64,000 nt of DNA from Rhodothermus marinus (GTDB lineage: Bacteria; Bacteroidota; Rhodothermia; Rhodothermales; Rhodothermaceae): positions 1,045,501 to 1,109,500 of the forward strand of contig NZ_AP019797.1 of the NCBI RefSeq assembly GCF_009936275.1. Direction: 5' to 3'. The notes under the pieces were generated by a model. That model saw nothing but the letters and a program-made list of their open reading frames with translations, was not told where the DNA came from and did not search any database. A program made the position numbers and the translations under genes. Position 1 is the first letter of the stretch. Each line of letters starts with the position of its first letter. Of the stretch, positions 1-64,000 are shown in pieces.

Positions 1-281
1 TAAAGCGTTGTCCCAGTGTGCCTCCCAAAGTTACATCATCACGGTCAACTGCGTAAGTCCTAGCTAATGTTAAGGTAATTGCTGACTACACCGTGGAATC
101 ATGAAGACGAGTGAACTTGCCCAACAGGCGATGGGCGAACAAAAAGCTGAAGCCTTCTGACACAATCGCTACCTTTAGAGCTTCTGACAAAATTGGAACT
201 AAAGTTTGAGTGTGATCATAAAAGTTGCATCTTGTTTGACGCTTACAGCATGGTAAAAACGAAGTCAATTAATTACATGTG
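1..281. other. No gene seen
   Basis: AT-rich stretch before the first gene. The only open frames are short, lack ribosome binding sites and resemble nothing I know. It may contain the promoter of the glycan cluster, but I cannot place one. Confidence 0.5.
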
Positions 282-1616
282 ATGGTTTTGTTGGCTGCGT
301 TTGTCCTGCTAATTTCATCGATTTGCGTATTATTAATGGCGTTGTTTGCCATTAGACGTGAGTCTAGTTTGTTTTTATCATGGGGGGCTATAGCCTTTGT
401 TAGCTTGGATTCACTTGGTCTTGTAATTTTACCCTTTTTAAATTTGAATCTTCCCTATTTGCAGGATACATATGTTGTATACGAAAAGTTGGATGGTAGA
501 ATTATGTCTGTATACATCAATCATATTTTTTCTCATTTTGTTATTCATGTTTTTGTTGCTTTAGTGTTATTGGCGCTGGTTGTCTTAAATGTAAAAAGAT
601 CTAATTTTTTTATGATAAACAAAACTTCTTCTGTAAATTTTTTTGGTCGACTTGTTTTAGTACTGGTAGGATTTTTTGGGTCTTATTTCTTTTTTAAATA
701 CTTTATATTTGGGCCAGGTTTGAAATTACTCGTTGCTGTTCGAATTTTCTTTTCTAATCCGATAGAAGCGGTGACTGCGCGATCTTTAGCTTGGAATCTG
801 ATAAAGCCAGGGCAGGGATCTTTTGGAGTATCTGTTGTAAGTTATAATTTTCTTCCCTTTTTAGCAGTTTTGGTCGCTTTGTCAAACTATAAATCAAAGA
901 GATTTTTTGTACTATGTTGGATGGCTTTTCTTGTATTGAGTCTTCTTTTTGCATTGCAAACTTATCAAAAAGCTCCATTGGCATTTGTTGTGTTAATATA
1001 CACTATTATATTGTATTTGGGAATAAGATTTAATAAAATGCGTAAAAATTTGTATATTATGGACGAGGGTAAAAGTAATAATAAATTTGTAATTATTGTT
1101 TTTGTGTTAGGGGTAATACTTGGAGTGGGGCTTTATGTTGTAAACTTTGGACTTTCTTTTAAGAATTCAATTCTTTCGCTATTTGGAAGAATCTTCTTGG
1201 TTCCGGTTAACACGGAAAGTTTTTGGTTTTTAGTTTATCCTGAGTTTCATGAGTTTCTTGGTTTGAAAAGAGCTATCCACACTAATATGGATGTTATACG
1301 TACTACTGCCTATCTGGCAACCGGGGATATATTTAGTGCTAATGCCTCATTCGTTGCTACAGGGTGGTCAGGCTTAGGCTTTTGGGGAGTAGCAATTTCT
1401 GGCGGCTTGGTGATATTCTACCTAGCTTTGTTAGACATATTGATACGTAATAAACCTGTATCAGTTCGCATGATTTCTGTTTATACAACCCTTCCAGCGC
1501 TATTTTTTTTGGTTTCAGGAACTTTTGCTGATTTTGTTTTTAAAGGAGGGCTTGTTCCATTACTTGTACTATTGTCAGTAGGAACAAAAAAGTATAAGAG
1601 TTGTTTGAGAAAATAG
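282..1616 (+). CDS. Wzy-like polysaccharide repeat-unit polymerase
   Basis: A protein of about 444 residues made almost entirely of hydrophobic segments, roughly ten to twelve membrane helices, with short loops and a longer hydrophilic stretch near residues 255-265. This is the architecture of Wzy/O-antigen or exopolysaccharide polymerases, which join lipid-linked repeat units at the outer face of the inner membrane. These proteins share little sequence, so the call rests on topology and on the following glycosyltransferases. The frame also allows a GTG at 279; I chose the ATG at 282, but neither has a clear ribosome binding site. The gene is strikingly AT-rich compared with the rest of the window, which suggests recent transfer. 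A flippase is the main alternative. Confidence 0.6.
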   Translation: MVLLAAFVLLISSICVLLMALFAIRRESSLFLSWGAIAFVSLDSLGLVILPFLNLNLPYLQDTYVVYEKLDGRIMSVYINHIFSHFVIHVFVALVLLALVVLNVKRSNFFMINKTSSVNFFGRLVLVLVGFFGSYFFFKYFIFGPGLKLLVAVRIFFSNPIEAVTARSLAWNLIKPGQGSFGVSVVSYNFLPFLAVLVALSNYKSKRFFVLCWMAFLVLSLLFALQTYQKAPLAFVVLIYTIILYLGIRFNKMRKNLYIMDEGKSNNKFVIIVFVLGVILGVGLYVVNFGLSFKNSILSLFGRIFLVPVNTESFWFLVYPEFHEFLGLKRAIHTNMDVIRTTAYLATGDIFSANASFVATGWSGLGFWGVAISGGLVIFYLALLDILIRNKPVSVRMISVYTTLPALFFLVSGTFADFVFKGGLVPLLVLLSVGTKKYKSCLRK

Positions 1617-1668
1617 ATAATAGATTCATTTCATTTGTAGGATTTATCCTTAGAAAGGAGTGATGGCC

Positions 1669-2766
1669 TTGAAGATTGCTTACTTGGTCCATCTTAACTT
1701 AGGCCCAAGTAGTGGCGTTTCCAAAAAAATAGCTTCTCAGATTAAATTATGGAAAAAGTTAGGAGTAGAAATATTTTTCTGTGTAATAACTCGTCGAGGT
1801 GATGTGGCAAATTTTGTAGTTGATGTGGGGGGTAACCCTTTTTTTTACTATGGAGGCGCTTACAGTTTGGGCAAGCTTCGGGCTATGCATCAGGCAACCA
1901 GGGAAATACTTTTTTGGAACCCAGATGTCGTGTATCTCAGGCGGGATTTGGTCTATCCTGCATATCTGCGCCTCGCTTCCAAGTTTCCTTTAGTTCAAGA
2001 GGTCAACAGCGACGAGTTGGCTGAGTTGAGACTTTACAGTCGGGCGCAGTACCTGTACCACAAAGTAACACGGAGATTTTTGGACCACAAAACTCAGGGA
2101 TGGGTTTTTGTAACGAGGGAACTCCTTTCGCATTCTTATTTTTCGCGCCTGCCTGGAAGAAAAGCGGTGATTGCTAACGGTGTGTCCCTGGATGCGTTTC
2201 CTCACCTGCCTGTTTCCCGAAATGATGTGCCTACTCTAGTTTTTATGGGCTACCCGGCTCCGTGGCATGGTGTAGACAAAATTCTTTTTCTGGCTGAACA
2301 ATTCCCGCAGTGGCGTTTCCACCTCATAGGGGTTTCACCCAAGGATGTGCCGCAAGCTCCATCTAACGTATATCTTCATGGACCTATGACATTTTCAGAG
2401 TACCTCCCTATCCTGGCACAATCCCATGTGGCTTTAGGTACGCTGGCCCTCCATCGAAAAGGAATGAGGGAAGCCTCTCCTCTGAAGGTGAGAGAATACC
2501 TTGCCTTGGGACTTCCAGTGATCATCGGGTATCGGGATACAGATTTTCCCTGTGGTGCTCCTTTTCTGCTGGAGATTCCCAATGAGGAGAATAACGTACG
2601 ACGGTCCCTGGAGAATATTCAGAACTTTGTAGAAAAATGGAAAGATAGGCGTGTTCCGCGGGAAGCCGTAGCTCATCTAGATTTACATTATAAAGAGAAG
2701 GAGAGAATTCTGTTTTTAAAGGAGGTAAGCAGTCGTGGGCGTTATCCGTCATTCACCCCTGGTTAG
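1669..2766 (+). CDS. Glycosyltransferase, family 4-like
   Basis: About 365 residues with the two-lobed GT-B pattern. The N-terminus has a Rossmann-type start (KIAYLVHLN) and a Gly/Ser-rich loop. The C-terminal half carries VFMGYPAPWHG, a FHLIGVSP strand and ASPLKVREYLALGLPVI, which fits the nucleotide-sugar site of GT4 enzymes. It would transfer a sugar to a lipid-linked oligosaccharide on the cytoplasmic side. In-frame GTG (1660) and ATG (1663) codons lie on or against the AAGGAG at 1655-1660; the TTG at 1669 is 8 nt past it and gives the usual family start, so I prefer it. AT-rich like the polymerase before it, and overlapping the next gene by about 30 bp. Confidence 0.75.
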   Translation: MKIAYLVHLNLGPSSGVSKKIASQIKLWKKLGVEIFFCVITRRGDVANFVVDVGGNPFFYYGGAYSLGKLRAMHQATREILFWNPDVVYLRRDLVYPAYLRLASKFPLVQEVNSDELAELRLYSRAQYLYHKVTRRFLDHKTQGWVFVTRELLSHSYFSRLPGRKAVIANGVSLDAFPHLPVSRNDVPTLVFMGYPAPWHGVDKILFLAEQFPQWRFHLIGVSPKDVPQAPSNVYLHGPMTFSEYLPILAQSHVALGTLALHRKGMREASPLKVREYLALGLPVIIGYRDTDFPCGAPFLLEIPNEENNVRRSLENIQNFVEKWKDRRVPREAVAHLDLHYKEKERILFLKEVSSRGRYPSFTPG

Positions 2767-3631
2767 CATTGGCATTCCTTTTCTGAACCCTGGGGCTTAC
2801 TTTGAACTCGCTGTGCGCTCGGTTTTTGCCCAGACTTATCAGAACTGGGAACTTATTCTGGTAGACGATGGCTCACGGGATGGCAGTTACGAGCGGGCCA
2901 TGGCTATTCGAGACCCCCGGGTTCGGGTTCTGCGCGACGGTCAGAACAAGGGCTTGCCCGCGCGACTCAATGAGATTGTGCAGTTGGCACGGGGTGAGCT
3001 GGTGGCCCGAATGGACGCAGACGACGCCATGCATCCCCTTCGTCTGGAAAGACAAGTGGCTTTCCTGCAAGCAAACCCAGAGGTGGACGGGGTGACGAGC
3101 GGGGCTTATCTAATTGACGGAGAGGATAATCCTCTGGCGCTTCTTCCCGGACGTCAGCCCTCTACTCCAGACGTCCTTGTCTGGGGAGGATTTCTACATC
3201 CGTCACTTATGGCTCGCAAGGCATGGTTTGGGAACCATCCTTACTCGCTGGACTATCCTAGGGCTGAGGACCGGGAGCTTTTTGTGCGAACCTTGAAGGT
3301 TTCCAGGCTTCGGGTGCTTACGGCCCCCCTTTACCTTTATCGCTGGTTTGGCGTACCTCGAGGCCACGTTCTCCGCGTTGGTTACCGAAGTGAGAGGAAA
3401 ATAATGTGGAAATATGGCCCCAAGCTGGTGGGATGGGGAGGGACTTTGCGTCTAATTCTGCTTTCTTGGAGCAAGGAGGCTCTTACTTGGCTGGCTGAGA
3501 AGATCGGCGCTGAAAAGCATATTGCCCGAAGGCGGGTTTTTGAAGCATTGAATGAAAGTCAGCGAAAAGAAGTATTGTCCATTTTGAAGGCTATACGGGG
3601 GACGCCAGTGCCAGGCTGGGATAATGCGTGA
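2735..3631 (+). CDS. Glycosyltransferase, family 2
   Basis: 298 residues with a classic GT-A fold start: VSIGIPFLNPG near residue 10, LVDDGSRDGS near residue 43 binding the nucleotide, and MDADD near residue 93 as the metal-binding DXD. The enzyme should add one sugar to the growing lipid-linked unit using a UDP- or GDP-sugar. The GTG start at 2735 is supported by AAGGAGGT at 2719-2726 with 8-nt spacing, inside the end of the previous gene, so the two are probably translationally coupled. Composition is intermediate between the AT-rich genes upstream and the GC-rich genes downstream. Donor and acceptor cannot be told from sequence. Confidence 0.85.
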   Translation: MGVIRHSPLVSIGIPFLNPGAYFELAVRSVFAQTYQNWELILVDDGSRDGSYERAMAIRDPRVRVLRDGQNKGLPARLNEIVQLARGELVARMDADDAMHPLRLERQVAFLQANPEVDGVTSGAYLIDGEDNPLALLPGRQPSTPDVLVWGGFLHPSLMARKAWFGNHPYSLDYPRAEDRELFVRTLKVSRLRVLTAPLYLYRWFGVPRGHVLRVGYRSERKIMWKYGPKLVGWGGTLRLILLSWSKEALTWLAEKIGAEKHIARRRVFEALNESQRKEVLSILKAIRGTPVPGWDNA

Positions 3632-3701
3632 AAACAGTTTAATAAAGTTTGAAACTGTGCGTTTCCTGTGGAAAAAAAAATATAGGGATGACTTAAGGTA
3701 A

Positions 3702-3880
3702 TATGTAATCGCCGATTCACTGGTGCATGATGGCGCCATACCGCTCCGCGGACACGACAGGGCGGACACTGAGTCCGCCCCTATATGGTAAAAATGTTGT
3801 CGTTTGTCCGGTAGGGGCGTACTGCAGTGTGCGCCCGTTCTTTCTCACACGCACCATGACACCCGGGAAATCGTAATATA
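3702..3880 (-). repeat. Dispersed repeat family A, copy 1 (reverse orientation)
   Basis: Non-coding copy of a dispersed intergenic repeat, also at 25141, 36360 and 48787 in the other orientation. Shared pieces are TTTCCCGG, GAGAAAG, GGGCGCACAC paired with GCGCCCCTAC, GTAGGGGCGGAC paired with GTCCGCCC, and ATGCACCGGTAAATCAGCGAT. The two internal inverted repeats could fold as hairpins. It ends only a few bases before the next start codon, so it supplies the 5' leader of that gene. Confidence 0.8.
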
Positions 3881-3883
3881 GAT

Positions 3884-5011
3884 ATGGGTTCGCGAGTAGT
3901 TCTGGTAGTGCCTTACGCCCCTGCAGTTCCTCTTTTTCGCTTATCCCTTATAAAACAGCTTAGTGAGCGAGGGGACAGGCCTCTGATCTACGCTCCGGAC
4001 TGGACGCCGGAGCTAAAGGAAATCGTGGAAAAGAGCACGGGAGCAAAAGCCTGTGACTATCCTTTGAAACGTACGGGTGTAAGCCCCTTTGCGGATCTTA
4101 AAACGCTGGTGTTTCTAGCCTTTTCTCTTGCTCGTCTGCGGCCATGTGTGATAATTACCTTCCAGCCAAAGCCCAATATCTACGGTATCCTGGCTGCGGC
4201 ACTGGCGCGGGTGCCCTTAAGGGCTGCAGTAGTGGAGGGATTGGGCTTTGCTTTTACACCCGGGGATAACAACCTTAAGAAGCGCATGGTGAGGACGGTC
4301 CTCCAGGGCCTATACAGGCTTAGTTTTGTTTTCGCTCATAAGGTATTTTTTCTCAACCCGGACGACCTCCGAGAGTTCGTCTCCCGGGGGCTTGTGCGCT
4401 CGGAGAAGGCGGTCCTGCTGAGAGGCATCGGGGTGCCTCTGGAGGAGTGGCCTCCCGTCCCGCCCCACCTTGAGCCTCTTACTTTCACCCTGATCGCTCG
4501 GCTTCTGAAGGAGAAGGGCGTGCGAGAGTTTGCCGAGGCCGCCTGCCGGGTGAAGACCAGGCACCCCGAGGTGCGCTTCCTCCTCATCGGCCCCCTGGAC
4601 TCTAATCCCGGTGCCATTCCCGAGGAGGAGGTGCGCTCCTGGGTAGAGAAAGGGGTCTTGGAGTGGGTTCCCTGGACGGACGACGTCCGTACCTATCTGC
4701 GGAAGACGAGCGTTTACGTGCTCCCTTCTTATAGGGAAGGTGTGCCTCGCTCCTCCCAGGAAGCCATGGCCATGGCCCGGCCCGTGATCACCACGGACGC
4801 CCCAGGGTGCCGAGAGACGGTGGCGGACGGGGTCAACGGTTTCCTGGTGCCCCCTCGGGACGTGGAAGCTCTGGTAGAGGCCATGGAGCACTTTATCCGG
4901 GACCCGTCCCTGGTGGAGCGCATGGGAAGGGAAAGCCGTAAGCTAGCAGAGGAACGCTTTGATGCCCGAAAGATTAACGAGCGCCTCTTGCGTGAGCTGG
5001 GAATAAAATGA
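3884..5011 (+). CDS. GT4 glycosyltransferase, PglA-like
   Basis: 375 residues, GT-B fold. The N-terminal half carries ALARVPLRAAVVEGLGFAF near residue 115. The C-terminal half has LIARLLKEKGVREFAEAA (residues about 205-222) and PSYREGVPRSSQEAMAMARP, the EX7E-type motif of retaining GT4 enzymes. The best family match is the transferase that adds the second sugar, usually GalNAc, to lipid-linked bacillosamine (PglA) or a relative. Its stop overlaps the start of the PglC-like gene by 4 bp, and the two following genes overlap likewise, so it sits in a tight operon with the bacillosamine enzymes. A repeat A copy lies directly upstream and no good ribosome binding site is visible. The exact sugar specificity is an inference from context. 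Confidence 0.8.
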   Translation: MGSRVVLVVPYAPAVPLFRLSLIKQLSERGDRPLIYAPDWTPELKEIVEKSTGAKACDYPLKRTGVSPFADLKTLVFLAFSLARLRPCVIITFQPKPNIYGILAAALARVPLRAAVVEGLGFAFTPGDNNLKKRMVRTVLQGLYRLSFVFAHKVFFLNPDDLREFVSRGLVRSEKAVLLRGIGVPLEEWPPVPPHLEPLTFTLIARLLKEKGVREFAEAACRVKTRHPEVRFLLIGPLDSNPGAIPEEEVRSWVEKGVLEWVPWTDDVRTYLRKTSVYVLPSYREGVPRSSQEAMAMARPVITTDAPGCRETVADGVNGFLVPPRDVEALVEAMEHFIRDPSLVERMGRESRKLAEERFDARKINERLLRELGIK

Positions 5012-5637
5012 AATCCGTGAACCTTCTGCGTTCGCCAACGCTGAAGCGACTTCTTGACCTGGTAGGGGCCTCCTTCGGACTCCTCGTCTTCGGTCCCCTG
5101 ATGCTTTACGTCGCATTCAGAGTGTGGCGGGAGTTGGGCAGCCCCGTTATCTTTCGCCAGGTGCGGCCTGGACTGCACGGCAAGCCCTTCATGATGTACA
5201 AGTTCCGTACCATGACCGAGGAGCGAGACGCCGAAGGTCGCCTCCTTCCCGATGAGAAGCGGCTCACTCCCTTCGGAGCATGGCTCAGGTCCTGGAGTCT
5301 GGACGAACTGCCCGAACTTTTCAATGTGCTCAAGGGCGATATGAGCCTGGTAGGGCCGCGACCACTTTTGATGGAGTATCTGGATCGCTATACGCCGGAG
5401 CAGTTCCGGCGGCACGAAGTTAAACCGGGCATCACCGGCTGGGCGCAGATCAACGGGCGAAATGCGCTGACCTGGGAGGAGAAGTTCAAGCTGGATGTGT
5501 GGTATGTAGATAATTGGAATGTCCTTCTGGACCTTAAGATTCTTTTCATGACTCTGGTGAAAGTGTTAAGGCGTGAAGGGATCAGCGCTGAGGGGCACGC
5601 CACCATGCCGGAGTTTAAAGGCTCGAAGCAGACATGA
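5008..5637 (+). CDS. pglC: Initiating sugar-phosphate transferase, PglC-like
   Basis: 209 residues, the length of the small monotopic phosphoglycosyl transferases. One N-terminal hydrophobic hairpin (about residues 15-35) is followed by IFRQVRPGLHGKPF, MYKFRTM, LDELPELFNVLKGDMSLVGP and a KPGITGWAQINGRN block. The family moves a sugar-1-phosphate from UDP-sugar to undecaprenyl phosphate through a conserved Asp-Glu pair, seen here as SLDELPE. It starts glycan assembly on the inner membrane. Placed between a PglA-like transferase and PglD/PglE-like enzymes, bacillosamine phosphate is the likely substrate. WcaJ-type hexose-phosphate transferases are longer, which argues against that alternative. 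Confidence 0.85.
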   Translation: MKSVNLLRSPTLKRLLDLVGASFGLLVFGPLMLYVAFRVWRELGSPVIFRQVRPGLHGKPFMMYKFRTMTEERDAEGRLLPDEKRLTPFGAWLRSWSLDELPELFNVLKGDMSLVGPRPLLMEYLDRYTPEQFRRHEVKPGITGWAQINGRNALTWEEKFKLDVWYVDNWNVLLDLKILFMTLVKVLRREGISAEGHATMPEFKGSKQT

Positions 5638-6251
5638 GTCTTTTTGTTATTGGTGCAGGCGGACACGCTAAAGTTGTAGTTGCTTCACTTCAAGATGCTG
5701 GTTGGACAGTTGATGGCATTCTAGATGATAATTCTGATAAATGGGGCGATCGTTTACTGGGAGTTCCTATCCTTGGGCCGATCTCTGTTCTGCACAACCA
5801 CTCCAATGTGCGCGCCATTATAGCAATAGGGGATAACAGAACAAGAAAACTTCTGGCTTCTAACTTTCCTGATATTCAATGGGTTACCCTTATTCATCCA
5901 CGGGCTTATGTGCATCCATCGGTACGTCTGGGCGATGGTACTGTCGTTTTTGCTGGCGCGATTCTTCAACCGTTTGCGTCAGTCGGAAAACACGCAATTG
6001 TTAACACCGGAGCCATCGTAGAGCATGATTGCAAGATAGGTGACTTTGTCCACGTAGCCCCGGGATGTCGGCTAACAGGAGGTGTTGAAATTGGGGAGGG
6101 AACATTGGTAGGAACTGGCGCCTGCATAATTCCTGGAGTTCAAATAGGAGCATGGGTGACTATAGGAGCTGGAAGTGTAGTGGTGGATAATATTCCTGAA
6201 GGCGTTATCGCCTATGGAGTGCCTGCTCAAGTTAAACGAAGGAATCCATGA
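5634..6251 (+). CDS. pglD: Sugar O/N-acetyltransferase, PglD/NeuD-like
   Basis: 205 residues. The N-terminus GAGGHAKVVV is the nucleotide-sugar-binding Rossmann motif of the NeuD/PglD family. Residues about 95-200 form a left-handed beta-helix of hexapeptide repeats (for example AIVNTGAIVEHDCKIGDFVH) ending in GVPAQVKR. The His in VEHD matches the catalytic base of PglD. The enzyme should acetylate the 4-amino group of the UDP-amino sugar made by the next gene, giving UDP-diNAc-bacillosamine. It overlaps both neighbours by 4 bp. The gene is clearly more AT-rich than the genes on either side, as if this single cistron had been swapped in. Confidence 0.82.
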   Translation: MSLFVIGAGGHAKVVVASLQDAGWTVDGILDDNSDKWGDRLLGVPILGPISVLHNHSNVRAIIAIGDNRTRKLLASNFPDIQWVTLIHPRAYVHPSVRLGDGTVVFAGAILQPFASVGKHAIVNTGAIVEHDCKIGDFVHVAPGCRLTGGVEIGEGTLVGTGACIIPGVQIGAWVTIGAGSVVVDNIPEGVIAYGVPAQVKRRNP

Positions 6252-7378
6252 AGCGTATTTATCTATCTCCTCCCCATCTCTCCGGCCTCGAAGCCCGGTT
6301 TCTTCTAGAGGCCCTGGAGTCAGGTTGGATCGCTCCGCTGGGCCCGCAGGTTGAGGCCTTTGAGCGAGAGTTCGCCGATGTGGTGGGGGCAAAGTACGCC
6401 CTGGCGGTGAGTTCGGGCACGGCGGCCATTCATCTGGCGCTGATCCACATCGGGGTAAGGCCGGGCGACGAAGTGGTGGTCTCCACCCTGACCTTTGCCG
6501 CCAGCGCCTTTCCGGTGCTTTATCTGGGGGCCAGACCGGTCTTTATCGATTCGGAGCCCACCTCCTGGAACATGGACCCCGGCCTGTTGGAGGAGTTTCT
6601 CAGGCGGCGGGCCCAAGTGGGACGCCTGCCGAGGGCGGTGGTGCTGGTCCACCTCTACGGCCAGAGCGCCGACATAGACCCCATCCGGGCTCTGTGCCAG
6701 GAGTACGGCGTGTCCCTCATTGAAGATGCGGCGGAGGCCCTTGGGAGTACGTACAAGGGCAAGTCTCCCGGCACCTTCGGTCTGGCAGGCATCTTCTCCT
6801 TCAACGGCAACAAGATCATCACCACTTCCGGTGGGGGGATGCTGGTTTCGGATCAGGAGGAGGTCATTGCCCATGCACGAAAGCTCGCCACGCAGGCCCG
6901 GGAGCCCGTACCCTGGTATGAACACAGGGAGGTGGGGTATAACTACCGCATGAGCAACCTGCTGGCCGCACTGGGACGGGCCCAGCTCAGGACGCTGGAA
7001 GAGCGGGTGGAAAAGCGGCGGCGTATCTTCCAGCGGTACGTGGAGGAGCTTGCCGACTTCCCCGGCATTTCCTTCCAGCTCGAGGCTCCCTGGGGGCGGC
7101 ATACCCGCTGGCTTACCGTCATGACAATCGAGCCCGAGCTGTTCGGGGCAACTGTCGAAGAAGTGCGTCGGGCACTGGAGGTCGAGAATATCGAGGCCCG
7201 CCCGGTCTGGAAGCCCCTGCATCTGCAGCCGGTTTTTCGGGACTGTGAAAAGATCGGGGGAGCGGTGGCGGAAAGTCTGTTTGCAAAGGGGTTGTGTCTG
7301 CCTTCTGGATCGTCGCTCACTGAAAGCGATCAGGTCCGCATTATCGAAATTGTCAAAAGTCTGTGCAAAAGCATCTGA
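6248..7378 (+). CDS. pglE: PLP sugar aminotransferase, PglE-like (DegT/DnrJ/EryC1)
   Basis: 376 residues, full length for the DegT/DnrJ/EryC1/StrS family. Visible motifs are YALAVSSGTAAIHLAL (PLP phosphate), VHLYGQSADIDPI, LIEDAAEALGS (Asp to the PLP ring nitrogen), FSFNGNKIITTSGGGML with the Schiff-base lysine, and YNYRMSNLLAALG. It would transfer an amino group from glutamate to C4 of the UDP-4-keto-6-deoxy sugar made by the PglF-like dehydratase. Fourth gene of the overlapping run, after which comes a 161-bp gap before pglF. GC-rich, unlike pglD just upstream. Other amino-sugar products are possible, but the surrounding set favours bacillosamine. Confidence 0.87.
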   Translation: MKRIYLSPPHLSGLEARFLLEALESGWIAPLGPQVEAFEREFADVVGAKYALAVSSGTAAIHLALIHIGVRPGDEVVVSTLTFAASAFPVLYLGARPVFIDSEPTSWNMDPGLLEEFLRRRAQVGRLPRAVVLVHLYGQSADIDPIRALCQEYGVSLIEDAAEALGSTYKGKSPGTFGLAGIFSFNGNKIITTSGGGMLVSDQEEVIAHARKLATQAREPVPWYEHREVGYNYRMSNLLAALGRAQLRTLEERVEKRRRIFQRYVEELADFPGISFQLEAPWGRHTRWLTVMTIEPELFGATVEEVRRALEVENIEARPVWKPLHLQPVFRDCEKIGGAVAESLFAKGLCLPSGSSLTESDQVRIIEIVKSLCKSI

Positions 7379-7539
7379 ATCCCGAATGGAGAGGTTACAC
7401 TGACTCCATTTTGGCATCTGTTGGGGTAATCTCTGGCGCAGGGGGGTATGGATTTTGAGTGCAGTGATGCCGATTATAGGGGAGAGTGGGAGCCCGGGGG
7501 TAACGAAAAAAAGGCGCCACGAACTTTCGGGGACCATCC

Positions 7540-9489
7540 ATGGAACTGCTGGAACGGGTTGTCAACCTGCGGAACCGACATCTTTTTCTGCTGGATCTCT
7601 GCACACTCTGGACTACCCCTTTGCTGGCCCTCCTGCTTCGCGTTGAAGCACTGCAGCCCTATCTGGCACGTCCGGCATTCTGGTGGATCGTCGGAGGATT
7701 TGCCATCCTGAAACTGGTCACCTTCTGGACAACCGGACTGTATCGGCGGTACTGGCGATATGCCAGTGTGGACGACCTGCTGCGGCTGACGCTGTCGGTC
7801 GGGGGGGCTGGCCTCGCCTGCACGGCGATTTACTGGGTGCTTCATGCCGGCGGGACGCTGCAGGGACTGCCCAGATCGCTGCCCGTAATTGATGCGATCG
7901 TCACATTTCTCTGGGTGGGCGCCACGCGCTTCAGCCTTCGCCTGGCTGAACGGTTGCGTCAGCGTCTGCAGCACATTCGTCCGCCCCGAAATGCCAGACG
8001 CACCGTTGTGGTCGGGGTCGGACAGGCCGGGCTGGCTGTTGTGCAGGAGATGCAACGGCAGCCCCATCTGGGGTTGCTGCCGGTGGCATTTCTGGACGAA
8101 GATCCCGAAAAGCAGCAGAAACGCATTCGGGGGGTACCGGTGCTGGGCGGACTGGACCAGCTGGAGGCAGTCGTGCGCGAGACGGGCGCCCGGCAGGTGG
8201 TTATCGCCATGCCCACCGCACCGGGCGAAGTAATCCGCCGCGTGGTCGCCCGATGCCGCCAGCTCGACGTGGAAGTACGGACGATCCCGGGCATTCATGA
8301 GCTCCTGAACGGAAAGGTCCGGCTTAGCCAGTTACGACCTGTCCGCATTGAGGATCTGCTGCGAAGAGAACCGGTCCGCATCGATCTGGAAGGCGTTCGA
8401 AGGCTGCTACAGGGGCGGACGATCCTGATCACGGGCGCAGGAGGATCGATCGGTAGCGAGCTGTGCCGTCAGGTTTTGCTGGCCGCCCCCCGGAAAATTG
8501 TGCTGCTCGGACATGGCGAAAACAGTATCTTCAAAATCCTGAACGAACTGGAATGGATCAAAGCCAACCGTGCGGGACTGAGCAATGTGGAGCTGCTTCC
8601 GGTAATCGCCGACGTGCGGGACAGAGAGCGCATCTTCAGCATTTTCCGGAGGTTTCGTCCGGACTTTGTTTTCCACGCTGCCGCGCATAAGCACGTCCCC
8701 CTGATGGAACTGAACCCGGCAGAAGCTATCGATAACAACGTGCTCGGTACCAAGAATGTGGTGGAGGCGGCCGAGGCGGTGGACGTGGATGGGTTTGTGC
8801 TGATTTCAACCGACAAGGCGGTGCGTCCGACCAACATAATGGGGGCTACCAAGCGGATTGCTGAATATCTGGTACTCGGGGCTGCGCGGCGTACCGGAAA
8901 GCCTTATATGGCCGTCCGATTCGGTAATGTACTGGGAAGTCGGGGCAGTGTGTTGCTGGTTTTCCAGGAACAGATCGAACGGGGAGGACCGGTCACGGTT
9001 ACCCATCCGGAGGTTCGGCGCTACTTCATGAGTATTCCCGAGGCTGTCCAGCTCGTGCTTCAGGCACTTGTGCTCGGGAAAGGCGGAGAGATCTTCGTGC
9101 TGAAGATGGGAGAGCCTGTGCGTATACTGGATATGGCACGTCAGCTAATCGAATTGCACGGGATGATCCCGGATAAGGATATAAAAATCAAGTTTACCGG
9201 CCTGAGGCCCGGCGAAAAGCTTTTCGAAGAGTTGTTCATTCCGGGCGAGCAGTATGACGAAACGGCGCATGACCACATCTTCATTGCACACAATGCCAGC
9301 GAGTTTGTGCCGGAAGGCCTGGAAGGACTGATCGATGCCCTGATTCAGGCCGCTCGCGTAGAGGATGTCCCGGGTATCCGCCGACTTCTGTCCCAACTGA
9401 TTCCAGAATATAGACCCGAGACGCAACAGCAACATCTTGAAGTAGAGGCAGATAGCGGGCCTGCACGAAACGGTGCGGATGAGAGATAG
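7540..9489 (+). CDS. pglF: UDP-GlcNAc 4,6-dehydratase, PglF/CapD-like
   Basis: 649 residues, the size of the long membrane-bound dehydratases (PglF, WbpM, CapD). Four hydrophobic segments span about residues 12-115. A CoA-binding-like Rossmann domain follows (VVVGVGQAGLAV, near 150), then the short-chain dehydrogenase domain with ITGAGGSIGSE near 300, HAAAHKHVPLME, STDKAVRPTNIMGATKR and RFGNVLGSRGS. It removes water from UDP-GlcNAc to give the 4-keto-6-deoxy sugar, the first step of bacillosamine synthesis. The catalytic SxxxxxTK-type layout of this subfamily is present. The 161-bp gap upstream suggests it may have its own promoter. Confidence 0.88.
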   Translation: MELLERVVNLRNRHLFLLDLCTLWTTPLLALLLRVEALQPYLARPAFWWIVGGFAILKLVTFWTTGLYRRYWRYASVDDLLRLTLSVGGAGLACTAIYWVLHAGGTLQGLPRSLPVIDAIVTFLWVGATRFSLRLAERLRQRLQHIRPPRNARRTVVVGVGQAGLAVVQEMQRQPHLGLLPVAFLDEDPEKQQKRIRGVPVLGGLDQLEAVVRETGARQVVIAMPTAPGEVIRRVVARCRQLDVEVRTIPGIHELLNGKVRLSQLRPVRIEDLLRREPVRIDLEGVRRLLQGRTILITGAGGSIGSELCRQVLLAAPRKIVLLGHGENSIFKILNELEWIKANRAGLSNVELLPVIADVRDRERIFSIFRRFRPDFVFHAAAHKHVPLMELNPAEAIDNNVLGTKNVVEAAEAVDVDGFVLISTDKAVRPTNIMGATKRIAEYLVLGAARRTGKPYMAVRFGNVLGSRGSVLLVFQEQIERGGPVTVTHPEVRRYFMSIPEAVQLVLQALVLGKGGEIFVLKMGEPVRILDMARQLIELHGMIPDKDIKIKFTGLRPGEKLFEELFIPGEQYDETAHDHIFIAHNASEFVPEGLEGLIDALIQAARVEDVPGIRRLLSQLIPEYRPETQQQHLEVEADSGPARNGADER

Positions 9490-9914
9490 TCCCTGGAGCC
9501 TGCTGCGCACCGGCAGGTGCGCTGATGCGCGAGGGATGGTTTGCCCCGGACGTCGGGCCCGACTACCAGCGAAGGGCGGCCCTTCGCTGCGCTCCGTGCC
9601 GGACTAAGAACGGGTCGGCGCTGAAGCGCGGGCGTTATCCTTTCGTTCCGGTTTTGCACGCTGGCGTGCAAAAGATGCACAGGGCGCTTGATGCGGCAGA
9701 AAAAATTGCCGCGGGGGCGGCGGAGGCTGCGACGAAGATCGAGGGTGCTTTCGATGGGAGCAGGGCGGGCGCTGCGCTGATGGGCAGACCTCGAGGTTTT
9801 GCGGGGGGCGGTAGCCCGTAGCCCTTCCCTTAAACCTTTGAGATCAGGGTTCTCAGGTGTCGGTAGCCTCGGGTCTTTCGGGCCAGCTTCTCCGGCGATA
9901 GGAGCATTTTTTAG
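9490..9914. other. Non-coding region with repeat C fragment
   Basis: No convincing gene. It holds a copy of a 27-bp sequence shared with 15184-15210, and GC-rich low-complexity stretches. It leads into the B-element array. Confidence 0.6.
9578..9604. repeat. Repeat C, copy 1
   Basis: Begins GGCCCTTCGC and ends CGTGCCGGAC. It matches 15184-15210 at 26 of 27 positions. Both copies flank the B-element island, one on each side. Confidence 0.7.
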
Positions 9915-10073
9915 CCCCCCTCAGGCCCTTCGGGCCAGCTCCCCCTGGAAGGGGGAGCGGTGTCTACGGGCTACGGCTGGCGATGGCGGCGGGCGCCTGC
10001 GCATGTTTCGGCGCTGAGGTTTTTTCCTGATGTGCTTCCCCCTCCCTGCCCGGGAGGGGGTCAGGGGGAGGGT
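9915..10073 (+). repeat. Element B, copy 1 (intact)
   Basis: About 160 bp. The left box has CTCCCCCTGGAAGGGGGAGC (a perfect hairpin), the middle contains GGGCTACGGCTGG and GCATGTTTCGGCGCTGAGG, and the right box has CTTCCCCCTCCCTGCCCGGG followed by AGGGGGTCAGGGGGAGGGT. It is the uninterrupted version of the copies that carry the two IS4-type insertions, and so shows the empty site. Confidence 0.85.
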
Positions 10074-10121
10074 CAAATCTGTTCGTTTTTAGTGTTGGCG
10101 TTTAGGGTGGGTTACGGATAG

Positions 10122-10260
10122 ACCCCCACAGGCCCTTCGCGACCGCTCCCCCTGGAAGGGGGAGCGGTGTCCACGGGCTACGGCTGGCGGTGGTGGTGGG
10201 CGCCTGCGCATGTTTCGGCGCTGAGGTTTTTTCCTGATGTGCTTCCCCCTCCCTGCCCGG
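10122..10260 (+). repeat. Element B, copy 2, left part (split by IS)
   Basis: Nearly identical to copy 1 up to the right box, where IS4-type copy 1 has landed. The rest of the element, GAGGGGGTCAGG onward, continues at 11779-11798 beyond the insertion. Confidence 0.85.
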
Positions 10261-11766
10261 CTTATCTTTACCCACAAGTGCCGTGGGATTAGCAGGAGGA
10301 TACTTAAGATAACCTTTTACCCCAGCGAAGCAATCAAAGAGGAGCCCCAAATGGATACGGAAAACCCTGAGCTTGATGAGCTGTCCGCCTGGCTTGTGCA
10401 TGAGTTACACGACGTTGCGCTGGGCGATAAGCGTCTGGAGCGGCGACTGCTCACAACAGGCGCCAAACTGGCGGCCAGGCCTTCGGTGTCAATCAATCAG
10501 GCCTGTGCGGATTGGGCCGACACCAAGGCCGCCTACCGGCTCTTTGCCAATGCCAAAACGACCGCCGAAAAGATCCGCGCGCCCCATTATCGCCGCACCC
10601 GGGAACGAGCCCGGGGGCACAAACGGCTCTTTGCCATTCAGGACACGACGTATCTGAACTACACCCATCACCCGAGTACCAAGGGGCTGGGGCCCATTGG
10701 CACCGCGCAGCAGAAGCTGTCCGGCATGATCCTGCACACCAGCCTGCTGATGACGGAGCAAGGCCTTCCGCTCGGATTGGCCAGCCAGGAGATCTGGGTG
10801 CGTCCGCCTAAAATGCACCAGCGCACCGCAGCAGCACGACGCAAACTGCCGACCGAAGCTAAGGAAAGCGCCAAGTGGCTCAAGGCCCTGCGCCAGAGCC
10901 GGGCCGTTGTTCCCCCCGAGGCGCAGCTTATCACCATCGGCGACAGCGAGTCGGACCTTTTTGCGCTGTTTGACCTGGCCCGCGCCCTGGGGACCGAGCT
11001 GCTGGTGCGGGCCGCCCAGAACCGTTCGGTCTGTGCGCCCGAGGTGGGGCGGCTCTGGGAGGTGATGGGCCGGCAGGCGGTGTGCGGTCAGCTGCAGGTG
11101 GTTGCCTCGGCCCGCAAAGGGAAGCCGAAACGCCAGGCCCTGGTCACGGTGCGCTTTGCGCCTGTGAGCTTGAAAGCCCCCCAGCACCTGCGCAAAACGA
11201 TGGGCGACATGCCACTCTATGCGGTGCTGGTGCAAGAGGAGGCTCCGCCCCGGGATGTCAGCTCCCCTTTGTGCTGGCTTCTTTTGACCACGGTGCCTGT
11301 AGATAGTTTTGCCGACGCCGTGGAGCGGATCCGGTGGTACGGCCTGCGCTGGCAGATTGAAGTCTATCACAAGGTGCTCAAATCGGGATGCGGTGTGGAG
11401 AAAGCTCAGTTGGCCAGTGTGGAGCGTTTGTTGCCTTATTTGGCCCTTTTGAGCATCATCGCCTGGCGTCTTTTCTGGATGACGCTGCTGGCGCGTCATG
11501 CGCCGGAGGCGCCCTGCACGCTGGTTTTGGCCGCACATGAGTGGCGGGCCCTGTATGCCTTCCACCACAAGACCCACCAGGTGCCGGCCCGGCCGCCCAC
11601 GGTGGGTCAGGTGGTCTTGTGGATTGCGCGGCTGGGCGGCTTTTTAGCTCGCAAAAACGACGGTCCTCCGGGTGTCACGGTGCTCTGGCGTGGTTGGCAA
11701 CGTCTTAGCGATATTGCCTCCGCCTGGCTTACCTTTCACCCCTCCTGATTTGTGGGTAAAGGTAAG
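10261..11766 (+). mobile_element. IS4-family insertion sequence, copy 1
   Basis: 1506 bp. The terminal inverted repeats are CTTATCTTTACCCACAA at the left and its near-complement TTGTGGGTAAAGGTAAG at the right. A 12-bp direct duplication, CTCCCTGCCCGG, lies at 10249-10260 and 11767-11778, so this copy arrived by ordinary transposition into the right box of a B element. A 10-13 bp duplication is typical of the IS4 group. One transposase gene, no passenger. Confidence 0.92.
10351..11748 (+). CDS. IS4-family (Tn5-like) transposase
   Basis: 465 residues from the ATG at 10351, preceded by AAAGAGGAG; an upstream in-frame ATG at 10237 lies outside the IS and is not the start. The N-terminal part resembles the Tn5 transposase DNA-binding domain (ALGDKRLERRL and WADTKAAYRLFAN). 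The DDE core shows IQDTTYLNY, ITIGDSESD and the IS4 signature RWQIEVYHKVLKSGC, which contains the conserved Tyr, Arg, Glu and Lys spacing. The frame is intact and the enzyme is probably active. It differs from copy 2 only near the C-terminus (ASAWLTF against AAAWLAF). Confidence 0.93.
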   Translation: MDTENPELDELSAWLVHELHDVALGDKRLERRLLTTGAKLAARPSVSINQACADWADTKAAYRLFANAKTTAEKIRAPHYRRTRERARGHKRLFAIQDTTYLNYTHHPSTKGLGPIGTAQQKLSGMILHTSLLMTEQGLPLGLASQEIWVRPPKMHQRTAAARRKLPTEAKESAKWLKALRQSRAVVPPEAQLITIGDSESDLFALFDLARALGTELLVRAAQNRSVCAPEVGRLWEVMGRQAVCGQLQVVASARKGKPKRQALVTVRFAPVSLKAPQHLRKTMGDMPLYAVLVQEEAPPRDVSSPLCWLLLTTVPVDSFADAVERIRWYGLRWQIEVYHKVLKSGCGVEKAQLASVERLLPYLALLSIIAWRLFWMTLLARHAPEAPCTLVLAAHEWRALYAFHHKTHQVPARPPTVGQVVLWIARLGGFLARKNDGPPGVTVLWRGWQRLSDIASAWLTFHPS

Positions 11767-11778
11767 CTCCCTGCCCGG
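11767..11778 (+). repeat. Target-site duplication of IS4 copy 1
   Basis: CTCCCTGCCCGG, identical to the 12 bases just before the left end of the IS (10249-10260). The intact element B copy 1 has this sequence once. Confidence 0.92.
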
Positions 11779-11809
11779 GAGGGGGTCAGGGGGAGGGTTG
11801 AATTGTTGT

Positions 11810-12000
11810 CCCCTCAGCGGCTTCGCAGCAGTTCCCCTGCGAGGTGGAGCGTGTTCTGTGAACTTGAGTTGGCGGTGTATCTGGACGTACCGCCTGTTCC
11901 GAACGTTGGGTTCTTTTGATGGGCGTTCGGGATAGCGCTGCTTCTGAATTTTTGAACGCTTCCCCCTCCCTTTTCAAGGGAGGGGGTCAGGGGGAGGGTT
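11810..12000 (+). repeat. Element B, copy 3 (diverged middle)
   Basis: It starts CCCTCAGCGGCTTCGCAGCAG and ends with CTTCCCCCTCCC, a short arm, GGGAGGGGG and TCAGGGGGAGGGT. The boxes are conserved but the interior differs from copies 1, 2 and 5. No gene lies in 11779-12248 apart from these elements. Confidence 0.75.
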
Positions 12001-12009
12001 GAATTATTA

Positions 12010-12112
12010 ACCCTCAACCGCTTCGCGACAGCTCCGCCTGTAAGGGAAGCGTGTTCTGGAGGCTATGGCTGACGGGGAAAGCAGGCGTCTGAGCATGTTT
12101 CAGCGCCGGCGT
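12010..12112 (+). repeat. Element B, copy 4, left part only
   Basis: Begins CCCTCAACCGCTTCGCGACAG, followed by GAGGCTATGGCTGAC and GAGCATGTTTCAGCGCC, the usual left box and middle. The right box is missing; the sequence instead runs into the leader of the DUF559 gene. Confidence 0.7.
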
Positions 12113-12248
12113 TCGGAGAGGCACACGCATTACTGTTGGCGCTTTTTATGGTTATGTTTCACCCCGTTCTTTCATGGAGAAGCCCCGCAAACAGGTCTCG
12201 GTTTTTATCTTGGTACAACCGAGGTGACCATCAAACAATTGCTGGATT

Positions 12249-12599
12249 ATGTCGGTCAATCGCGCGCGCGTACAATACCGTCGCTGGCTTCGGCGACAGG
12301 CCACGCCGGCCGAACGACGGCTCTGGGCCTGCTTGCGAAAACGTCAGTTGGCAGGACGTCGTTTTCGTCGCCAGCACAGCATCGGACCTTATGTGGTGGA
12401 TTTTTACTGTCCGTCGGAGCGACTGGTGATCGAGTTGGATGGGGCGGTGCATGAAGATGTGGCCCGAGCGTGCTACGATGCCCGGCGTGAGGCATATCTG
12501 CGATCGCGGGGGCTTCGGGTGTTGCGCTTTGAGAATCGGCAGGTGCTGGAGCAGCTGGATACGGTGCTGGAGGCGATCCGCCAGGCGTTTCGTGGGTGA
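12249..12599 (+). CDS. DUF559 endonuclease-like protein
   Basis: 116 residues. It matches the DUF559 family, small proteins with the fold of very-short-patch-repair (Vsr) endonucleases. Visible are ERRLWACLRKRQLAGRRFRR (about residues 22-41), then VVDFYCPSERLVIELDG with Asp51, Glu62 and Asp64 as the PD-(D/E)xK-like site, His68, and LRVLRFENRQVL near residue 95. The family's biological role is not settled. No clear ribosome binding site precedes the ATG. It sits between a left-half B element (12010-12112) and another B element (12641-12779), in the place where a right half would be, and the whole is flanked by two IS4 copies. Nicking or mobilising B elements is possible but is only a hypothesis. 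Confidence 0.85.
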   Translation: MSVNRARVQYRRWLRRQATPAERRLWACLRKRQLAGRRFRRQHSIGPYVVDFYCPSERLVIELDGAVHEDVARACYDARREAYLRSRGLRVLRFENRQVLEQLDTVLEAIRQAFRG

Positions 12600-12640
12600 T
12601 ACGGAGGTGCTGGACGGGCCTCGTGCTGGCAGTGAAGGAG

Positions 12641-12779
12641 ACCCCCTCAGTCGCTTCGCGACAGCTCCCCCTGGAAGGGGGAGCTGTGTCTGCGGGCTAC
12701 GGCTGGCGGTGGTGGTGGGCGCCTGCGCATGTTTCGGCGCTGAGGTTTTTTCCTGATGTGCTTCCCCCTCCCTGCCCGG
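12641..12779 (+). repeat. Element B, copy 5, left part (split by IS)
   Basis: Nearly identical to copies 1 and 2. Interrupted at the same right-box position by IS4 copy 2; the remainder AGGGGGTCAGGGGGAGGGT is at 14286-14304. Confidence 0.85.
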
Positions 12780-14285
12780 CTTATCTTTACCCACAAGTGC
12801 CGTGGGATTAGCAGGAGGATACTTAAGATAACCTTTTACCCCAGCGAAGCAATCAAAGAGGAGCCCCAAATGGATACGGAAAACCCTGAGCTTGATGAGC
12901 TGTCCGCCTGGCTTGTGCATGAGTTACACGACGTTGCGCTGGGCGATAAGCGTCTGGAGCGGCGACTGCTCACAACAGGCGCCAAACTGGCGGCCAGGCC
13001 TTCGGTGTCAATCAATCAGGCCTGTGCGGATTGGGCCGACACCAAGGCCGCCTACCGGCTCTTTGCCAATGCCAAAACGACCGCCGAAAAGATCCGCGCG
13101 CCCCATTATCGCCGCACCCGGGAACGAGCCCGGGGGCACAAACGGCTCTTTGCCATTCAGGACACGACGTATCTGAACTACACCCATCACCCGAGTACCA
13201 AGGGGCTGGGGCCCATTGGCACCGCGCAGCAGAAGCTGTCCGGCATGATCCTGCACACCAGCCTGCTGATGACGGAGCAAGGCCTTCCGCTCGGATTGGC
13301 CAGCCAGGAGATCTGGGTGCGTCCGCCTAAAATGCACCAGCGCACCGCAGCAGCACGACGCAAACTGCCGACCGAAGCTAAGGAAAGCGCCAAGTGGCTC
13401 AAGGCCCTGCGCCAGAGCCGGGCCGTTGTTCCCCCCGAGGCGCAGCTTATCACCATCGGCGACAGCGAGTCGGACCTTTTTGCGCTGTTTGACCTGGCCC
13501 GCGCCCTGGGGACCGAGCTGCTGGTGCGGGCCGCCCAGAACCGTTCGGTCTGTGCGCCCGAGGTGGGGCGGCTCTGGGAGGTGATGGGCCGGCAGGCGGT
13601 GTGCGGTCAGCTGCAGGTGGTTGCCTCGGCCCGCAAAGGGAAGCCGAAACGCCAGGCCCTGGTCACGGTGCGCTTTGCGCCTGTGAGCTTGAAAGCCCCC
13701 CAGCACCTGCGCAAAACGATGGGCGACATGCCACTCTATGCGGTGCTGGTGCAAGAGGAGGCTCCGCCCCGGGATGTCAGCTCCCCTTTGTGCTGGCTTC
13801 TTTTGACCACGGTGCCTGTAGATAGTTTTGCCGACGCCGTGGAGCGGATCCGGTGGTACGGCCTGCGCTGGCAGATTGAAGTCTATCACAAGGTGCTCAA
13901 ATCGGGATGCGGTGTGGAGAAAGCTCAGTTGGCCAGTGTGGAGCGTTTGTTGCCTTATTTGGCCCTTTTGAGCATCATCGCCTGGCGTCTTTTCTGGATG
14001 ACGCTGCTGGCGCGTCATGCGCCGGAGGCGCCCTGCACGCTGGTTTTGGCCGCACATGAGTGGCGGGCCCTGTATGCCTTCCACCACAAGACCCACCAGG
14101 TGCCGGCCCGGCCGCCCACGGTGGGTCAGGTGGTCTTGTGGATTGCGCGGCTGGGCGGCTTTTTAGCTCGCAAAAACGATGGTCCTCCGGGTGTCACGGT
14201 GCTCTGGCGTGGCTGGCAACGTCTCAGCGATATTGCCGCCGCCTGGCTTGCCTTTCACCCCTCCTGATTTGTGGGTAAAGGTAAG
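12780..14285 (+). mobile_element. IS4-family insertion sequence, copy 2
   Basis: 1506 bp with the same inverted repeats and orientation as copy 1. The left junction is identical to copy 1 (after CCCTGCCCGG), but the right flank is AGGGGGTCAGG with no 12-bp duplication. Five single-base differences from copy 1 cluster in the last 110 bases; I saw none upstream. This suggests recombination or gene conversion with another copy rather than an independent insertion. Confidence 0.9.
12870..14267 (+). CDS. IS4-family (Tn5-like) transposase, copy 2
   Basis: 465 residues, intact, with the same motifs as the first copy: WADTKAAYRLFAN, ITIGDSESD and RWQIEVYHKVLKSGC. The predicted protein is identical to copy 1 except for two residues near the end (Ser to Ala and Thr to Ala in the last dozen positions). 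The start ATG has the same AAAGAGGAG upstream. Confidence 0.93.
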   Translation: MDTENPELDELSAWLVHELHDVALGDKRLERRLLTTGAKLAARPSVSINQACADWADTKAAYRLFANAKTTAEKIRAPHYRRTRERARGHKRLFAIQDTTYLNYTHHPSTKGLGPIGTAQQKLSGMILHTSLLMTEQGLPLGLASQEIWVRPPKMHQRTAAARRKLPTEAKESAKWLKALRQSRAVVPPEAQLITIGDSESDLFALFDLARALGTELLVRAAQNRSVCAPEVGRLWEVMGRQAVCGQLQVVASARKGKPKRQALVTVRFAPVSLKAPQHLRKTMGDMPLYAVLVQEEAPPRDVSSPLCWLLLTTVPVDSFADAVERIRWYGLRWQIEVYHKVLKSGCGVEKAQLASVERLLPYLALLSIIAWRLFWMTLLARHAPEAPCTLVLAAHEWRALYAFHHKTHQVPARPPTVGQVVLWIARLGGFLARKNDGPPGVTVLWRGWQRLSDIAAAWLAFHPS

Positions 14286-14312
14286 AGGGGGTCAGGGGGA
14301 GGGTCGAATTGT

Positions 14313-14385
14313 TATCCCTTAGCTGCTTCGCGATAGTTCCCCTGGAAAGGAGGAGCGGGTGCTGGAGGCTACGGCCGGTGGTGGC
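14313..14385 (+). repeat. Element B, copy 6, left part only
   Basis: Contains AGCTGCTTCGCGATAG, TTCCCCTGGAAAGGAGGAGC and GGCTACGGCCGGTGGTGG, a diverged left box and middle. As with copy 4, the right half is absent and a short gene follows instead. Confidence 0.6.
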
Positions 14386-14463
14386 TCCGGGTCGGTCCGA
14401 CCCGGGAACCCATCGCACGCCATTTGAAGTTTGCTGTTTTCGCAGGGCTATCCTTTTCCAAGC

Positions 14464-15099
14464 ATGGCGATTCTGACGGTCCCGAAAGTTTTGCGCGAAA
14501 AGCTCGGCGACGAGGGCGTCGAGGCGCTGATCGCTTTGCTTAACGAAGCGGCCCATCACGAGCGGGACAACCTGCTGGGGATCCTGGCCGAGCGTTTCGA
14601 GCGGCGGGTGACGGAGGAGGGGAAACGGCTGGAGGTCCAGATGGCGGAGCTGGAGAAGCGACTGGATCATCGGATCACAGAGGAAGTGTCGCATCTGGAA
14701 AAGCAGATGGCGGAGTTAGAGAAGCGGCTGGATCATCGGATCACGGAGGAGGTGGCCCGTCTGGAAAAGCAGATGGCGGAGTTGGAGAAGCGGCTGGATC
14801 ATCGGATCACGGAGGAGGTGGCCCGTCTGGAAAAACAGATGGCGGAGCTGGAGAAGCGGCTGGATCATCGAATCACAGAGGAGGGGAAACGGCTGGAGGT
14901 CCAGATAGCGGAGTTGGAGAAGCGACTGGATCATCGGATCACAGAGGAGGTGTCGCGACTGGAAAAGCAGATGGCCGAGGTATCGGCGCAGTTGCAGGTG
15001 ACGCTCAGCGAGCGCTATGCGAGTCTGGTGCGGTGGATGTTTATTTTCTGGGCGGGGCAGATCGGGGTGATTGCGGCACTGCTGGCGCTGCTGCGATAG
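14464..15099 (+). CDS. Coiled-coil protein with 22-residue repeats and C-terminal membrane anchor
   Basis: 211 residues from the ATG at 14464. A short N-terminal head (VPKVLREKLGDEGVEALIAL) resembles that of LA_3696-type bacterial coiled-coil proteins. Residues about 48-172 are tandem copies of a 22-residue unit, AELEKRLDHRITEE plus a variable part. Twenty-two residues equal two 11-residue turns, so this is a continuous stalk. The C-terminus has one membrane helix (WMFIFWAGQIGVIAALLALL). A head, stalk and anchor layout is also known from the CCDC90/DUF1640 family, a possible distant relative. It probably forms a membrane-anchored oligomer; its function is unknown. It lies in the B-element island after a left-half element. 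Confidence 0.7.
   Translation: MAILTVPKVLREKLGDEGVEALIALLNEAAHHERDNLLGILAERFERRVTEEGKRLEVQMAELEKRLDHRITEEVSHLEKQMAELEKRLDHRITEEVARLEKQMAELEKRLDHRITEEVARLEKQMAELEKRLDHRITEEGKRLEVQIAELEKRLDHRITEEVSRLEKQMAEVSAQLQVTLSERYASLVRWMFIFWAGQIGVIAALLALLR
14605..14979 (+). repeat. In-frame 66-bp tandem repeats
   Basis: Five full units and one partial unit of 66 bp encode the coiled-coil stalk. The units starting at 14737 and 14803 are almost identical at DNA level, which points to recent expansion and likely length variation between strains. Confidence 0.9.
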
Positions 15100-15183
15100 G
15101 GGAAAGGGCGGAGCACCCTGACGTAGAGATTCTTGAAGAGGGAGGCCTGTCGGCGCCTCGGATTTCCTGTCCGGTGTATAAAT

Positions 15184-15210
15184 GGCCCTTCGCCGCGCTC
15201 CGTGCCGGAC
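15184..15210. repeat. Repeat C, copy 2
   Basis: GGCCCTTCGCCGCGCTCCGT and the following bases; one mismatch to 9578-9604. Confidence 0.7.
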
Positions 15211-15470
15211 AACGACCGCGTTGGCGTTGACAGCACTCCGCTTCGCTTCATGCCTGACGACAAGCGCGCAGCTGCATGGAAAGCCGGGCCGTACGCTGCC
15301 GGGACAGATTGAAAGAATCCGGGGAATGTCTTATCCTGTCGCAGCTTATATGTAACTGCTGATTTACTGGGGCATGAGGGGGCAACATCCCATGTGCCCG
15401 TGCTTTCACGCCCGGAAAAAGCGGCGTCAACGCCAGCGCCCCGAACGTCGGCGCCCGCACCCAGCGGGAA

Positions 15471-15634
15471 CACCCTCCCCCTGGCCCCTCCCGGGCAGGG
15501 CGGGGGAAGCACATGAGGGAAGACAGCGACGCTGAAACGCGCCCGGGCACCCGTTGCTACAACCAGCCCAGCCGTAGCCAACAGATCCTGCTTCCCCTTG
15601 CAGGAGAAGCTGTCGCAAAGCGGCTGAAGGGGGC
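15471..15634 (-). repeat. Element B, copy 7 (inverted)
   Basis: Reverse complement of the B element. It starts ACCCTCCCCCTGGCCCCTCC, then has CGGGCAGGGCGGGGGAAGCA, an interior containing CAGCGACGCTGAAACGCGCC and CCGTAGCCAACAG, and ends with a left box that includes GACAGCTTCTCC in reverse. More diverged than copies 1, 2 and 5. Confidence 0.7.
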
Positions 15635-15683
15635 ATGGGATGCCGCGCACATGCCCCGGTAAATCGTATTATCGCCGACTTCC

Positions 15684-17411
15684 ATGCTGACGCCAGACCG
15701 AAAACGACCGAGACGCTTCCGGATTGCCCTGCCGGGGCTGATCTGCTGCCTGGTGCTGCTGGCCGCACAGACCGCCTGTGCGCAGCGGCAGTTGGGGGCG
15801 CGCGTGACGAACCACTCCGGCGGACCGCTGCTTCCCGAGCAGGCCGCCTACGACGTGACCTTTTATGAGCTGGCACTGCGCGTCGAGCCGGACGCCCGCC
15901 GCATCGACGGCACGCTGACGGTGCAGGCCCGCGTGGTGCATCCGCTCATCTGGTTCGTGCTCGACCTCGACACGGTGCTGACCGTCCGGCGCATTGAAGA
16001 ACAGGTGGCGGGACGGTGGGTGCCGCGCACCTTCGAGCACCGACCGGACGGACGCATCTGGACGCACCTGGCCCACACCCGTCAGCCGGGCCGGCAGGTG
16101 GTGCTCCGTGTGCACTACGGCGGCGTGCCCCGCGAGGCGCCTTATCCGCCCTGGATCGGCGGCTTCACCTGGGCCCGCACGGTCGACGGCCGGCCCTGGA
16201 TCGCCACCTCCAACCAGGGCGAAGGGGCCGACCTCTGGTGGCCCTGCAAGGACCATCCCTCGGACGAACCCGACTCGATGGCGCTGCACATCACGGTGCC
16301 CGAACCGCTCGTGGTGGCCAGCAACGGCCGCCTGCGCCGCGTCGAGCGACACGCCGACGGCACGCGCACCTACCACTGGTTCGTCTCGACGCCCATCAAC
16401 AACTACGGCGTGGCGCTGAACATCGCCCCTTACCGGACCGTCGATACCACCTACGTCAGCGTGGCGGGCGATACGATACCGGTCACCTTCTGGGTGCTGC
16501 CCGAACGCGCGGCCGACGCCCGCCGCATGCTGCCGGAGTTTCTCGACCACCTGGCCTTCTACGAGCGGCGACTGGGACCCTATCCGTTTCGGGCCGACAA
16601 GTACGGCATTGCACACACGCCCTTCCTGGGCATGGAGCACCAGACGATCATCGCCTACGGCAGCGACTTTTCGGACCGGCCCTACGGCTACGACTGGCTG
16701 CATCACCACGAGCTGGGCCATGAATGGTGGGGTAACCTGGTGACCGCCTACGACTGGAAGGATTTCTGGCTGCACGAGGGCTTCTGCACCTACATGCAGG
16801 CGCTCTATGCGGAGGAACGCTTCGGACCGGAAGCCTACCGGGCCGAATTGATGCGCTATCGATCCGCCATCCGCAACCGGCGGCCTATCGCCCCTCGCAC
16901 CTCGAAGACCACGACCGAGATGTACTTTGCCGACCCCGCCACGGGTCAGACGGACAACGACATCTATTACAAGGGCGCCTGGGTGCTCCACACGCTGCGT
17001 TATCTGATCGGCGACGCGGCGTTCTTCCGGGCGCTGCGCCGCATGGCCTATCCCGATCCGGCCCTGGAGCGCGTCGTCGACGGCCGCCAGTGCCGCTTTG
17101 CCACTACGGACGACTTCGCCACGCTGGTGGAGGAGATCACCGGCCAGGAGCTGGACTGGTTCTTCGAGGTGTATGTGCGCCGTGCCGAGCTGCCCCGGCT
17201 GGTCGTGACGCGCGAGCCGGACCGTCTCATTCTGCGCTGGGAAACGCCGGACAACCTGCCGTTTCCGATGCCTGTCGAGGTGCAGATCGGCGACACCCGC
17301 CGTCGCATTCCCATGCCGGACGGCGAGGCCGTCGTGCCGCTGGGCGAACTCGAAGCCGAGCCGATCATCGACCCGGACCTCCGGATCCTGCGGGATGAAG
17401 CGCGCAGGTGA
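15684..17411 (+). CDS. M1-family metallopeptidase (secreted)
   Basis: 575 residues. An N-terminal signal peptide (PGLICCLVLLAAQTACAQ) exports it to the periplasm or outside. The zinc site is HELGHEWWGN with His342 and His346 and the third ligand Glu in WLHEGF 19 residues after His346. The exopeptidase motif that is usually GAMEN is GMEHQ here, near residue 313. The N-terminal beta-domain (DVTFYELALRVEPDARRIDG) is typical of M1 aminopeptidases, which clip N-terminal residues from peptides. At 575 residues it lacks the long C-terminal helical domain of PepN-type enzymes. It stands alone after the repeat island. Confidence 0.88.
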   Translation: MLTPDRKRPRRFRIALPGLICCLVLLAAQTACAQRQLGARVTNHSGGPLLPEQAAYDVTFYELALRVEPDARRIDGTLTVQARVVHPLIWFVLDLDTVLTVRRIEEQVAGRWVPRTFEHRPDGRIWTHLAHTRQPGRQVVLRVHYGGVPREAPYPPWIGGFTWARTVDGRPWIATSNQGEGADLWWPCKDHPSDEPDSMALHITVPEPLVVASNGRLRRVERHADGTRTYHWFVSTPINNYGVALNIAPYRTVDTTYVSVAGDTIPVTFWVLPERAADARRMLPEFLDHLAFYERRLGPYPFRADKYGIAHTPFLGMEHQTIIAYGSDFSDRPYGYDWLHHHELGHEWWGNLVTAYDWKDFWLHEGFCTYMQALYAEERFGPEAYRAELMRYRSAIRNRRPIAPRTSKTTTEMYFADPATGQTDNDIYYKGAWVLHTLRYLIGDAAFFRALRRMAYPDPALERVVDGRQCRFATTDDFATLVEEITGQELDWFFEVYVRRAELPRLVVTREPDRLILRWETPDNLPFPMPVEVQIGDTRRRIPMPDGEAVVPLGELEAEPIIDPDLRILRDEARR

Positions 17412-17582
17412 TCTGCGTCTGAAAAATCGGGCCTTTTGCAAAGTACGGCGGGGCGATCCGCCGCGACGTCTCCGCAGGAACCCGGTGCGGGCGTCCACGC
17501 CGCAGTGAGGACGCAGCACTTTTCGTTCCATGTGGACGCCGGTGGGGGAGTAGCGCTTGCGGAATCATTCTGAGAGGCCGCG

Positions 17583-17610
17583 TTGAAAGCAGCGGCTTAT
17601 ATTCTATGTT
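17583..17610 (+). promoter_or_regulatory. Possible promoter
   Basis: TTGAAA, 16 bases, then TATGTT, with an overlapping TATATTCT. This lies 33 bases before the start codon of the following gene. Spacing and sequence are plausible, but nothing else supports it. Confidence 0.35.
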
Positions 17611-17643
17611 CGGCGTGCTTCTGTCTTACTGTACCCGCAAGAT

Positions 17644-19503
17644 ATGGCCACGACTTCGAATGAAGCACAAGCCCTCTCGCCGTTTGCTCTGCAGCTGCTG
17701 CAAGACCTTGCGGCGCTTGCGCGGATGCTGGAGGATGGGTTGATTGAGCGGGGCGTCCGCCGGATCGGGGCCGAGCAGGAGCTGTTTCTGGTGGAGCCCT
17801 GCGGCAATCCGGCGCCGGTGGCCGAGCAGGTGCTGGCGCGTAACCGGGATCCGCACCTGGTGCCCGAACTGACGCGCTTTAACCTGGAGATCAACCTGGA
17901 GCCGGTGCTTCTGGAAGGCGACGGTCTGCGGCGCCTGGAACGACAGCTGCTGGAGCGGCTGGCCCATGCAAGAAAGCTGGCGCGCGAGCTGGGCGACGAC
18001 ATTGCGCTGTGCGGCATCCTGCCCACCATTCATCTCTCGGACCTGACGCGCGACAACATGACGCCCCGGCCGCGCTACGCCCGGCTTAACGAAGCCATCA
18101 CGCGCCTGCGCGGTGGCCCCATTCAGTTGCAGATCACGGGTATCGACGAGCTGTTCGTGCAGTTGGACTCCATCATGGCCGAGGGCTGTAACGCCAGTTT
18201 CCAGGTGCACCTGCAGGTCGATCCGGACGCCTTTCCCCGCTTTTACAACGCCGCCCAGCTGGCCGCCGCGCCCGTGCTGGCCGCCGGGGTCAACGCCCCG
18301 GTGCTTTTCGGTAAGCGGCTCTGGCACGAGACGCGCATTGCGGTCTTCCGGCAGGCCATCGATACGCGGGGCGGCAACCTGTACCTGCGCGAAATGAGCC
18401 CACGCGTGCACTTTGGCACGGACTGGGTGCGGGAGTCAGTGCTGGAAATCTACCGCGAGGACCTGGCCCGCTTCCGGGTATTGCTCACGCCGGAGTCGCC
18501 TCCGGAAGATGCCTGGAAGGTGCTGGAACAGGGCGGCATGCCCCGGCTGGAGGCGCTGCAGCTTTTCAACGGAACGGTCTATCGCTGGAATCGGGCCTGT
18601 TATGGGGTGTCGGAGGGCCGTCCGCACCTGCGCATCGAAAACCGCGTGCTTCCTTCCGGCCCCACGCCCGCCGACGAGGTGGCCAATGCGGCCTTCTGGG
18701 TAGGGCTCGTGCTGGAGCTGGCGCACCGTGAGCCGGAGCTGCACCGGCGGATGGATTTCGACGAGGTCCGGGGCAACTTCATCGCCGCGGCCCGGCTCGG
18801 GCTGGGCGCGCATCTGACCTGGCTGGACGGCGCGCGCTGGCCGGCCCAGCGGCTCATCCTGGAGGAACTGCTGCCGATGGCGCGGGCCGGACTGCAACGC
18901 GCGGGTGTCGATCCGGCGGACATCGCCTATTATCTGGGGATCATCCGGGAGCGGGTGGAAAGTCGTCAGACCGGCGCCGAATGGCAGCTTCGTTCGCTGG
19001 CGGCAATGAAAGGGCAGGGGAGCCGCGCCGAACGCCTGGAGGCGCTGGTGCTGACCATGCAGGCCTATCAGCAGGAGAATCGGCCGGTGCATCGCTGGGA
19101 GCCGGCGCGGCTGGCCGCGGTGCGGCGGCGCGCAGCGCAGGGCAACCGCCGCGTGGAGCACGTCATGACCACCGATCTGTTCACCGTGCAGGAAGACGAG
19201 CCGCTGCAGTTCGTGGCGGCGCTGATGGACTGGAAGCAGCTGGACGCCGTGCCCGTCGAGGACGTCCACCACCGACCCGTCGGTCTGGTGCACCGTGAGG
19301 CGGTGCAGCAGGCGCTTCAGGAAAAAGATCCGACGACGGCCGTTCGGCTCGTGATGAATCCACGACCGATCGTGGTCACACCCGAAACGCCACTGACCGA
19401 GGCGATGCGGTTGCTGGAGGCGCGGAAGGCCGCGGCGCTACTGGTCGTGCACCGGGAGCAGCTCGTCGGCATGCTCACCCGCGCCGAGCTTCCCGCTTTC
19501 TGA
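17644..19503 (+). CDS. Glutamate-cysteine-ligase-like protein fused to paired CBS domains
   Basis: 619 residues. Residues 1 to about 490 resemble the GCS2 family of carboxylate-amine/glutamate-cysteine ligases: RRIGAEQELFLVE holds the metal-binding glutamates, followed by LTRFNLEINLEPVL, NASFQVHLQVDP and RIENRVLPSGPTPAD. The family joins an amino acid to the gamma-carboxyl of glutamate using ATP. Residues about 500-619 form two CBS motifs (VEHVMTTDLFTVQEDEPL and RLVMNPRPIVVTPETPLTEA), a pair that normally binds adenine nucleotides. The fusion suggests a ligase whose activity follows energy charge. The true substrate may not be cysteine, since no glutathione synthetase is nearby. Confidence 0.82.
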   Translation: MATTSNEAQALSPFALQLLQDLAALARMLEDGLIERGVRRIGAEQELFLVEPCGNPAPVAEQVLARNRDPHLVPELTRFNLEINLEPVLLEGDGLRRLERQLLERLAHARKLARELGDDIALCGILPTIHLSDLTRDNMTPRPRYARLNEAITRLRGGPIQLQITGIDELFVQLDSIMAEGCNASFQVHLQVDPDAFPRFYNAAQLAAAPVLAAGVNAPVLFGKRLWHETRIAVFRQAIDTRGGNLYLREMSPRVHFGTDWVRESVLEIYREDLARFRVLLTPESPPEDAWKVLEQGGMPRLEALQLFNGTVYRWNRACYGVSEGRPHLRIENRVLPSGPTPADEVANAAFWVGLVLELAHREPELHRRMDFDEVRGNFIAAARLGLGAHLTWLDGARWPAQRLILEELLPMARAGLQRAGVDPADIAYYLGIIRERVESRQTGAEWQLRSLAAMKGQGSRAERLEALVLTMQAYQQENRPVHRWEPARLAAVRRRAAQGNRRVEHVMTTDLFTVQEDEPLQFVAALMDWKQLDAVPVEDVHHRPVGLVHREAVQQALQEKDPTTAVRLVMNPRPIVVTPETPLTEAMRLLEARKAAALLVVHREQLVGMLTRAELPAF

Positions 19504-19627
19504 ACCGGAAAGGTGCCATTGGTGACAGCGACGTGCGTTTCATGCGGCGCGGCGGTATCGAACCGCTCGACGCGTCGTATAAAAGCGTACGGTCGTTTCT
19601 ACCGGCAACAGCAACGGCACGGCTTTC

Positions 19628-20683
19628 ATGATTCGTCGGATCGCGACAGGCCTTGTAGTGCTGCTGATCATCGCAGGGCTGGTCTATGCACGGTGGGCGC
19701 AGAACGGGCGGGAAACCGCGGCGGTGGGGCCGGCGCAGCGGGCTTTGCGGGTACAGGCCATGGTGGTGCGGCCCACTTCGGTGGCGGATCGGCTGGTCGT
19801 CACCGGTTCGGTCCTGGCGGGCGAAGCGGTCGAGTTGCATCCGGAGGTGTCCGGTCGGGTCGAGGCGTTGCTGTTTGAAGAAGGAAAGCCCGTCCGAAAA
19901 GGAGAGGTGCTGATCCGCCTCAATGACGACGAGCTGCAGGCCCAGCTGCGTCAGGTCGAGACGCGGCTGCAGCTGCTGCGCGCGCAGCTGCAACGCCAGG
20001 AGCAACTGCTCGAACGCGGCGGGGTCAGTCAGGAGACGGTCGATGCGACGCGCAGCGAGGTGCAGGTGCTCGAAGCTCAGGCCGATCTGATACGGGCACA
20101 GCTCGACAAAACGGTCGTGCGGGCACCGTTTGACGGCGTGATCGGCCTGCGCTCGATCAGCATGGGGAGTTATGTGACGCCCAGTACGCCCATCGCCCTG
20201 TTGCAGGCGCTCGATTCGGTCAAAATTGAGTTTGCCGTGCCGGAGCGCTATGCGCACCGCGTGCGGGTGGGACAGCGCGTTCGCTTTACGCTGGAGGGCC
20301 TGACGCGGACGTTCGAGGGGCGCATCTACGCGGTCGAACCCCGCATCGACGAAAGCACCCGCATGCTGCGCGTGCGGGCGCTCAGCGCCAATCCGGATCG
20401 GCTGCTGTTGCCCGGAGCCTTTGCCCGCGTGGAAATCATCTTTGAAGAAATCCCCGAGGCATTGCTCGTCCCGGCGATCGCGCTGGTGCCCGAGATGGGC
20501 CAGTATAAACTCTTTGTCTATGAGAACGGACAGGTCACGGCGCGCACCGTCGTTCCTGGCCTGCGTCTGGAAGATAGCGTACAGGTGCTCGAAGGCCTGC
20601 AACCCCGCGATACGGTGATCGTGCAGGGGGTGCAGCTGCTGCAGCCGGGCATGCCGGTCGAGATCGAACTGGTTGGAAGCTAA
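19628..20683 (+). CDS. RND efflux periplasmic adaptor (MFP)
   Basis: 351 residues. An N-terminal membrane or signal segment (ATGLVVLLIIAGLVYARW) is followed by the barrel/lipoyl region (VVTGSVLAGEAVELHPEVSG), a coiled-coil hairpin at about 105-150 (QLRQVETRLQLLRAQLQRQE), the second lipoyl half (VRAPFDGVIGLRSIS) and beta-barrel and membrane-proximal domains. It links the inner-membrane pump to the TolC-like channel encoded two genes on. First gene of a three-gene operon; the pump gene starts 14 bp after its stop. A TATAAAAGCG upstream near 19577 may be a promoter element. Confidence 0.92.
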   Translation: MIRRIATGLVVLLIIAGLVYARWAQNGRETAAVGPAQRALRVQAMVVRPTSVADRLVVTGSVLAGEAVELHPEVSGRVEALLFEEGKPVRKGEVLIRLNDDELQAQLRQVETRLQLLRAQLQRQEQLLERGGVSQETVDATRSEVQVLEAQADLIRAQLDKTVVRAPFDGVIGLRSISMGSYVTPSTPIALLQALDSVKIEFAVPERYAHRVRVGQRVRFTLEGLTRTFEGRIYAVEPRIDESTRMLRVRALSANPDRLLLPGAFARVEIIFEEIPEALLVPAIALVPEMGQYKLFVYENGQVTARTVVPGLRLEDSVQVLEGLQPRDTVIVQGVQLLQPGMPVEIELVGS

Positions 20684-20697
20684 CCGGAAGCCTCGTC

Positions 20698-23600
20698 ATG
20701 AGCCTGTATTCCGTCAGCATCCGGCGCCCCGTTCTGGCGGTGGTGTTCTCGCTGGTGATCCTGCTTTTCGGGATCGTCAGCTTCACCTATCTGGGCGTGC
20801 GGGAATACCCGGCCGTCGATCCGCCGATCATTACGGTGGCGACCAACTACCGGGGCGCCAATGCCGAGGTGATCGAGACGCAGATCACCGAACCCCTGGA
20901 AGAGTCCATCAACGGCATCGCCGGAATTCGTTCGATCACCTCGGTAAGTCGAGACGGCCGCTCGACGATCACCGTCGAATTTGAGCTGGGGGTGGATCTG
21001 GAACAGGCGGCCAACGACGTGCGCGATCGCGTCTCGCGCGCCATGGCCAACCTGCCCCCGGACGTCGATCCGCCCATCGTTACCAAGGCCGATGCCGATG
21101 CCCAGCCGATCGTCTTTCTGAACGTCAAAAGCGACCGGCGCAATTTGCTGGAGCTGACGCGCATTGCCGAGGAGCTGTTCAAAGAACGGCTGCAGACGAT
21201 CCCCGGCGTCAGCGAAGTGGACATCTGGGGGGAGAAGCGCTATGCCATGCGCATCTGGCTGGACCCTCACAAGCTGGCGGCCTACGGGCTTTCGCCCCTG
21301 GACGTGCGGGACGCGCTCCAGCGCGAAAACGTCGAGTTGCCCGCCGGACGCATCGAGGGGGGCTCGGTCGAGCTGTCGATCCGCACGCTCAGCCGCCTGC
21401 AGACGCCCGAGGAATTCAACAACCTGATTCTGAAAGAAGAAGGGGGCCGCCTGGTGCGCCTTCGGGACGTAGGGCATGCCGAGCTGGGGCCTGAGAACGA
21501 ACGGACCGTCCTGAAACGCGACGGGATCCCGATGGTGGGCGTCGTGCTGCGTCCGCAGCCCGGCGCCAACTACATCGCCATCGCCGACGAGTTCTATCGC
21601 CGGCTTGAACAGATCAAAAAAGAGCTGCCCGCCGACATCGAGCTGGGCATCGGCTTCGATGTGACGGAGTACATCCGGGACTCGATCCGGGAGGTGCAGC
21701 AGACCATCTTTCTGGCGCTGGGCCTCGTCGTGCTCATCATCTTTCTGTTCCTGCGCGACTGGCGCACCACGATCATCCCCGTGCTGGTGATTCCCGTCTC
21801 GCTGATCGGAGCCTTTTTCCTGATGTATCTTTTCGGCTTTTCGATCAACGTGCTGACGCTGCTGGGCATCGTGCTGGCCATCGGGCTGGTGGTCGACGAC
21901 GCGATCGTGGTGCTGGAGAATATCTACGCGAAGCTGGAGCAGGGGCGTCCTCCGGTCGAAGCGGGCATTGTCGGGACGCGGGAGATCTTCTTTGCCGTGA
22001 TCGCGACGACGCTGGCGCTGGTGGCGGTCTTCATGCCGCTGCTCTTTCTGGGCGGATTGACCGGACGGCTGTTTCGGGAGTTCGGCATGACGCTCGCCGG
22101 GGCCGTGGTGATTTCGTCCTTTGTGGCGCTGACGCTGACGCCTATGTTGTCCACGCGGCTGCTGCGGGGCCACCAGGGGCATTCGTGGTTCTATTACAAA
22201 ACGGAGCCTTTCTTCCAGCGCATGGCGCAGGGGTATCGGCGCTCGCTGGAGGCGTTTTTGCGGCGGCGGTGGCTGGCGTTTCCGATCCTGCTGGTGGCCG
22301 GCGGCTTGATCGTCTGGTTCATGGAAAGCCTGCCGGCCGAGCTGGTGCCCATGGAAGATCGGAGCAACATCAGCCTGTTTGCCAGCGGACCGGAGGGTGC
22401 GACCTTCGAGTACATGGATGCCTACATGGATCAACTGATCCGGATGATTCAGGAAGAGGTGCCCGAGCACGAAGCGATCATCTCGGTCACCTCGCCGGGC
22501 TTTGGCGCTTCTTCGTCGGTCAACTCGGGCTTCATTCGTCTCATTCTGAAAGATCCGGAGCAGCGCACGCGCACGCAGCAGGAGATTGCGGACTATCTGA
22601 GCCAGCGCGTGCGCGATTTTCCGGGAGCGCGGACGTTCGTCTCGCAGCCGCAGTCGATCGGCAACCGCCGGGGCGGATTGCCCGTGCAGTACGTGCTCCA
22701 GGCGCCCAATTTGGAAAAGCTGCGGGAGGTACTGCCGCGCTTTCTGGAAGCGGCCGAAAAGGATCCGACCTTTACGTTTGTGGACGTCGATCTGAAATTC
22801 AACAAGCCCGAGCTGCGGCTGCAGATCGACCGGGCGCGGGCCCGGCAGGCTGGCGTTTCGGCGCTGGACATTGCGCAGACGCTGCAACTGGCCCTGAGCG
22901 AGCAGCGGATCGGCTACTTCGTGATGAACGGCAAGCAGTACCAGGTGATCGCGCTCCTGCAGCGCGAAAACCGCAACGATCCGCTGGATCTGCGGACGCT
23001 CTACGTGCGCAATGCGCGGGGCGAGCTGATTCCGCTGGACAATCTGGTCTCGCTCTCGGAAGAGAGCACGCCGCCCCAGCGCTACCGGTTTGACCGCTAC
23101 GTTTCGGCCACCGTGTCGGCCGCCCTGGCACCGGGCAAGACGATCGGGGATGGCATTGCCGCCATGGACGCCATCGCCGAGCGCGTCCTGGACGAAACGT
23201 TCTCGACGGCGCTGAGCGGCCCTTCGCGTGACTTTGCCGAAAGCTCGCGCAGCCTGCTGTTCGTCTTTCTGTTTGCGCTGGCGCTGGTGTACCTGATTCT
23301 GGCGGCCCAGTTCGAAAGCTTCCGGGATCCGTTCGTGATCATGCTGACGGTGCCGCTGGCGCTGGCCGGGGCGTTGCTGGCGCTGTGGTATTTCCGACAG
23401 ACGCTGAACATCTTCAGCGAGATCGGCATGATCATGCTGATCGGACTGGTTACGAAGAACGGGATTCTGATCGTCGAGTTTGCCAAACAGCGCAAAGCCG
23501 CCGGGCTCCCGGTGCTGGAGGCGATCAAAGAAGGGGCGTCCGCACGCTTCCGGCCGATTCTGATGACGAGCATTTCGACGATTCTGGGCATTCTGCCCAT

Positions 23601-23787
23601 TGCGCTGGCGCTGGGGGCCGGCTCCGAGAGTCGGATGCCCATGGGGATTGCGATCATCGGCGGCATGGTGATCGGAACGCTGCTGACGCTGTACGTCATC
23701 CCGGCCATTTACACCTATCTGACGCGCGAAACGACCCGGACGCCGGCGGCTGTCGACGAACCCAAGCTGGAAGCGACCGAAGCATGA
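20698..23787 (+). CDS. RND multidrug efflux pump, inner-membrane subunit (HAE1/AcrB type)
   Basis: 1029 residues, the usual size. The start (SIRRPVLAVVFSLVILLFG) is the first helix. The proton relay is visible: GLVVDDAIVVLENI in helix 4 carries the two aspartates, and GLVTKNGILIVEFAKQ in helix 10 carries the lysine. The large periplasmic porter loops and internal duplication are present. This type exports hydrophobic or amphiphilic compounds using the proton gradient. It lies between the adaptor and the outer-membrane factor, overlapping the latter by 4 bp. The substrate range cannot be predicted. Confidence 0.95.
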   Translation: MSLYSVSIRRPVLAVVFSLVILLFGIVSFTYLGVREYPAVDPPIITVATNYRGANAEVIETQITEPLEESINGIAGIRSITSVSRDGRSTITVEFELGVDLEQAANDVRDRVSRAMANLPPDVDPPIVTKADADAQPIVFLNVKSDRRNLLELTRIAEELFKERLQTIPGVSEVDIWGEKRYAMRIWLDPHKLAAYGLSPLDVRDALQRENVELPAGRIEGGSVELSIRTLSRLQTPEEFNNLILKEEGGRLVRLRDVGHAELGPENERTVLKRDGIPMVGVVLRPQPGANYIAIADEFYRRLEQIKKELPADIELGIGFDVTEYIRDSIREVQQTIFLALGLVVLIIFLFLRDWRTTIIPVLVIPVSLIGAFFLMYLFGFSINVLTLLGIVLAIGLVVDDAIVVLENIYAKLEQGRPPVEAGIVGTREIFFAVIATTLALVAVFMPLLFLGGLTGRLFREFGMTLAGAVVISSFVALTLTPMLSTRLLRGHQGHSWFYYKTEPFFQRMAQGYRRSLEAFLRRRWLAFPILLVAGGLIVWFMESLPAELVPMEDRSNISLFASGPEGATFEYMDAYMDQLIRMIQEEVPEHEAIISVTSPGFGASSSVNSGFIRLILKDPEQRTRTQQEIADYLSQRVRDFPGARTFVSQPQSIGNRRGGLPVQYVLQAPNLEKLREVLPRFLEAAEKDPTFTFVDVDLKFNKPELRLQIDRARARQAGVSALDIAQTLQLALSEQRIGYFVMNGKQYQVIALLQRENRNDPLDLRTLYVRNARGELIPLDNLVSLSEESTPPQRYRFDRYVSATVSAALAPGKTIGDGIAAMDAIAERVLDETFSTALSGPSRDFAESSRSLLFVFLFALALVYLILAAQFESFRDPFVIMLTVPLALAGALLALWYFRQTLNIFSEIGMIMLIGLVTKNGILIVEFAKQRKAAGLPVLEAIKEGASARFRPILMTSISTILGILPIALALGAGSESRMPMGIAIIGGMVIGTLLTLYVIPAIYTYLTRETTRTPAAVDEPKLEATEA

Positions 23788-25094
23788 GTCGGATTGCCTG
23801 TGTGCTCTGTGTACTGGGCCTGCTGGTGACAGGCGTGCGGCATGCAGTGGCCCAGCCGCTTCTGACCCTCGATGAAGCGCTCGAACTGGCCCGCCGACGC
23901 AACCCTTCGGTGCAGGTGAGCCGGCTGCAGGCCCGGCAGGCTGAGAACAATTATGCGCTCGGGACGGCGGGCTTCTGGCCGCAGCTTTCTTTCAGCATGG
24001 GATGGACCGGAAGCCTGACCAACACCCGGCAGCAGTTTCTGACCAACCCGGAACCGGTCGTGCGGAACGGCGCACAGGCGCGACGCCTGGATGGCGGCCT
24101 GCAGCTGCGCTGGACGATTTTCGATGGACTGGGGCAGTGGGCCCGTTATCGCCGGCTCGAGGCCGAGGCCACCCGGGCTGAAGCCGACGTCCGCGCCACC
24201 ACCAATGCGCTGCTGGCCGAGGTCGCCATCGCCTACTACAATCTGGTGCGGCTCCAGCAGCAGCGCGAGGTGCTCGCATCGACCGTGGCGATTTCGACCG
24301 AGCGTCTGGAAATTGCCCGGATGCGCTACAACCTGGGCGCCGCCTCCCGACTGGAAGTGAGTCGGGCTCAGGTCGATCTCAATGCGGACCAGGCCGCCTT
24401 GCTGCGGCAGGAAGTGCTGCTGGCGCAGGAACGGGCTGCGTTCAACGAACTGCTCGGGCGCGATCCCGGAACGCCTTTCCGCACCGTCGATTCGATCCGC
24501 GTCGATCCTTCGCTGACGCTTCCGGCCCTGCACGAGGCGGCCCGGGAGCGCAATCCCATGTTGCAACAGGTCCGGGCTGCGGTGTCCCTGACGCACCATG
24601 CCCTGCAGGAACTGCGAGCCGAGCGGTGGCCGCAGCTGGATCTGATCGCCGGCTACACGTACACCAACCTGCATTCCGAAAGCGGCTTCATGCAGGAAAG
24701 CCGCACCTTCGACTTCAGCTATGGACTGAGTCTGTCGCTGACGCTGTTTGACGGCTGGAATCGGCGACGCCGCATAGAAAATGCCCGGCTGAACTACCAG
24801 GCCAATCAGGTCCAGCTGGAGCAGGTGCAACGATCGATCGAAACGGCGCTGGCCCAGCAGTACGCCGCCTATCAGCGCTACCTGGAGCTGATTACGCTGG
24901 AGCAGGACAACCTGGAGGCAGCCCGTCTGAACGTGGAGGTGGCGCTGGAGCAGTTTCGACTGGGAACGATCTCTTCGGTGGAATTGCGAGAAGTGCAGCA
25001 GGCCCTGCTGCAGGCGGAAGAGCGTCTGGTCAACGCCCGCTACGAGGCCAAGGTCGCCGAAATTCGCCTGCGCCAGCTGGCCGGCCAGTTCTGA
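23784..25094 (+). CDS. TolC-family outer-membrane efflux protein
   Basis: 436 residues from the ATG at 23784, which overlaps the pump gene's stop (ATGA). A signal peptide (CVLGLLVTGVRHAVAQP) is followed by two repeated OEP halves. Typical motifs are LTLDEALELARRRNPSV at the mature N-terminus and, in the second half, FSYGLSLSLTLFDGWNRRRR. Long alpha-helical stretches such as EIARMRYNLGAASRLEVSRA form the periplasmic tunnel. It completes the tripartite pump as the outer-membrane channel. Confidence 0.93.
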   Translation: MSRIACVLCVLGLLVTGVRHAVAQPLLTLDEALELARRRNPSVQVSRLQARQAENNYALGTAGFWPQLSFSMGWTGSLTNTRQQFLTNPEPVVRNGAQARRLDGGLQLRWTIFDGLGQWARYRRLEAEATRAEADVRATTNALLAEVAIAYYNLVRLQQQREVLASTVAISTERLEIARMRYNLGAASRLEVSRAQVDLNADQAALLRQEVLLAQERAAFNELLGRDPGTPFRTVDSIRVDPSLTLPALHEAARERNPMLQQVRAAVSLTHHALQELRAERWPQLDLIAGYTYTNLHSESGFMQESRTFDFSYGLSLSLTLFDGWNRRRRIENARLNYQANQVQLEQVQRSIETALAQQYAAYQRYLELITLEQDNLEAARLNVEVALEQFRLGTISSVELREVQQALLQAEERLVNARYEAKVAEIRLRQLAGQF

Positions 25095-25140
25095 GACGAT
25101 GGCCCGGACATCGGGGTACAGGGGGCGGCATCCCATGATC

Positions 25141-25313
25141 ACACCCGGTTTCCCGCCCTGAAAGCGCGGGCGCACCCTGCGATGCGCCCCTACCAGACCA
25201 ACCACGACGTTTCCATCAGGTAGGGGCGGACCGCGGTGTCCGCCCTGTCATACCGCCGGATCACGTCCGGCACATGAGGGGCGCCGTCATGCACCGGTGA
25301 ATCAGCGATCCCC
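25141..25313 (+). repeat. Dispersed repeat family A, copy 2
   Basis: Contains GCGGGCGCACC paired with GATGCGCCCCTACC, GTAGGGGCGGACCGCGGTGT with CCGCCC, GCCGGATCACGTCCG, and ATGCACCGGTGAATCAGCGA. It lies between the efflux operon and the terminator of the convergent gene. Confidence 0.85.
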
Positions 25314-25314
25314 G

Positions 25315-25351
25315 AAAAAAACGTCTTCGGAAGATCGATTCCGAAGACGTT
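25315..25351 (-). terminator. Intrinsic terminator of the acidic-tail gene
   Basis: A 12-bp perfect stem (AACGTCTTCGGA with TCCGAAGACGTT) around an 8-base loop. On the minus strand it is followed by seven T residues. It is 26 bases past the stop codon. Confidence 0.88.
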
Positions 25352-25376
25352 CAGGCATGCGAAGCGCCGGTTCGCT

Positions 25377-25916
25377 TCAGTCTTTTTCCTCGTCGTCCTC
25401 GAGATCCTCGTCCTCGAAGTCCTCTTCGTCGAATTCGTCTTCGTCGAACTCGTCGTCCTCCTCCTCGTCGTCGAATTCGTCCTCGTCCAGTTCCTCATCC
25501 AGGTCTTCGTCGAGCGTTTCGTCCGGCACCACCGCATCGACTTCGGCCTCCTCTTCGTCCTCGAGTCCGCCCAGGATGGTTTCCATCGTGTCGGGCTCCG
25601 GCTCGGGCGTGCGGGGACGATGGCGCTGCTGCAGTTCGGCCTTAAGTTCCGGCACCAGCTCGTAGATGAGGCCCAGATGGTGCTTGCCCGTCTGCACCAC
25701 CAGGCCCAGCTTGATCATGGCCTGGGCGACGTCGTAAGGGCACATCTCGTAGCCCTTGCCCCGCAGGTAGAAGTTGGCGTTTCGCCGCTCGGTGCCCACA
25801 ATGAGCACATAGCCCCGCGCCAGCTTGTTCTTGGCGTGGTTGATCCATTTGTCCTTGGAGACGGTGGGGCCTACGCGTCGCTCTGGTTCTGGCTGATAGT
25901 CGCTGACCGGTTCCAT
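25377..25916 (-). CDS. Hypothetical protein with long acidic tail
   Basis: 179 residues in two parts. Residues 1 to about 110 look folded and somewhat basic (KDKWINHAKNKLARGYVLIV, YLRGKGYEMCPYDVAQAMIK, GLIYELVPELKAEL). From about residue 125 to the end the protein is almost wholly Asp and Glu, with alternating DE and a few Phe and Leu. I do not recognise the family. Acidic tails of this kind occur on proteins that bind basic partners or mimic nucleic acid, but that is only analogy. No signal peptide, so cytoplasmic. It is transcribed alone towards a strong terminator and diverges from the MscS gene. Confidence 0.75.
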   Translation of the reverse strand: MEPVSDYQPEPERRVGPTVSKDKWINHAKNKLARGYVLIVGTERRNANFYLRGKGYEMCPYDVAQAMIKLGLVVQTGKHHLGLIYELVPELKAELQQRHRPRTPEPEPDTMETILGGLEDEEEAEVDAVVPDETLDEDLDEELDEDEFDDEEEDDEFDEDEFDEEDFEDEDLEDDEEKD

Positions 25917-26004
25917 ACGCCGCAGGGTTGGGAAAATCCTGTTGAAAGAGCAGCACCATCAACCGCAACAAAAAGTCCCTGTTCCTGAAGGGAAGGAGAT
26001 CCTT

Positions 26005-26012
26005 TATATTTT
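26005..26012 (+). promoter_or_regulatory. Possible -10/-7 box
   Basis: TATATTTT, seven of eight matches to the Bacteroidota-type TAnnTTTG box, about 40 bases before the preferred start of the MscS gene. No clear upstream box. Confidence 0.3.
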
Positions 26013-26050
26013 TCGAGCACGTGAACGCGCGAACCAATCCGTGGAGGAGC

Positions 26051-27172
26051 ATGCTTCTGGGATTGCAGCTCAATGAACTGGGACAGACCATGATTGCCGG
26101 CGCACCGCTCCTTGAATGGCTCAAGGCTATCGGGGTGTGGGCGGCGCTTTCGGTGGTGTTCATCGTGGTGCAGCGGGTGCTGGCAGGCCGGATCGAAGCG
26201 CTGGCCACGCGCACCCGCACGAACATCGACAACATCATCGCGAACATCCTGCGCCAGACGCGCGCCTACTTCCTGGTGGGTCTGGCCTTTTATGCGGCGG
26301 TGGCCATCGTGCAATTGCCCCGGCCGGTCGTCCAGTGGGGCGGGCGCATCGCCTTCGTGCTGCTGCTGTTGCAGCTCATCCGCTGGGGAAGCGGGCTCAT
26401 CACGTTTTACGTGGAGCGCTATCGCCAGCAGAAGCTCGAAGAAGACCCGGCCGCCGTCACCTCGATGCAGGCGCTGGGCTTCATCGGGCGGCTCGTGCTC
26501 TGGACCATCGTGCTGCTGGTGGCGCTGGACAACTTCGGCGTGGACATCACGGCGCTTATCGCCAGCGTCGGCATCGCCGGCGTCGCCATCGGCCTGGCCG
26601 TACAGAACATCCTGGGCGATCTGTTCGCCTCGCTGTCGATCGTGCTCGACAAACCTTTCGTGGTGGGCGACTTCATCATCATCGACAACTACATGGGCAC
26701 GGTCGAGCACATCGGCCTCAAGTCCACACGCATCCGCAGCCTCACCGGCGAGCAGCTCGTCTTTTCCAACAGCGATCTGCTCAACAGCCGCATTCGCAAC
26801 TATAAGCGCATGCAGGAGCGGCGCATCGTGTTCACGGTGGGCGTGGTCTATCAGACGCCGAAGGAAAAGCTGGAAAAGATCCCGCAGATCATCCGCGAGA
26901 TCATCGAGGCGCAGGAGATGGTGCGCTTCGACCGGGCGCACTTCAAGGAGTTCGGCCCTTCGTCGCTCAACTTCGAGGTGGTCTACTGGGTGCTCGATCC
27001 GGACTACACGCTCTACATGAACATCCAGCAGGCCATCAACCTGGCGCTGTTTGAGCGCTTCCAGCAGGAGGGAATCGAGTTTGCCTACCCGACGCAGACG
27101 CTCTTTGTCTATCCGATGAAGCCGGTCGAGGTCGCCGCCCCGCAGGATGCCGATGCACGCGCCCGGGCCTGA
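26051..27172 (+). CDS. Mechanosensitive ion channel, MscS family
   Basis: About 373 residues from the ATG at 26051, which has GGAGGAG just before it, closer than usual. A GTG at 26021 would add ten residues, but it lies almost on the predicted transcription start. Four to five N-terminal membrane helices lead to the pore helix IASVGIAGVAIGLAVQNILG (the Gly/Ala-rich TM3), then the beta-domain (FVVGDFIIIDNYMGTVEHIG and STRIRSLTGEQLVFSNSDLL) and the alpha-beta C-terminal domain. Such channels open on membrane tension and release solutes during hypo-osmotic shock. Monocistronic, convergent with the M28 operon. Confidence 0.9.
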   Translation: MLLGLQLNELGQTMIAGAPLLEWLKAIGVWAALSVVFIVVQRVLAGRIEALATRTRTNIDNIIANILRQTRAYFLVGLAFYAAVAIVQLPRPVVQWGGRIAFVLLLLQLIRWGSGLITFYVERYRQQKLEEDPAAVTSMQALGFIGRLVLWTIVLLVALDNFGVDITALIASVGIAGVAIGLAVQNILGDLFASLSIVLDKPFVVGDFIIIDNYMGTVEHIGLKSTRIRSLTGEQLVFSNSDLLNSRIRNYKRMQERRIVFTVGVVYQTPKEKLEKIPQIIREIIEAQEMVRFDRAHFKEFGPSSLNFEVVYWVLDPDYTLYMNIQQAINLALFERFQQEGIEFAYPTQTLFVYPMKPVEVAAPQDADARARA

Positions 27173-27176
27173 ATGC

Positions 27177-27204
27177 AAAAAGGGCGGGTCCGACGACCCG
27201 CCCT
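27177..27204 (-). terminator. Intrinsic terminator of the M28 operon
   Basis: Ten-base stem AGGGCGGGTC/GACCCGCCCT with a CGAC loop. On the minus strand it is followed by five T residues. It may also slow transcription arriving from the MscS gene. Confidence 0.8.
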
Positions 27205-27234
27205 GAGGTCTGGAAGGCGTTCCGTCGCTCCAGC

Positions 27235-28869
27235 TCAGTGGGTACCTTCGGGCATCGGCAGCGGCTTTCGGGGAAGGCGCTCGTCGCGCTCGGCCGCGTG
27301 GTAGGCGAAGGCGGCGATGATCGTGGCGGCCTGCTTCAGGTCGTCTTCGATCACGTGGTCGAGGACGTCCATGTTCGAGTGGTGCGTGCGCGTGCCGTAG
27401 GCCAGGTGGTCCTGAATGAACTGAAAGCCGGGCAGGCCCACGGCGTCGAACGACAGGTGGTCGGTGCCGCCCGTGTTGCGGAGCGAGAGCGTGGCCGCGC
27501 CCAGATCGTGGAAAGGCGCCAGCCAGGCCCGGAAGATCGGGGCCACGGCTTCGTTGCCCTGCAGATAGACGCCCCGGATCTTGCCGCCGCCGTTGTCCAG
27601 GTTGAAGTAGACCGAGAACTTTTCGTGCTCGGGCTTGAGGCGGCCCGGGGGCTGGCCCCAGCCGCGTAGCTCGGCGAAATGCTGATCGACATAGGCGCGG
27701 GAGCCCAGCAGACCCTGCTCCTCGCCGGTCCAGAGCGCCAGCCGGATCGTGCGGCGCGGGCCGCGGCCCAGCCGATCGTAGACCGCCTTCAGGATGCGCA
27801 TGGCCTCCATCATGACGGCCGAGCCGGCCGCGTTGTCGGTGGCACCGGTGCCCGCGTGCCACGAGTCGAAGTGCGCACCGAGCATCACCACCTCGTCGCC
27901 GATCCGGGGATCGGTGCCGGGCAGCTCGGCGATCAGGTTGTATTCGTACGGATCGTCGTCGTTGAACGACACGTCGAGATCCAGCGTCATCTCGACCCGG
28001 AAGCCGCGCTCGAGCAGCCGATAGATGCGGTTGTAGTGCTCGACGGCCACGGTGAACTGGGGGATGACCCGGACGCCCGGCTCCCAGGGACCGGGACGTT
28101 CGTACCAGGGCGTGCCGGGCGCTGCAGGCACGTCGGCCGCATCGACGAACACGGTGCCGTAGTCGCCCCGGTAGCCACGGTCGAGGATGGCCAGCGGCTG
28201 CTCCTCGTAGAGAAACTGCAGGCGGCGCTGGGCCAGTTCGAGCTGGCGTAGCACTTCCGCACTGTAACGGCGGCCGCCGCCTTCGGGACGGGCCGCGTTG
28301 GCCAGCGCCAGCAGGTCTTCGGCATCGCGCCGCCGCGCCAGCGGCTCGAAGGGTTCCTTGAGCTCCCGGGGCGGCTCCAGCAGTACGATCTTCCCACGCA
28401 GCTTGCCCCGGTAGGCGGCAAACGCGCTGGTGTCTTCCACGTCGAAGCGCACCACCTCGGCCGTGACGGGGCCGTCGATGTCGGGCGACCAGGCCTTCGG
28501 GTAGGCCAGCACCGGGAAGGCGACGGGCGCGGTCACCTCGGCCCGCACGTGGTGCAGCGTCCAGCCGCGCCCGAACGGTCCCCACGGCTCGCGATGGACG
28601 TTCGCCAGCCCCCAGCTTTCCAGCCGACGGGCAGCCCAGGCCATCGCGCTGTCGAGCAGCGGCGAGCCCGTCAGGCGCGGGCCGTACACGTCGGTCAGCC
28701 AGAACATCGTCGCCATCACCTGGCTCCGCTCCAGCCCCTCCTCACGGATAAGGCGAACGGCCAGCGTATCGACCGGCTCCTGGGCCCGCAGCGGGATCAC
28801 CCATAGCAGGGCCATCAGGAGCCAGCCTGTGTGCTTAATCTTCCGAACGGTGGCGATAGCGGATAACAT
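27235..28869 (-). CDS. M28-family zinc peptidase (secreted)
   Basis: 544 residues. A signal peptide (GWLLMALLWVIPLRAQ) is followed by a prodomain-like start and a PA-type insert (about residues 110-260). The M28 catalytic domain carries MLGAHFDSWHAGTGATDNAA with His and Asp ligands, WTGEEQGLLGSRAY with the catalytic and ligand Glu, and TDHLSFD with the final His. The family comprises aminopeptidases and carboxypeptidases that degrade exported peptides. Its start overlaps the end of the DUF190 gene by 35 bp, so it is the last gene of the minus-strand run beginning at 30026. Why a peptidase sits behind a fluoride channel is unclear. Confidence 0.9.
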   Translation of the reverse strand: MLSAIATVRKIKHTGWLLMALLWVIPLRAQEPVDTLAVRLIREEGLERSQVMATMFWLTDVYGPRLTGSPLLDSAMAWAARRLESWGLANVHREPWGPFGRGWTLHHVRAEVTAPVAFPVLAYPKAWSPDIDGPVTAEVVRFDVEDTSAFAAYRGKLRGKIVLLEPPRELKEPFEPLARRRDAEDLLALANAARPEGGGRRYSAEVLRQLELAQRRLQFLYEEQPLAILDRGYRGDYGTVFVDAADVPAAPGTPWYERPGPWEPGVRVIPQFTVAVEHYNRIYRLLERGFRVEMTLDLDVSFNDDDPYEYNLIAELPGTDPRIGDEVVMLGAHFDSWHAGTGATDNAAGSAVMMEAMRILKAVYDRLGRGPRRTIRLALWTGEEQGLLGSRAYVDQHFAELRGWGQPPGRLKPEHEKFSVYFNLDNGGGKIRGVYLQGNEAVAPIFRAWLAPFHDLGAATLSLRNTGGTDHLSFDAVGLPGFQFIQDHLAYGTRTHHSNMDVLDHVIEDDLKQAATIIAAFAYHAAERDERLPRKPLPMPEGTH

Positions 28870-29179
28870 GAGCCTTCTCCATGGTAATGAGTCCTTCCTG
28901 TACGACCTCGTCCAGGAAAGGTAAGATTTTCTGGATGTTTTCTTCCGTATCGACGATCTCGACCACCACGGGCAGGTCCTCGGAGAGCCGGAGCAGTTTG
29001 GCCGTGTGGACGCGGCTGGAGGCCCCGAAGCCCATGATTCCGCGCAGCACGGTGGCGCCGGCCAGATTCAGCTCGCGGGCCTTGAGCACGATCTGTTCGT
29101 AGAGCGGCCGCCCGTGGTAGCGGTCGGTCTCGCCGATGAAAATGCGCAGCAGGACGCCTTCGGCGGGTAGCTTCGTCAT
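28835..29179 (-). CDS. DUF190 protein
   Basis: 114 residues, full length for DUF190 (PF02641), a small ferredoxin-like fold related to PII-type proteins. Seen are GVLLRIFIGETDRYHGRPLY, ATVLRGIMGFGASSRVHT and LPVVVEIVDTEENIQKIL. It is commonly a neighbour of crcB, as here, where it overlaps crcB by 4 bp. Its role in fluoride handling is unproven; a regulatory or ligand-sensing function is plausible from the PII-like fold. Cytoplasmic. Confidence 0.88.
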   Translation of the reverse strand: MTKLPAEGVLLRIFIGETDRYHGRPLYEQIVLKARELNLAGATVLRGIMGFGASSRVHTAKLLRLSEDLPVVVEIVDTEENIQKILPFLDEVVQEGLITMEKAHVIRYRHRSED

Positions 29180-29565
29180 GGCATGCCTCCCAGATGCAGC
29201 AACAGGCGGGCGGTCAGAAAACCCAGCGCGACGCACAGCAGGCCGGCCAGACTGCTTCCCAGCAGGTTCAGCAGACCCAGCACCAGCTCGCCGTCGCGCA
29301 GCAGGTTGAAGCTTTCCAGTCCGTACGTGGAAAAGGTAGTAAACGCCCCGAAAAATCCCACGAAAACCAGCGGGGGAATCGGGGTTGGCAGCGGGACCGC
29401 CTCCGAAAGCGCCCAGAGCAGTCCGAGCCCGTAGCAGCCGGTCAGGTTGACCACCAGCGTGCCCCAGGGGAAGGCCGGTCCCAGCCAGGCGTAGACCAGC
29501 CCGGAAAGCGCGTAGCGGGCAAGCGCCCCGAGGGCGCCGCCCAGGGCGATCAGCAGCAGCTTCAT
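29176..29565 (-). CDS. crcB: Fluoride channel CrcB/Fluc
   Basis: 129 residues and four membrane helices, the normal size. Conserved Fluc motifs are GGALGALARYALSG at the start, PWGTLVVNLTGCYGLG with the pore Asn, and GFFGAFTTFSTYGLE with the Phe-box and the central Na+-site threonines. The family works as dual-topology dimers that let fluoride leak out of the cell. It overlaps DUF1232 upstream and DUF190 downstream by 4 bp each. No fluoride riboswitch is visible upstream. Confidence 0.94.
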   Translation of the reverse strand: MKLLLIALGGALGALARYALSGLVYAWLGPAFPWGTLVVNLTGCYGLGLLWALSEAVPLPTPIPPLVFVGFFGAFTTFSTYGLESFNLLRDGELVLGLLNLLGSSLAGLLCVALGFLTARLLLHLGGMP

Positions 29566-30026
29566 GCGTGTCGGCGTCCGTTGTTGCGGCTACGCAGCGC
29601 CTCCCATTGACGGAAGCGTTCGAGGTCGGCCTGAATGGCGCGGGCCACGGCGGCAATGACGGCCACGTCGTCCACGAGACCCAGGCCCAGCAGAGCGTCC
29701 GGCAACAGATCGGCCGGATTGACGAAGTAGGCGAGTGCGGCCGCAGCGTAAAGCAGCGAGCGCCAGGGGACGACCCGGTATTCCCGGCGCGCCCAGGCAT
29801 GCACCATGCGCAGCAGCGTCTGCAGTTCGCCGCGTACCTGCACCAGCGCGGCCTCGCGGTGGGCCAGCCGACGCGAAGCGTGCAACACCAACCGCATCAG
29901 CCGACTCCGACGGGATAGCGAACGCCGGGCCGTGCGCAGCGCCAGCTTGAAAGCCCGCGTGCGCAAAGGCGGCCGGGCCAGCACTTCGGACGACATCGCG
30001 CGTGTTTCCAGATCAGGCAGGGGCAT
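29562..30026 (-). CDS. DUF1232 (YkvA-like) protein
   Basis: 154 residues. The C-terminal half has the DUF1232 signature LAYFVNPADLLPDALLGLGL followed by VDDVAVIAAV, near residues 96-128. The N-terminal half is rich in arginine and helical. Function unknown; the family is often found near membrane-stress genes. It is the first gene of the minus-strand operon with crcB, DUF190 and the M28 peptidase, and faces away from the BNR-repeat gene, with 63 bp between them for two promoters. Confidence 0.85.
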   Translation of the reverse strand: MPLPDLETRAMSSEVLARPPLRTRAFKLALRTARRSLSRRSRLMRLVLHASRRLAHREAALVQVRGELQTLLRMVHAWARREYRVVPWRSLLYAAAALAYFVNPADLLPDALLGLGLVDDVAVIAAVARAIQADLERFRQWEALRSRNNGRRHA

Positions 30027-30089
30027 GGCAAAAAATAAGACGATCTCGTAGTTTCTGCTGACCCCGAAACGTACCGGAATATAAAAACC

Positions 30090-33053
30090 ATGAGAAAGCG
30101 CATAAAATCACGGTATCGCGGCCTTTTCGGCCTGCTGCTCGGCCTGGTACTGACCTCGGCACAGGCGCAGGAACAGGCGCCGGTGCCACCTACCCCGGCC
30201 GACGTGCGGCTCCGGTCGTTTCAGGAGCGTATGGCACGGGTGGAACGCTCGCTCGTGCGCAACGTGCCCTTCCGCAGCATCGGCCCGACCATCATGAGCG
30301 GCCGTGTGGTGGACGTGGACGTCAACCCGGACGACCCGACCGAATTCTACGTGGCCTACGCCTCGGGCGGCCTCTGGAAGACCGAAAACAACGGCATTTC
30401 CTTCCGGCCGCTTTTCGACCGCGGGGCGACGATGACCATTGGCGACATTGCCGTAGACTGGGCGCATGGCGAGACGATCTGGGTGGGCACGGGCGAAAGC
30501 AACTCCAGCCGCTCTTCCTACGCGGGCACGGGCATCTATCGCTCCACGGACGGTGGCCGCACCTGGGAGCATCTGGGCCTGGCCGAAACGCACCACATCG
30601 GCCGCATCGTGATCCACCCGGACGATCCCAACACGGTCTGGGTAGCGGCCGTCGGCCATCTCTATTCGCCGAATCCCGAACGCGGCGTCTACAAGACCAC
30701 GGACGGCGGCCGCACCTGGCGGCGTGTGCTTTACGTGGACGACAACACCGGAGCCATCGACCTGGCCATCGACCCGACCAACCCGAACGTGCTCTACGCG
30801 GCGATGTGGCATCGGGAACGCCGCGCCTGGAACTTCGTCGAGGCGGGTCCCGGCTCGGGCATCTTCAAATCGACCGACGGCGGCGAAACCTGGCAGCGCC
30901 TCAACGTCGAGGGCAGCGGCTTCCCGACGGGCGAGGGCGTCGGTCGCATCGGACTGGCCCTCTATCCGAAGAATCCGCAGATTCTCTATGCACTGCTCGA
31001 CAACCAGTACCACCGCCCCGAGGAAGAAGCGGAGCAACCCGCGCTGACCAAGGAAGACTTTCTGGAGATGAGCCGGGAGGCCTTTCTGGCGCTGTCGGAC
31101 GATTCGCTGGAGGCTTTCCTCCGGGAAAACGGCTTCCCGCGCGAGTACACGGCAAAGCGGGTGAAAGAGATGGTGCGGCGCGGCGAAATCGAGCCGCGGG
31201 CGCTCTACGACTACCTGACCGACGCAAACCGGGAGCTGTTCGAGACGCCCGTCATCGGCGCCGAGGTCTATCGCTCGGACGACGGCGGCCGCACCTGGCG
31301 CCGCACGCACGAAGGCTACCTGGACAACGTGTACTTTTCCTATGGCTATTATTTCGGCCAGATCCGGGTCGATCCGAACGACCCCGACCACGTCTACATC
31401 ATGGGCGTGCCGATCCTGGTCTCGGACGACGGCGGCCGTACCTGGCGCTCGATCAACGAGGAGAACGTGCATGTGGACCACCATGCGCTCTGGGTCAACC
31501 CGAACCGGCCGGGCCACCTGGTCAACGGCAACGACGGGGGCGTGAACCTGACCTATGACGACGGCCAGACCTGGTTCAAGGCCAACACGCCTCCGGTGGG
31601 ACAGTTCTATTCGGTGGCGGTCGACAGCGCCCGGCCTTACAACGTCTACGGCGGTCTGCAGGACAACGGCGTCTGGGTCGGCCCCAGCACCTACGAGTTC
31701 AGCTACGAATGGTACGCCGAGGGCCGCTATCCCTACGAGCGGCTGCTGGGCGGCGACGGCATGCAGGTGCAGGTCGATCCGCGCACGAACGACATCGTCT
31801 ATGCGGGCTTTCAGTTCGGCAACTACTTCCGGATCGAGCGCAAAACGGGTCGGCGCGTGCCCATCAAGCCCCGCCACAAGCTGGGCGAGCGGCCGCTTCG
31901 ATTCAACTGGGAGACGCCCATTTTCCTGTCGCGCCACCATCCCGACATCCTGTACCTGGGCTCGAACAAGCTCCACCGCTCCTTCAACCGGGGCGACGAC
32001 TGGGAGACGATCTCGGGCGACCTGACGCGCGGCGGACGCAAAGGCGACGTGCCCTACGGCACGCTCACGACGATCGCCGAGTCGGAGCTTCGCTTCGGGC
32101 TCATCTACGTGGGCAGCGACGACGGCCTGGTGCACGTAACGCGCGACGGCGGCGTCACCTGGCAGCGCATTTCCGACGCGTTGCCGCAGCACCTGTGGGT
32201 GAGCCACGTCGAACCCTCGCAACACGTCGAAAGCCGCGTCTACGTGGCACTCAACGGGTACCGGTGGGACGACTTCACGCCCTATCTCTACCGCTCCGAA
32301 GATTACGGGCTGCACTGGACGCGCATCGGGACCGATCTGCCCTACGAGCCGATTAACGTCGTGCGGGAGGATCCCTACAACCCGGACATCCTCTACGTGG
32401 GCACCGACGGCGGGCTTTACGTGTCGCTCGACGGCGGGCGCTCGTTCATGCCCTTCTACGAGGGGTTGCCGCATGCGCCCGTGCACGACCTGGTCATCCA
32501 CAAGCGGGAGCGCGATCTGGTGGTGGCCACGCACGGCCGCTCGCTCTACGTGGCCGACCTGGAGGAGGTCGAGCAACTCACGCCGGAGCTGCTCCAGCGG
32601 CCGCTGCACGTGTTCGCGATTGACACGCTCCAGCGCAATCCGAACTGGGGCCGCATCCGGGCCGTCTGGATGCCGCCCGACACGCCCGCCGTACGGATTC
32701 CGTACTACAGCCGCGAGGCCGGTCCGGTGACGATCCGGGTGCTGACCGAAGACGGCCTGCTGCTGGCCGTGCGCACCGACACGGCCGAGGTCGGGCTGAA
32801 CTACCCGGTCTATGATCTGACGATCGACACGACGCAGGTGGCCGCGTTCAACGCGCAGCGCGAGGAGAAAGCACAGGTGAAGGTGGCCGACAACGGCCGC
32901 TACTATCTGCCGCCGGGCACCTATACGGTGGAGCTGGTGCGCGGTGCGGCCACGGCCCGCGGCCGACTGGTGGTGCAACGCAGTCGCCGCGATCGCTTTC
33001 AGATGCTTCCGCGCGTTGAGCCCGAGATGGAATGGTATCTTGAGCGCTACTGA
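30090..33053 (+). CDS. BNR/VPS10-like beta-propeller protein (secreted)
   Basis: 987 residues. A signal peptide (GLFGLLLGLVLTSAQAQ) is followed by repeated Asp-box motifs, for example STDGGRTWEHL, TTDGGRTWRRV, STDGGETWQRL, SDDGGRTWRRT and SDDGGRTWRSI. The spacing fits one or two beta-propellers like those in sialidases and sortilin (VPS10) domains, and an Ig-like C-terminal part is possible. Proteins of this type are common and abundant in Bacteroidota, are exported, and are often annotated as glycosyl hydrolases without proof. The sialidase catalytic Arg triad is not evident, so I would not call it an enzyme. It has its own promoter region (TATAAAAACC before the ATG). Confidence 0.85.
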   Translation: MRKRIKSRYRGLFGLLLGLVLTSAQAQEQAPVPPTPADVRLRSFQERMARVERSLVRNVPFRSIGPTIMSGRVVDVDVNPDDPTEFYVAYASGGLWKTENNGISFRPLFDRGATMTIGDIAVDWAHGETIWVGTGESNSSRSSYAGTGIYRSTDGGRTWEHLGLAETHHIGRIVIHPDDPNTVWVAAVGHLYSPNPERGVYKTTDGGRTWRRVLYVDDNTGAIDLAIDPTNPNVLYAAMWHRERRAWNFVEAGPGSGIFKSTDGGETWQRLNVEGSGFPTGEGVGRIGLALYPKNPQILYALLDNQYHRPEEEAEQPALTKEDFLEMSREAFLALSDDSLEAFLRENGFPREYTAKRVKEMVRRGEIEPRALYDYLTDANRELFETPVIGAEVYRSDDGGRTWRRTHEGYLDNVYFSYGYYFGQIRVDPNDPDHVYIMGVPILVSDDGGRTWRSINEENVHVDHHALWVNPNRPGHLVNGNDGGVNLTYDDGQTWFKANTPPVGQFYSVAVDSARPYNVYGGLQDNGVWVGPSTYEFSYEWYAEGRYPYERLLGGDGMQVQVDPRTNDIVYAGFQFGNYFRIERKTGRRVPIKPRHKLGERPLRFNWETPIFLSRHHPDILYLGSNKLHRSFNRGDDWETISGDLTRGGRKGDVPYGTLTTIAESELRFGLIYVGSDDGLVHVTRDGGVTWQRISDALPQHLWVSHVEPSQHVESRVYVALNGYRWDDFTPYLYRSEDYGLHWTRIGTDLPYEPINVVREDPYNPDILYVGTDGGLYVSLDGGRSFMPFYEGLPHAPVHDLVIHKRERDLVVATHGRSLYVADLEEVEQLTPELLQRPLHVFAIDTLQRNPNWGRIRAVWMPPDTPAVRIPYYSREAGPVTIRVLTEDGLLLAVRTDTAEVGLNYPVYDLTIDTTQVAAFNAQREEKAQVKVADNGRYYLPPGTYTVELVRGAATARGRLVVQRSRRDRFQMLPRVEPEMEWYLERY

Positions 33054-33058
33054 AAAAA

Positions 33059-33982
33059 TTACTGGCGGGCCGGCAGGGGGTCGTGGCAGGGCGGCGCCGA
33101 GGCTTCCTCGCAGCAGGGATGGCTTTCGAATTCGAGGGTCACGTGCCCGATCCCGTACTGCTCGCGCAGCCGCTGCTTCAATGCCCGCTTGATCTGTTCC
33201 ATCCGGGGCAGGTCGGCTTCGTCGACGACCACGTGCGCCTCGAAGGCCAGGTGGTGTTCGTCGAGCTGCCAGATGTGCACGTGGTGCACGTCGCGTACAT
33301 GCGCCATCTGGCGCAGATCGGCGGCAATGTGCCGGGGGTCCAGATTCTCCGGCGTGCCTTCCATCAGAATGTGGGTAGTCTGTCGGAGAAGCTTCAGACT
33401 CAGCAAGGCGATATAGACGGCGATGCCGATCGTGATGACCGGGTCCACCCAGTAGGCGCCCCAGAGCAGGATGGCGATGCCGCCCAGGATGACGGCCACC
33501 GACGAAACGGCGTCCGAAATGATGTGCAGAAAAGCGCTGCGAATGTTCAGACTCTCATGAGCGTCCCGGTATAAGAGTACGGCCGTGAGCACGTTGGCCA
33601 CCAGGCCGATTGTAGCCACCGTCAGCATGACGGGCGCGTCGATGGGCTGAGGCGCCAGCAGGCGGTCGATTGCCTCTTTGACGAGAAAGAGCGCGATGAC
33701 CACCAGTGTCACCAGGTTGACGAACGCGCCCACGATCTCGGCGCGGCGATAGCCGAACGTCTTACGTGCGTTGGGCCGGCGGCGGGTCAGGCGGCGGGCC
33801 ACGTAGCTGACCCCCAGCGAGGCCGTGTCGTTCAGGTTATGCACGGCGTCGGAGAGCAGCGCCAGACTGCCCGCCAGCAAGCCCCCGACGATCTCGGCCA
33901 CCGAGATGAGCAGGTTCAGGCCGATCGAAAGCACGAGCCGACGGTGGCTCCCATCGTGCGCGTGTGTGTGAACGTGTGCCAT
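33059..33982 (-). CDS. Cation diffusion facilitator (Zn/Cd/Co exporter)
   Basis: 307 residues with a His-rich N-terminus (MAHVHTHAHDG) and six membrane helices. The metal site is SDAVHNLND in helix 2 (a His where many homologues have Asp or His) and HIISDAVSS in helix 5. A cytoplasmic domain follows (ILMEGTPENLDPRHI and VHHVHIWQLDEHHLAFEAHV). The tail HPCCEEASAPPCHD holds three Cys and two His, which could bind metal. CDF proteins export divalent metals by proton antiport. It lies downstream of mdh but beyond a strong terminator, so it is probably expressed separately. Confidence 0.93.
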   Translation of the reverse strand: MAHVHTHAHDGSHRRLVLSIGLNLLISVAEIVGGLLAGSLALLSDAVHNLNDTASLGVSYVARRLTRRRPNARKTFGYRRAEIVGAFVNLVTLVVIALFLVKEAIDRLLAPQPIDAPVMLTVATIGLVANVLTAVLLYRDAHESLNIRSAFLHIISDAVSSVAVILGGIAILLWGAYWVDPVITIGIAVYIALLSLKLLRQTTHILMEGTPENLDPRHIAADLRQMAHVRDVHHVHIWQLDEHHLAFEAHVVVDEADLPRMEQIKRALKQRLREQYGIGHVTLEFESHPCCEEASAPPCHDPLPARQ

Positions 33983-34021
33983 GCGACAGGCGCTACGCTT
34001 TTTGCGCGCCTACGAGCAGGA

Positions 34022-34069
34022 AAAAGCCGGAGTTCCGCACCCTTCAGCTAATGCGGAACTCCGGCTTTT
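34022..34069 (-). terminator. Intrinsic terminator of mdh
   Basis: An 18-bp perfect stem, AAAAGCCGGAGTTCCGCA with its complement, around a 12-base loop, ending in a T-run on the minus strand. It is directly after the mdh stop codon. Confidence 0.93.
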
Positions 34070-34072
34070 CGT

Positions 34073-35053
<981 letters not shown>

Positions 35054-35139
35054 CTAAAAATAGTACGAAGCGACCGAAAAGAAAGGTGCTGCTGTGTAAA
35101 TTGCCGGCAAAGCCTCGAATTATCGCGGTGGTGAACGAC

Positions 35140-36120
35140 ATGCGAGCCATTCTGGTCAGCGAACCGGGAGGTCCTGAAAAACTCTATCTGGGGGAATATC
35201 CCACGCCCGCGCCCGGCCCGGGCGAACTGCTGGTGCGCGTGCGGGCCACGTCGCTCAACCGCGCCGATCTGTTGCAGCGGGAAGGGAAGTATCCGCCGCC
35301 GCCCGGCGCCAGTCCGATTCTGGGGCTGGACGTGGCCGGGACGGTGGCTGCGCTGGGACCCGGCGTGACGGGCTGGCAGGTGGGCGACCGCGTGTTCGGG
35401 CTCGTCGAGGGCGGGGGCTACGCCGAATACGCCGTGCTGCCGGCCGGGATGGCCATGCGCATTCCGGACAACCTGTCGTTCGAGGAGGCCGCCGCCGTTC
35501 CCGAGGTGTTTCTGACGGCCTATCAGGCGCTCTGCTGGCTGGGACAGCTGCAGCGAAACGAGCACGTGCTCATCCATGCCGGCGCAAGTGGCGTGGGAAC
35601 GGCCGCCATCCAGCTGGCGCGGCGCCTCGGCGCGCACGTGCACGTCACCGCCTCGGCCGCCAAGCACGAAGTCTGCCGGGCGCTGGGTGCCGAAACCACC
35701 ATTGACTACCATACCGAAAACTTTGCCGCGCGGGTGCAGGAAGCAACCGGCGGAACCGGAGCGCACGTGATCGTCGATTTCGTCGGGGCGCCTTATCTGG
35801 AGCCCAACCTGCAATGTCTGGCCGTGGACGGACGGATCGTGCTGCTGGCCACGATGGGCGGCAGTCGCGTTGCGTCGTTCGACCTGCGGCTGCTTTTTGC
35901 GCGGCGGGCGCACCTGATGGCCTCCACGCTCCGCAACCGCCCGCGCGACTACAAGGTGCGGCTGACGCAGGCGTTCGCCGAGCGCTTCCTGAGCGACTTT
36001 GCCGAAGGCCGGCTGCGGCCCGTGATCGACCGCATCTACGACTGGACGGAAGTAGCCGAGGCGCATCGCCGCATGGAGGCCAATCTGAACGTGGGCAAGA
36101 TCGTGCTTCGCATTGCTTGA
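35140..36120 (+). CDS. NAD(P)H:quinone oxidoreductase, zinc-free MDR family (PIG3-like)
   Basis: About 326 residues from the ATG at 35140 (MRAILVSEPGG, the family's usual start); an upstream in-frame ATG at 35086 is probably not used. Motifs are LNRADLLQREGKYPPPPGAS, GLDVAGTVAALGPGVTGWQV and the nucleotide loop HAGASGVGTAAIQLA. The structural and catalytic zinc cysteines of alcohol dehydrogenases are absent. These enzymes reduce quinones or reactive carbonyls with NADPH. It is divergent from mdh and followed by a repeat-filled gap. Confidence 0.9.
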   Translation: MRAILVSEPGGPEKLYLGEYPTPAPGPGELLVRVRATSLNRADLLQREGKYPPPPGASPILGLDVAGTVAALGPGVTGWQVGDRVFGLVEGGGYAEYAVLPAGMAMRIPDNLSFEEAAAVPEVFLTAYQALCWLGQLQRNEHVLIHAGASGVGTAAIQLARRLGAHVHVTASAAKHEVCRALGAETTIDYHTENFAARVQEATGGTGAHVIVDFVGAPYLEPNLQCLAVDGRIVLLATMGGSRVASFDLRLLFARRAHLMASTLRNRPRDYKVRLTQAFAERFLSDFAEGRLRPVIDRIYDWTEVAEAHRRMEANLNVGKIVLRIA

Positions 36121-36275
36121 GGCGGCCACGCGCGACCGCCCGCGCCCGATGTTCGGGGCGGACCCTGAGGGTTCACTCCTGCGAGGTGGGGGCATTTTTT
36201 CCGGCAGGGGCGCGCCAGGGTGTGCGCCCATGATTTTTGATCATCAGTTTGCTGGACAGGTACGCGCGCTTGTGG

Positions 36276-36300
36276 TAGAACTTATCCGGAAAACAAGGGA
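36276..36300. repeat. Relic of an IS427-type end
   Basis: TAGAACTTATCCGGAAAA is identical to the TA target plus the outer end of the IS at 40594-40613, read in reverse. The next bases differ slightly. No partner end or transposase is nearby. Confidence 0.6.
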
Positions 36301-36359
36301 AGAACTGGTAAACTGGTGCTTTGCGCTGCGTGCCAGAAGCACTGGTTTGTAGAACTTAT

Positions 36360-36545
36360 ATGATTTCCCGGAAATCATAGTGCATGTGAGAAAGCACGGG
36401 CGCACACGGCGGTGCGCCCCTACAGATCCTTGGCGTTTTCCCTATCCCGTAGGGGCGGACCCCTGTGTCCGCCCGATCATACCCGCCGGATCACGTCCGC
36501 CACACGGGGTGTGGCCTCCTCATGCACCAGTAAATCAGCGATCCC
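36360..36545 (+). repeat. Dispersed repeat family A, copy 3
   Basis: It starts ATGATTTCCCGGAAATCAT, a perfect palindrome. Then come GTGAGAAAGCACGGGCGCAC, GGTGCGCCCCTAC, GTAGGGGCGGACCC, GTGTCCGCCCGATCAT and ATGCACCAGTAAATCAGCGA. Same order as copies 2 and 4. Confidence 0.87.
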
Positions 36546-36737
36546 ATATGACTTCCAGTCCGGCATAAGCGATAGCGGGGTGCCCAAACAGAAGCCTTTG
36601 CAGCGCAGGGTAAGCAGGGTGGGCTTCAGACGGCCGCCTGTTTCGTAACCGGATGGTTGAAGCCGGGGGCTGGACCTTCGGAACCAGGTGGGTTATCTTC
36701 TGAAAAGCTTTTCTGTTGAAACAAACACCTGCCTGCC

Positions 36738-38294
36738 ATGCCGATCTATCCGGTTGCCCGCGTCGATGAGCTGGCCGATGGCCAGATGAAACAGGTGAAA
36801 GCGGGCGAGACGGAACTGCTGCTGGTGCGACTGGACGGTCAGTTTTACGCGCTGGGAGCCCGCTGCACGCACTACGGGGCCCCGCTTGCGACGGGCGCGC
36901 TTCATGGCGAACGGATCATCTGTCCCTGGCACCATGCCTGCTTCCACGCGCGAACCGGCGAGCATCTGGAGCCGCCGGGGATGGATCACCTGCCGCGCTT
37001 TCCGGTGCGCGTCGAGAACGATCAGGTGCTGGTGGAATTGCCCGACACGGTGGAAGGCCGACGGGCACCGGCGCTGGTCCGACGCGATCCGCAGGAGGCG
37101 CGCACCTGCGTGGTGGTCGGATCGGGCTGTGCGGGCGCCTATGCGGTCGAGGCCGTCCGGGCGGAGGGCTTTCGGGGACGTGTGGTTTGGGTAGCCGGCA
37201 GCGAGTTTCCGCCGATCGATCGGCCGAACCTGAGCAAAGAATACCTGGCGGGCGAGGCGCCCGAAGAGTGGATGCCGCTGCGCGATCCGTCCTTTTACGA
37301 GGCGGCGGACATCGAAGTGGTGCAGGGACGGCCGGCCGCCGCGCTGGACGCCGCCGCGAAAACCATTACGCTGGCCGATGGCGAGGTGCTGCGCTACGAC
37401 GTGGCCGTCGTGGCGCCGGGCGCCCGGCCGCGCCGGCTGGAGGTGCCGGGGGCTGAACTGGCGGGCATCTTCACGCTGCGCACCATCGAGGATAGCCGGG
37501 CCATTCGCGCGGCGGCCCGCGAGGCCCGGCGGGCGGTGGTCGTGGGGGCCAGTTTCATCGGGATGGAGGTCGCGCAAAGCCTGCGGCATCTCGGGCTGGA
37601 AGTGACCGTCGTGGCGCCAGAATCGGTGCCGTTCGAGCGCACGCTCGGCGTGGAGGTCGGACGCGTGCTGCAGACGCTGCATGAGGAAAACGGCGTGGCG
37701 TTTCGGCTGGGGCATACCGTACAGGCTTTCGAGGGTACGGATCGGGTGCAGCAGGTCGTGCTGAATGGCGGCAGTCGGCTTGCGGCCGAGCTGGTCGTGG
37801 TGGGCGTGGGCGTGCAGCCGGCCACGGATTTTGTGCAGGGCGTGCAGAAAGCCCCGGACGGCAGCATTATCGTGGATGCCTTTTTGCAGGCGGCCGACGG
37901 GCTGTTTGTGGCCGGCGATGCCGCCCGCTTCCCCGACTGGCGCACGGGCACGCCGATCCGGATCGAGCACTGGCGACTGGCCGCGCAGCACGGGCGCCTG
38001 GCCGGTGCCAATGCAGCCGGAGCGCGTCGTGCCTACCGGGGCGTGCCGTTCTTCTGGACGCGCCAGTTCGGCGTGAGCCTGCAGTACCTGGGCTACGTGG
38101 ACGCCTGGGACGAGGTGGTGCTCGACGGCGACCCGTCGGCCCGGAAGTTTCTGGCCTTTTATCTTCGCGGTGAACAGGTCTGGGCCGTAGCCGGCATGGG
38201 CCGCGGCTACGAAATGGCCCGCCTGCACGGCCTGTTGCTGGAGGAGGGGCTGCCCGTCCTGGAAAGCGTGCGCGCCCACCTGCTCAACCGCTGA
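36738..38294 (+). CDS. Rieske-domain FAD/NAD oxidoreductase
   Basis: 518 residues. Residues 1-105 are a Rieske [2Fe-2S] domain with ARCTHYGAPL (Cys-X-His) and ICPWHHACF (Cys-X2-His). From about 118 there is a two-dinucleotide flavoprotein: CVVVGSGCAGAYAVEAV for FAD, PPIDRPNLSKEYLAG, VVVGASFIGMEVAQSL for NAD(P)H, and the FAD-closing LFVAGDAARFPD. The layout is that of the AIFM3-like and ferredoxin-reductase-like proteins, which pass electrons from NAD(P)H through FAD to the iron-sulfur centre. The physiological acceptor is unknown. Preceded by repeat A and followed by the susC promoter region. Confidence 0.92.
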   Translation: MPIYPVARVDELADGQMKQVKAGETELLLVRLDGQFYALGARCTHYGAPLATGALHGERIICPWHHACFHARTGEHLEPPGMDHLPRFPVRVENDQVLVELPDTVEGRRAPALVRRDPQEARTCVVVGSGCAGAYAVEAVRAEGFRGRVVWVAGSEFPPIDRPNLSKEYLAGEAPEEWMPLRDPSFYEAADIEVVQGRPAAALDAAAKTITLADGEVLRYDVAVVAPGARPRRLEVPGAELAGIFTLRTIEDSRAIRAAAREARRAVVVGASFIGMEVAQSLRHLGLEVTVVAPESVPFERTLGVEVGRVLQTLHEENGVAFRLGHTVQAFEGTDRVQQVVLNGGSRLAAELVVVGVGVQPATDFVQGVQKAPDGSIIVDAFLQAADGLFVAGDAARFPDWRTGTPIRIEHWRLAAQHGRLAGANAAGARRAYRGVPFFWTRQFGVSLQYLGYVDAWDEVVLDGDPSARKFLAFYLRGEQVWAVAGMGRGYEMARLHGLLLEEGLPVLESVRAHLLNR

Positions 38295-39774
38295 TTTTGG
38301 CAGTTCGGTCAGGTATTTTGACGGTTTAGATTGAAGACTTGTTGAAGGAAAGGTGATCTGTTTTTTAAAATAGCGTTAGATTGTCATCGATTTGCCTCAC
38401 CAAAATCCGGAAAGGTTATGCGCATTGGCTACGCACTTTTGCTGGCGTTGTTGCTGCCCGGTAGCGTATTGGCGCAGGGGACGATCCGAGGGCGCGTAGT
38501 GGATGCCGAGACGCAGGATCCCATCCCGGGCGCCAACGTGGTGGTTCGCGAGCTGATTCGCGGGGCGGCAACGGACATCGATGGGAACTACACCATTGAG
38601 CGTGTTCCGGCCGGGACCTATACCCTGGAGGCCAGCTTCGTCGGGTATCGAACGGAAACGCGCCGGGTGACGGTTGAAGAAGGGGCAACTATCACGGTTG
38701 ATTTTGCGCTCTTCCAGACGGCGCTGAACCTGCAGGAAGTGGTCGTGACCGGTGCGGGTGGTCCCGTAGAAGTAAAGCGACTTGGGAATACGATCGCCAC
38801 CATCAATGCGGCCCGTCTGGAGATTGCCCCGGTGCAGAATCTTTCGGAAATGCTGATGGCACGCGAGCCATCGGTAGCCGTACTGCCTTCGGGCGGTATC
38901 ACCGGTGAGGGGGCCCGCATTCGTATTCGCGGCTCGGCCTCGCTTTCCCAGAGCAATGAGCCGATCGTTTACATCGACGGGATCCGAGTTAATCGCGACG
39001 GAGGATTCGGAAGTGGCTTCGTAGGAACCGGCGGAGGTGGCTCACCTTCGCGCCTGGACGATCTGGATCCCGAAGCCATTGAGCGGATCGAAATTCTGAA
39101 AGGTGCCGCGGCGGCCACGCTGTACGGCACGGAGGCTTCTAATGGTGTAATTCAGATCTTCACAAAGCGGGGGGCAGTGGGGCCGCCGCGCTTCAGCTTC
39201 CGGATTGAGCAGGGCGCCTCGTGGTATCCGAAGATCTATCCGGACAATACCGGGTGGGCCTGGAATCAGGCCGTAGCCGATACCATGTCGAAGTACTTCG
39301 GGCGGCCGATTCGCCCTTATGAACTGGTGCGGACGAACTTCATGCATGAGATGTTTGAGACGGGTTACCACCAGGCCTATTCGGCTTCGGTCAGTGGTGG
39401 GACGCCCGGAGTCACGTATTTTGTCAATCTGAGATGGTCGGACGAAGATGGGCCGTTTGGGGCCAAGAAAGGGCGCTGGTATCCGCCAGGGGTGCGTACC
39501 CGCTCGGCTGATATCAACCGTCTGGCGCAGGCCAGCGCTACGGTCAATATTTTCCCCAGCGATAAGCTACGGCTGGGCATTTCGACCGGTCTGACGCGGC
39601 GTCATTATGAGACGCCCAACAACAACAACAACATCTATGCGGCCTTTACGCTGGCTCAGTTCGGCAAGCCGGAGCTGGTCCGATACAACAACCAGACCGG
39701 CTCGCCGGCCTTCATGACGGTGAATGAGGGGCTACAGCAAACCTATACTCAGGACGTCGATCGCTTCTTTGGTA

Positions 39775-40611
39775 GAAGTCATCCGAAAAAGGTTCTCAAG
39801 AAGATCATGAGGCACCCGAGCAATACAAAACCCAGGTAGTTTTCCGCGTAGCGCTCATGACGCATCACAATCCGGCGAAAATGCCCCAACCACGCAAACA
39901 ACCGCTCTACTTTCCAACGGCGTCGATAGCGACGAAGCTTACGCCCATCCTGCGTCTTTTTCCGCTTCCGATTCCGCCGATGCGGGGCAATCATCTCTAT
40001 ACCCTGTTGCGCCAATGCCTTATCCAGCGGATCACTGTCATAAGCCCGATCTCCAATCAAACGTACTGGCCTGGCCTCGGTAAAACGAGCCGCCAGAGTG
40101 GCTTCGACCAACCGGGTCTCATGTGGCGAAGCACTGGCCACCAGCACCGCCAGCGGCATCCCATTGGCATCGGCTATCGCCATGAGTTTGCTTCCTTTAC
40201 CTCGCTTTGTCTTGCCCACACACGTCCCCCCTTTTTAGCAGCGACAAAGCAGGCATCGATAAAGCACTCCGAAAGCTTGAGCTTGCCCTGTTGGTGGAGT
40301 TCTTCGGCCAACACCTGCAAAATGCGTTGGAGGGTGCCGTTTCGGTTCCATGCTTGGAAGCGATCGTGGCAGGTGGACCTGGGCGGAAAGTGGGCGGGGA
40401 GCTTGGCCCAGGGAGCGCCGGTCTGGAGTATCCAGAGGATCGCTTCGAGGATCTCGCGGTCGGCGCGTCGGGGACGGCCGCGTCGATCAGGGCGTTTAGG
40501 AGGGGAGACGATCAGGGGCTCGATGCGTGCCCATTGTGCGTCGGTGAGTTTCATGAGGCCGCTCCGATTATCGTGGCGATTACAGAGTATCCCTATTTTC
40601 CGGATAAGTTC
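39775..40611 (-). mobile_element. IS5-family (IS427-like) insertion sequence
   Basis: 837 bp, with imperfect inverted ends (GAAGTCATCCG and, reversed, GAACTTATCCGG) and a TA target duplication at 39773-39774 and 40612-40613. It carries one transposase in two overlapping frames. Size, TA target and the frameshift layout all fit the IS427 subgroup. Confidence 0.92.
39779..40554 (-). CDS. IS427-type transposase, two frames joined by -1 frameshift
   Basis: Frame A (40554 to 40174, 126 residues) has the N-terminal domain [14 protein letters not shown] and [20 protein letters not shown] and the first Asp in [14 protein letters not shown]. Frame B (open to 39779) has [16 protein letters not shown] with the second Asp and [20 protein letters not shown] with the Glu. 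The frames overlap at an A5-G6-A tract (minus strand, 40225-40236). G GGG GGA is read as GGG GGA in frame A, and a -1 slip leads into frame B, giving a product of about 258 residues with a complete DDE triad. This is the expected programmed frameshift rather than decay. Confidence 0.88.
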
Positions 40612-42498
40612 TAGTCTGAATCTGAACTATCGGCCGTCGCGACCGCTCATGGTGGACGCTACCTTTGGCATTGATGTGGTCAACCAGCTCAGCCGAGAAG
40701 TCTTTCCATTTCGCTGGAATATTGACAATTTCAGCGGCTACAATCCGGAAGGCGTCCGCCGCATTGACGACCTGAATGCGCTGGACATTACGGCCGATAT
40801 CAAGGCAACCCATCGGGTGCGGCTTAGCTCGTCGCTGGAGTCCACGTTCATTCTGGGGACGCAGGGCTTCATCACGCGCCGCATCGACGAATCGGCCGAA
40901 GGGCGGCGTTTCCCGGGACCGGGTATTGACGTGACGGGTGGTGCTGCCGAACAGGAAGTCTTTGAGTCCTATCTGGAGGTGGTCAATCTGGGAATCTTTG
41001 CACAGGAGCAGATTGGATTTAACGATTATCTCTTTCTGACCGTCGGTGGGCGTCTGGACGCCAACAGCGCCTTTGGTTCGGAGTTTGACGCTGTGTTCTA
41101 TCCCAAGGCTCAGTTTCATTCCGTCCGATGCGCCGTTCTGGCGTCCGCTGGGGCCCATTTCGTCACTGCGGCTGCGGGCGGCCGTGGGACAGTCAGGATT
41201 GCAGCCCGGTGCCTTTGATGCGTTGACCACCTACGTGCCGGTTGCTTCAAGCAGCGGCCCCGGTATTGTGCCGGGCAATCTGGGGAATCCGGAGCTCAAG
41301 CCGGAGATCTCCACCGAATGGGAAGTGGGCATGGAGCTCGGATTGTTACAGGACCGGCTCGCCTTGCAGGCCACCTACTGGGATCGAACGGTTACCGATG
41401 CCCTGGTGGACAAGCAATTCCCCGTTACGGGAGGCTTCCGGGCCCGCCAGCTTACAAACATTGGCGAATTGAAGGCAAAAGGAGTAGAACTGGGCTTTCA
41501 GGGCACGGTTTACAGCAGCGAGCAATTCTCGGTAGAGCTATTTGCAGGCGCCTCCTATCTGTGGGAGCAGGTGACCGACATGGGAGGGGCTCCACCTATC
41601 AAGGTCGGCGGCAGCTATCCGCGGTATCGCAACTTCATCATTGAGGGGTATGCACCAGGAGCGCATTTCGGGGCCAAACTATTGCCGACCGATGCCAACC
41701 ACCTGCCGGTAGACTTCAACGGAGATGGGCAGCCGGACTCGCGGGATGAGGTGCTGGCCTATCTGGCGACACTGACGCCGGAAGATCTGATCAATCCAAG
41801 CAACGGGCGTGTCAACATGCCCAGTTCGCTGGGGCTGGTGTTGCTTGCCGATGAGGACGGCGATGGAGATCTGCTGGACCATTACCTCGGCAAGCCGACG
41901 CCGGACTGGCAGGGCTCGTTCGGGGCGACGATTCGCTTTCTGCGCAACTTCCGGCTCTATACGGCCTTCGAATTCAAGGCGGGCAACTACTACGTGAATA
42001 ATCTGACGTTCGCCTTCCGTCAGGCCAATGCCGTGATCGGACGCAACCTGCCCTGGTCGGCCGAAGTGGTGCGGGATTACGCGACCGGGGGGGTGGATGC
42101 CAACGGGAATCCCATGAACGATCCGCAGGTGCGGCTGCGGGCGCTGGAGCGCTGGCTTAACGAACTGCTGGCGCTGGCTCCCTTCAGTGGGCTGAATACG
42201 ATCAAGCCGGCCGACTTTCTGCGCTGGCGGGAGCTGAGCCTGACCTACGACGTGCCGCGTTCGCATCTGCAGCGGCTCTGGGGCATTGACCGGCTGTCGT
42301 TCACGCTGGGCGTGCGCAACCTGGCGCTCTGGACCCGCTACGACGGGCCGGATCCGGAAGTCAATGCCGTCGGGCGCGGCAGCGGTAGCCAGCTGGATCA
42401 GAACTACCTGGACGGAGTGGACGCCTTTGGCTTCGTCCTGCCGCGGCGGGTGACGTTTACCGTTCGGTTTGGCTTCTAACCTACCGGGAGAAACGACC

Positions 42499-43824
42499 AT
42501 GCGTTACGATAAAAGCTTCTGGATCGGGTTGTTGGTCTTTAGCCTGGGGCTGAGTATCGCCGGCTGTAACCTGCTGGACGTCAACAACCCGAACGACCTG
42601 GTTGAAGAAGACCTGGGGAATCCGGCGGCAGCCGAACCCATGGTGAATGGCGTCGAAGCCGCTGTTACGCGGGCGGTTCAAGCGATTCTGACGCCTTATT
42701 CTACAGCTACTGACGAGCTGGTCTGGGTAGGATCGCGCGATGCCTGGCAACAGCTGGACTTTGGGAATGTGGACGATCCGTTTAATGAATTTACCGACGC
42801 AGCCTTCCCCTATGTAGCCGAGGCGCGCTGGTGGGCCGATGCGGTCATCGCCCGGCTGGAAGCATTTCGCAACGAAGGGGCACTTTCGGATCCTACCGTG
42901 CTGGCGCGGGCCTACCTGTACGGCGCGATCATCTATGTGACGATCGCCGATATGTTTGACGACTTTGCCTTTTCCGATCGGCAGGAGCCCGCACCACCGA
43001 TCGGCCGGGATGGATTGCCGCAGGTCTATGATAAGGCGATCGATTACCTTAACAAAGCGCTGGCAATCGCTGAGGCGCGGAACAATACTGCCCTCCAGGG
43101 GCAGATCTTGATGTTCCGGGCGCGTGCCAAGTACAGCAAGGCGCTGCGCGCCATGCTTCGACCCGGACAGGTGCAAGTGAACGGACTGGTCAACGATGCC
43201 GGTGCCGTGGCCGATGCCCAGGCGGCGCTTGCCGTGGTAGATCCCGAAGCCCGGGTGATTCTGGACATGGATCCCAATGCGCCCGATCTGGTGGTGGGGG
43301 ATCTGAGCCTGGGGGATCAGGTCAACAGCCGTCTGGAGATGCGTTTTGGGGATACCTACATTCAGCCCACGGCCAACAACAAGCAGACGCAGGCCGTTAT
43401 CTTCAAAGACATCATTGACACAGATGTGGTCCATCCTTTTGTGGAGCAGGAGATCATGGCCTTCCATGCGGCCGGTCTGTACCCTGACATGACAGTTGCC
43501 TCCGAACGTGAAATGCACCTGATTTTGGCCGAAGCGGCGTTGGCCAGCGGAGACATCAACGGCTTTACCACCCACATCAACCATCTGCGTACGCGGGACG
43601 GGCTGACACCTTATGACCCGAACAGTTCGGGCATCGAACCGATTGAAATGCTCCGTTTTAGCCGTCAGGCTTACCTGTTCCTGCAGGGGCGTCGCCTGGC
43701 GGACCACTACCGCTTTAATGATCCCTCGCCGGAGTGGCGACCGGACGGCACGGCCATGCGCCAGCCGGGGACCTTCTTCCCCATTACGATTATTGAGCGT
43801 CGTGCCAATCCGTACATAGACTGA
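42499..43824 (+). CDS. SusD/RagB family outer-membrane lipoprotein
   Basis: 441 residues from the ATG at 42499, with GGGAG 8 bases upstream; an in-frame codon at 42469 lies in the end of susC and is not preferred. The signal ends in the lipobox LSIAGC. The mature start NLLDVNNPNDLVEEDL is typical of SusD, and the helical TPR-like body (ATDELVWVGSRDAWQ, GQILMFRARAKYSKALRAM) and C-terminal EREMHLILAEAALASGD and FLQGRRLADHYRF fit. SusD proteins capture glycans or other substrates and hand them to SusC. The partner gene is broken here, so this one is probably orphaned. A terminator follows. Confidence 0.92.
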   Translation: MRYDKSFWIGLLVFSLGLSIAGCNLLDVNNPNDLVEEDLGNPAAAEPMVNGVEAAVTRAVQAILTPYSTATDELVWVGSRDAWQQLDFGNVDDPFNEFTDAAFPYVAEARWWADAVIARLEAFRNEGALSDPTVLARAYLYGAIIYVTIADMFDDFAFSDRQEPAPPIGRDGLPQVYDKAIDYLNKALAIAEARNNTALQGQILMFRARAKYSKALRAMLRPGQVQVNGLVNDAGAVADAQAALAVVDPEARVILDMDPNAPDLVVGDLSLGDQVNSRLEMRFGDTYIQPTANNKQTQAVIFKDIIDTDVVHPFVEQEIMAFHAAGLYPDMTVASEREMHLILAEAALASGDINGFTTHINHLRTRDGLTPYDPNSSGIEPIEMLRFSRQAYLFLQGRRLADHYRFNDPSPEWRPDGTAMRQPGTFFPITIIERRANPYID

Positions 43825-43849
43825 GCCGAAAAGACGTACCTGAATGAGA

Positions 43850-43890
43850 CGGAGGTGCCGGAGCCCGGTCTTCGGCACCTCCGCTTTTCT
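43850..43890 (+). terminator. Intrinsic terminator after susD
   Basis: Eleven-base stem CGGAGGTGCCG/CGGCACCTCCG with a 12-base loop, followed by CTTTTCT. Confidence 0.88.
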
Positions 43891-43912
43891 AAAGCCAAAC
43901 CGGTGGATATAG

Positions 43913-44359
43913 ATGCGAGGACTGGTTGTTCTGGGACTCACTGGTTGCCTGTTGCTGGGCGCCTGCGATCTGTTCAGGGGACAGGATGCGCCGGAGCGGG
44001 CGCGGCTCCGCATTGAAGGCACCACAGACAGCACGCTGACGCTGGTCACCTCGACAAACTTTCTGCTGCAGCGTACGGCGGTGCTGGACGAGTCGGGCAC
44101 GCCGCGCAGAGATACCCTGCTGGTGTATTTTCTGGAAGCTGACACGTTGCAGATTACGTTGCCTTACAGCGGGGAATTTGATATCCGGCTACGTGAGCGC
44201 TTTTTCGCACGACTCTCTCCGGGTGTCGCTGGCGTATGGATGCGCGTCTGGATCGACGACCGCCTCCGATACGACACGCGTCCGGGGGAAACTCTTCCGT
44301 TATTGCAGTTCGTTTATTACCGCGTCAAAGGAACACCCCCCTATAACGAGATCTTCTGA
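43913..44359 (+). CDS. Hypothetical lipoprotein
   Basis: 148 residues. The signal peptide ends in the lipobox LLLGAC, so the protein should be lipid-anchored. The rest (ARLRIEGTTDSTLTLVTSTN, SGEFDIRLRERFFARLSP, MRVWIDDRLRYD) looks like a single beta-sandwich domain. I recognise no family. It starts 22 bases after the SusD terminator and is followed by rsmB after 58 bases with no terminator, so it may share a transcript with rsmB. A link to the SusC/SusD system is possible from position only. Confidence 0.7.
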   Translation: MRGLVVLGLTGCLLLGACDLFRGQDAPERARLRIEGTTDSTLTLVTSTNFLLQRTAVLDESGTPRRDTLLVYFLEADTLQITLPYSGEFDIRLRERFFARLSPGVAGVWMRVWIDDRLRYDTRPGETLPLLQFVYYRVKGTPPYNEIF

Positions 44360-44417
44360 TAACCTTTTTCTCTTGATTCGGTATCAGAGAAACGTACCCC
44401 GCGTTTACAGGAAATTT

Positions 44418-45779
44418 ATGCCTAAAGTACGAGGACTACGCAAACGCCTGGATCCCGCCCGCCGGGAGGCGGTGCGGATGCTGGAACGCATCGAAAACGA
44501 TCAGGCTTACGTCAACCGTCTGACGTCGGCCGGACTGATCGACGAGCTGGAGCCGGAGGCCGGCCGCCGGGCTACCGAATACGTGGCCGGCGTGACGCGC
44601 TGGCGGCGCTGGCTCGACTTTCTGCTGGCACAGAACTACCGCGGCCGCTACGACAGCATGGAGCCCCGGCTGCGCCAGATCCTGCGGCTGGGTCTTTACG
44701 AACTGCTCTTCACGGACACGCCGCCTTATGCCGCGCTGCACGAGGCCGTCGAACTGGCCCGAAGGCTTGTGCGGCCGCAGGCCGGAGCCGTGGTGAACGC
44801 CGTGCTCCGATCGCTGCTGCGCCAGCGCGACTTTCTGCCGCAGCCGCAGACGGGCGACCCGGCCGAAGATCTGGCCATTCGCTATTCGCACCCGACCTGG
44901 ATCGTGCAGCGCTGGCTGGCTCGCTACGGACCGGCCGACACCGAGGCGCTCCTGCGCTACAACAACGAACGCCCCTGGTTTGGCGTGCGCGTGCGCACCG
45001 ACCGCATTCCGCGCCATGTGGTGCTGCATCGCCTGGCCGATCGGGGTCTCGAAGCCGAGCCGTCGCCCGTGCTGAACGACTTCATCCGGGTGCAGCGGCT
45101 GGGCCCCATCCTGGAAGACCGGCTCATCGAAAAAGGCCTGCTGGCCGTTCAGGATGAAAGCGCGGGCCTGGTGGTGCGTCTGCTCGATCCGCATCCGGAC
45201 GAAACCATCGTCGACGCCTGCGCGGCGCCCGGCGGCAAGACCACCTACATCGCTACGCGCATGCGCGACCACGGGCGCGTACTGGCTTTCGACGTGCACC
45301 CGAAGCGGACGGAACTGATCCGCAGAGCCGCCCTGCAGCAGGGGCTGACCAGCATTGCGGCCGAGACGCTCGACCTGCGCCAGGTGCCCGAGCGCTATCC
45401 GGACCTGCAGGCCGACCGCGTGCTGCTCGACGTGCCCTGCTCCGGGCTGGGCGTGCTCGCCAAACGGGCCGACCTGCGCTGGCACCGGCGTCCGGAGGAG
45501 CTGGACGAACTCGTCCGGCTGCAGGACGAGCTGCTGGAGGCGGCTGCCCGGCTGGTGCGTCCCGGCGGCATCCTGGTCTACAGCACCTGCACGATCGAGC
45601 CGGAGGAAAACGAAGCGCGTGTCCGGGCATTTCTGGCGCGGCATCCGGAGTTCACCGTGGAGCGGGCCGACGCCTGGGTGCCGGCCGAGATGGTTACGGC
45701 CGAAGGCTTCCTGGCCACCTGGCCGCCGCGCGACCGGATGGACGGGGCCTTTGCTGCGCGTCTGCGCCGAACGGCCTGA
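44418..45779 (+). CDS. rsmB: 16S rRNA m5C967 methyltransferase RsmB
   Basis: 453 residues from the ATG at 44418 (after AGGA); the frame is open further upstream but that part overlaps the lipoprotein gene. The N-terminal NusB-like RNA-binding domain spans about residues 10-150 (RYDSMEPRLRQILRLGLYEL). The SAM domain has DACAAPGGKTTYIATRM, the catalytic LLDVPCSGLGVLAKR and the second cysteine in YSTCTIEPEENE. It methylates C967 of 16S rRNA. An 8-bp gap to the next gene suggests an operon. Confidence 0.93.
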   Translation: MPKVRGLRKRLDPARREAVRMLERIENDQAYVNRLTSAGLIDELEPEAGRRATEYVAGVTRWRRWLDFLLAQNYRGRYDSMEPRLRQILRLGLYELLFTDTPPYAALHEAVELARRLVRPQAGAVVNAVLRSLLRQRDFLPQPQTGDPAEDLAIRYSHPTWIVQRWLARYGPADTEALLRYNNERPWFGVRVRTDRIPRHVVLHRLADRGLEAEPSPVLNDFIRVQRLGPILEDRLIEKGLLAVQDESAGLVVRLLDPHPDETIVDACAAPGGKTTYIATRMRDHGRVLAFDVHPKRTELIRRAALQQGLTSIAAETLDLRQVPERYPDLQADRVLLDVPCSGLGVLAKRADLRWHRRPEELDELVRLQDELLEAAARLVRPGGILVYSTCTIEPEENEARVRAFLARHPEFTVERADAWVPAEMVTAEGFLATWPPRDRMDGAFAARLRRTA

Positions 45780-45787
45780 AAACGAGC

Positions 45788-46336
45788 ATGGAAGCACTCA
45801 TCCGCGAACTGATTCCGCACGCGCCGCAATGGGGTCTGTTCGTGGCCCCGGAAATCCCGGAAGATCGTCTCCGGGGCGCGCTGGCCGACTACGCGCAGGG
45901 CGTGGCGCCCCACGAAGTGCTGGCGCTTTACGACGCGACACTGATGGGCACGGGACGGGACGGCGCCGTCTTCCTGCGAGATCGGTTCGTGTTCCAGAAC
46001 CTGGATCTGGAACCCCCACAGACCGTCCGTTACGAAGACCTGGTGGACGTCGAACTGAAGCGGCGATTGCTGGGCGGTCGCCGTATCGAACTGCAGGTCA
46101 ACCGCGGCCGCGCCACCTTCACGCTGTCGATGGACTTCTCTGGCAGGCCCAAAGCGGCCCCTTACATCGCACGCTTTCTGCAGGAGGCCATGCTGCGCGC
46201 ACCTTCCGCGCCACAAGCTCCGGCGACGCAAACCGATCGCGAAGCGGTGCAGGCCCTACTCCAGCAGTTGCTGGAAACAGGGAAACTGAGCCGGCGCGAC
46301 TACGAACGCCTGCTCGAAGTGTTACGATCTGGTTAA
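45788..46336 (+). CDS. Hypothetical protein, PH-like with SHOCT-like tail
   Basis: 182 residues, no signal or membrane segments. The central part (ALYDATLMGTGRDGAVFLRD, YEDLVDVELKRRLLGG, GRATFTLSMDFSG) reads like a small beta-sandwich of the bacterial PH-like type. The last 35 residues (ALLQQLLETGKLSRRDYERL) resemble the short helical SHOCT motif. This is a fold-level guess; the role is unknown. It follows rsmB closely and ends at a hairpin with a T-run, so it should be co-transcribed with rsmB. Confidence 0.6.
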   Translation: MEALIRELIPHAPQWGLFVAPEIPEDRLRGALADYAQGVAPHEVLALYDATLMGTGRDGAVFLRDRFVFQNLDLEPPQTVRYEDLVDVELKRRLLGGRRIELQVNRGRATFTLSMDFSGRPKAAPYIARFLQEAMLRAPSAPQAPATQTDREAVQALLQQLLETGKLSRRDYERLLEVLRSG

Positions 46337-46361
46337 CCGGGAAAACTTTCCCGCGGTTTTT
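46337..46361 (+). terminator. Probable terminator
   Basis: Hairpin CGGGAAA/TTTCCCG with a 2-base spacer, then CGG and six T residues, directly after the stop codon. The tiny loop makes it less certain. Confidence 0.5.
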
Positions 46362-46435
46362 TCCGTTAGAACCTTCCCCGTGGGAGGAACGCTGCGGCGA
46401 TCCGATGCAACCCGGAACCAAATCGAGGAGACGCT

Positions 46436-47065
46436 ATGGCTTTCACGCTGCCCCCGTTGCCCTATCCGTATGACGCCCTCGAGCCGTATGTCGATGCGCA
46501 GACGATGGAAATTCATTACACGAAGCACCATCAGGGCTACGTCAACAACCTGAACAAGGCGCTCGAGGGCTACCCCGAGCTGCAGAACAAGTCGATTGAA
46601 GAGTTGCTGCGCGGCATCAACGAAATTCCCGAGGCGATCCGGACCGCCGTGCGCAACAACGGTGGCGGACACGCCAACCACAGCCTGTTCTGGACCATCA
46701 TGAAACCCAATGGTGGGGGTGAACCCACCGGTGAACTGGCCGAGGCGATCAAGGCCACGTTCGGTTCGTTCGAGGCTTTCAAGGAGAAGTTCTCGGCCAC
46801 GGCCGCCGGACACTTCGGCAGCGGCTGGGCCTGGCTGGTGGTGGACGAAAACGGCAAGCTCCAGGTCTATTCGACGCCGAACCAGGACAGCCCCTACATG
46901 CAGGGCCATACGCCTATCCTGGGGCTGGACGTCTGGGAGCATGCCTACTACCTGAAGTATCAGAACCGCCGCGCCGAGTACATCCAGAACTGGTGGAACG
47001 TGGTCAACTGGGACCAGGTGGCCCAGTACTACAAGGAGGCGCTGGCGAAAGTCGCGGCGGCCTGA
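46436..47065 (+). CDS. sodA: Superoxide dismutase, Fe/Mn family
   Basis: 209 residues. Metal ligands are His27 ([12 protein letters not shown]), the His of [10 protein letters not shown], and Asp and His in [20 protein letters not shown]. The signature DVWEHAYY is exact. [11 protein letters not shown] and PILGLD are as in the family. It dismutates superoxide in the cytoplasm; Fe or Mn preference cannot be fixed from sequence. It has its own ribosome site (GAGGAG before the ATG) and a terminator. Confidence 0.97.
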
Positions 47066-47087
47066 ACCGCCCGGCGATCGAAACGTG

Positions 47088-47117
47088 AAAGGCAGGGCAT
47101 CAGGCCCTGCCTTTTTT
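47088..47117 (+). terminator. Intrinsic terminator of sodA
   Basis: Stem AAAGGCAGGGC/GCCCTGCCTTT around 5 bases, ending in a six-T run. Confidence 0.93.
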
Positions 47118-47138
47118 GTTGATCCGGGGAGTCCACGC

Positions 47139-47765
47139 ATGGAGTTGCCGGAGTCAATCAGCTGGCACTGGCTGCGCTACGATCCGTCCTGCGAGCCCCG
47201 CTGGCGGTCGTGGCTTTCGGAAGACGAGGGCCGGCGGCTGGCGGGCTTCCGGCGTGTGCAGCGGCAGCGGGCGTTTCTGCTGGGACGGGCAGCCGCCCGG
47301 CAGTTGCTGGCCGAACGCCTGGGCATAGCTCCCGAGCGCGTGCCCCTTGTGGCGCGTCCCGACGAGCCGCCGCAGGTGCCGGGCACGGGGCTGTTCGTCT
47401 CGATCGCCCATGCCGACGAAGTGGCGCTGGCCGCCGTCGCTCCCCATCCGATCGGGGCCGATCTGGAGCGCCTCAAACCACGCCCACCCGAACTCTATCG
47501 TTACGTGTTGCATCCAGATGAGTACCCGCTGCTGCGTCATTTCGGGGACGATCCGGGGCAGGCCGTGATCTGGTGCTGGGCCTTCAAGGAAGCCGTGCTG
47601 AAAGGGCTCGGCGTCGGCCTGCGCTGCTCGCCTCGAAGGCTCCGACTGGTGCTGGAGACGGCCACGCGTGGCCGCGTGCTGCTGGAAGATGGCACGAGCT
47701 GGCAGGTGCGGGCATCCGAGCACGACGGCTATGTTCGGGCACTGGCCTGGCCCGAAAATCTGTAG
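47139..47765 (+). CDS. 4'-phosphopantetheinyl transferase, Sfp-type
   Basis: 208 residues from the ATG at 47139, with GGGGAG 7 bases upstream. The Sfp family signatures are present: RRVQRQRAFLLGRAAARQLL, FVSIAHADEVALAAVA, PIGADLERLKP with the Mg-binding Asp and Glu, and WCWAFKEAVLKGLGVGLR. It moves the phosphopantetheine arm of CoA to acyl-carrier or peptidyl-carrier proteins. No polyketide or peptide synthetase lies in the window, so the target is probably the fatty-acid ACP or a distant cluster. Confidence 0.9.
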   Translation: MELPESISWHWLRYDPSCEPRWRSWLSEDEGRRLAGFRRVQRQRAFLLGRAAARQLLAERLGIAPERVPLVARPDEPPQVPGTGLFVSIAHADEVALAAVAPHPIGADLERLKPRPPELYRYVLHPDEYPLLRHFGDDPGQAVIWCWAFKEAVLKGLGVGLRCSPRRLRLVLETATRGRVLLEDGTSWQVRASEHDGYVRALAWPENL

Positions 47766-47787
47766 CGCATCGAAGCCTTTTTCGTTC

Positions 47788-47795
47788 TATATTGG
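47788..47795 (+). promoter_or_regulatory. Possible -10/-7 box of menB
   Basis: TATATTGG, 45 bases before the menB start, seven of eight matches to TAnnTTTG. No convincing upstream box. Confidence 0.3.
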
Positions 47796-47839
47796 CGCCG
47801 ACAATCCCGAAGTTGTCTCACGAAAACACAGGAGCCGCC

Positions 47840-48736
47840 ATGGTTTCGGCCATTTTCGATCCCGACCGCTGGGTGGAAGTCGAAGGATTCCAGTTCGAGG
47901 ACATCACCTACCATCGCGCCAAGGATCAGGGTACGGTCCGCATTGCCTTCAACCGGCCGGAAGTGCTCAACGCGTTTCGCCCCAAGACCGTCGATGAACT
48001 CTATCAGGCGCTCGACCACGCCCGCCAGACGCCGGATGTCGGCGTGGTGCTGCTGACGGGCAACGGCCCCTCGAAAAAGCACGGCAAGTGGTCCTTTTCG
48101 GCCGGGGGCGATCAGCGCGTGCGCGGACCGTCGGGCTACCAGTACGAGGAAGGGGACGACTCGCCCGCCGCAAAGGCCCGCATGGGCCGGCTGCACATTC
48201 TGGAAGTGCAGCGGTTGATCCGCTTCATGCCCAAGGTGGTGATCGCCGTGGTGCCCGGCTGGGCGGTGGGCGGCGGCCACAGCCTGCACGTTGTTTGTGA
48301 CCTGACGATCGCCAGCCGGGAGCATGCGCTCTTCAAGCAGACCGATCCTGACGTGGCCAGCTTCGACGGGGGCTTTGGCTCGGCCTATCTGGCTCGCATG
48401 GTAGGACAGAAACGCGCCCGCGAGATCTTCTTCCTGGGCCGCACCTACACGGCCGAGGAGGCCTACCAGATGGGTATGGTCAACGCCGTGGTGCCGCACG
48501 AAAAGCTCGAAGAGGTGGCGCTGGAGTGGGCGGCCGAGATCAACCGGAAAAGTCCGACGGCCATCCGCATGCTCAAGTACGCCTTCAACCTGATCGACGA
48601 CGGCCTGATCGGCCAGCAACTCTTTGCCGGCGAGGCGACCCGACTGGCCTACATGACCGAAGAAGCCCGCGAGGGCCGCGATGCCTTCCTCGAAAAGCGC
48701 AAGCCGGACTACTCAAAATTTCCCTGGTATTACTGA
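47840..48736 (+). CDS. menB: 1,4-dihydroxy-2-naphthoyl-CoA synthase
   Basis: 298 residues from the ATG at 47840 (ACAGGAG, 5 bases upstream). Crotonase fold with MenB-specific features: the long N-terminus, FNRPEVLNAFRPKTVDELYQ, FSAGGDQRVRG, VPGWAVGGGHSLHVVCDLTI, KQTDPDVASFDGGFGSAYLA, and the C-terminal EKRKPDYSKFPWYY. It closes the second ring of menaquinone from o-succinylbenzoyl-CoA. The other men genes are not in the window. Menaquinone fits a respiratory Bacteroidota-like organism. Confidence 0.95.
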   Translation: MVSAIFDPDRWVEVEGFQFEDITYHRAKDQGTVRIAFNRPEVLNAFRPKTVDELYQALDHARQTPDVGVVLLTGNGPSKKHGKWSFSAGGDQRVRGPSGYQYEEGDDSPAAKARMGRLHILEVQRLIRFMPKVVIAVVPGWAVGGGHSLHVVCDLTIASREHALFKQTDPDVASFDGGFGSAYLARMVGQKRAREIFFLGRTYTAEEAYQMGMVNAVVPHEKLEEVALEWAAEINRKSPTAIRMLKYAFNLIDDGLIGQQLFAGEATRLAYMTEEAREGRDAFLEKRKPDYSKFPWYY

Positions 48737-48786
48737 TGCGATTTCAAGGGCACGTGCGTGGCATCCCCTGACCCGCTTCTTTCCCC

Positions 48787-49028
48787 GTGCTTTCTCACAT
48801 GGCCGAGGATTTCCCGGAAATCGTATTACCGAGGCGCTCCTTCCGTAATCGCCGACTCAATGGAGCATATGAGAAAGCACGGGCGCACACTGCGGTGCCT
48901 CCTACCAGACAAACAACAACGTTTCTACCAGGTAGGGGCGGACCGCTGTGCCCGCCCGATCCTACCCGCTGGATTACGTCCGCCACACGGGGTGCGGCAC
49001 TCTCATGCACCGGTAAATCAGCGACCCC
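48787..49028 (+). repeat. Dispersed repeat family A, copy 4
   Basis: The longest copy. TTTCCCGGAAATCGTATTAC is followed by a short extra segment (TAATCGCCGACTCAATGGAG), then GAGAAAGCACGGGCGCACAC, GGTAGGGGCGGACCGCTGTG and ATGCACCGGTAAATCAGCGA. The extra segment resembles the other end of the element inverted, so this copy may be a nested insertion. Confidence 0.87.
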
Positions 49029-49034
49029 GTATAG

Positions 49035-49185
49035 GTCGGCAAGAGGCCAGGCAGCTACTGGCGAAAGGAGACTGGGACGTCCGACTTCGAGGGTGTCGCT
49101 GGCGCGACCAGGGATTGGCGTTTCAGAAGAAAGGCTCCTCTGAGAAATTCCCACGCCCGGCCGAACTTTTGCGGCCGGGTTTTTG
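49035..49185 (+). ncRNA. Candidate structured leader RNA upstream of icmF
   Basis: No open frame. GTCGG (49035) can pair with CCGAC (49081), enclosing GCCAG/CTGGC (49046-49062). Then GTCGC-TGGC-GCGAC (49095-49108) forms a perfect hairpin, and an intrinsic terminator ends the region 42 bases before the icmF start. I do not recognise a known riboswitch class. Confidence 0.4.
49156..49185 (+). terminator. Intrinsic terminator between repeat A and icmF
   Basis: Stem CCCGGCCG/CGGCCGGG, 8-base loop, then five T residues. Since no gene ends nearby, it either ends a small RNA or acts as an attenuator for icmF. Confidence 0.85.
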
Positions 49186-49226
49186 TTTTCTATGGCTGAA
49201 AGCGCTTGCGAAAACCGAAGATCCCC

Positions 49227-52200
49227 ATGGAAACGCGTATCTATAAACCCAAACACCGCATCCGCTTCGTCACGGCGGCCAGCCTTTTCGACGGACACGA
49301 CGCCGCCATCAATCTGATCCGGCGTTTGCTCCAGGCCAGCGGCGCCGAGGTCATCCATCTGGGCCACAATCGCTCCGTCCACGAGATCGTCGAGACGGCC
49401 ATCCAGGAGGACGTGCAGGGCATCGCCGTCTCGAGCTACCAGGGCGGGCACATGGAGTTTTTCAAATACATGATCGACCTGCTCAGAGAGCGGGGCGCCT
49501 CGTACATCAAGGTCTTCGGTGGGGGCGGTGGTGTGATCGTGCCCGAGGAGATCCGGGAGCTGGAAGCCTACAGCGTCTGCAAGATCTTCTCGCCGGAGGA
49601 CGGGCTGCGCATGGGCCTACAGGGCATGGTCAACTACATGCTGGAGCAGTGCGACTTTCCGACCGTGCACCAGCTCGAAGCCGAAGAGCTGGAACGGGTG
49701 CGGCAGCGGGACAAAAAAGCGCTGGCCCGTGTGCTGACGGCCATCGAATCGCGGTTGCTGGAGCACGTGCCGGCGCACCTGGTGCCCGAGCCGGCCGGCG
49801 GCGACGGTGCGCCGGCGGCCGAGGTGCGCACGGCACCGGTGGTGGGCATCACCGGTACCGGCGGTGCGGGCAAATCGACGCTGACCGACGAGCTGATTCG
49901 TCGCTTTCTCAACGACTTCGAGGACATCCATATCGCCGTGCTCTCGGTGGATCCCACGCGGCGGCGCACGGGCGGGGCGTTGCTGGGCGACCGCATTCGC
50001 ATGAACGCGCTCTACGGCGAGCACGGCGACCGCGTCTACATGCGTTCGTTCGCCACGCGCCAGGCCCATCGCTCCATCTCCGAATCGCTGAAGGAAGCCA
50101 TCGACGTGTGCCGGGCGGCCGGTTTCGACCTGATCTTCGTCGAGACGGCCGGCATCGGCCAGAGCGACACGGAGATCGTGGATCTGGCCGACATCACGCT
50201 CTATGTGATGACCCAGGACTACGGCGCCCCGACCCAGCTCGAAAAGATTGGGATGCTGGACCTGGCCGATCTGATCGCGCTGAACAAGTTCGAAAAGCGG
50301 GGCAGCCAGGATGCATTGCGCGACATCCGCAAGCAGGTGCAGCGCAACCGGGGCGCCTTCGATCAACCCCTGGAGGCCATGCCGGTCTTTCCGACCATGG
50401 CCTCGCACTTCAACGACCCGGGCACGACGCGGCTCTACCTGGCGCTGCTCGAGCTGCTCAACGAACGCTTCCGCTTTGGCCGGACTTCCCGGCTTTTCAA
50501 GCCCGAGGAGCTTCCGGAGGTCGATCCCGAAAAACTGGCCATCATTCCGCCGAAGCGTGAGCGCTACCTGGGCGAGATCGTCGAGACCTGCCGCAACTAC
50601 CGAAAGTGGGTAGAGGAGCAGGTGACCTACGCCCGCAAGTGGGGTGAGGCGGTGGGCGCGCGGCGTCAGGTGGAGCGTTGGGCGCCCGAAGACCGTGAGC
50701 TGCTGCTGGAGCGGCTCGATCAGATGATTCGTCACTGGTGGGACAAGCTCGACGCTCGCTGCAAGCGGATCCTGGAAGAGTGGGACGCCACGGCCGAACG
50801 CTACCGCCAGGAGACGTTCACCTACAAGGTGCGGGATAAAGAAATCACCACATCGCTCTACCACACCTCGCTGGCGGGCACGAAGGTGCCCCGTGTGGCC
50901 CTGCCACGCTACGAAGATCCCGGCGAGCGGCTGCGCTTTGCGCTGCTGGAGAATCTGCCCGGCTACTTCCCCTACACGGCCGGCGTCTATCCGTTCAAGC
51001 GTACCGAGGAGGAGCCCACGCGCATGTTCGCGGGCGAAGGAACGCCCGAGCGCACCAATCGCCGCTTCCACTACATCTCCGAGGGCATGTCGGCCAAGCG
51101 GCTCTCGACCGCCTTCGACTCGGTGACGCTCTACGGACGCGATCCGGACGAACGCCCGGACATCTACGGCAAGATCGGCAACGCCGGCGTGTCGATCTGC
51201 ACGCTCGACGACATGAAGAAGCTCTACTCGGGCTTCAACCTGTGCGACCCGAAGACGAGCGTCTCGATGACGATCAACGGGCCGGCGCCCATGATTCTGG
51301 CCATGTTTCTGAACACGGCCATCGACCAGCAGGTGGAGTACTACCTGCGGGAGATCGGCCGCTGGGAAGAAGTCGAGCGGGCCATTGCCGAGCGGCTGGG
51401 CGACGAGCGGCCGCGCTACGTGCCCTTCGGGCCTCAGGGACGGCTCGACAGCCTGCCCCCCACGCACGACGGCACCGGACTGGGGCTGCTGGGCACGAGC
51501 GGTGCCGAGCTGGTCGAGTGGGGACTGCTCGACCGCGAAACCTACGAAAACATCAAGGCCCGGTCGCTTTCGGTGGTGCGCGGCACCGTGCAGGCCGACA
51601 TCCTGAAAGAAGACCAGGCGCAGAACACCTGCATCTTCTCGACCGAGTTTGCGCTGCGCCTGATGGGCGACGTGCAGCAGTATTTCATCGACCATAAGAT
51701 CCGCAACTTCTACTCGGTCTCGATCTCCGGCTACCATATCGCCGAGGCAGGCGCCAACCCGATCACGCAACTGGCCTTCACGCTGGCCAACGGCTTCACC
51801 TACGTGGAGTACTACCTGAGCCGGGGCATGCACATCGACGATTTTGCCCCGAACCTGTCCTTCTTCTTCTCGAACGGCATGGATCCGGAGTACAGCGTGA
51901 TCGGCCGGGTAGCCCGGCGCATCTGGGCCGTGGTGATGCGGGATAAGTACGGCGCCAACGAGCGGAGCCAGAAGCTCAAGTACCACATTCAGACCTCGGG
52001 GCGTAGCCTGCACGCCAAGGAGATCGTCTTCAACGACATCCGCACAACGCTGCAGGCGCTCATGGCCATCTACGACAACTGCAACTCGTTGCACACGAAC
52101 GCCTACGACGAGGCCATCACGACGCCCACCGAGGAGAGCGTGCGCCGCGCCATCGCCATCCAGCTCATCATCAACAAGGAGTTCGGGCTGGCCAAGAACG

Positions 52201-52679
52201 AGAACCCATTGCAGGGTAGCTTCATCATCGAGGAATTGACTGACCTGGTCGAAGAGGCGGTGCTGCAGGAGTTCGAGCGCATCGACCGACGCGGCGGTGT
52301 GCTGGGTGCCATGGAGTCGATGTACCAGCGCGGAAAAATCCAGGAAGAATCGCTGCTCTACGAGCGCAAAAAACACAGCGGCGAGCTGCCGATCATCGGC
52401 GTGAACACGTTCCTGCCGAAGAACGGCGAGTCGCACGATGCACCGACGGCGCTGATGCGCTCGCACGAGGAGGAAAAACGCCACCAGATTGAAAACCTGC
52501 GGGCCTTCCAGCGGCGCAATGCGCATCGGGCGCCGCGCATGCTGGAACGGCTGCAGCAGGTGGCGCGTCGCGGCGAGAACGTATTTGCCGAGCTGATGGA
52601 AACCGTGCGCTACTGCTCGCTGGGGCAGATCACGAAGGCGCTGTTCGAAGTGGGCGGCGAGTACCGGCGCAATATGTAG
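49227..52679 (+). CDS. icmF: Fused B12-dependent acyl-CoA mutase with G-protein chaperone (IcmF)
   Basis: 1150 residues from the ATG at 49227. Three blocks are visible. A B12-binding domain (1 to about 140) has [13 protein letters not shown] as the His-on loop and [12 protein letters not shown] MeaB/ArgK-type GTPase (about 200-480) has the P-loop [14 protein letters not shown] and [15 protein letters not shown]. The mutase barrel (about 560-1080) has [35 protein letters not shown]-like and [20 protein letters not shown]. This order is specific to IcmF, which isomerises isobutyryl-CoA and n-butyryl-CoA or related acyl-CoAs with adenosylcobalamin. Exact substrate preference needs pocket residues I cannot assign safely. 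Own leader and terminator. Confidence 0.92.
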
Positions 52680-52703
52680 CCGTTCATGTTGTTCGGCGGG
52701 GAC

Positions 52704-52742
52704 AAATGGAAAAAGCCGGGAGCGACCCGGCTTTTTCCATTT
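52704..52742. terminator. Bidirectional intrinsic terminator
   Basis: A 17-bp perfect stem, AAATGGAAAAAGCCGGG and its complement, around AGCGA. T-runs occur on both strands, between convergent icmF and the FmdB-like gene. Confidence 0.93.
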
Positions 52743-52762
52743 CCGTTCACTGCAGAACGACT

Positions 52763-53014
52763 TCAGTCGCTTTTGCTCTCCGAAGTGGAGGCTGTGCTTT
52801 TGGTCTTGCTGCCGTTCGAGCCGTTGCTGCTACCCTTGCGGGCGTAGTCGGTCAGGTAAAAGCCACTACCCTTGAAAATCAATCCGGCCGAACCCGTGAT
52901 GATGCGCTCGACGCGCTGGCCGGTGGTCGGACAATGCGTCAGCGGGGGATCGGTGATGCGCTGTTCGATCTCGAACGTCGTCCCATCCTCACGACGGTAC
53001 ACGTAGGTCGGCAT
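52763..53014 (-). CDS. FmdB-like regulator lacking the zinc-ribbon cysteines
   Basis: 83 residues from the ATG at 53014 (AAGGGGTG upstream). The order MPTYVYRREDGTTFEIEQ, ITDPPLTHCPTTGQRVERII and SGLIFKGSGFYLTDY follows FmdB/zinc-ribbon putative regulators exactly. Those normally have two CxxC pairs; here the first pair is replaced by REDG, and only one Cys of the second remains (CPTTG). The tail is low-complexity Ser, Lys and Asn. It therefore cannot bind zinc in the family way. Last gene of the minus-strand run. Confidence 0.82.
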   Translation of the reverse strand: MPTYVYRREDGTTFEIEQRITDPPLTHCPTTGQRVERIITGSAGLIFKGSGFYLTDYARKGSSNGSNGSKTKSTASTSESKSD

Positions 53015-53111
53015 GGCGACACCCCTTCTGGTTTGACAGCTTGCTGCAAATCTGGCGCAGAGGACGCCACAAATCGCATTCCAGCCCGACAACCTGTCGG
53101 ACGGCGCTGTT

Positions 53112-56027
53112 CTACGGCAAGAGCGCGTTCAGGTTCAGCGTGGGCGGTCCGATGAGGGCCTCGTAGGCCAGGTCGGCCAGCTGCGCCCGCACGGCCAGGT
53201 GCTTCCGGTTTTCCCGCGTGGGATAGACCCGGTTGGTCAGCAGGATGACGAACAGCTGCTGATCCGGGTCGATCCAGATCGATGTCCCCGTAAAGCCCGT
53301 ATGGCCGAAGCTGCGCGGCCCGAACAGCCGGCCGGCCGAGGAGTAGCCCTCCCGGCTCCGGGTGTCCCAGCCCAGCGCACGCGTGCCGGCCCGCTCCGGA
53401 TCGACCGGCGTGGTGAAAAGGCGGATCGTTTCGGGCTTGAGAAACGGACGTCCGCCGAGGCGCCCTTCGTTGACCAGCATGTAGGCGAAGCGGGCCAGGT
53501 CTTCGGCCGTCGAGAACAGTCCGGCATGTCCGGCCACGCCGCCCAGAATCCAGGCCGTCTCGTCGTGCACCTCGCCCTGAATGAGTCGGTGCCGGAAGAC
53601 CGTGTCGATTTCGGTGGGCACCACGGTCGTATCCGGCCGGCCGACCGGTCGAAAGCCCGTATGCCGCATGCCCAGCGGCCGGAAAATGTGCTCCTCGGCG
53701 TACCGGTCCAACGGCTGGCCCGTGATGCGTTCGATCACCCAGCCCAGCACGATCATGCCCAGATCGCTGTAGCGGGACTGCGTGCCGGGCTCATAGATCA
53801 GCGAGTCGGACAGAATGGCCTGGCGCACCGCCTCGGCCGAAGTAATGCCCATGCGGTGGAAGGGATGAAACGGCGCCAGCCCGGCCGTATGCGACAGGAG
53901 CTGGCGAATCGTCACGCGATCCTTTCCATTTTGCCCGAATTCAGGCAGGTAGCGCACGACCGGCGCGTCCAGGTCCAGCTTGCCGGCCTCATAGAGCTGC
54001 ATGGCGGCCGTCGTGGTAACCACCACCTTGGTGAGCGAGGCCAGATCGAAGACCGAGGACGGGGTGACGCGCTGGTCGGACGTGTACGTGAAATGCCCGT
54101 AGCCCTTGAGCCACACGATGGCCGGACCGCGCCCGATGGCCACGGCCGCACCGGGAAAGGCGCTGTCGGCGATGGCCGCCCGGAGCAGCGAATCGACCCG
54201 GTAGAGCCGCTGCGTGCTCATGCCCACTTCTTCGGGGTAGGCCAGGCGGGGCGCCACCTGCTCAAGCTGAAGGCCATCACCGCGCTGAAAATGCCCCGGA
54301 ATGGTAATGGGCAATCGGCCGGTGAAGGGGGCCTGTCCGAAGATCGCCTGCACGGCGGCCCGCTGGGTGGATTCGCTCCCTCCGTAAGCGGCCAGATAGA
54401 CGGCCGGAGGCCGCTGCAGATCCATGATCAGGTACGGGTTGCCGAAAGCAATCAGCACGACGGGCCGCCCCTGCGCGATGAGCGCGTCCAGAAACGTCCG
54501 CTGGCGTTCAGGCAGGCGGATGCGGCCCGTGCCGGAGCGGACGAACAGATAGGCGGGTACCAGCACCACGTCGGCGCGGGCGGCCGCCTCCAGCGCCGCG
54601 CGGTAGTCGTCCGGGTGGGAGCGCACGTCCAGCAGCCGGGAGGCGATGCGGTCGTCGGGGGCGATTTCTCGCAGCGTCTGCACGAAAAAGCGCCCGGTGG
54701 CGGGGTCGTCGCTGTCGCTGAGGATGATTACCTGTAGTTGACGTGGGGTAGCGGGCACGTCGGGAAGAGGCAACAGGTTGCCCTCGTTGCGCAGCAGCGT
54801 CAGCGAAGCGCGTGCGATCGTCTGGCTGAGCGCTTGGTGCGGTGCAATGCCCACCACATAGGGGATGGCGTTGAGATCGACCAGCCGCTCCCGATGCAGG
54901 CCCAGCCGCTCTTTGGCCAGTAGGATGCGGCGCACCGAGGCTTCGATGCGCGCGCGGGACAGCCGCCCCTGTGCGACGGCCTGCAGGATGGCCGACCGGG
55001 CGGCCTCGACGTCTTCGGAGAGCAGCAGCATGTCGGCTCCGGCCTCCAGCGCGCGCACGGCCGCTTCGCCCACGCCGAAATGCTTCGTCACGCCCTGCAT
55101 CTCCAGCGCGTCGGTGACCACCAGCCCGTCAAATCCCAGTTCCTCGCGCAGCAGGTCGTGGGTGATCCGGCGCGAAAGCGAGGCGGGAAGGTTCGGCGTG
55201 GGATCCAGGCGGGGCAGGGCCAGGTGGCCCGTCATGATGCTCTGCACGCCGGCCTTGATGGCGGCCCGAAACGGCACCAGCTCCAGCGTGTCGAGCCGCT
55301 TCCGGTCGAAGGGCAGCACGGGCAGGTCGCTGTGCGAGTCGATGGACGTGTCGCCGTGGCCGGGGAAGTGTTTGGCCGTGGCGATGGCGCCGGCGTCCTG
55401 CACGCCGCGCACGAAGGCGCGTACCATGGTGGCGACCAGGCGCGGGTCTTCGCCGAAAGCGCGGACGTTGATGATCGGGTTCAGCGGGTTGTTGTTCACG
55501 TCGGCCACCGGCGCGTAGAGCTGGTGCACGCCCAGCGCACGCGCTTCGCGGGCCGTAATGTAGCCGACTGCATAGGCATAGTCCGGGTTGCCGGTGGCCC
55601 CGATGGCCATGGCCCGCGGAAAACTCGTCGTGCGGCTGACGCGCATGGCCACGCCCCATTCGGTGTCCTGAGCGATGAGCAGCGGCAGGCGGCTCCGACG
55701 CTGCAATTCGTTGGCCAGGATGGCCTGGCTGTAGGGATCTCCCTGAAAGAAGATGACGCCGCCCACCTGAAACTGCTCGACCAGCCGCACCAGCTCGCGA
55801 TAGTCCGGATCGTCCACGCTCTGGAAGACACCGCGCGCCCGCACGGCAAAGAGCTGACCGATCTGCTGCGCCAGCGTCAGCGTGCGGAGCTGGGTTTCGG
55901 TCCAGGCGCCCGGACGCGTTCGATCCGGCGGCGCGGGATCGGGTTCGGAGCGATGGGCAAAGGCCAGCAGCGTGGCACTGCAGACGACAAGCAGCAGCGA
56001 CAGCAGGCGCATCGGCATGGAGGACAA
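53112..56027 (-). CDS. GH3 beta-N-acetylglucosaminidase fused to serine hydrolase
   Basis: 971 residues. A signal segment (LLSLLLVVCSATLLAFA) is followed by a NagZ-type GH3 domain (about 45-400). That domain has KHFPGHGDTSIDSH at 219-232, which supplies the His-Asp acid/base of NagZ, and LVVTDALEMQGV with nucleophile Asp306. A GH3 C-terminal domain follows to about 600. From about 615 there is a class C beta-lactamase/DD-peptidase-like domain with the SxxK motif in LASLTKVVVTT, a YSDLG box and HTGFTGTS near the end. Both halves act on peptidoglycan, so it probably trims wall fragments in the periplasm. Single-domain NagZ is cytoplasmic in many bacteria; this one is exported. Confidence 0.92.
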   Translation of the reverse strand: MSSMPMRLLSLLLVVCSATLLAFAHRSEPDPAPPDRTRPGAWTETQLRTLTLAQQIGQLFAVRARGVFQSVDDPDYRELVRLVEQFQVGGVIFFQGDPYSQAILANELQRRSRLPLLIAQDTEWGVAMRVSRTTSFPRAMAIGATGNPDYAYAVGYITAREARALGVHQLYAPVADVNNNPLNPIINVRAFGEDPRLVATMVRAFVRGVQDAGAIATAKHFPGHGDTSIDSHSDLPVLPFDRKRLDTLELVPFRAAIKAGVQSIMTGHLALPRLDPTPNLPASLSRRITHDLLREELGFDGLVVTDALEMQGVTKHFGVGEAAVRALEAGADMLLLSEDVEAARSAILQAVAQGRLSRARIEASVRRILLAKERLGLHRERLVDLNAIPYVVGIAPHQALSQTIARASLTLLRNEGNLLPLPDVPATPRQLQVIILSDSDDPATGRFFVQTLREIAPDDRIASRLLDVRSHPDDYRAALEAAARADVVLVPAYLFVRSGTGRIRLPERQRTFLDALIAQGRPVVLIAFGNPYLIMDLQRPPAVYLAAYGGSESTQRAAVQAIFGQAPFTGRLPITIPGHFQRGDGLQLEQVAPRLAYPEEVGMSTQRLYRVDSLLRAAIADSAFPGAAVAIGRGPAIVWLKGYGHFTYTSDQRVTPSSVFDLASLTKVVVTTTAAMQLYEAGKLDLDAPVVRYLPEFGQNGKDRVTIRQLLSHTAGLAPFHPFHRMGITSAEAVRQAILSDSLIYEPGTQSRYSDLGMIVLGWVIERITGQPLDRYAEEHIFRPLGMRHTGFRPVGRPDTTVVPTEIDTVFRHRLIQGEVHDETAWILGGVAGHAGLFSTAEDLARFAYMLVNEGRLGGRPFLKPETIRLFTTPVDPERAGTRALGWDTRSREGYSSAGRLFGPRSFGHTGFTGTSIWIDPDQQLFVILLTNRVYPTRENRKHLAVRAQLADLAYEALIGPPTLNLNALLP

Positions 56028-56082
56028 CGCGGTTTGCAGGAAAGCCTGCCGGAGTTTACGAAATCGCCGCCTTTCGTGCCGC

Positions 56083-57744
56083 TCAGTTGAACAGGTTTTT
56101 CATTTCACTGTCCAGCTCCTCGAAAGAGCGTTCCGGTCCCCGGATGGCCCGGTAGAACGTCTCGTCGTAGGAACGGGTCTGAACCACGACGGGCATGGGC
56201 ACGGCATGACCCAGAATGAGTGCCTGCTGTTTCGAATCGAGCGAGGCCAGCACCTGGCGCAGTGCGCCCGCGTCGCGCGTGCCCACCAGCGCTGCCGTGA
56301 TGTCCTTGTCGTCGTTGAGCTGGGCAATGATGCGCGTGCCGATCTGACTGAGCACCTCTTCGTCGATGGCGCTGGGCCGCTGATCCACCACCAGCAGCGA
56401 CACGAAATACTTGCGCATTTCGCGGGCAATCTTCCCGAAAGGCGTCTCGCGGGCGATGCCCGGCATCAGGAATTTGTGCGCTTCCTCGATCGTGATCATG
56501 AGCTGGCGCGGGCGGTCGGCCGGATCCTGGGTCTGCAGGTAGCGCGCCGTCATGTCTTCGTAGGCGGCCCGGACGCGCCGCGTGATCACGTTCGCCACCA
56601 GCAGATAGACGCGCAGGTCGTCGTAACGGCCGAACTCAAGGATGACCGACTTGCCGTTGCTCAGCGCTTCAAGCAGATCGTCCAGCACGTCCCGCTTGCC
56701 CGTCGACGGTTCCGTCTTGAAAAAGTCGTAGCGCTCGAAAGTGGCCAGTTTGCGTCGCAGTGCCCCCAGCGAGGCCGGATGGGCACCGACTGTCTCGGCC
56801 AGTTCGTTCAGTTCGGATTCTGAGGTCTGCAACAGCGTGAGCAGCCAGTTGCGACCGAATTTGCGCTGAAGCAGGTAGCTGCTCTCGGCCGCCGTCTCGT
56901 TCAGGTTCAGCGTATCCTGCAGCGGCAGGATGTCTTCGGGCTCGATCTGATCGGCGTACAGGTAGACGGCGCAGTCGGGATCGCGGCCGGTGCGCTCGCG
57001 CGTGCCGTTCGGGTCCAGCGAGAAGACCTGCACGCGGTGGGGGAACAGTTCGCGCAGGCCCTTGACGAACGTGCTGCCGTCTTCCTTGCGGGCGTTGTAG
57101 CCGTACTCCGAGTGCATGTCGAACACGAGGTTGACGGCCCGGCCCGTCTTGATCGTGCCGCACAGGAGCAGGCGGGTCAGGAAGGTTTTGCCTGTGCCCG
57201 TCTTGCCGAAGACGGCATTGGAGCGTTCCACGAACCGCTCCAGGTCGATGCAGACGGGAATCCCCGGCATGCCCAGCGGCTCGCCGATCTGGAAGTAGCG
57301 GTTGCCGCCGTCGTTGGCCTCGTGTCCGAAGATGCGGGCCACGTCCTCGGCGGTAGCGCGAGCGACCGGCGCGAAGTGGCTGGGCACCGTCTTGACGGGC
57401 AGGATCTCGGCCAGCTCCTGCAGCCCGTCGTTGCGCATCATCAGCATGGGTTTGAGCGTGACGGTAGCGTAGGTGCCCGAGCCCTTCAGGATCTGGCGGA
57501 GCAGCCCGTCGCCAGCCGGCGGGGGATTGAGCAGAATGTTTTCGTTGGCGGCGTCGATGCGCACGTCCGTGATCATCGAGAAGAAATCGTACTTCTCGCC
57601 CTGAATGACCACGAACGTGCCCGCCACGACGTCTTCGATCGATTCGCCGGCGTCGAGCTTCATCTCGACGCCTTTCGTCAGCGATCCGTGCGTGATGACG
57701 CCCAGCCGGTCAGGGCGTTCATTCGGTCGGCGAAGCGGCTCCAT
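56083..57744 (-). CDS. HerA-like DNA-translocating ATPase
   Basis: 553 residues. The N-terminal beta-barrel (LGVITHGSLTKGVEMKLDAG and VAGTFVVIQG) matches the HAS domain of HerA/DUF87 ATPases. Walker A is FGKTGTGKT at 179-187, followed by LVFDMHSEYGYNA. Walker B is LMITIEEAHKF near 420, and an Arg-finger-like region DQRPSAIDEEVLSQIGTRI follows. HerA forms hexamers that move DNA, usually with the nuclease NurA for end resection. No NurA is encoded within the window. It overlaps the small membrane protein upstream by 26 bp and precedes the GH3 fusion. Confidence 0.9.
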   Translation of the reverse strand: MEPLRRPNERPDRLGVITHGSLTKGVEMKLDAGESIEDVVAGTFVVIQGEKYDFFSMITDVRIDAANENILLNPPPAGDGLLRQILKGSGTYATVTLKPMLMMRNDGLQELAEILPVKTVPSHFAPVARATAEDVARIFGHEANDGGNRYFQIGEPLGMPGIPVCIDLERFVERSNAVFGKTGTGKTFLTRLLLCGTIKTGRAVNLVFDMHSEYGYNARKEDGSTFVKGLRELFPHRVQVFSLDPNGTRERTGRDPDCAVYLYADQIEPEDILPLQDTLNLNETAAESSYLLQRKFGRNWLLTLLQTSESELNELAETVGAHPASLGALRRKLATFERYDFFKTEPSTGKRDVLDDLLEALSNGKSVILEFGRYDDLRVYLLVANVITRRVRAAYEDMTARYLQTQDPADRPRQLMITIEEAHKFLMPGIARETPFGKIAREMRKYFVSLLVVDQRPSAIDEEVLSQIGTRIIAQLNDDKDITAALVGTRDAGALRQVLASLDSKQQALILGHAVPMPVVVQTRSYDETFYRAIRGPERSFEELDSEMKNLFN

Positions 57745-58003
57745 GGGGTTCCGGAGTGGGTTGAGAGGCTTCAGGCTGTCGCTGCAGCCATTCCAGCGCT
57801 TTTTCCGTGACCAGACCTACGGTGACGGCCACGATCACGTCGAGCAGGAGCCCGGGCAGGATGCGCCGAATGAACAGCCGCGCGGCGCGTGGCAATAGCA
57901 GCACGGCCAGCGCGCCGCTGACGAAGCCGCCCACCCAGCGCAGCAGGCTCCACTGCAGCTCGGCGCGGGGATCATACGCGGATTCAGGATGCCGGTTGTT
58001 CAT
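57719..58003 (-). CDS. Small membrane protein, hypothetical
   Basis: 94 residues from the ATG at 58003. Hydrophobic stretches (LLRWVGGFVSGALAVLLLP and ILPGLLLDVIVAVTVGLV) give two membrane helices joined by an arginine-rich loop. The C-terminus is Pro- and Glu-rich. No known family seen. Overlap with the HerA gene start (26 bp) suggests co-translation; a membrane partner for the ATPase is possible but unproven. Confidence 0.65.
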   Translation of the reverse strand: MNNRHPESAYDPRAELQWSLLRWVGGFVSGALAVLLLPRAARLFIRRILPGLLLDVIVAVTVGLVTEKALEWLQRQPEASQPTPEPHGAASPTE

Positions 58004-58050
58004 GGCTCCATGCGCTCTGGTTGACAGGTTCGCCTGTGGGAGTGACAACG

Positions 58051-59139
58051 TTATGTCACGGCTTCCGAAGCGGCCTGTTCGCGCACGGCCAGCTGGCCAC
58101 AGGCCGCGTTGATGTCCTGACCCCGACTCCGACGCACGGTGACCGTGACACCACGATCCACCAGCACGCGAATGAAAGCCTGCAGGCGCTCCTCGGAGGG
58201 CCGGTGGAAGGGCAGGCCCTCGACCGGGTTGTAGAGGATCAGGTTGACCTTGCCGGGCGCCTGTTCGGTGATGTCGGCCAGGCGGTGGGCATCTTCGGGC
58301 CGGTCGTTGAAGCCCTCGAACAGGCAGTACTCGTAGGTGATCGTCTGGCCGGTACGTGCCTCGAAATAGCGGATGGCGTCGATCAGGTCGTCGAGGTCGG
58401 TCTGTTCGTTGCGGTTGACCGGCATGATGGCCGAGCGCTGGGCGTTGGTGGGGGCGTGCAGCGAGACGGCCAGGCGGAAGCGCACGCCGTCCTCGGCCAG
58501 TTGCCGGATGCGGCGGGCCAGGCCGACCGTGGAGACCGTGATTCGACGGGGCGAAAGCCCGAGGCCGTCCCGGTCGGTCAGCAGCGCCACGCTTCGGAGT
58601 ACGGCGTCGTAGTTCAGAAGCGGCTCGCCCATGCCCATGTAAACGACGTTCGTGATGCGCCGCCCGAAGCGCTCCTCGGCCAGCCGGTTGAGTTGCCAGA
58701 CCTGATCGTAGATTTCGCCGGCCGTCAGGTTCTGCTGAAAGCCCATGAGTCCGGTGGCGCAGAAGGCGCAGCCCATGGCGCAGCCCACCTGGCTGGAGAC
58801 GCACACGGTCAGGCGCCGGACCCGGCCTGTTTCTTCGTCGAAATCGGGAATCAGCACCGACTCGATGTGGCGTCCCGACGGCAGGCGGAAGAGCACTTTG
58901 ACGGTCTGGTCGCCGGCCGTGAGCTGGCGCACCGGCTCCAGACGCGTGATGCGGGCGCGTCGGGCCAGTTCGGCACGAAAGGCACGGGGCAGGTCCGTCA
59001 TCTGCTCGACGGACGTGGCGCCCTTGCCGTAGATCCATTTGAAAAGCTGACGGCCCCGGTAGCGCGGCTCGCCCATTTCCTCGGCCAGCCGCTCCAGCTC
59101 TTCGCGATTCAGCGTCCGCAGGTCTATGGGCGTGCGCAC
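58051..59139 (-). CDS. rlmN: 23S rRNA (adenine-C2) methyltransferase RlmN
   Basis: About 362 residues from the GTG at 59139 (MRTPIDLRTLNREEL); the frame is open to a TTG at 59208, but residues before RTPIDL look non-native. The radical-SAM motif is GCAMGCAFCATGLMG (Cys-X3-Cys-X2-Cys). The Cys of RLTVCVSSQ and the C-terminal Cys of DINAACGQLAV match the two catalytic cysteines. It methylates A2503 of 23S rRNA (and tRNA A37 in some bacteria). First gene of the minus-strand run. No RBS is clear, so the start is uncertain. Confidence 0.93.
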   Translation of the reverse strand: MRTPIDLRTLNREELERLAEEMGEPRYRGRQLFKWIYGKGATSVEQMTDLPRAFRAELARRARITRLEPVRQLTAGDQTVKVLFRLPSGRHIESVLIPDFDEETGRVRRLTVCVSSQVGCAMGCAFCATGLMGFQQNLTAGEIYDQVWQLNRLAEERFGRRITNVVYMGMGEPLLNYDAVLRSVALLTDRDGLGLSPRRITVSTVGLARRIRQLAEDGVRFRLAVSLHAPTNAQRSAIMPVNRNEQTDLDDLIDAIRYFEARTGQTITYEYCLFEGFNDRPEDAHRLADITEQAPGKVNLILYNPVEGLPFHRPSEERLQAFIRVLVDRGVTVTVRRSRGQDINAACGQLAVREQAASEAVT

Positions 59140-59321
59140 GGTCAAGCAGAAGCGTTGATGTTTCAATATGCTTCCAACGCAGGGCCGCTGGAAGGGTTCG
59201 AGTGTCAAGGGGGGCAGATAGGCGACCTCTTTGCGCTGTTTTTCACATTGTGGAATCGGTTCCGGTCTGGAACCCCCTCAGAGGGGGTCCGTAGAACGGC
59301 CCCAACAAGGATGTTCTTACC

Positions 59322-59448
59322 AGCTCATCCAGAAGGGTGGAGGGACCAGGCCCTGTGAAGCCCTGGCAACCGCCCCGTTGATCGTCGGGAGACGACGTGG
59401 GGAAAGGTGCCAATTCCTGCCTCGCACGACCGCGAGGGGAGATGAGCT
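59322..59448 (+). promoter_or_regulatory. SAM-I (S-box) riboswitch
   Basis: The outer helix P1 is AGCTCATC/GATGAGCT. The core has GGGTGGAGGGACCAGGCCC, TGTGAAGCCCTGGCAACC and GGTGCCAATTCCTGCC, the conserved S-box positions in the right order. It binds S-adenosylmethionine and turns off the downstream methionine genes. Placed directly upstream of a terminator and metY. Confidence 0.96.
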
Positions 59449-59475
59449 GTTCAAGGCGATGCCATGAACAGTGTA

Positions 59476-59511
59476 CCTCTTCCGCGGATCGGCGTGCGGG
59501 AGAGGTTTTTT
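59476..59511 (+). terminator. Riboswitch expression-platform terminator
   Basis: Ten-base stem CCTCTTCCGC/GCGGGAGAGG (one T-G pair), 10-base loop, six T residues, 28 bases after P1. An intrinsic terminator fits SAM-dependent attenuation. Confidence 0.88.
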
Positions 59512-59513
59512 AA

Positions 59514-60944
<1,431 letters not shown>

Positions 60945-60966
60945 AATCGAAACCTCGAAGCCGCCC

Positions 60967-62043
60967 ATGACGCAGACGTTCGTGCTGCCTGAATTCGAGC
61001 TCGAAAGCGGCGTGGTGCTGCGCCAGGTGCAGGTGGCCTATCGGACCTGGGGCCGCCTGAACCCGGAAGGCACCAACGCGCTGGTGGTCTGCCACGCGCT
61101 GACCGGGAGCGCGGACGTCGACCAGTGGTGGGGCGATCTACTGGGGCCTGGCCGGGCGTTCGACACGGACCGCTTCTTCGTGGTGTGTGCCAACGTGCTG
61201 GGCTCGCCCTACGGCACCACCTCGCCGCTGACGATCAACCCCGACACCGGCCGTCCCTACGGACCGGAGTTCCCGCTGGTCACCATCCGCGATACGGTCA
61301 ACCTGCACCGCCGACTGCTGGAGCACCTGGGCGTGCGCCAGGTGGCCGTCGCGGTGGGTGGGTCGATGGGCGGCATGCAGGTGCTGGAGTGGGCCTTCCA
61401 GGGCGATTTCGTGCGGGCGATCATCCCGATTGCCGTGGGCGGACGCCATTCGGCCTGGTGCATTGGCTGGAGCGAGGCGCAGCGCCAGGCCATCTACGCC
61501 GATCCGCGCTGGCGCGGCGGCTACTACGACCCCGACGATCCGCCGGTACACGGACTGGCCATCGCCCGCATGATCGCCATGATTTCGTATCGTTCTTACC
61601 AGTCCTTCGAGGCCCGCTTCGGCCGCCGGCGTATGCTCCGGGGTGAGGAGGAGCTCTTCGCCGTGGAAAGCTACCTGCACTACCAGGGCGAAAAACTGGT
61701 GCGCCGTTTCGATGCGAATTGCTACGTGCGTCTGACGCAGAAGATGGACGCGCACGACGTGTCGCGGGGACGGGGGCCGTATCCGGAGGTGCTGGCCGAG
61801 GTGCGCCAGCCCGCCCTGGTGGTCGGGATCGACTCGGACGTACTCTACCCGCTGGCCGAGCAGGAAGAACTGGCCACGCATCTGCCCAACGCCTCGCTGT
61901 ACGTGCTGCACTCGCCCCACGGGCACGATGCGTTCCTGATCGAAACGCAAACCCTTAACGAAGTCCTACGCGAATGGATCTCCGCGAACGTTCCGGTGCA
62001 GGCGGCGCCGAGCCCCTGGCCCTCCAGCGAGACCGCCGCCTGA
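60967..62043 (+). CDS. metX: Homoserine O-acetyltransferase
   Basis: 358 residues from the ATG at 60967. Alpha/beta hydrolase fold with the nucleophile Ser133 in VGGSMGGMQVLEW, the oxyanion and substrate loop CHALTGSAD, and the late Asp and His in GIDSDVLYP and SPHGHDAFL. VCANVLGSPYGTTSP is typical for MetX. It acetylates homoserine with acetyl-CoA and supplies MetY. Whether succinyl-CoA is used instead cannot be ruled out from sequence. The next gene starts inside its 3' end. Confidence 0.94.
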   Translation: MTQTFVLPEFELESGVVLRQVQVAYRTWGRLNPEGTNALVVCHALTGSADVDQWWGDLLGPGRAFDTDRFFVVCANVLGSPYGTTSPLTINPDTGRPYGPEFPLVTIRDTVNLHRRLLEHLGVRQVAVAVGGSMGGMQVLEWAFQGDFVRAIIPIAVGGRHSAWCIGWSEAQRQAIYADPRWRGGYYDPDDPPVHGLAIARMIAMISYRSYQSFEARFGRRRMLRGEEELFAVESYLHYQGEKLVRRFDANCYVRLTQKMDAHDVSRGRGPYPEVLAEVRQPALVVGIDSDVLYPLAEQEELATHLPNASLYVLHSPHGHDAFLIETQTLNEVLREWISANVPVQAAPSPWPSSETAA

Positions 62044-62957
62044 AAGTGCTCAAGTTTGGCGGTACGTCGGTCGGCTCGGCCGAACTGGTGGCCCGCGTGG
62101 CCGATCTGATCGTCGAGGCGACCACGACCCATCGCGTCGTGGTCGTGGTGTCGGCCGCGGCCGGGGTTACGAACGAACTGGTGGCCGCCTGGGACGCGCT
62201 GCAGCAGGGCACGCTGGACATGCCGGCCCTGCTGGCGCGGCTGCGTCAGCGTCATCGGGCGCTGGCCCAGGTGCTGTCCGAACATGTCGCGCTGCGGCGT
62301 AGCTATCTGGCCACGCTCGAAGAGACGCTGGTGCGGCTGGCCCGTCTGCTGGAAGTCGCCCGGCACGATCGGGATTCCGCCTGGCGCGACGAGGTGCTGG
62401 CCGTCGGCGAACGCCTGATGGCCCCGCTGCTGGCGGCCGTACTGCGAGCGCGGGGCGTAGCCGCCTTTGCGCAGGATGCTATCGCGCTGATCTGCACCGA
62501 CGCGCAGTATGGCGAGGCCAACGTGGACCTGGAGGCCACGCGCGAGCGGGTGCAACGCTGGTTTGCCCGGATCGGCCGCCAGACGGTGCCCGTCGTAACC
62601 GGCTTCATCGGCGCTACGCCGGACGGCCGCACCACCACGCTGGGGCGTGGGGGCAGCGACTACTCGGCCGCGTTGCTGGCCGCCCTGCTCGGTGCCGAGG
62701 TGCTGGAGCGCTGGACCGACGTGGACGGCCTCTACACCGAGGATCCGCGCAAAAGCCCGGACGCCCGGCGCTACCAGACGCTGGTGCTCGAAGAGGCCTG
62801 GGCCTGGAATCATGCGGGCAAGCTGGGCATGCACCGCAAAGCACTCGATCCGCTGGTGGCCGCCGGCATTCCGGTGCACATTCGCTCCACAATGGCACCC
62901 GAGCGGCCGGGTACCTGGCTGCTTCCGGCCGATGCTCCCCAGTCGCTGACAGGTTGA
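61974..62957 (+). CDS. Aspartate kinase without ACT domains
   Basis: 327 residues from the ATG at 61974, which overlaps metX by 70 bp; a GTG at 62046 would give a 303-residue form starting at LKFGGTS and is a fair alternative. The kinase domain is complete: VLKFGGTSVGSAE, VVVVSAAAGVTNEL, AVGERLMAPLLAAVL, TTTLGRGGSDYSAALLAA and WTDVDGLYTEDPR. It stops at the end of this domain (IRSTMAPERPGTWL), so the two regulatory ACT domains of ordinary aspartate kinases (400-460 residues) are missing. It makes aspartyl phosphate for Asd next door and should be insensitive to lysine or threonine feedback. Confidence 0.9.
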   Translation: MDLRERSGAGGAEPLALQRDRRLKVLKFGGTSVGSAELVARVADLIVEATTTHRVVVVVSAAAGVTNELVAAWDALQQGTLDMPALLARLRQRHRALAQVLSEHVALRRSYLATLEETLVRLARLLEVARHDRDSAWRDEVLAVGERLMAPLLAAVLRARGVAAFAQDAIALICTDAQYGEANVDLEATRERVQRWFARIGRQTVPVVTGFIGATPDGRTTTLGRGGSDYSAALLAALLGAEVLERWTDVDGLYTEDPRKSPDARRYQTLVLEEAWAWNHAGKLGMHRKALDPLVAAGIPVHIRSTMAPERPGTWLLPADAPQSLTG

Positions 62958-62995
62958 AAATAACTTTTCGGAAAACAAAACCCTGAGCAAAAAAG

Positions 62996-64000
62996 ATGGC
63001 ACAGCCCCGTTTTCGTGTAGGTATTCTCGGCGCGACCGGCGCCGTCGGTCAGAAGTTCGTGGAATTGCTGGCCGATCATCCCTGGTTCGAAATCAGCGTC
63101 CTGGCGGCTTCGGACCGCTCGGCCGGCAAGCCCTATCGAGAGGCCGCCAACTGGATCGGCAGCCGCCCCATTCCGCCCCAGGTGGCCGATCAGGAGGTCG
63201 TGCCGATCTCGACCGAGCTGGATTGCGACTTTGTGTTTTCCGGACTCAGCGCCGACGTGGCCGGCGAGATCGAAGGCCAGCTGGCCGAAGCCGGCTATCC
63301 GGTCATTTCGAACGCCCGCAACTACCGGATGCGCGAGGACGTGCCGCTGTTGATTCCGGAGATCAATCCCGAGCACACGGCGCTGATCGAGCGCCAGCCC
63401 TGGCGCGAAAAAGGTGGTTTCATCGTCACGAATCCGAACTGCTCGACGGTGGGGCTCGTGTGCGCGCTCTACCCGCTGGTCAAAACGTTCGGCGTCGAGC
63501 AGGTGCACGTGACGACGCTACAGGCGCTTTCGGGGGCGGGCTATCCGGGCGTGCCGTCGCTGGACGCTACGGCCAATGTGATCCCCTTCATCGGCGGCGA
63601 GGAGGAGAAAATGGCCACCGAGCCCCGCAAGATTCTGGGGCAACTGGTGGACGGCCGCATCGAACCCGCCACGATCCGCATCAGCGCCCAGTGCAACCGG
63701 GTGCCGGTGCTCGAAGGCCATCTGGAATGCATTTCGGTGAAGCTGGCCCGACCGGCGTCGGTCGAGGAAGTGCGGGAGGTGCTCCGCACATTCCGGAGCC
63801 CGATTGCCGACCTGGGCCTGCCGACGGCACCGGATCAGCTTCTGCATGTGTTCGACGAACCGCACTTTCCGCAGCCGCGCCGCCACGCCGAACTGGGGCG
63901 GGGCATGACCGTCTCGGTCGGGCGCATCCGGCCCTGTGAGGTCTTCGACGTAAAGTTCGTGGCGCTGGTGCACAACACGATCCGCGGGGCGGCCGGTGGG
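62996..64000 (+). CDS. asd: Aspartate-semialdehyde dehydrogenase (3' end outside window)
   Basis: 335 codons are visible; the gene is cut by the window end, with perhaps 15-20 residues missing. NADP loop VGILGATGAVGQKFVELL at the start, FSGLSADVAGEIEGQLAEAG, and the catalytic Cys149 in VTNPNCSTVGLVC. ALSGAGYPGVPS and ISAQCNRVPVLEGHLEC place it in the archaeal/fungal-type branch. It reduces aspartyl phosphate to the semialdehyde. Start ATG at 62996; it is probably the fourth gene of the SAM-controlled operon, 38 bp after the kinase. Confidence 0.94.
   Translation, partial: MAQPRFRVGILGATGAVGQKFVELLADHPWFEISVLAASDRSAGKPYREAANWIGSRPIPPQVADQEVVPISTELDCDFVFSGLSADVAGEIEGQLAEAGYPVISNARNYRMREDVPLLIPEINPEHTALIERQPWREKGGFIVTNPNCSTVGLVCALYPLVKTFGVEQVHVTTLQALSGAGYPGVPSLDATANVIPFIGGEEEKMATEPRKILGQLVDGRIEPATIRISAQCNRVPVLEGHLECISVKLARPASVEEVREVLRTFRSPIADLGLPTAPDQLLHVFDEPHFPQPRRHAELGRGMTVSVGRIRPCEVFDVKFVALVHNTIRGAAGG

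Follow-up and report, generated by a model that had tools for sequence, protein, structure and literature searches.

DUF559 is a common protein family without an assigned function, and its member in Escherichia coli K-12 is ycjD. The fold shared by Vsr and certain homing endonucleases supports metal-dependent DNA cleavage. Rickettsia palindromic elements are palindromes read in frame inside protein genes. The BoxC, PIT and triplex (TM) repeats have been described since the 1990s and, to our knowledge, have no known origin. A 2015 survey reported BoxC-type copies in more than 260 genomes, including 23 BoxC/TM copies in E. coli MG1655, and tied them to genome instability; its account records no mobility gene in their context and, for the E. 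coli copies, neither a transposase nor an integrase (PMC4666352). The words 'nuclease', 'DUF' and 'ycjD' are absent from the main text of that article, which gives the repeats no enzyme. Searches of the open-licence literature returned no link between DUF559 and BoxC/PIT/TM or palindromic repeats, and such a link may have been published elsewhere. Here, starting from a locus of Rhodothermus marinus, we present evidence that makes DUF559 the strongest candidate so far for the enzyme, long sought, by which BoxC-type repeats are moved.

The window is a stretch of 64,000 nucleotides of the R. marinus genome that was analysed as a whole. Its plus-strand ORF at 12249-12599, with an ATG start and 116 codons for amino acids, encodes a real DUF559 endonuclease: residues 8-113 match PF04480 at 120.9 bits (E 2.8e-35) against a curated cut-off of 20.6, and a family scan recovered it as the sole DUF559 match in the 3.43-Mb genome. 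Eleven residues (E22, F39, Q42, D51, F52, E62, D64, G65, H68, R80 and R93) are invariant in 72 aligned homologues and all eleven are retained in the window protein, bearing out the first-pass annotation, which had noted a complete set of acidic active-site residues. Their conservation suggests that they are of the catalytic type. An AlphaFold2 model of the protein (mean pLDDT 90, pTM 0.82) finds the Neisseria DUF559 structure 3hrl as its best structural match (E 1.6e-8), followed by the homing endonuclease I-Bth0305I (3r3p; E 1.9e-5, TM 0.65/0.76, the latter by target). E. coli Vsr is a weaker match (1cw0; E 0.23, TM 0.67 by query length). A sequence search against solved chains gave the same order, with 3hrl at E 1.3e-20 and then 3r3p at E 0.057. 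The predicted fold is Vsr/I-Bth0305I-like and, as modelled, belongs with those of the homing nucleases.

The earlier label 'Vsr-like' is thus upheld by the structure search as regards fold, but not as regards a Vsr-type repair role, which suits this genome poorly. The window protein has no match to the Vsr family PF03852 at E <= 0.001, nor does any other protein of the genome, and PF00145 (C5-cytosine methyltransferase), the one methyltransferase family covered by our search, has zero matches genome-wide. For these two families, the earlier remark that no methyltransferase or repair partner lies nearby is therefore true of the whole genome. No Pfam match to a Y1 (HUH) transposase was obtained either, DUF559 and MTES_1575 being the only Pfam matches. 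A role in defence was set aside, as the PADLOC matches are weak and partial (best DpdF, E 6.5e-6; homing endonuclease, E 1.5e-4).

The gene lies inside a repeat island of about 9.9-14.3 kb, in which two kinds of boxes, A and B, alternate. The B-box GAGGGGGTCAGGGGGAGGG is present in five copies in the window (at most 3 mismatches) against 0.06 expected from shuffles, and the A-box core in five against 0.00. Across the whole genome there are 10 B-box sites (at most 2 mismatches), four of them in the island, and a single DUF559 gene. The B-box has the layout CCCCCTCCC-loop-GGGAGGGGG-TCA-GGGGGAGGG, the last block being an exact mirror of the purine arm. Upstream of the gene on the plus strand, a B-box at 11962..11998 presents the full triplex-type motif, with none of 200 shuffles folding as well, and is followed by a decayed A-box at 12009..12050, whose fold is poor (23 of 200 shuffles are as good). 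Directly downstream, the A-box at 12642..12687 (plus strand) comprises an outer mirror block CCCCCTC, a small hairpin and the palindrome CAGCTCCCCC-TGGAA-GGGGGAGCTG, with an exact match at 12642; it folds at -15.9 kcal/mol, which none of 200 shuffles equals when only hairpins are folded. As its upstream A-box is decayed, the window member may be past its active life, though the protein looks intact. Further plus-strand boxes are an A-box at the upstream end of the island (9916..9961; repeat analysis, box scan and folding), an intact B-box laid out as the one at 11962 (10038..10072; 27 of 200 shuffles fold as well) and a partly decayed A-box copy (10123..10168; repeat analysis and core scan). 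At the downstream edge, B-like and A-like boxes are found in the opposite orientation on the minus strand (15472..15634; inverted pairs I1-I11 and box scans).

Two near-identical IS4/Tn5-type insertion sequences of 1506 bp, both on the plus strand, have entered the island. Copy 1 (10261..11766, transposase 10237-11748) splits a B-box into a left half at 10245..10260, recognised from sequence and the repeat families D7 and D13, and a right half at 11767..11797, recognised from sequence and repeats. It sits between two 12-bp copies of CTCCCTGCCCGG (10249-10260 and 11767-11778), which look like a target duplication. Copy 2 (12780..14285) appears to split another plus-strand B-box, with a left half at 12764..12779 (sequence and repeats) and a right remnant at 14286..14303 in which the duplicated bases are missing, the right-hand CTCCCTGCCCGG duplicate being absent. 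In G004, a genome of the same genus, the island occupies the corresponding position but lacks the insertion sequences. These IS4-family copies are later visitors outside the box system, and the IS4/Tn5-type element may target these palindromes. Another genome of the genus, G005, has 56 B-box-like sites and no DUF559 match in an assembly of 260 contigs, with many of the sites at contig ends. A gene at 14431-15099 contains five 66-bp tandem repeats and codes for a coiled-coil protein with an LA_3696-type N terminus. The first 71 residues of this protein have 24 match rows in the genome, several of them near B-boxes (e.g. at genome positions of about 1,030,000-1,033,700).

The family scan recovered DUF559 in 170 of 296 genomes of the phylum. 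Palindromes were first seen at 19 short-frame loci. Two larger samples followed: a phylum set of 60 short-frame loci, one per genome, each with flanks of about 6 kb unless the contig ended sooner (15 of the 60 were already among the loci seen), and a multi-phylum set chosen from named genomes by protein similarity alone, comprising the best 80 of 567 confirmed loci. Palindromes were defined as pyrimidine-first, with a perfect 7-bp stem and a loop of 2-12. Within 250 bp of the gene, the phylum set has 58 such palindromes upstream (14,834 bp of sequence) and 59 downstream (14,837 bp), against 43 in 554,406 bp at 1-6.1 kb. The best 80 of 567 multi-phylum loci have 85 in 19,552 bp and 81 in 19,875 bp, against 81 in 680,925 bp at 1-6.1 kb. 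The density is hence about 4 per kb close to DUF559 versus about 0.1 per kb at 1-6 kb, a 35-50-fold difference in both samples. Counted by locus, 53 of 60 in the phylum set have a palindrome within 600 bp (32 on both sides, 12 upstream only, 9 downstream only), and four of the remaining seven still have flanking direct repeats. Among the best 80 of 567, the count is 75 (57 on both sides, 10 upstream, 8 downstream), leaving five with none; the boxed loci of this set span 15 named phyla and one record without a phylum, and include one archaeon, with the single Balneolota and Omnitrophota loci having no box.

This pattern is specific in several respects. Purine-first palindromes of equal composition, counted as a control, number 2 versus 137 pyrimidine-first ones within 500 bp in the phylum set, and 3 versus 166 within 250 bp among the best 80 of 567 multi-phylum loci. 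Palindromes lie on both sides of 85 of the 134 DUF559 genes that have 250 bp or more of sequence at either end (31/58 and 54/76). The same is true of only 2 of the 600 other ORFs in these loci that are 100 aa or longer (0/273 and 2/327). Likewise, direct repeats link the two flanks at 39 of 58 DUF559 loci as against 4 of 165 placements elsewhere, and boxes are present even in genomes of 33-45% GC. A phylogenetic profile, which the first-pass annotation had proposed, points the same way: the exact palindrome CCCTCTCCN{2,5}GGAGAGGG is found in 45 of 126 genomes whose DUF559 match is strong, in 2 of 44 where it is weak and in 10 of 126 that have none, where the strong/weak split at about E 1e-15 was picked after inspection of the list and the shared ancestry of the genomes is ignored. 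Read backwards, the same palindrome occurs zero times in every listed genome. DUF559 is thus flanked by short palindromes that are found elsewhere in the genome, as in REP/RAYT-type systems, and the earlier suggestion that palindromes are a meaningful context of the gene is strongly supported by two samples and the ORF control, which make it general.

Certain other features of these loci are worth recording. Many draft contigs end about 1 kb or less from DUF559, as expected if boxes break assemblies. DUF559 copies at L112, L144 and L256 and in the genomes G296 and G273 have one in-frame stop codon and are apparent pseudogenes; at least the first three of these keep their flanking boxes. Eight Lysobacterales loci (L116, L123, L127, L135, L139, L150, L156 and L165) share one DUF559 site behind the same gene, at which the palindromes vary in their loops but keep perfect stems; in L139 and L156 the stems have changed in pairs.

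We then compared the boxes with the published TM consensus, CCCTCNCCCN3-6GGGNGAGGGN3GGGNGAGGG (PMC4666352). Among the best 80 of 567 multi-phylum loci, the palindromes typically have a G-rich tail TTGGGGTGAGGG that points towards the gene at both ends: the tail is directed inward in 39 upstream and 34 downstream cases, outward in 7 and 4, absent in 20 and 27, and present in both directions in one. In hairpins with asymmetric arms, the third block is closer to the mirror of the arm than to a direct copy of it (68 vs 13 of 103, and 77 vs 11 of 122), a property for which the stem search exerts no selection. The strict TM consensus has 24 copies within 350 bp of the gene versus 7 beyond 1 kb in the best 80 of 567 loci, making it 29 times denser near the gene, and 16 of these 80 have a copy within 350 bp. 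The window B-boxes at 10038 and 11962 have a pyrimidine arm, a purine arm and a mirror block, with loops of 3-6 and 3; their arms, CCCCCTCCC, depart from the strict published consensus. Judged by its layout, the box of the DUF559 loci is a BoxC triplex repeat, the triplex itself being predicted.

The E. coli genome offers an instance of this link. The K-12 gene ycjD, a DUF559 gene, lies at 1,351,407-1,351,760 on the minus strand, and BoxC/TM copy 9 of the published list, at 1,351,204-1,351,239 (PMC4666352, Table 1), lies 167 bp past its end. The sapF-fabI interval contains ycjD and BoxC in many E. coli strains and an efflux operon in others (L263, L266 and L267); this swap has been described in an article that, in its account of it, does not mention the repeat (PMC12817139). 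The E. coli control genome of our scan has no PF04480 match although K-12 has ycjD, and is perhaps a strain without the gene.

Over 123 loci, the similarity of box arms rises with protein identity (Spearman 0.428, 0 of 500 permutations). The correlation is 0.247 among the best 80 of 567 multi-phylum loci (0/500) and is weak, 0.099, in the Bacteroidota set alone (8/500). An identical arm is found in 75% of pairs at 0.60-0.75 protein identity and only 8% at 0.40-0.45. Shared ancestry contributes to this co-variation. Paralogues in four genomes share 37-65% identity, except for one pair at 93%. Those in the 37-65% range mostly carry different boxes within a single genome, as is the case in one genome with six DUF559 paralogues, and this indicates that the boxes follow the protein rather than the host. 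Recent within-genome bursts of the gene were looked for in these paralogues and not seen; the gene copies are mostly old and divergent.

Sister species preserve different states of an insertion. At a site that we call the pdxJ-era site, examined in eight genomes of one genus, of which seven were readable (G173 was left out), G064 has no unit, G068 has one decayed unit, G039 and G054 have one lone unit, and G027, G099 and G161 have DUF559 between two units in direct repeat. Each unit consists of two triplex boxes in inverted order with the third blocks outside. Alignment of the lone unit of G039 with the two units of G027 shows 96.7% agreement with the left part of the left one and 100% agreement with the right part of the right one. 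The gene and one unit hence come or go by unit-unit recombination, in either direction, and a lone unit might be what remains after loss of the gene instead of an ancestral state. Most loci have one gene per lineage, inherited in place, as at the single site of the eight Lysobacterales loci, which suggests that movement of the gene is rare.

Long-frame DUF559 proteins had been planned as a negative control, on the premise that they are fusions without boxes; as they proved to carry boxes and to be inserted in frame, that control was given up. When 7 of 20 long-frame loci were scanned with HMMs, DUF559 was placed in leucyl-tRNA synthetase (at two positions), methionine synthase, HsdR, HsdM, a RecB-like helicase and IcmF, in most cases with host domains on either side; the remaining host names were judged from the sequence by eye. 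No intein domain was detected in the seven host proteins at E <= 1e-8. A survey of leuS across 120 genomes of one family, with 53 fetched loci read and 47 giving a result (G370, G365, G392, G312, L194 and L203 were excluded), found a DUF559 insert of at least 150 aa at one loop in 10 of the 47, the others having 24-47 aa there, a ratio that is not a frequency since the loci fetched were the 30 best matches plus those that appeared to have an insert. One of these 10, L232, has a fossil DUF559 insert with the frame kept, in which the RRQH and GxxH motifs, most hallmark residues and the boxes are lost. The same loop contains other short in-frame inserts in L224, L226, L228, L219, L221 and L242, with the repeated peptides VIASEAKQS, RHSELVSES and HAELVEA; these probably derive from other repeat families, and the loop looks like an insertion hotspot. 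In a tree of 88 proteins, built on few columns and with many forks open, the host label changes 12 times, and in one supported clade of 19, insertions in leuS (both sites), metH, icmF, recB-like and purQ occur together with stand-alone genes. The pyrimidine and purine runs of the boxes are almost free of stop codons and are read as linkers (PSPSGRG, PLPLGEG); hence insertion in frame is tolerated.

We consider it probable that DUF559 acts as the cognate nuclease of palindromic repeats that form a selfish system, and the best reading is one that works like RAYT/REP with an unrelated enzyme. Each DUF559 lineage would have a box of its own. This box is a pyrimidine-first palindrome in which one arm is usually mirrored by a third block, and as a single strand it could fold into a hairpin or an intrastrand triplex of the BoxC/PIT/TM kind. 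We infer that the enzyme would recognise its box when extruded or single-stranded and nick or cut there, upon which repair with another box as template would spread boxes to new places. Occasionally, the whole box-gene-box cassette might be copied, including in frame into host genes. What speaks for this reading is the association itself, the three-block boxes and their co-variation with the protein, the excess of boxes over genes, the insertion states of sister species, the in-frame insertions and the intact active-site-type residues; the loci with no qualifying palindrome within 600 bp (5 of the best 80 of 567, and 7 of 60), the 56 box sites of G005, where no DUF559 was found, the mostly in-place inheritance of the gene, the weak box-protein correlation within the Bacteroidota set and the possible origin of lone units by gene loss count against it.

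Other explanations have to be weighed against the cognate-nuclease reading. Chance or composition, by which GC-rich repeats would lie near the gene without meaning, has some appeal for the window alone, which is GC-rich and offers few loci to compare; it is refuted by the controls, as boxes occur in genomes of 33-45% GC, the purine-first control is all but empty, and the far flanks and other ORFs are without boxes, and we attach practically no weight to it. Alternatively, something else might move the boxes, with DUF559 as cargo or merely settling in box islands. Boxes far from any DUF559, the tested palindrome in 10 of 126 genomes without the gene and the case of G005 would all suit such a passenger, as would the lack of a mobility gene in the published context of the E. 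coli BoxC copies (PMC4666352). Yet this leaves unexplained the co-variation of box and protein, the different boxes of same-genome paralogues and the recurrence of the arrangement in 15 named phyla among the best 80 of 567, and the flanking pattern is unique to DUF559 among the ORFs of the loci (2 of 600 for the others); we regard it as unlikely.

The similarity in fold invites the idea of very-short-patch repair, in which DUF559, like Caulobacter VsrA in a published proposal, would fix T:G mismatches on behalf of a solitary cytosine methyltransferase; the boxes would then be incidental or regulate the gene. VsrA indeed has a DUF559 domain and triggers a DNA-damage response in the absence of the methyltransferase ScmA, but mismatch repair is offered there as a hypothesis (PMC12907096). 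With neither PF00145 nor PF03852 in the window genome, and with the in-frame insertions and paired boxes left unexplained, this is improbable. A guardian function, whereby DUF559 would clear or resolve replication-stalling hairpins and triplexes and the neighbouring boxes would be self-regulatory, is in our judgement very improbable: in-frame insertion into leuS or metH with two boxes is not expected from it, nor are the empty-site and lone-unit states, and PIT elements are reported to have no promoter or terminator activity (earlier work cited in PMC4666352), even if boxes are reported to halt polymerases in vitro and to mark loci that are unstable (PMC4666352), and are more numerous in genomes with DUF559. 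Boxes as terminators or promoters were also considered and set aside, as they lie on both sides of the gene and inside reading frames.

The link between DUF559 and BoxC yields a functional hypothesis for the family and makes an old question about the repeats testable in E. coli. It would also account for the unusual in-frame insertions seen in conserved enzymes such as leucyl-tRNA synthetase and methionine synthase, and would show that a palindrome-plus-nuclease lifestyle has evolved around an enzyme that bears no relation to the transposases of RAYT systems. We see about an even chance that a broader proposal holds, namely that the mobility enzyme hitherto missing for BoxC-type triplex repeats is DUF559, and that DUF559 proteins thereby define a new class of mobile elements. 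This class would pair a Vsr-fold nuclease with its own triplex-forming palindromes in most bacterial phyla and some archaea, and would enter essential genes in frame without a splicing device, by means of nearly stop-free boxes that read as soft Pro/Ser-Gly/Glu linkers.

A close parallel is with REP/RAYT (REPtrons and REPINs), which likewise have a single nuclease-type gene between copies of a short genome-dispersed palindrome, paired inverted boxes, gene-specific repeats and mostly vertical inheritance of the gene, the REP side of this comparison being drawn from PMC3733652 and general background. The enzymes differ, however, DUF559 being a Vsr-fold PD-(D/E)XK-type nuclease and RAYT a HUH/Y1 transposase, as do the tags, a mirror block predicted to be able to form a triplex in the former and GTAG in REP; moreover, the DUF559 in-frame insertions carry the nuclease gene itself. 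With regard to BoxC/PIT/TM, the boxes of proteobacteria, E. coli included, agree with the published consensus, and the window B-box shares the three-block layout but departs from the strict consensus in sequence. Unlike the Rickettsia palindromic elements, the DUF559 insert also carries a nuclease domain. Vsr is comparable in fold (1cw0, TM 0.67 by query length), but the window protein has no Vsr family match, its genome has no PF00145 C5-cytosine methyltransferase and the context is different. The EDxHD homing endonuclease I-Bth0305I (3r3p) provides the closest solved fold after 3hrl and is likewise a selfish gene in a conserved host gene; in contrast to it, DUF559 has no intron or intein around it and no long DNA-binding extension, and has boxes at both ends.
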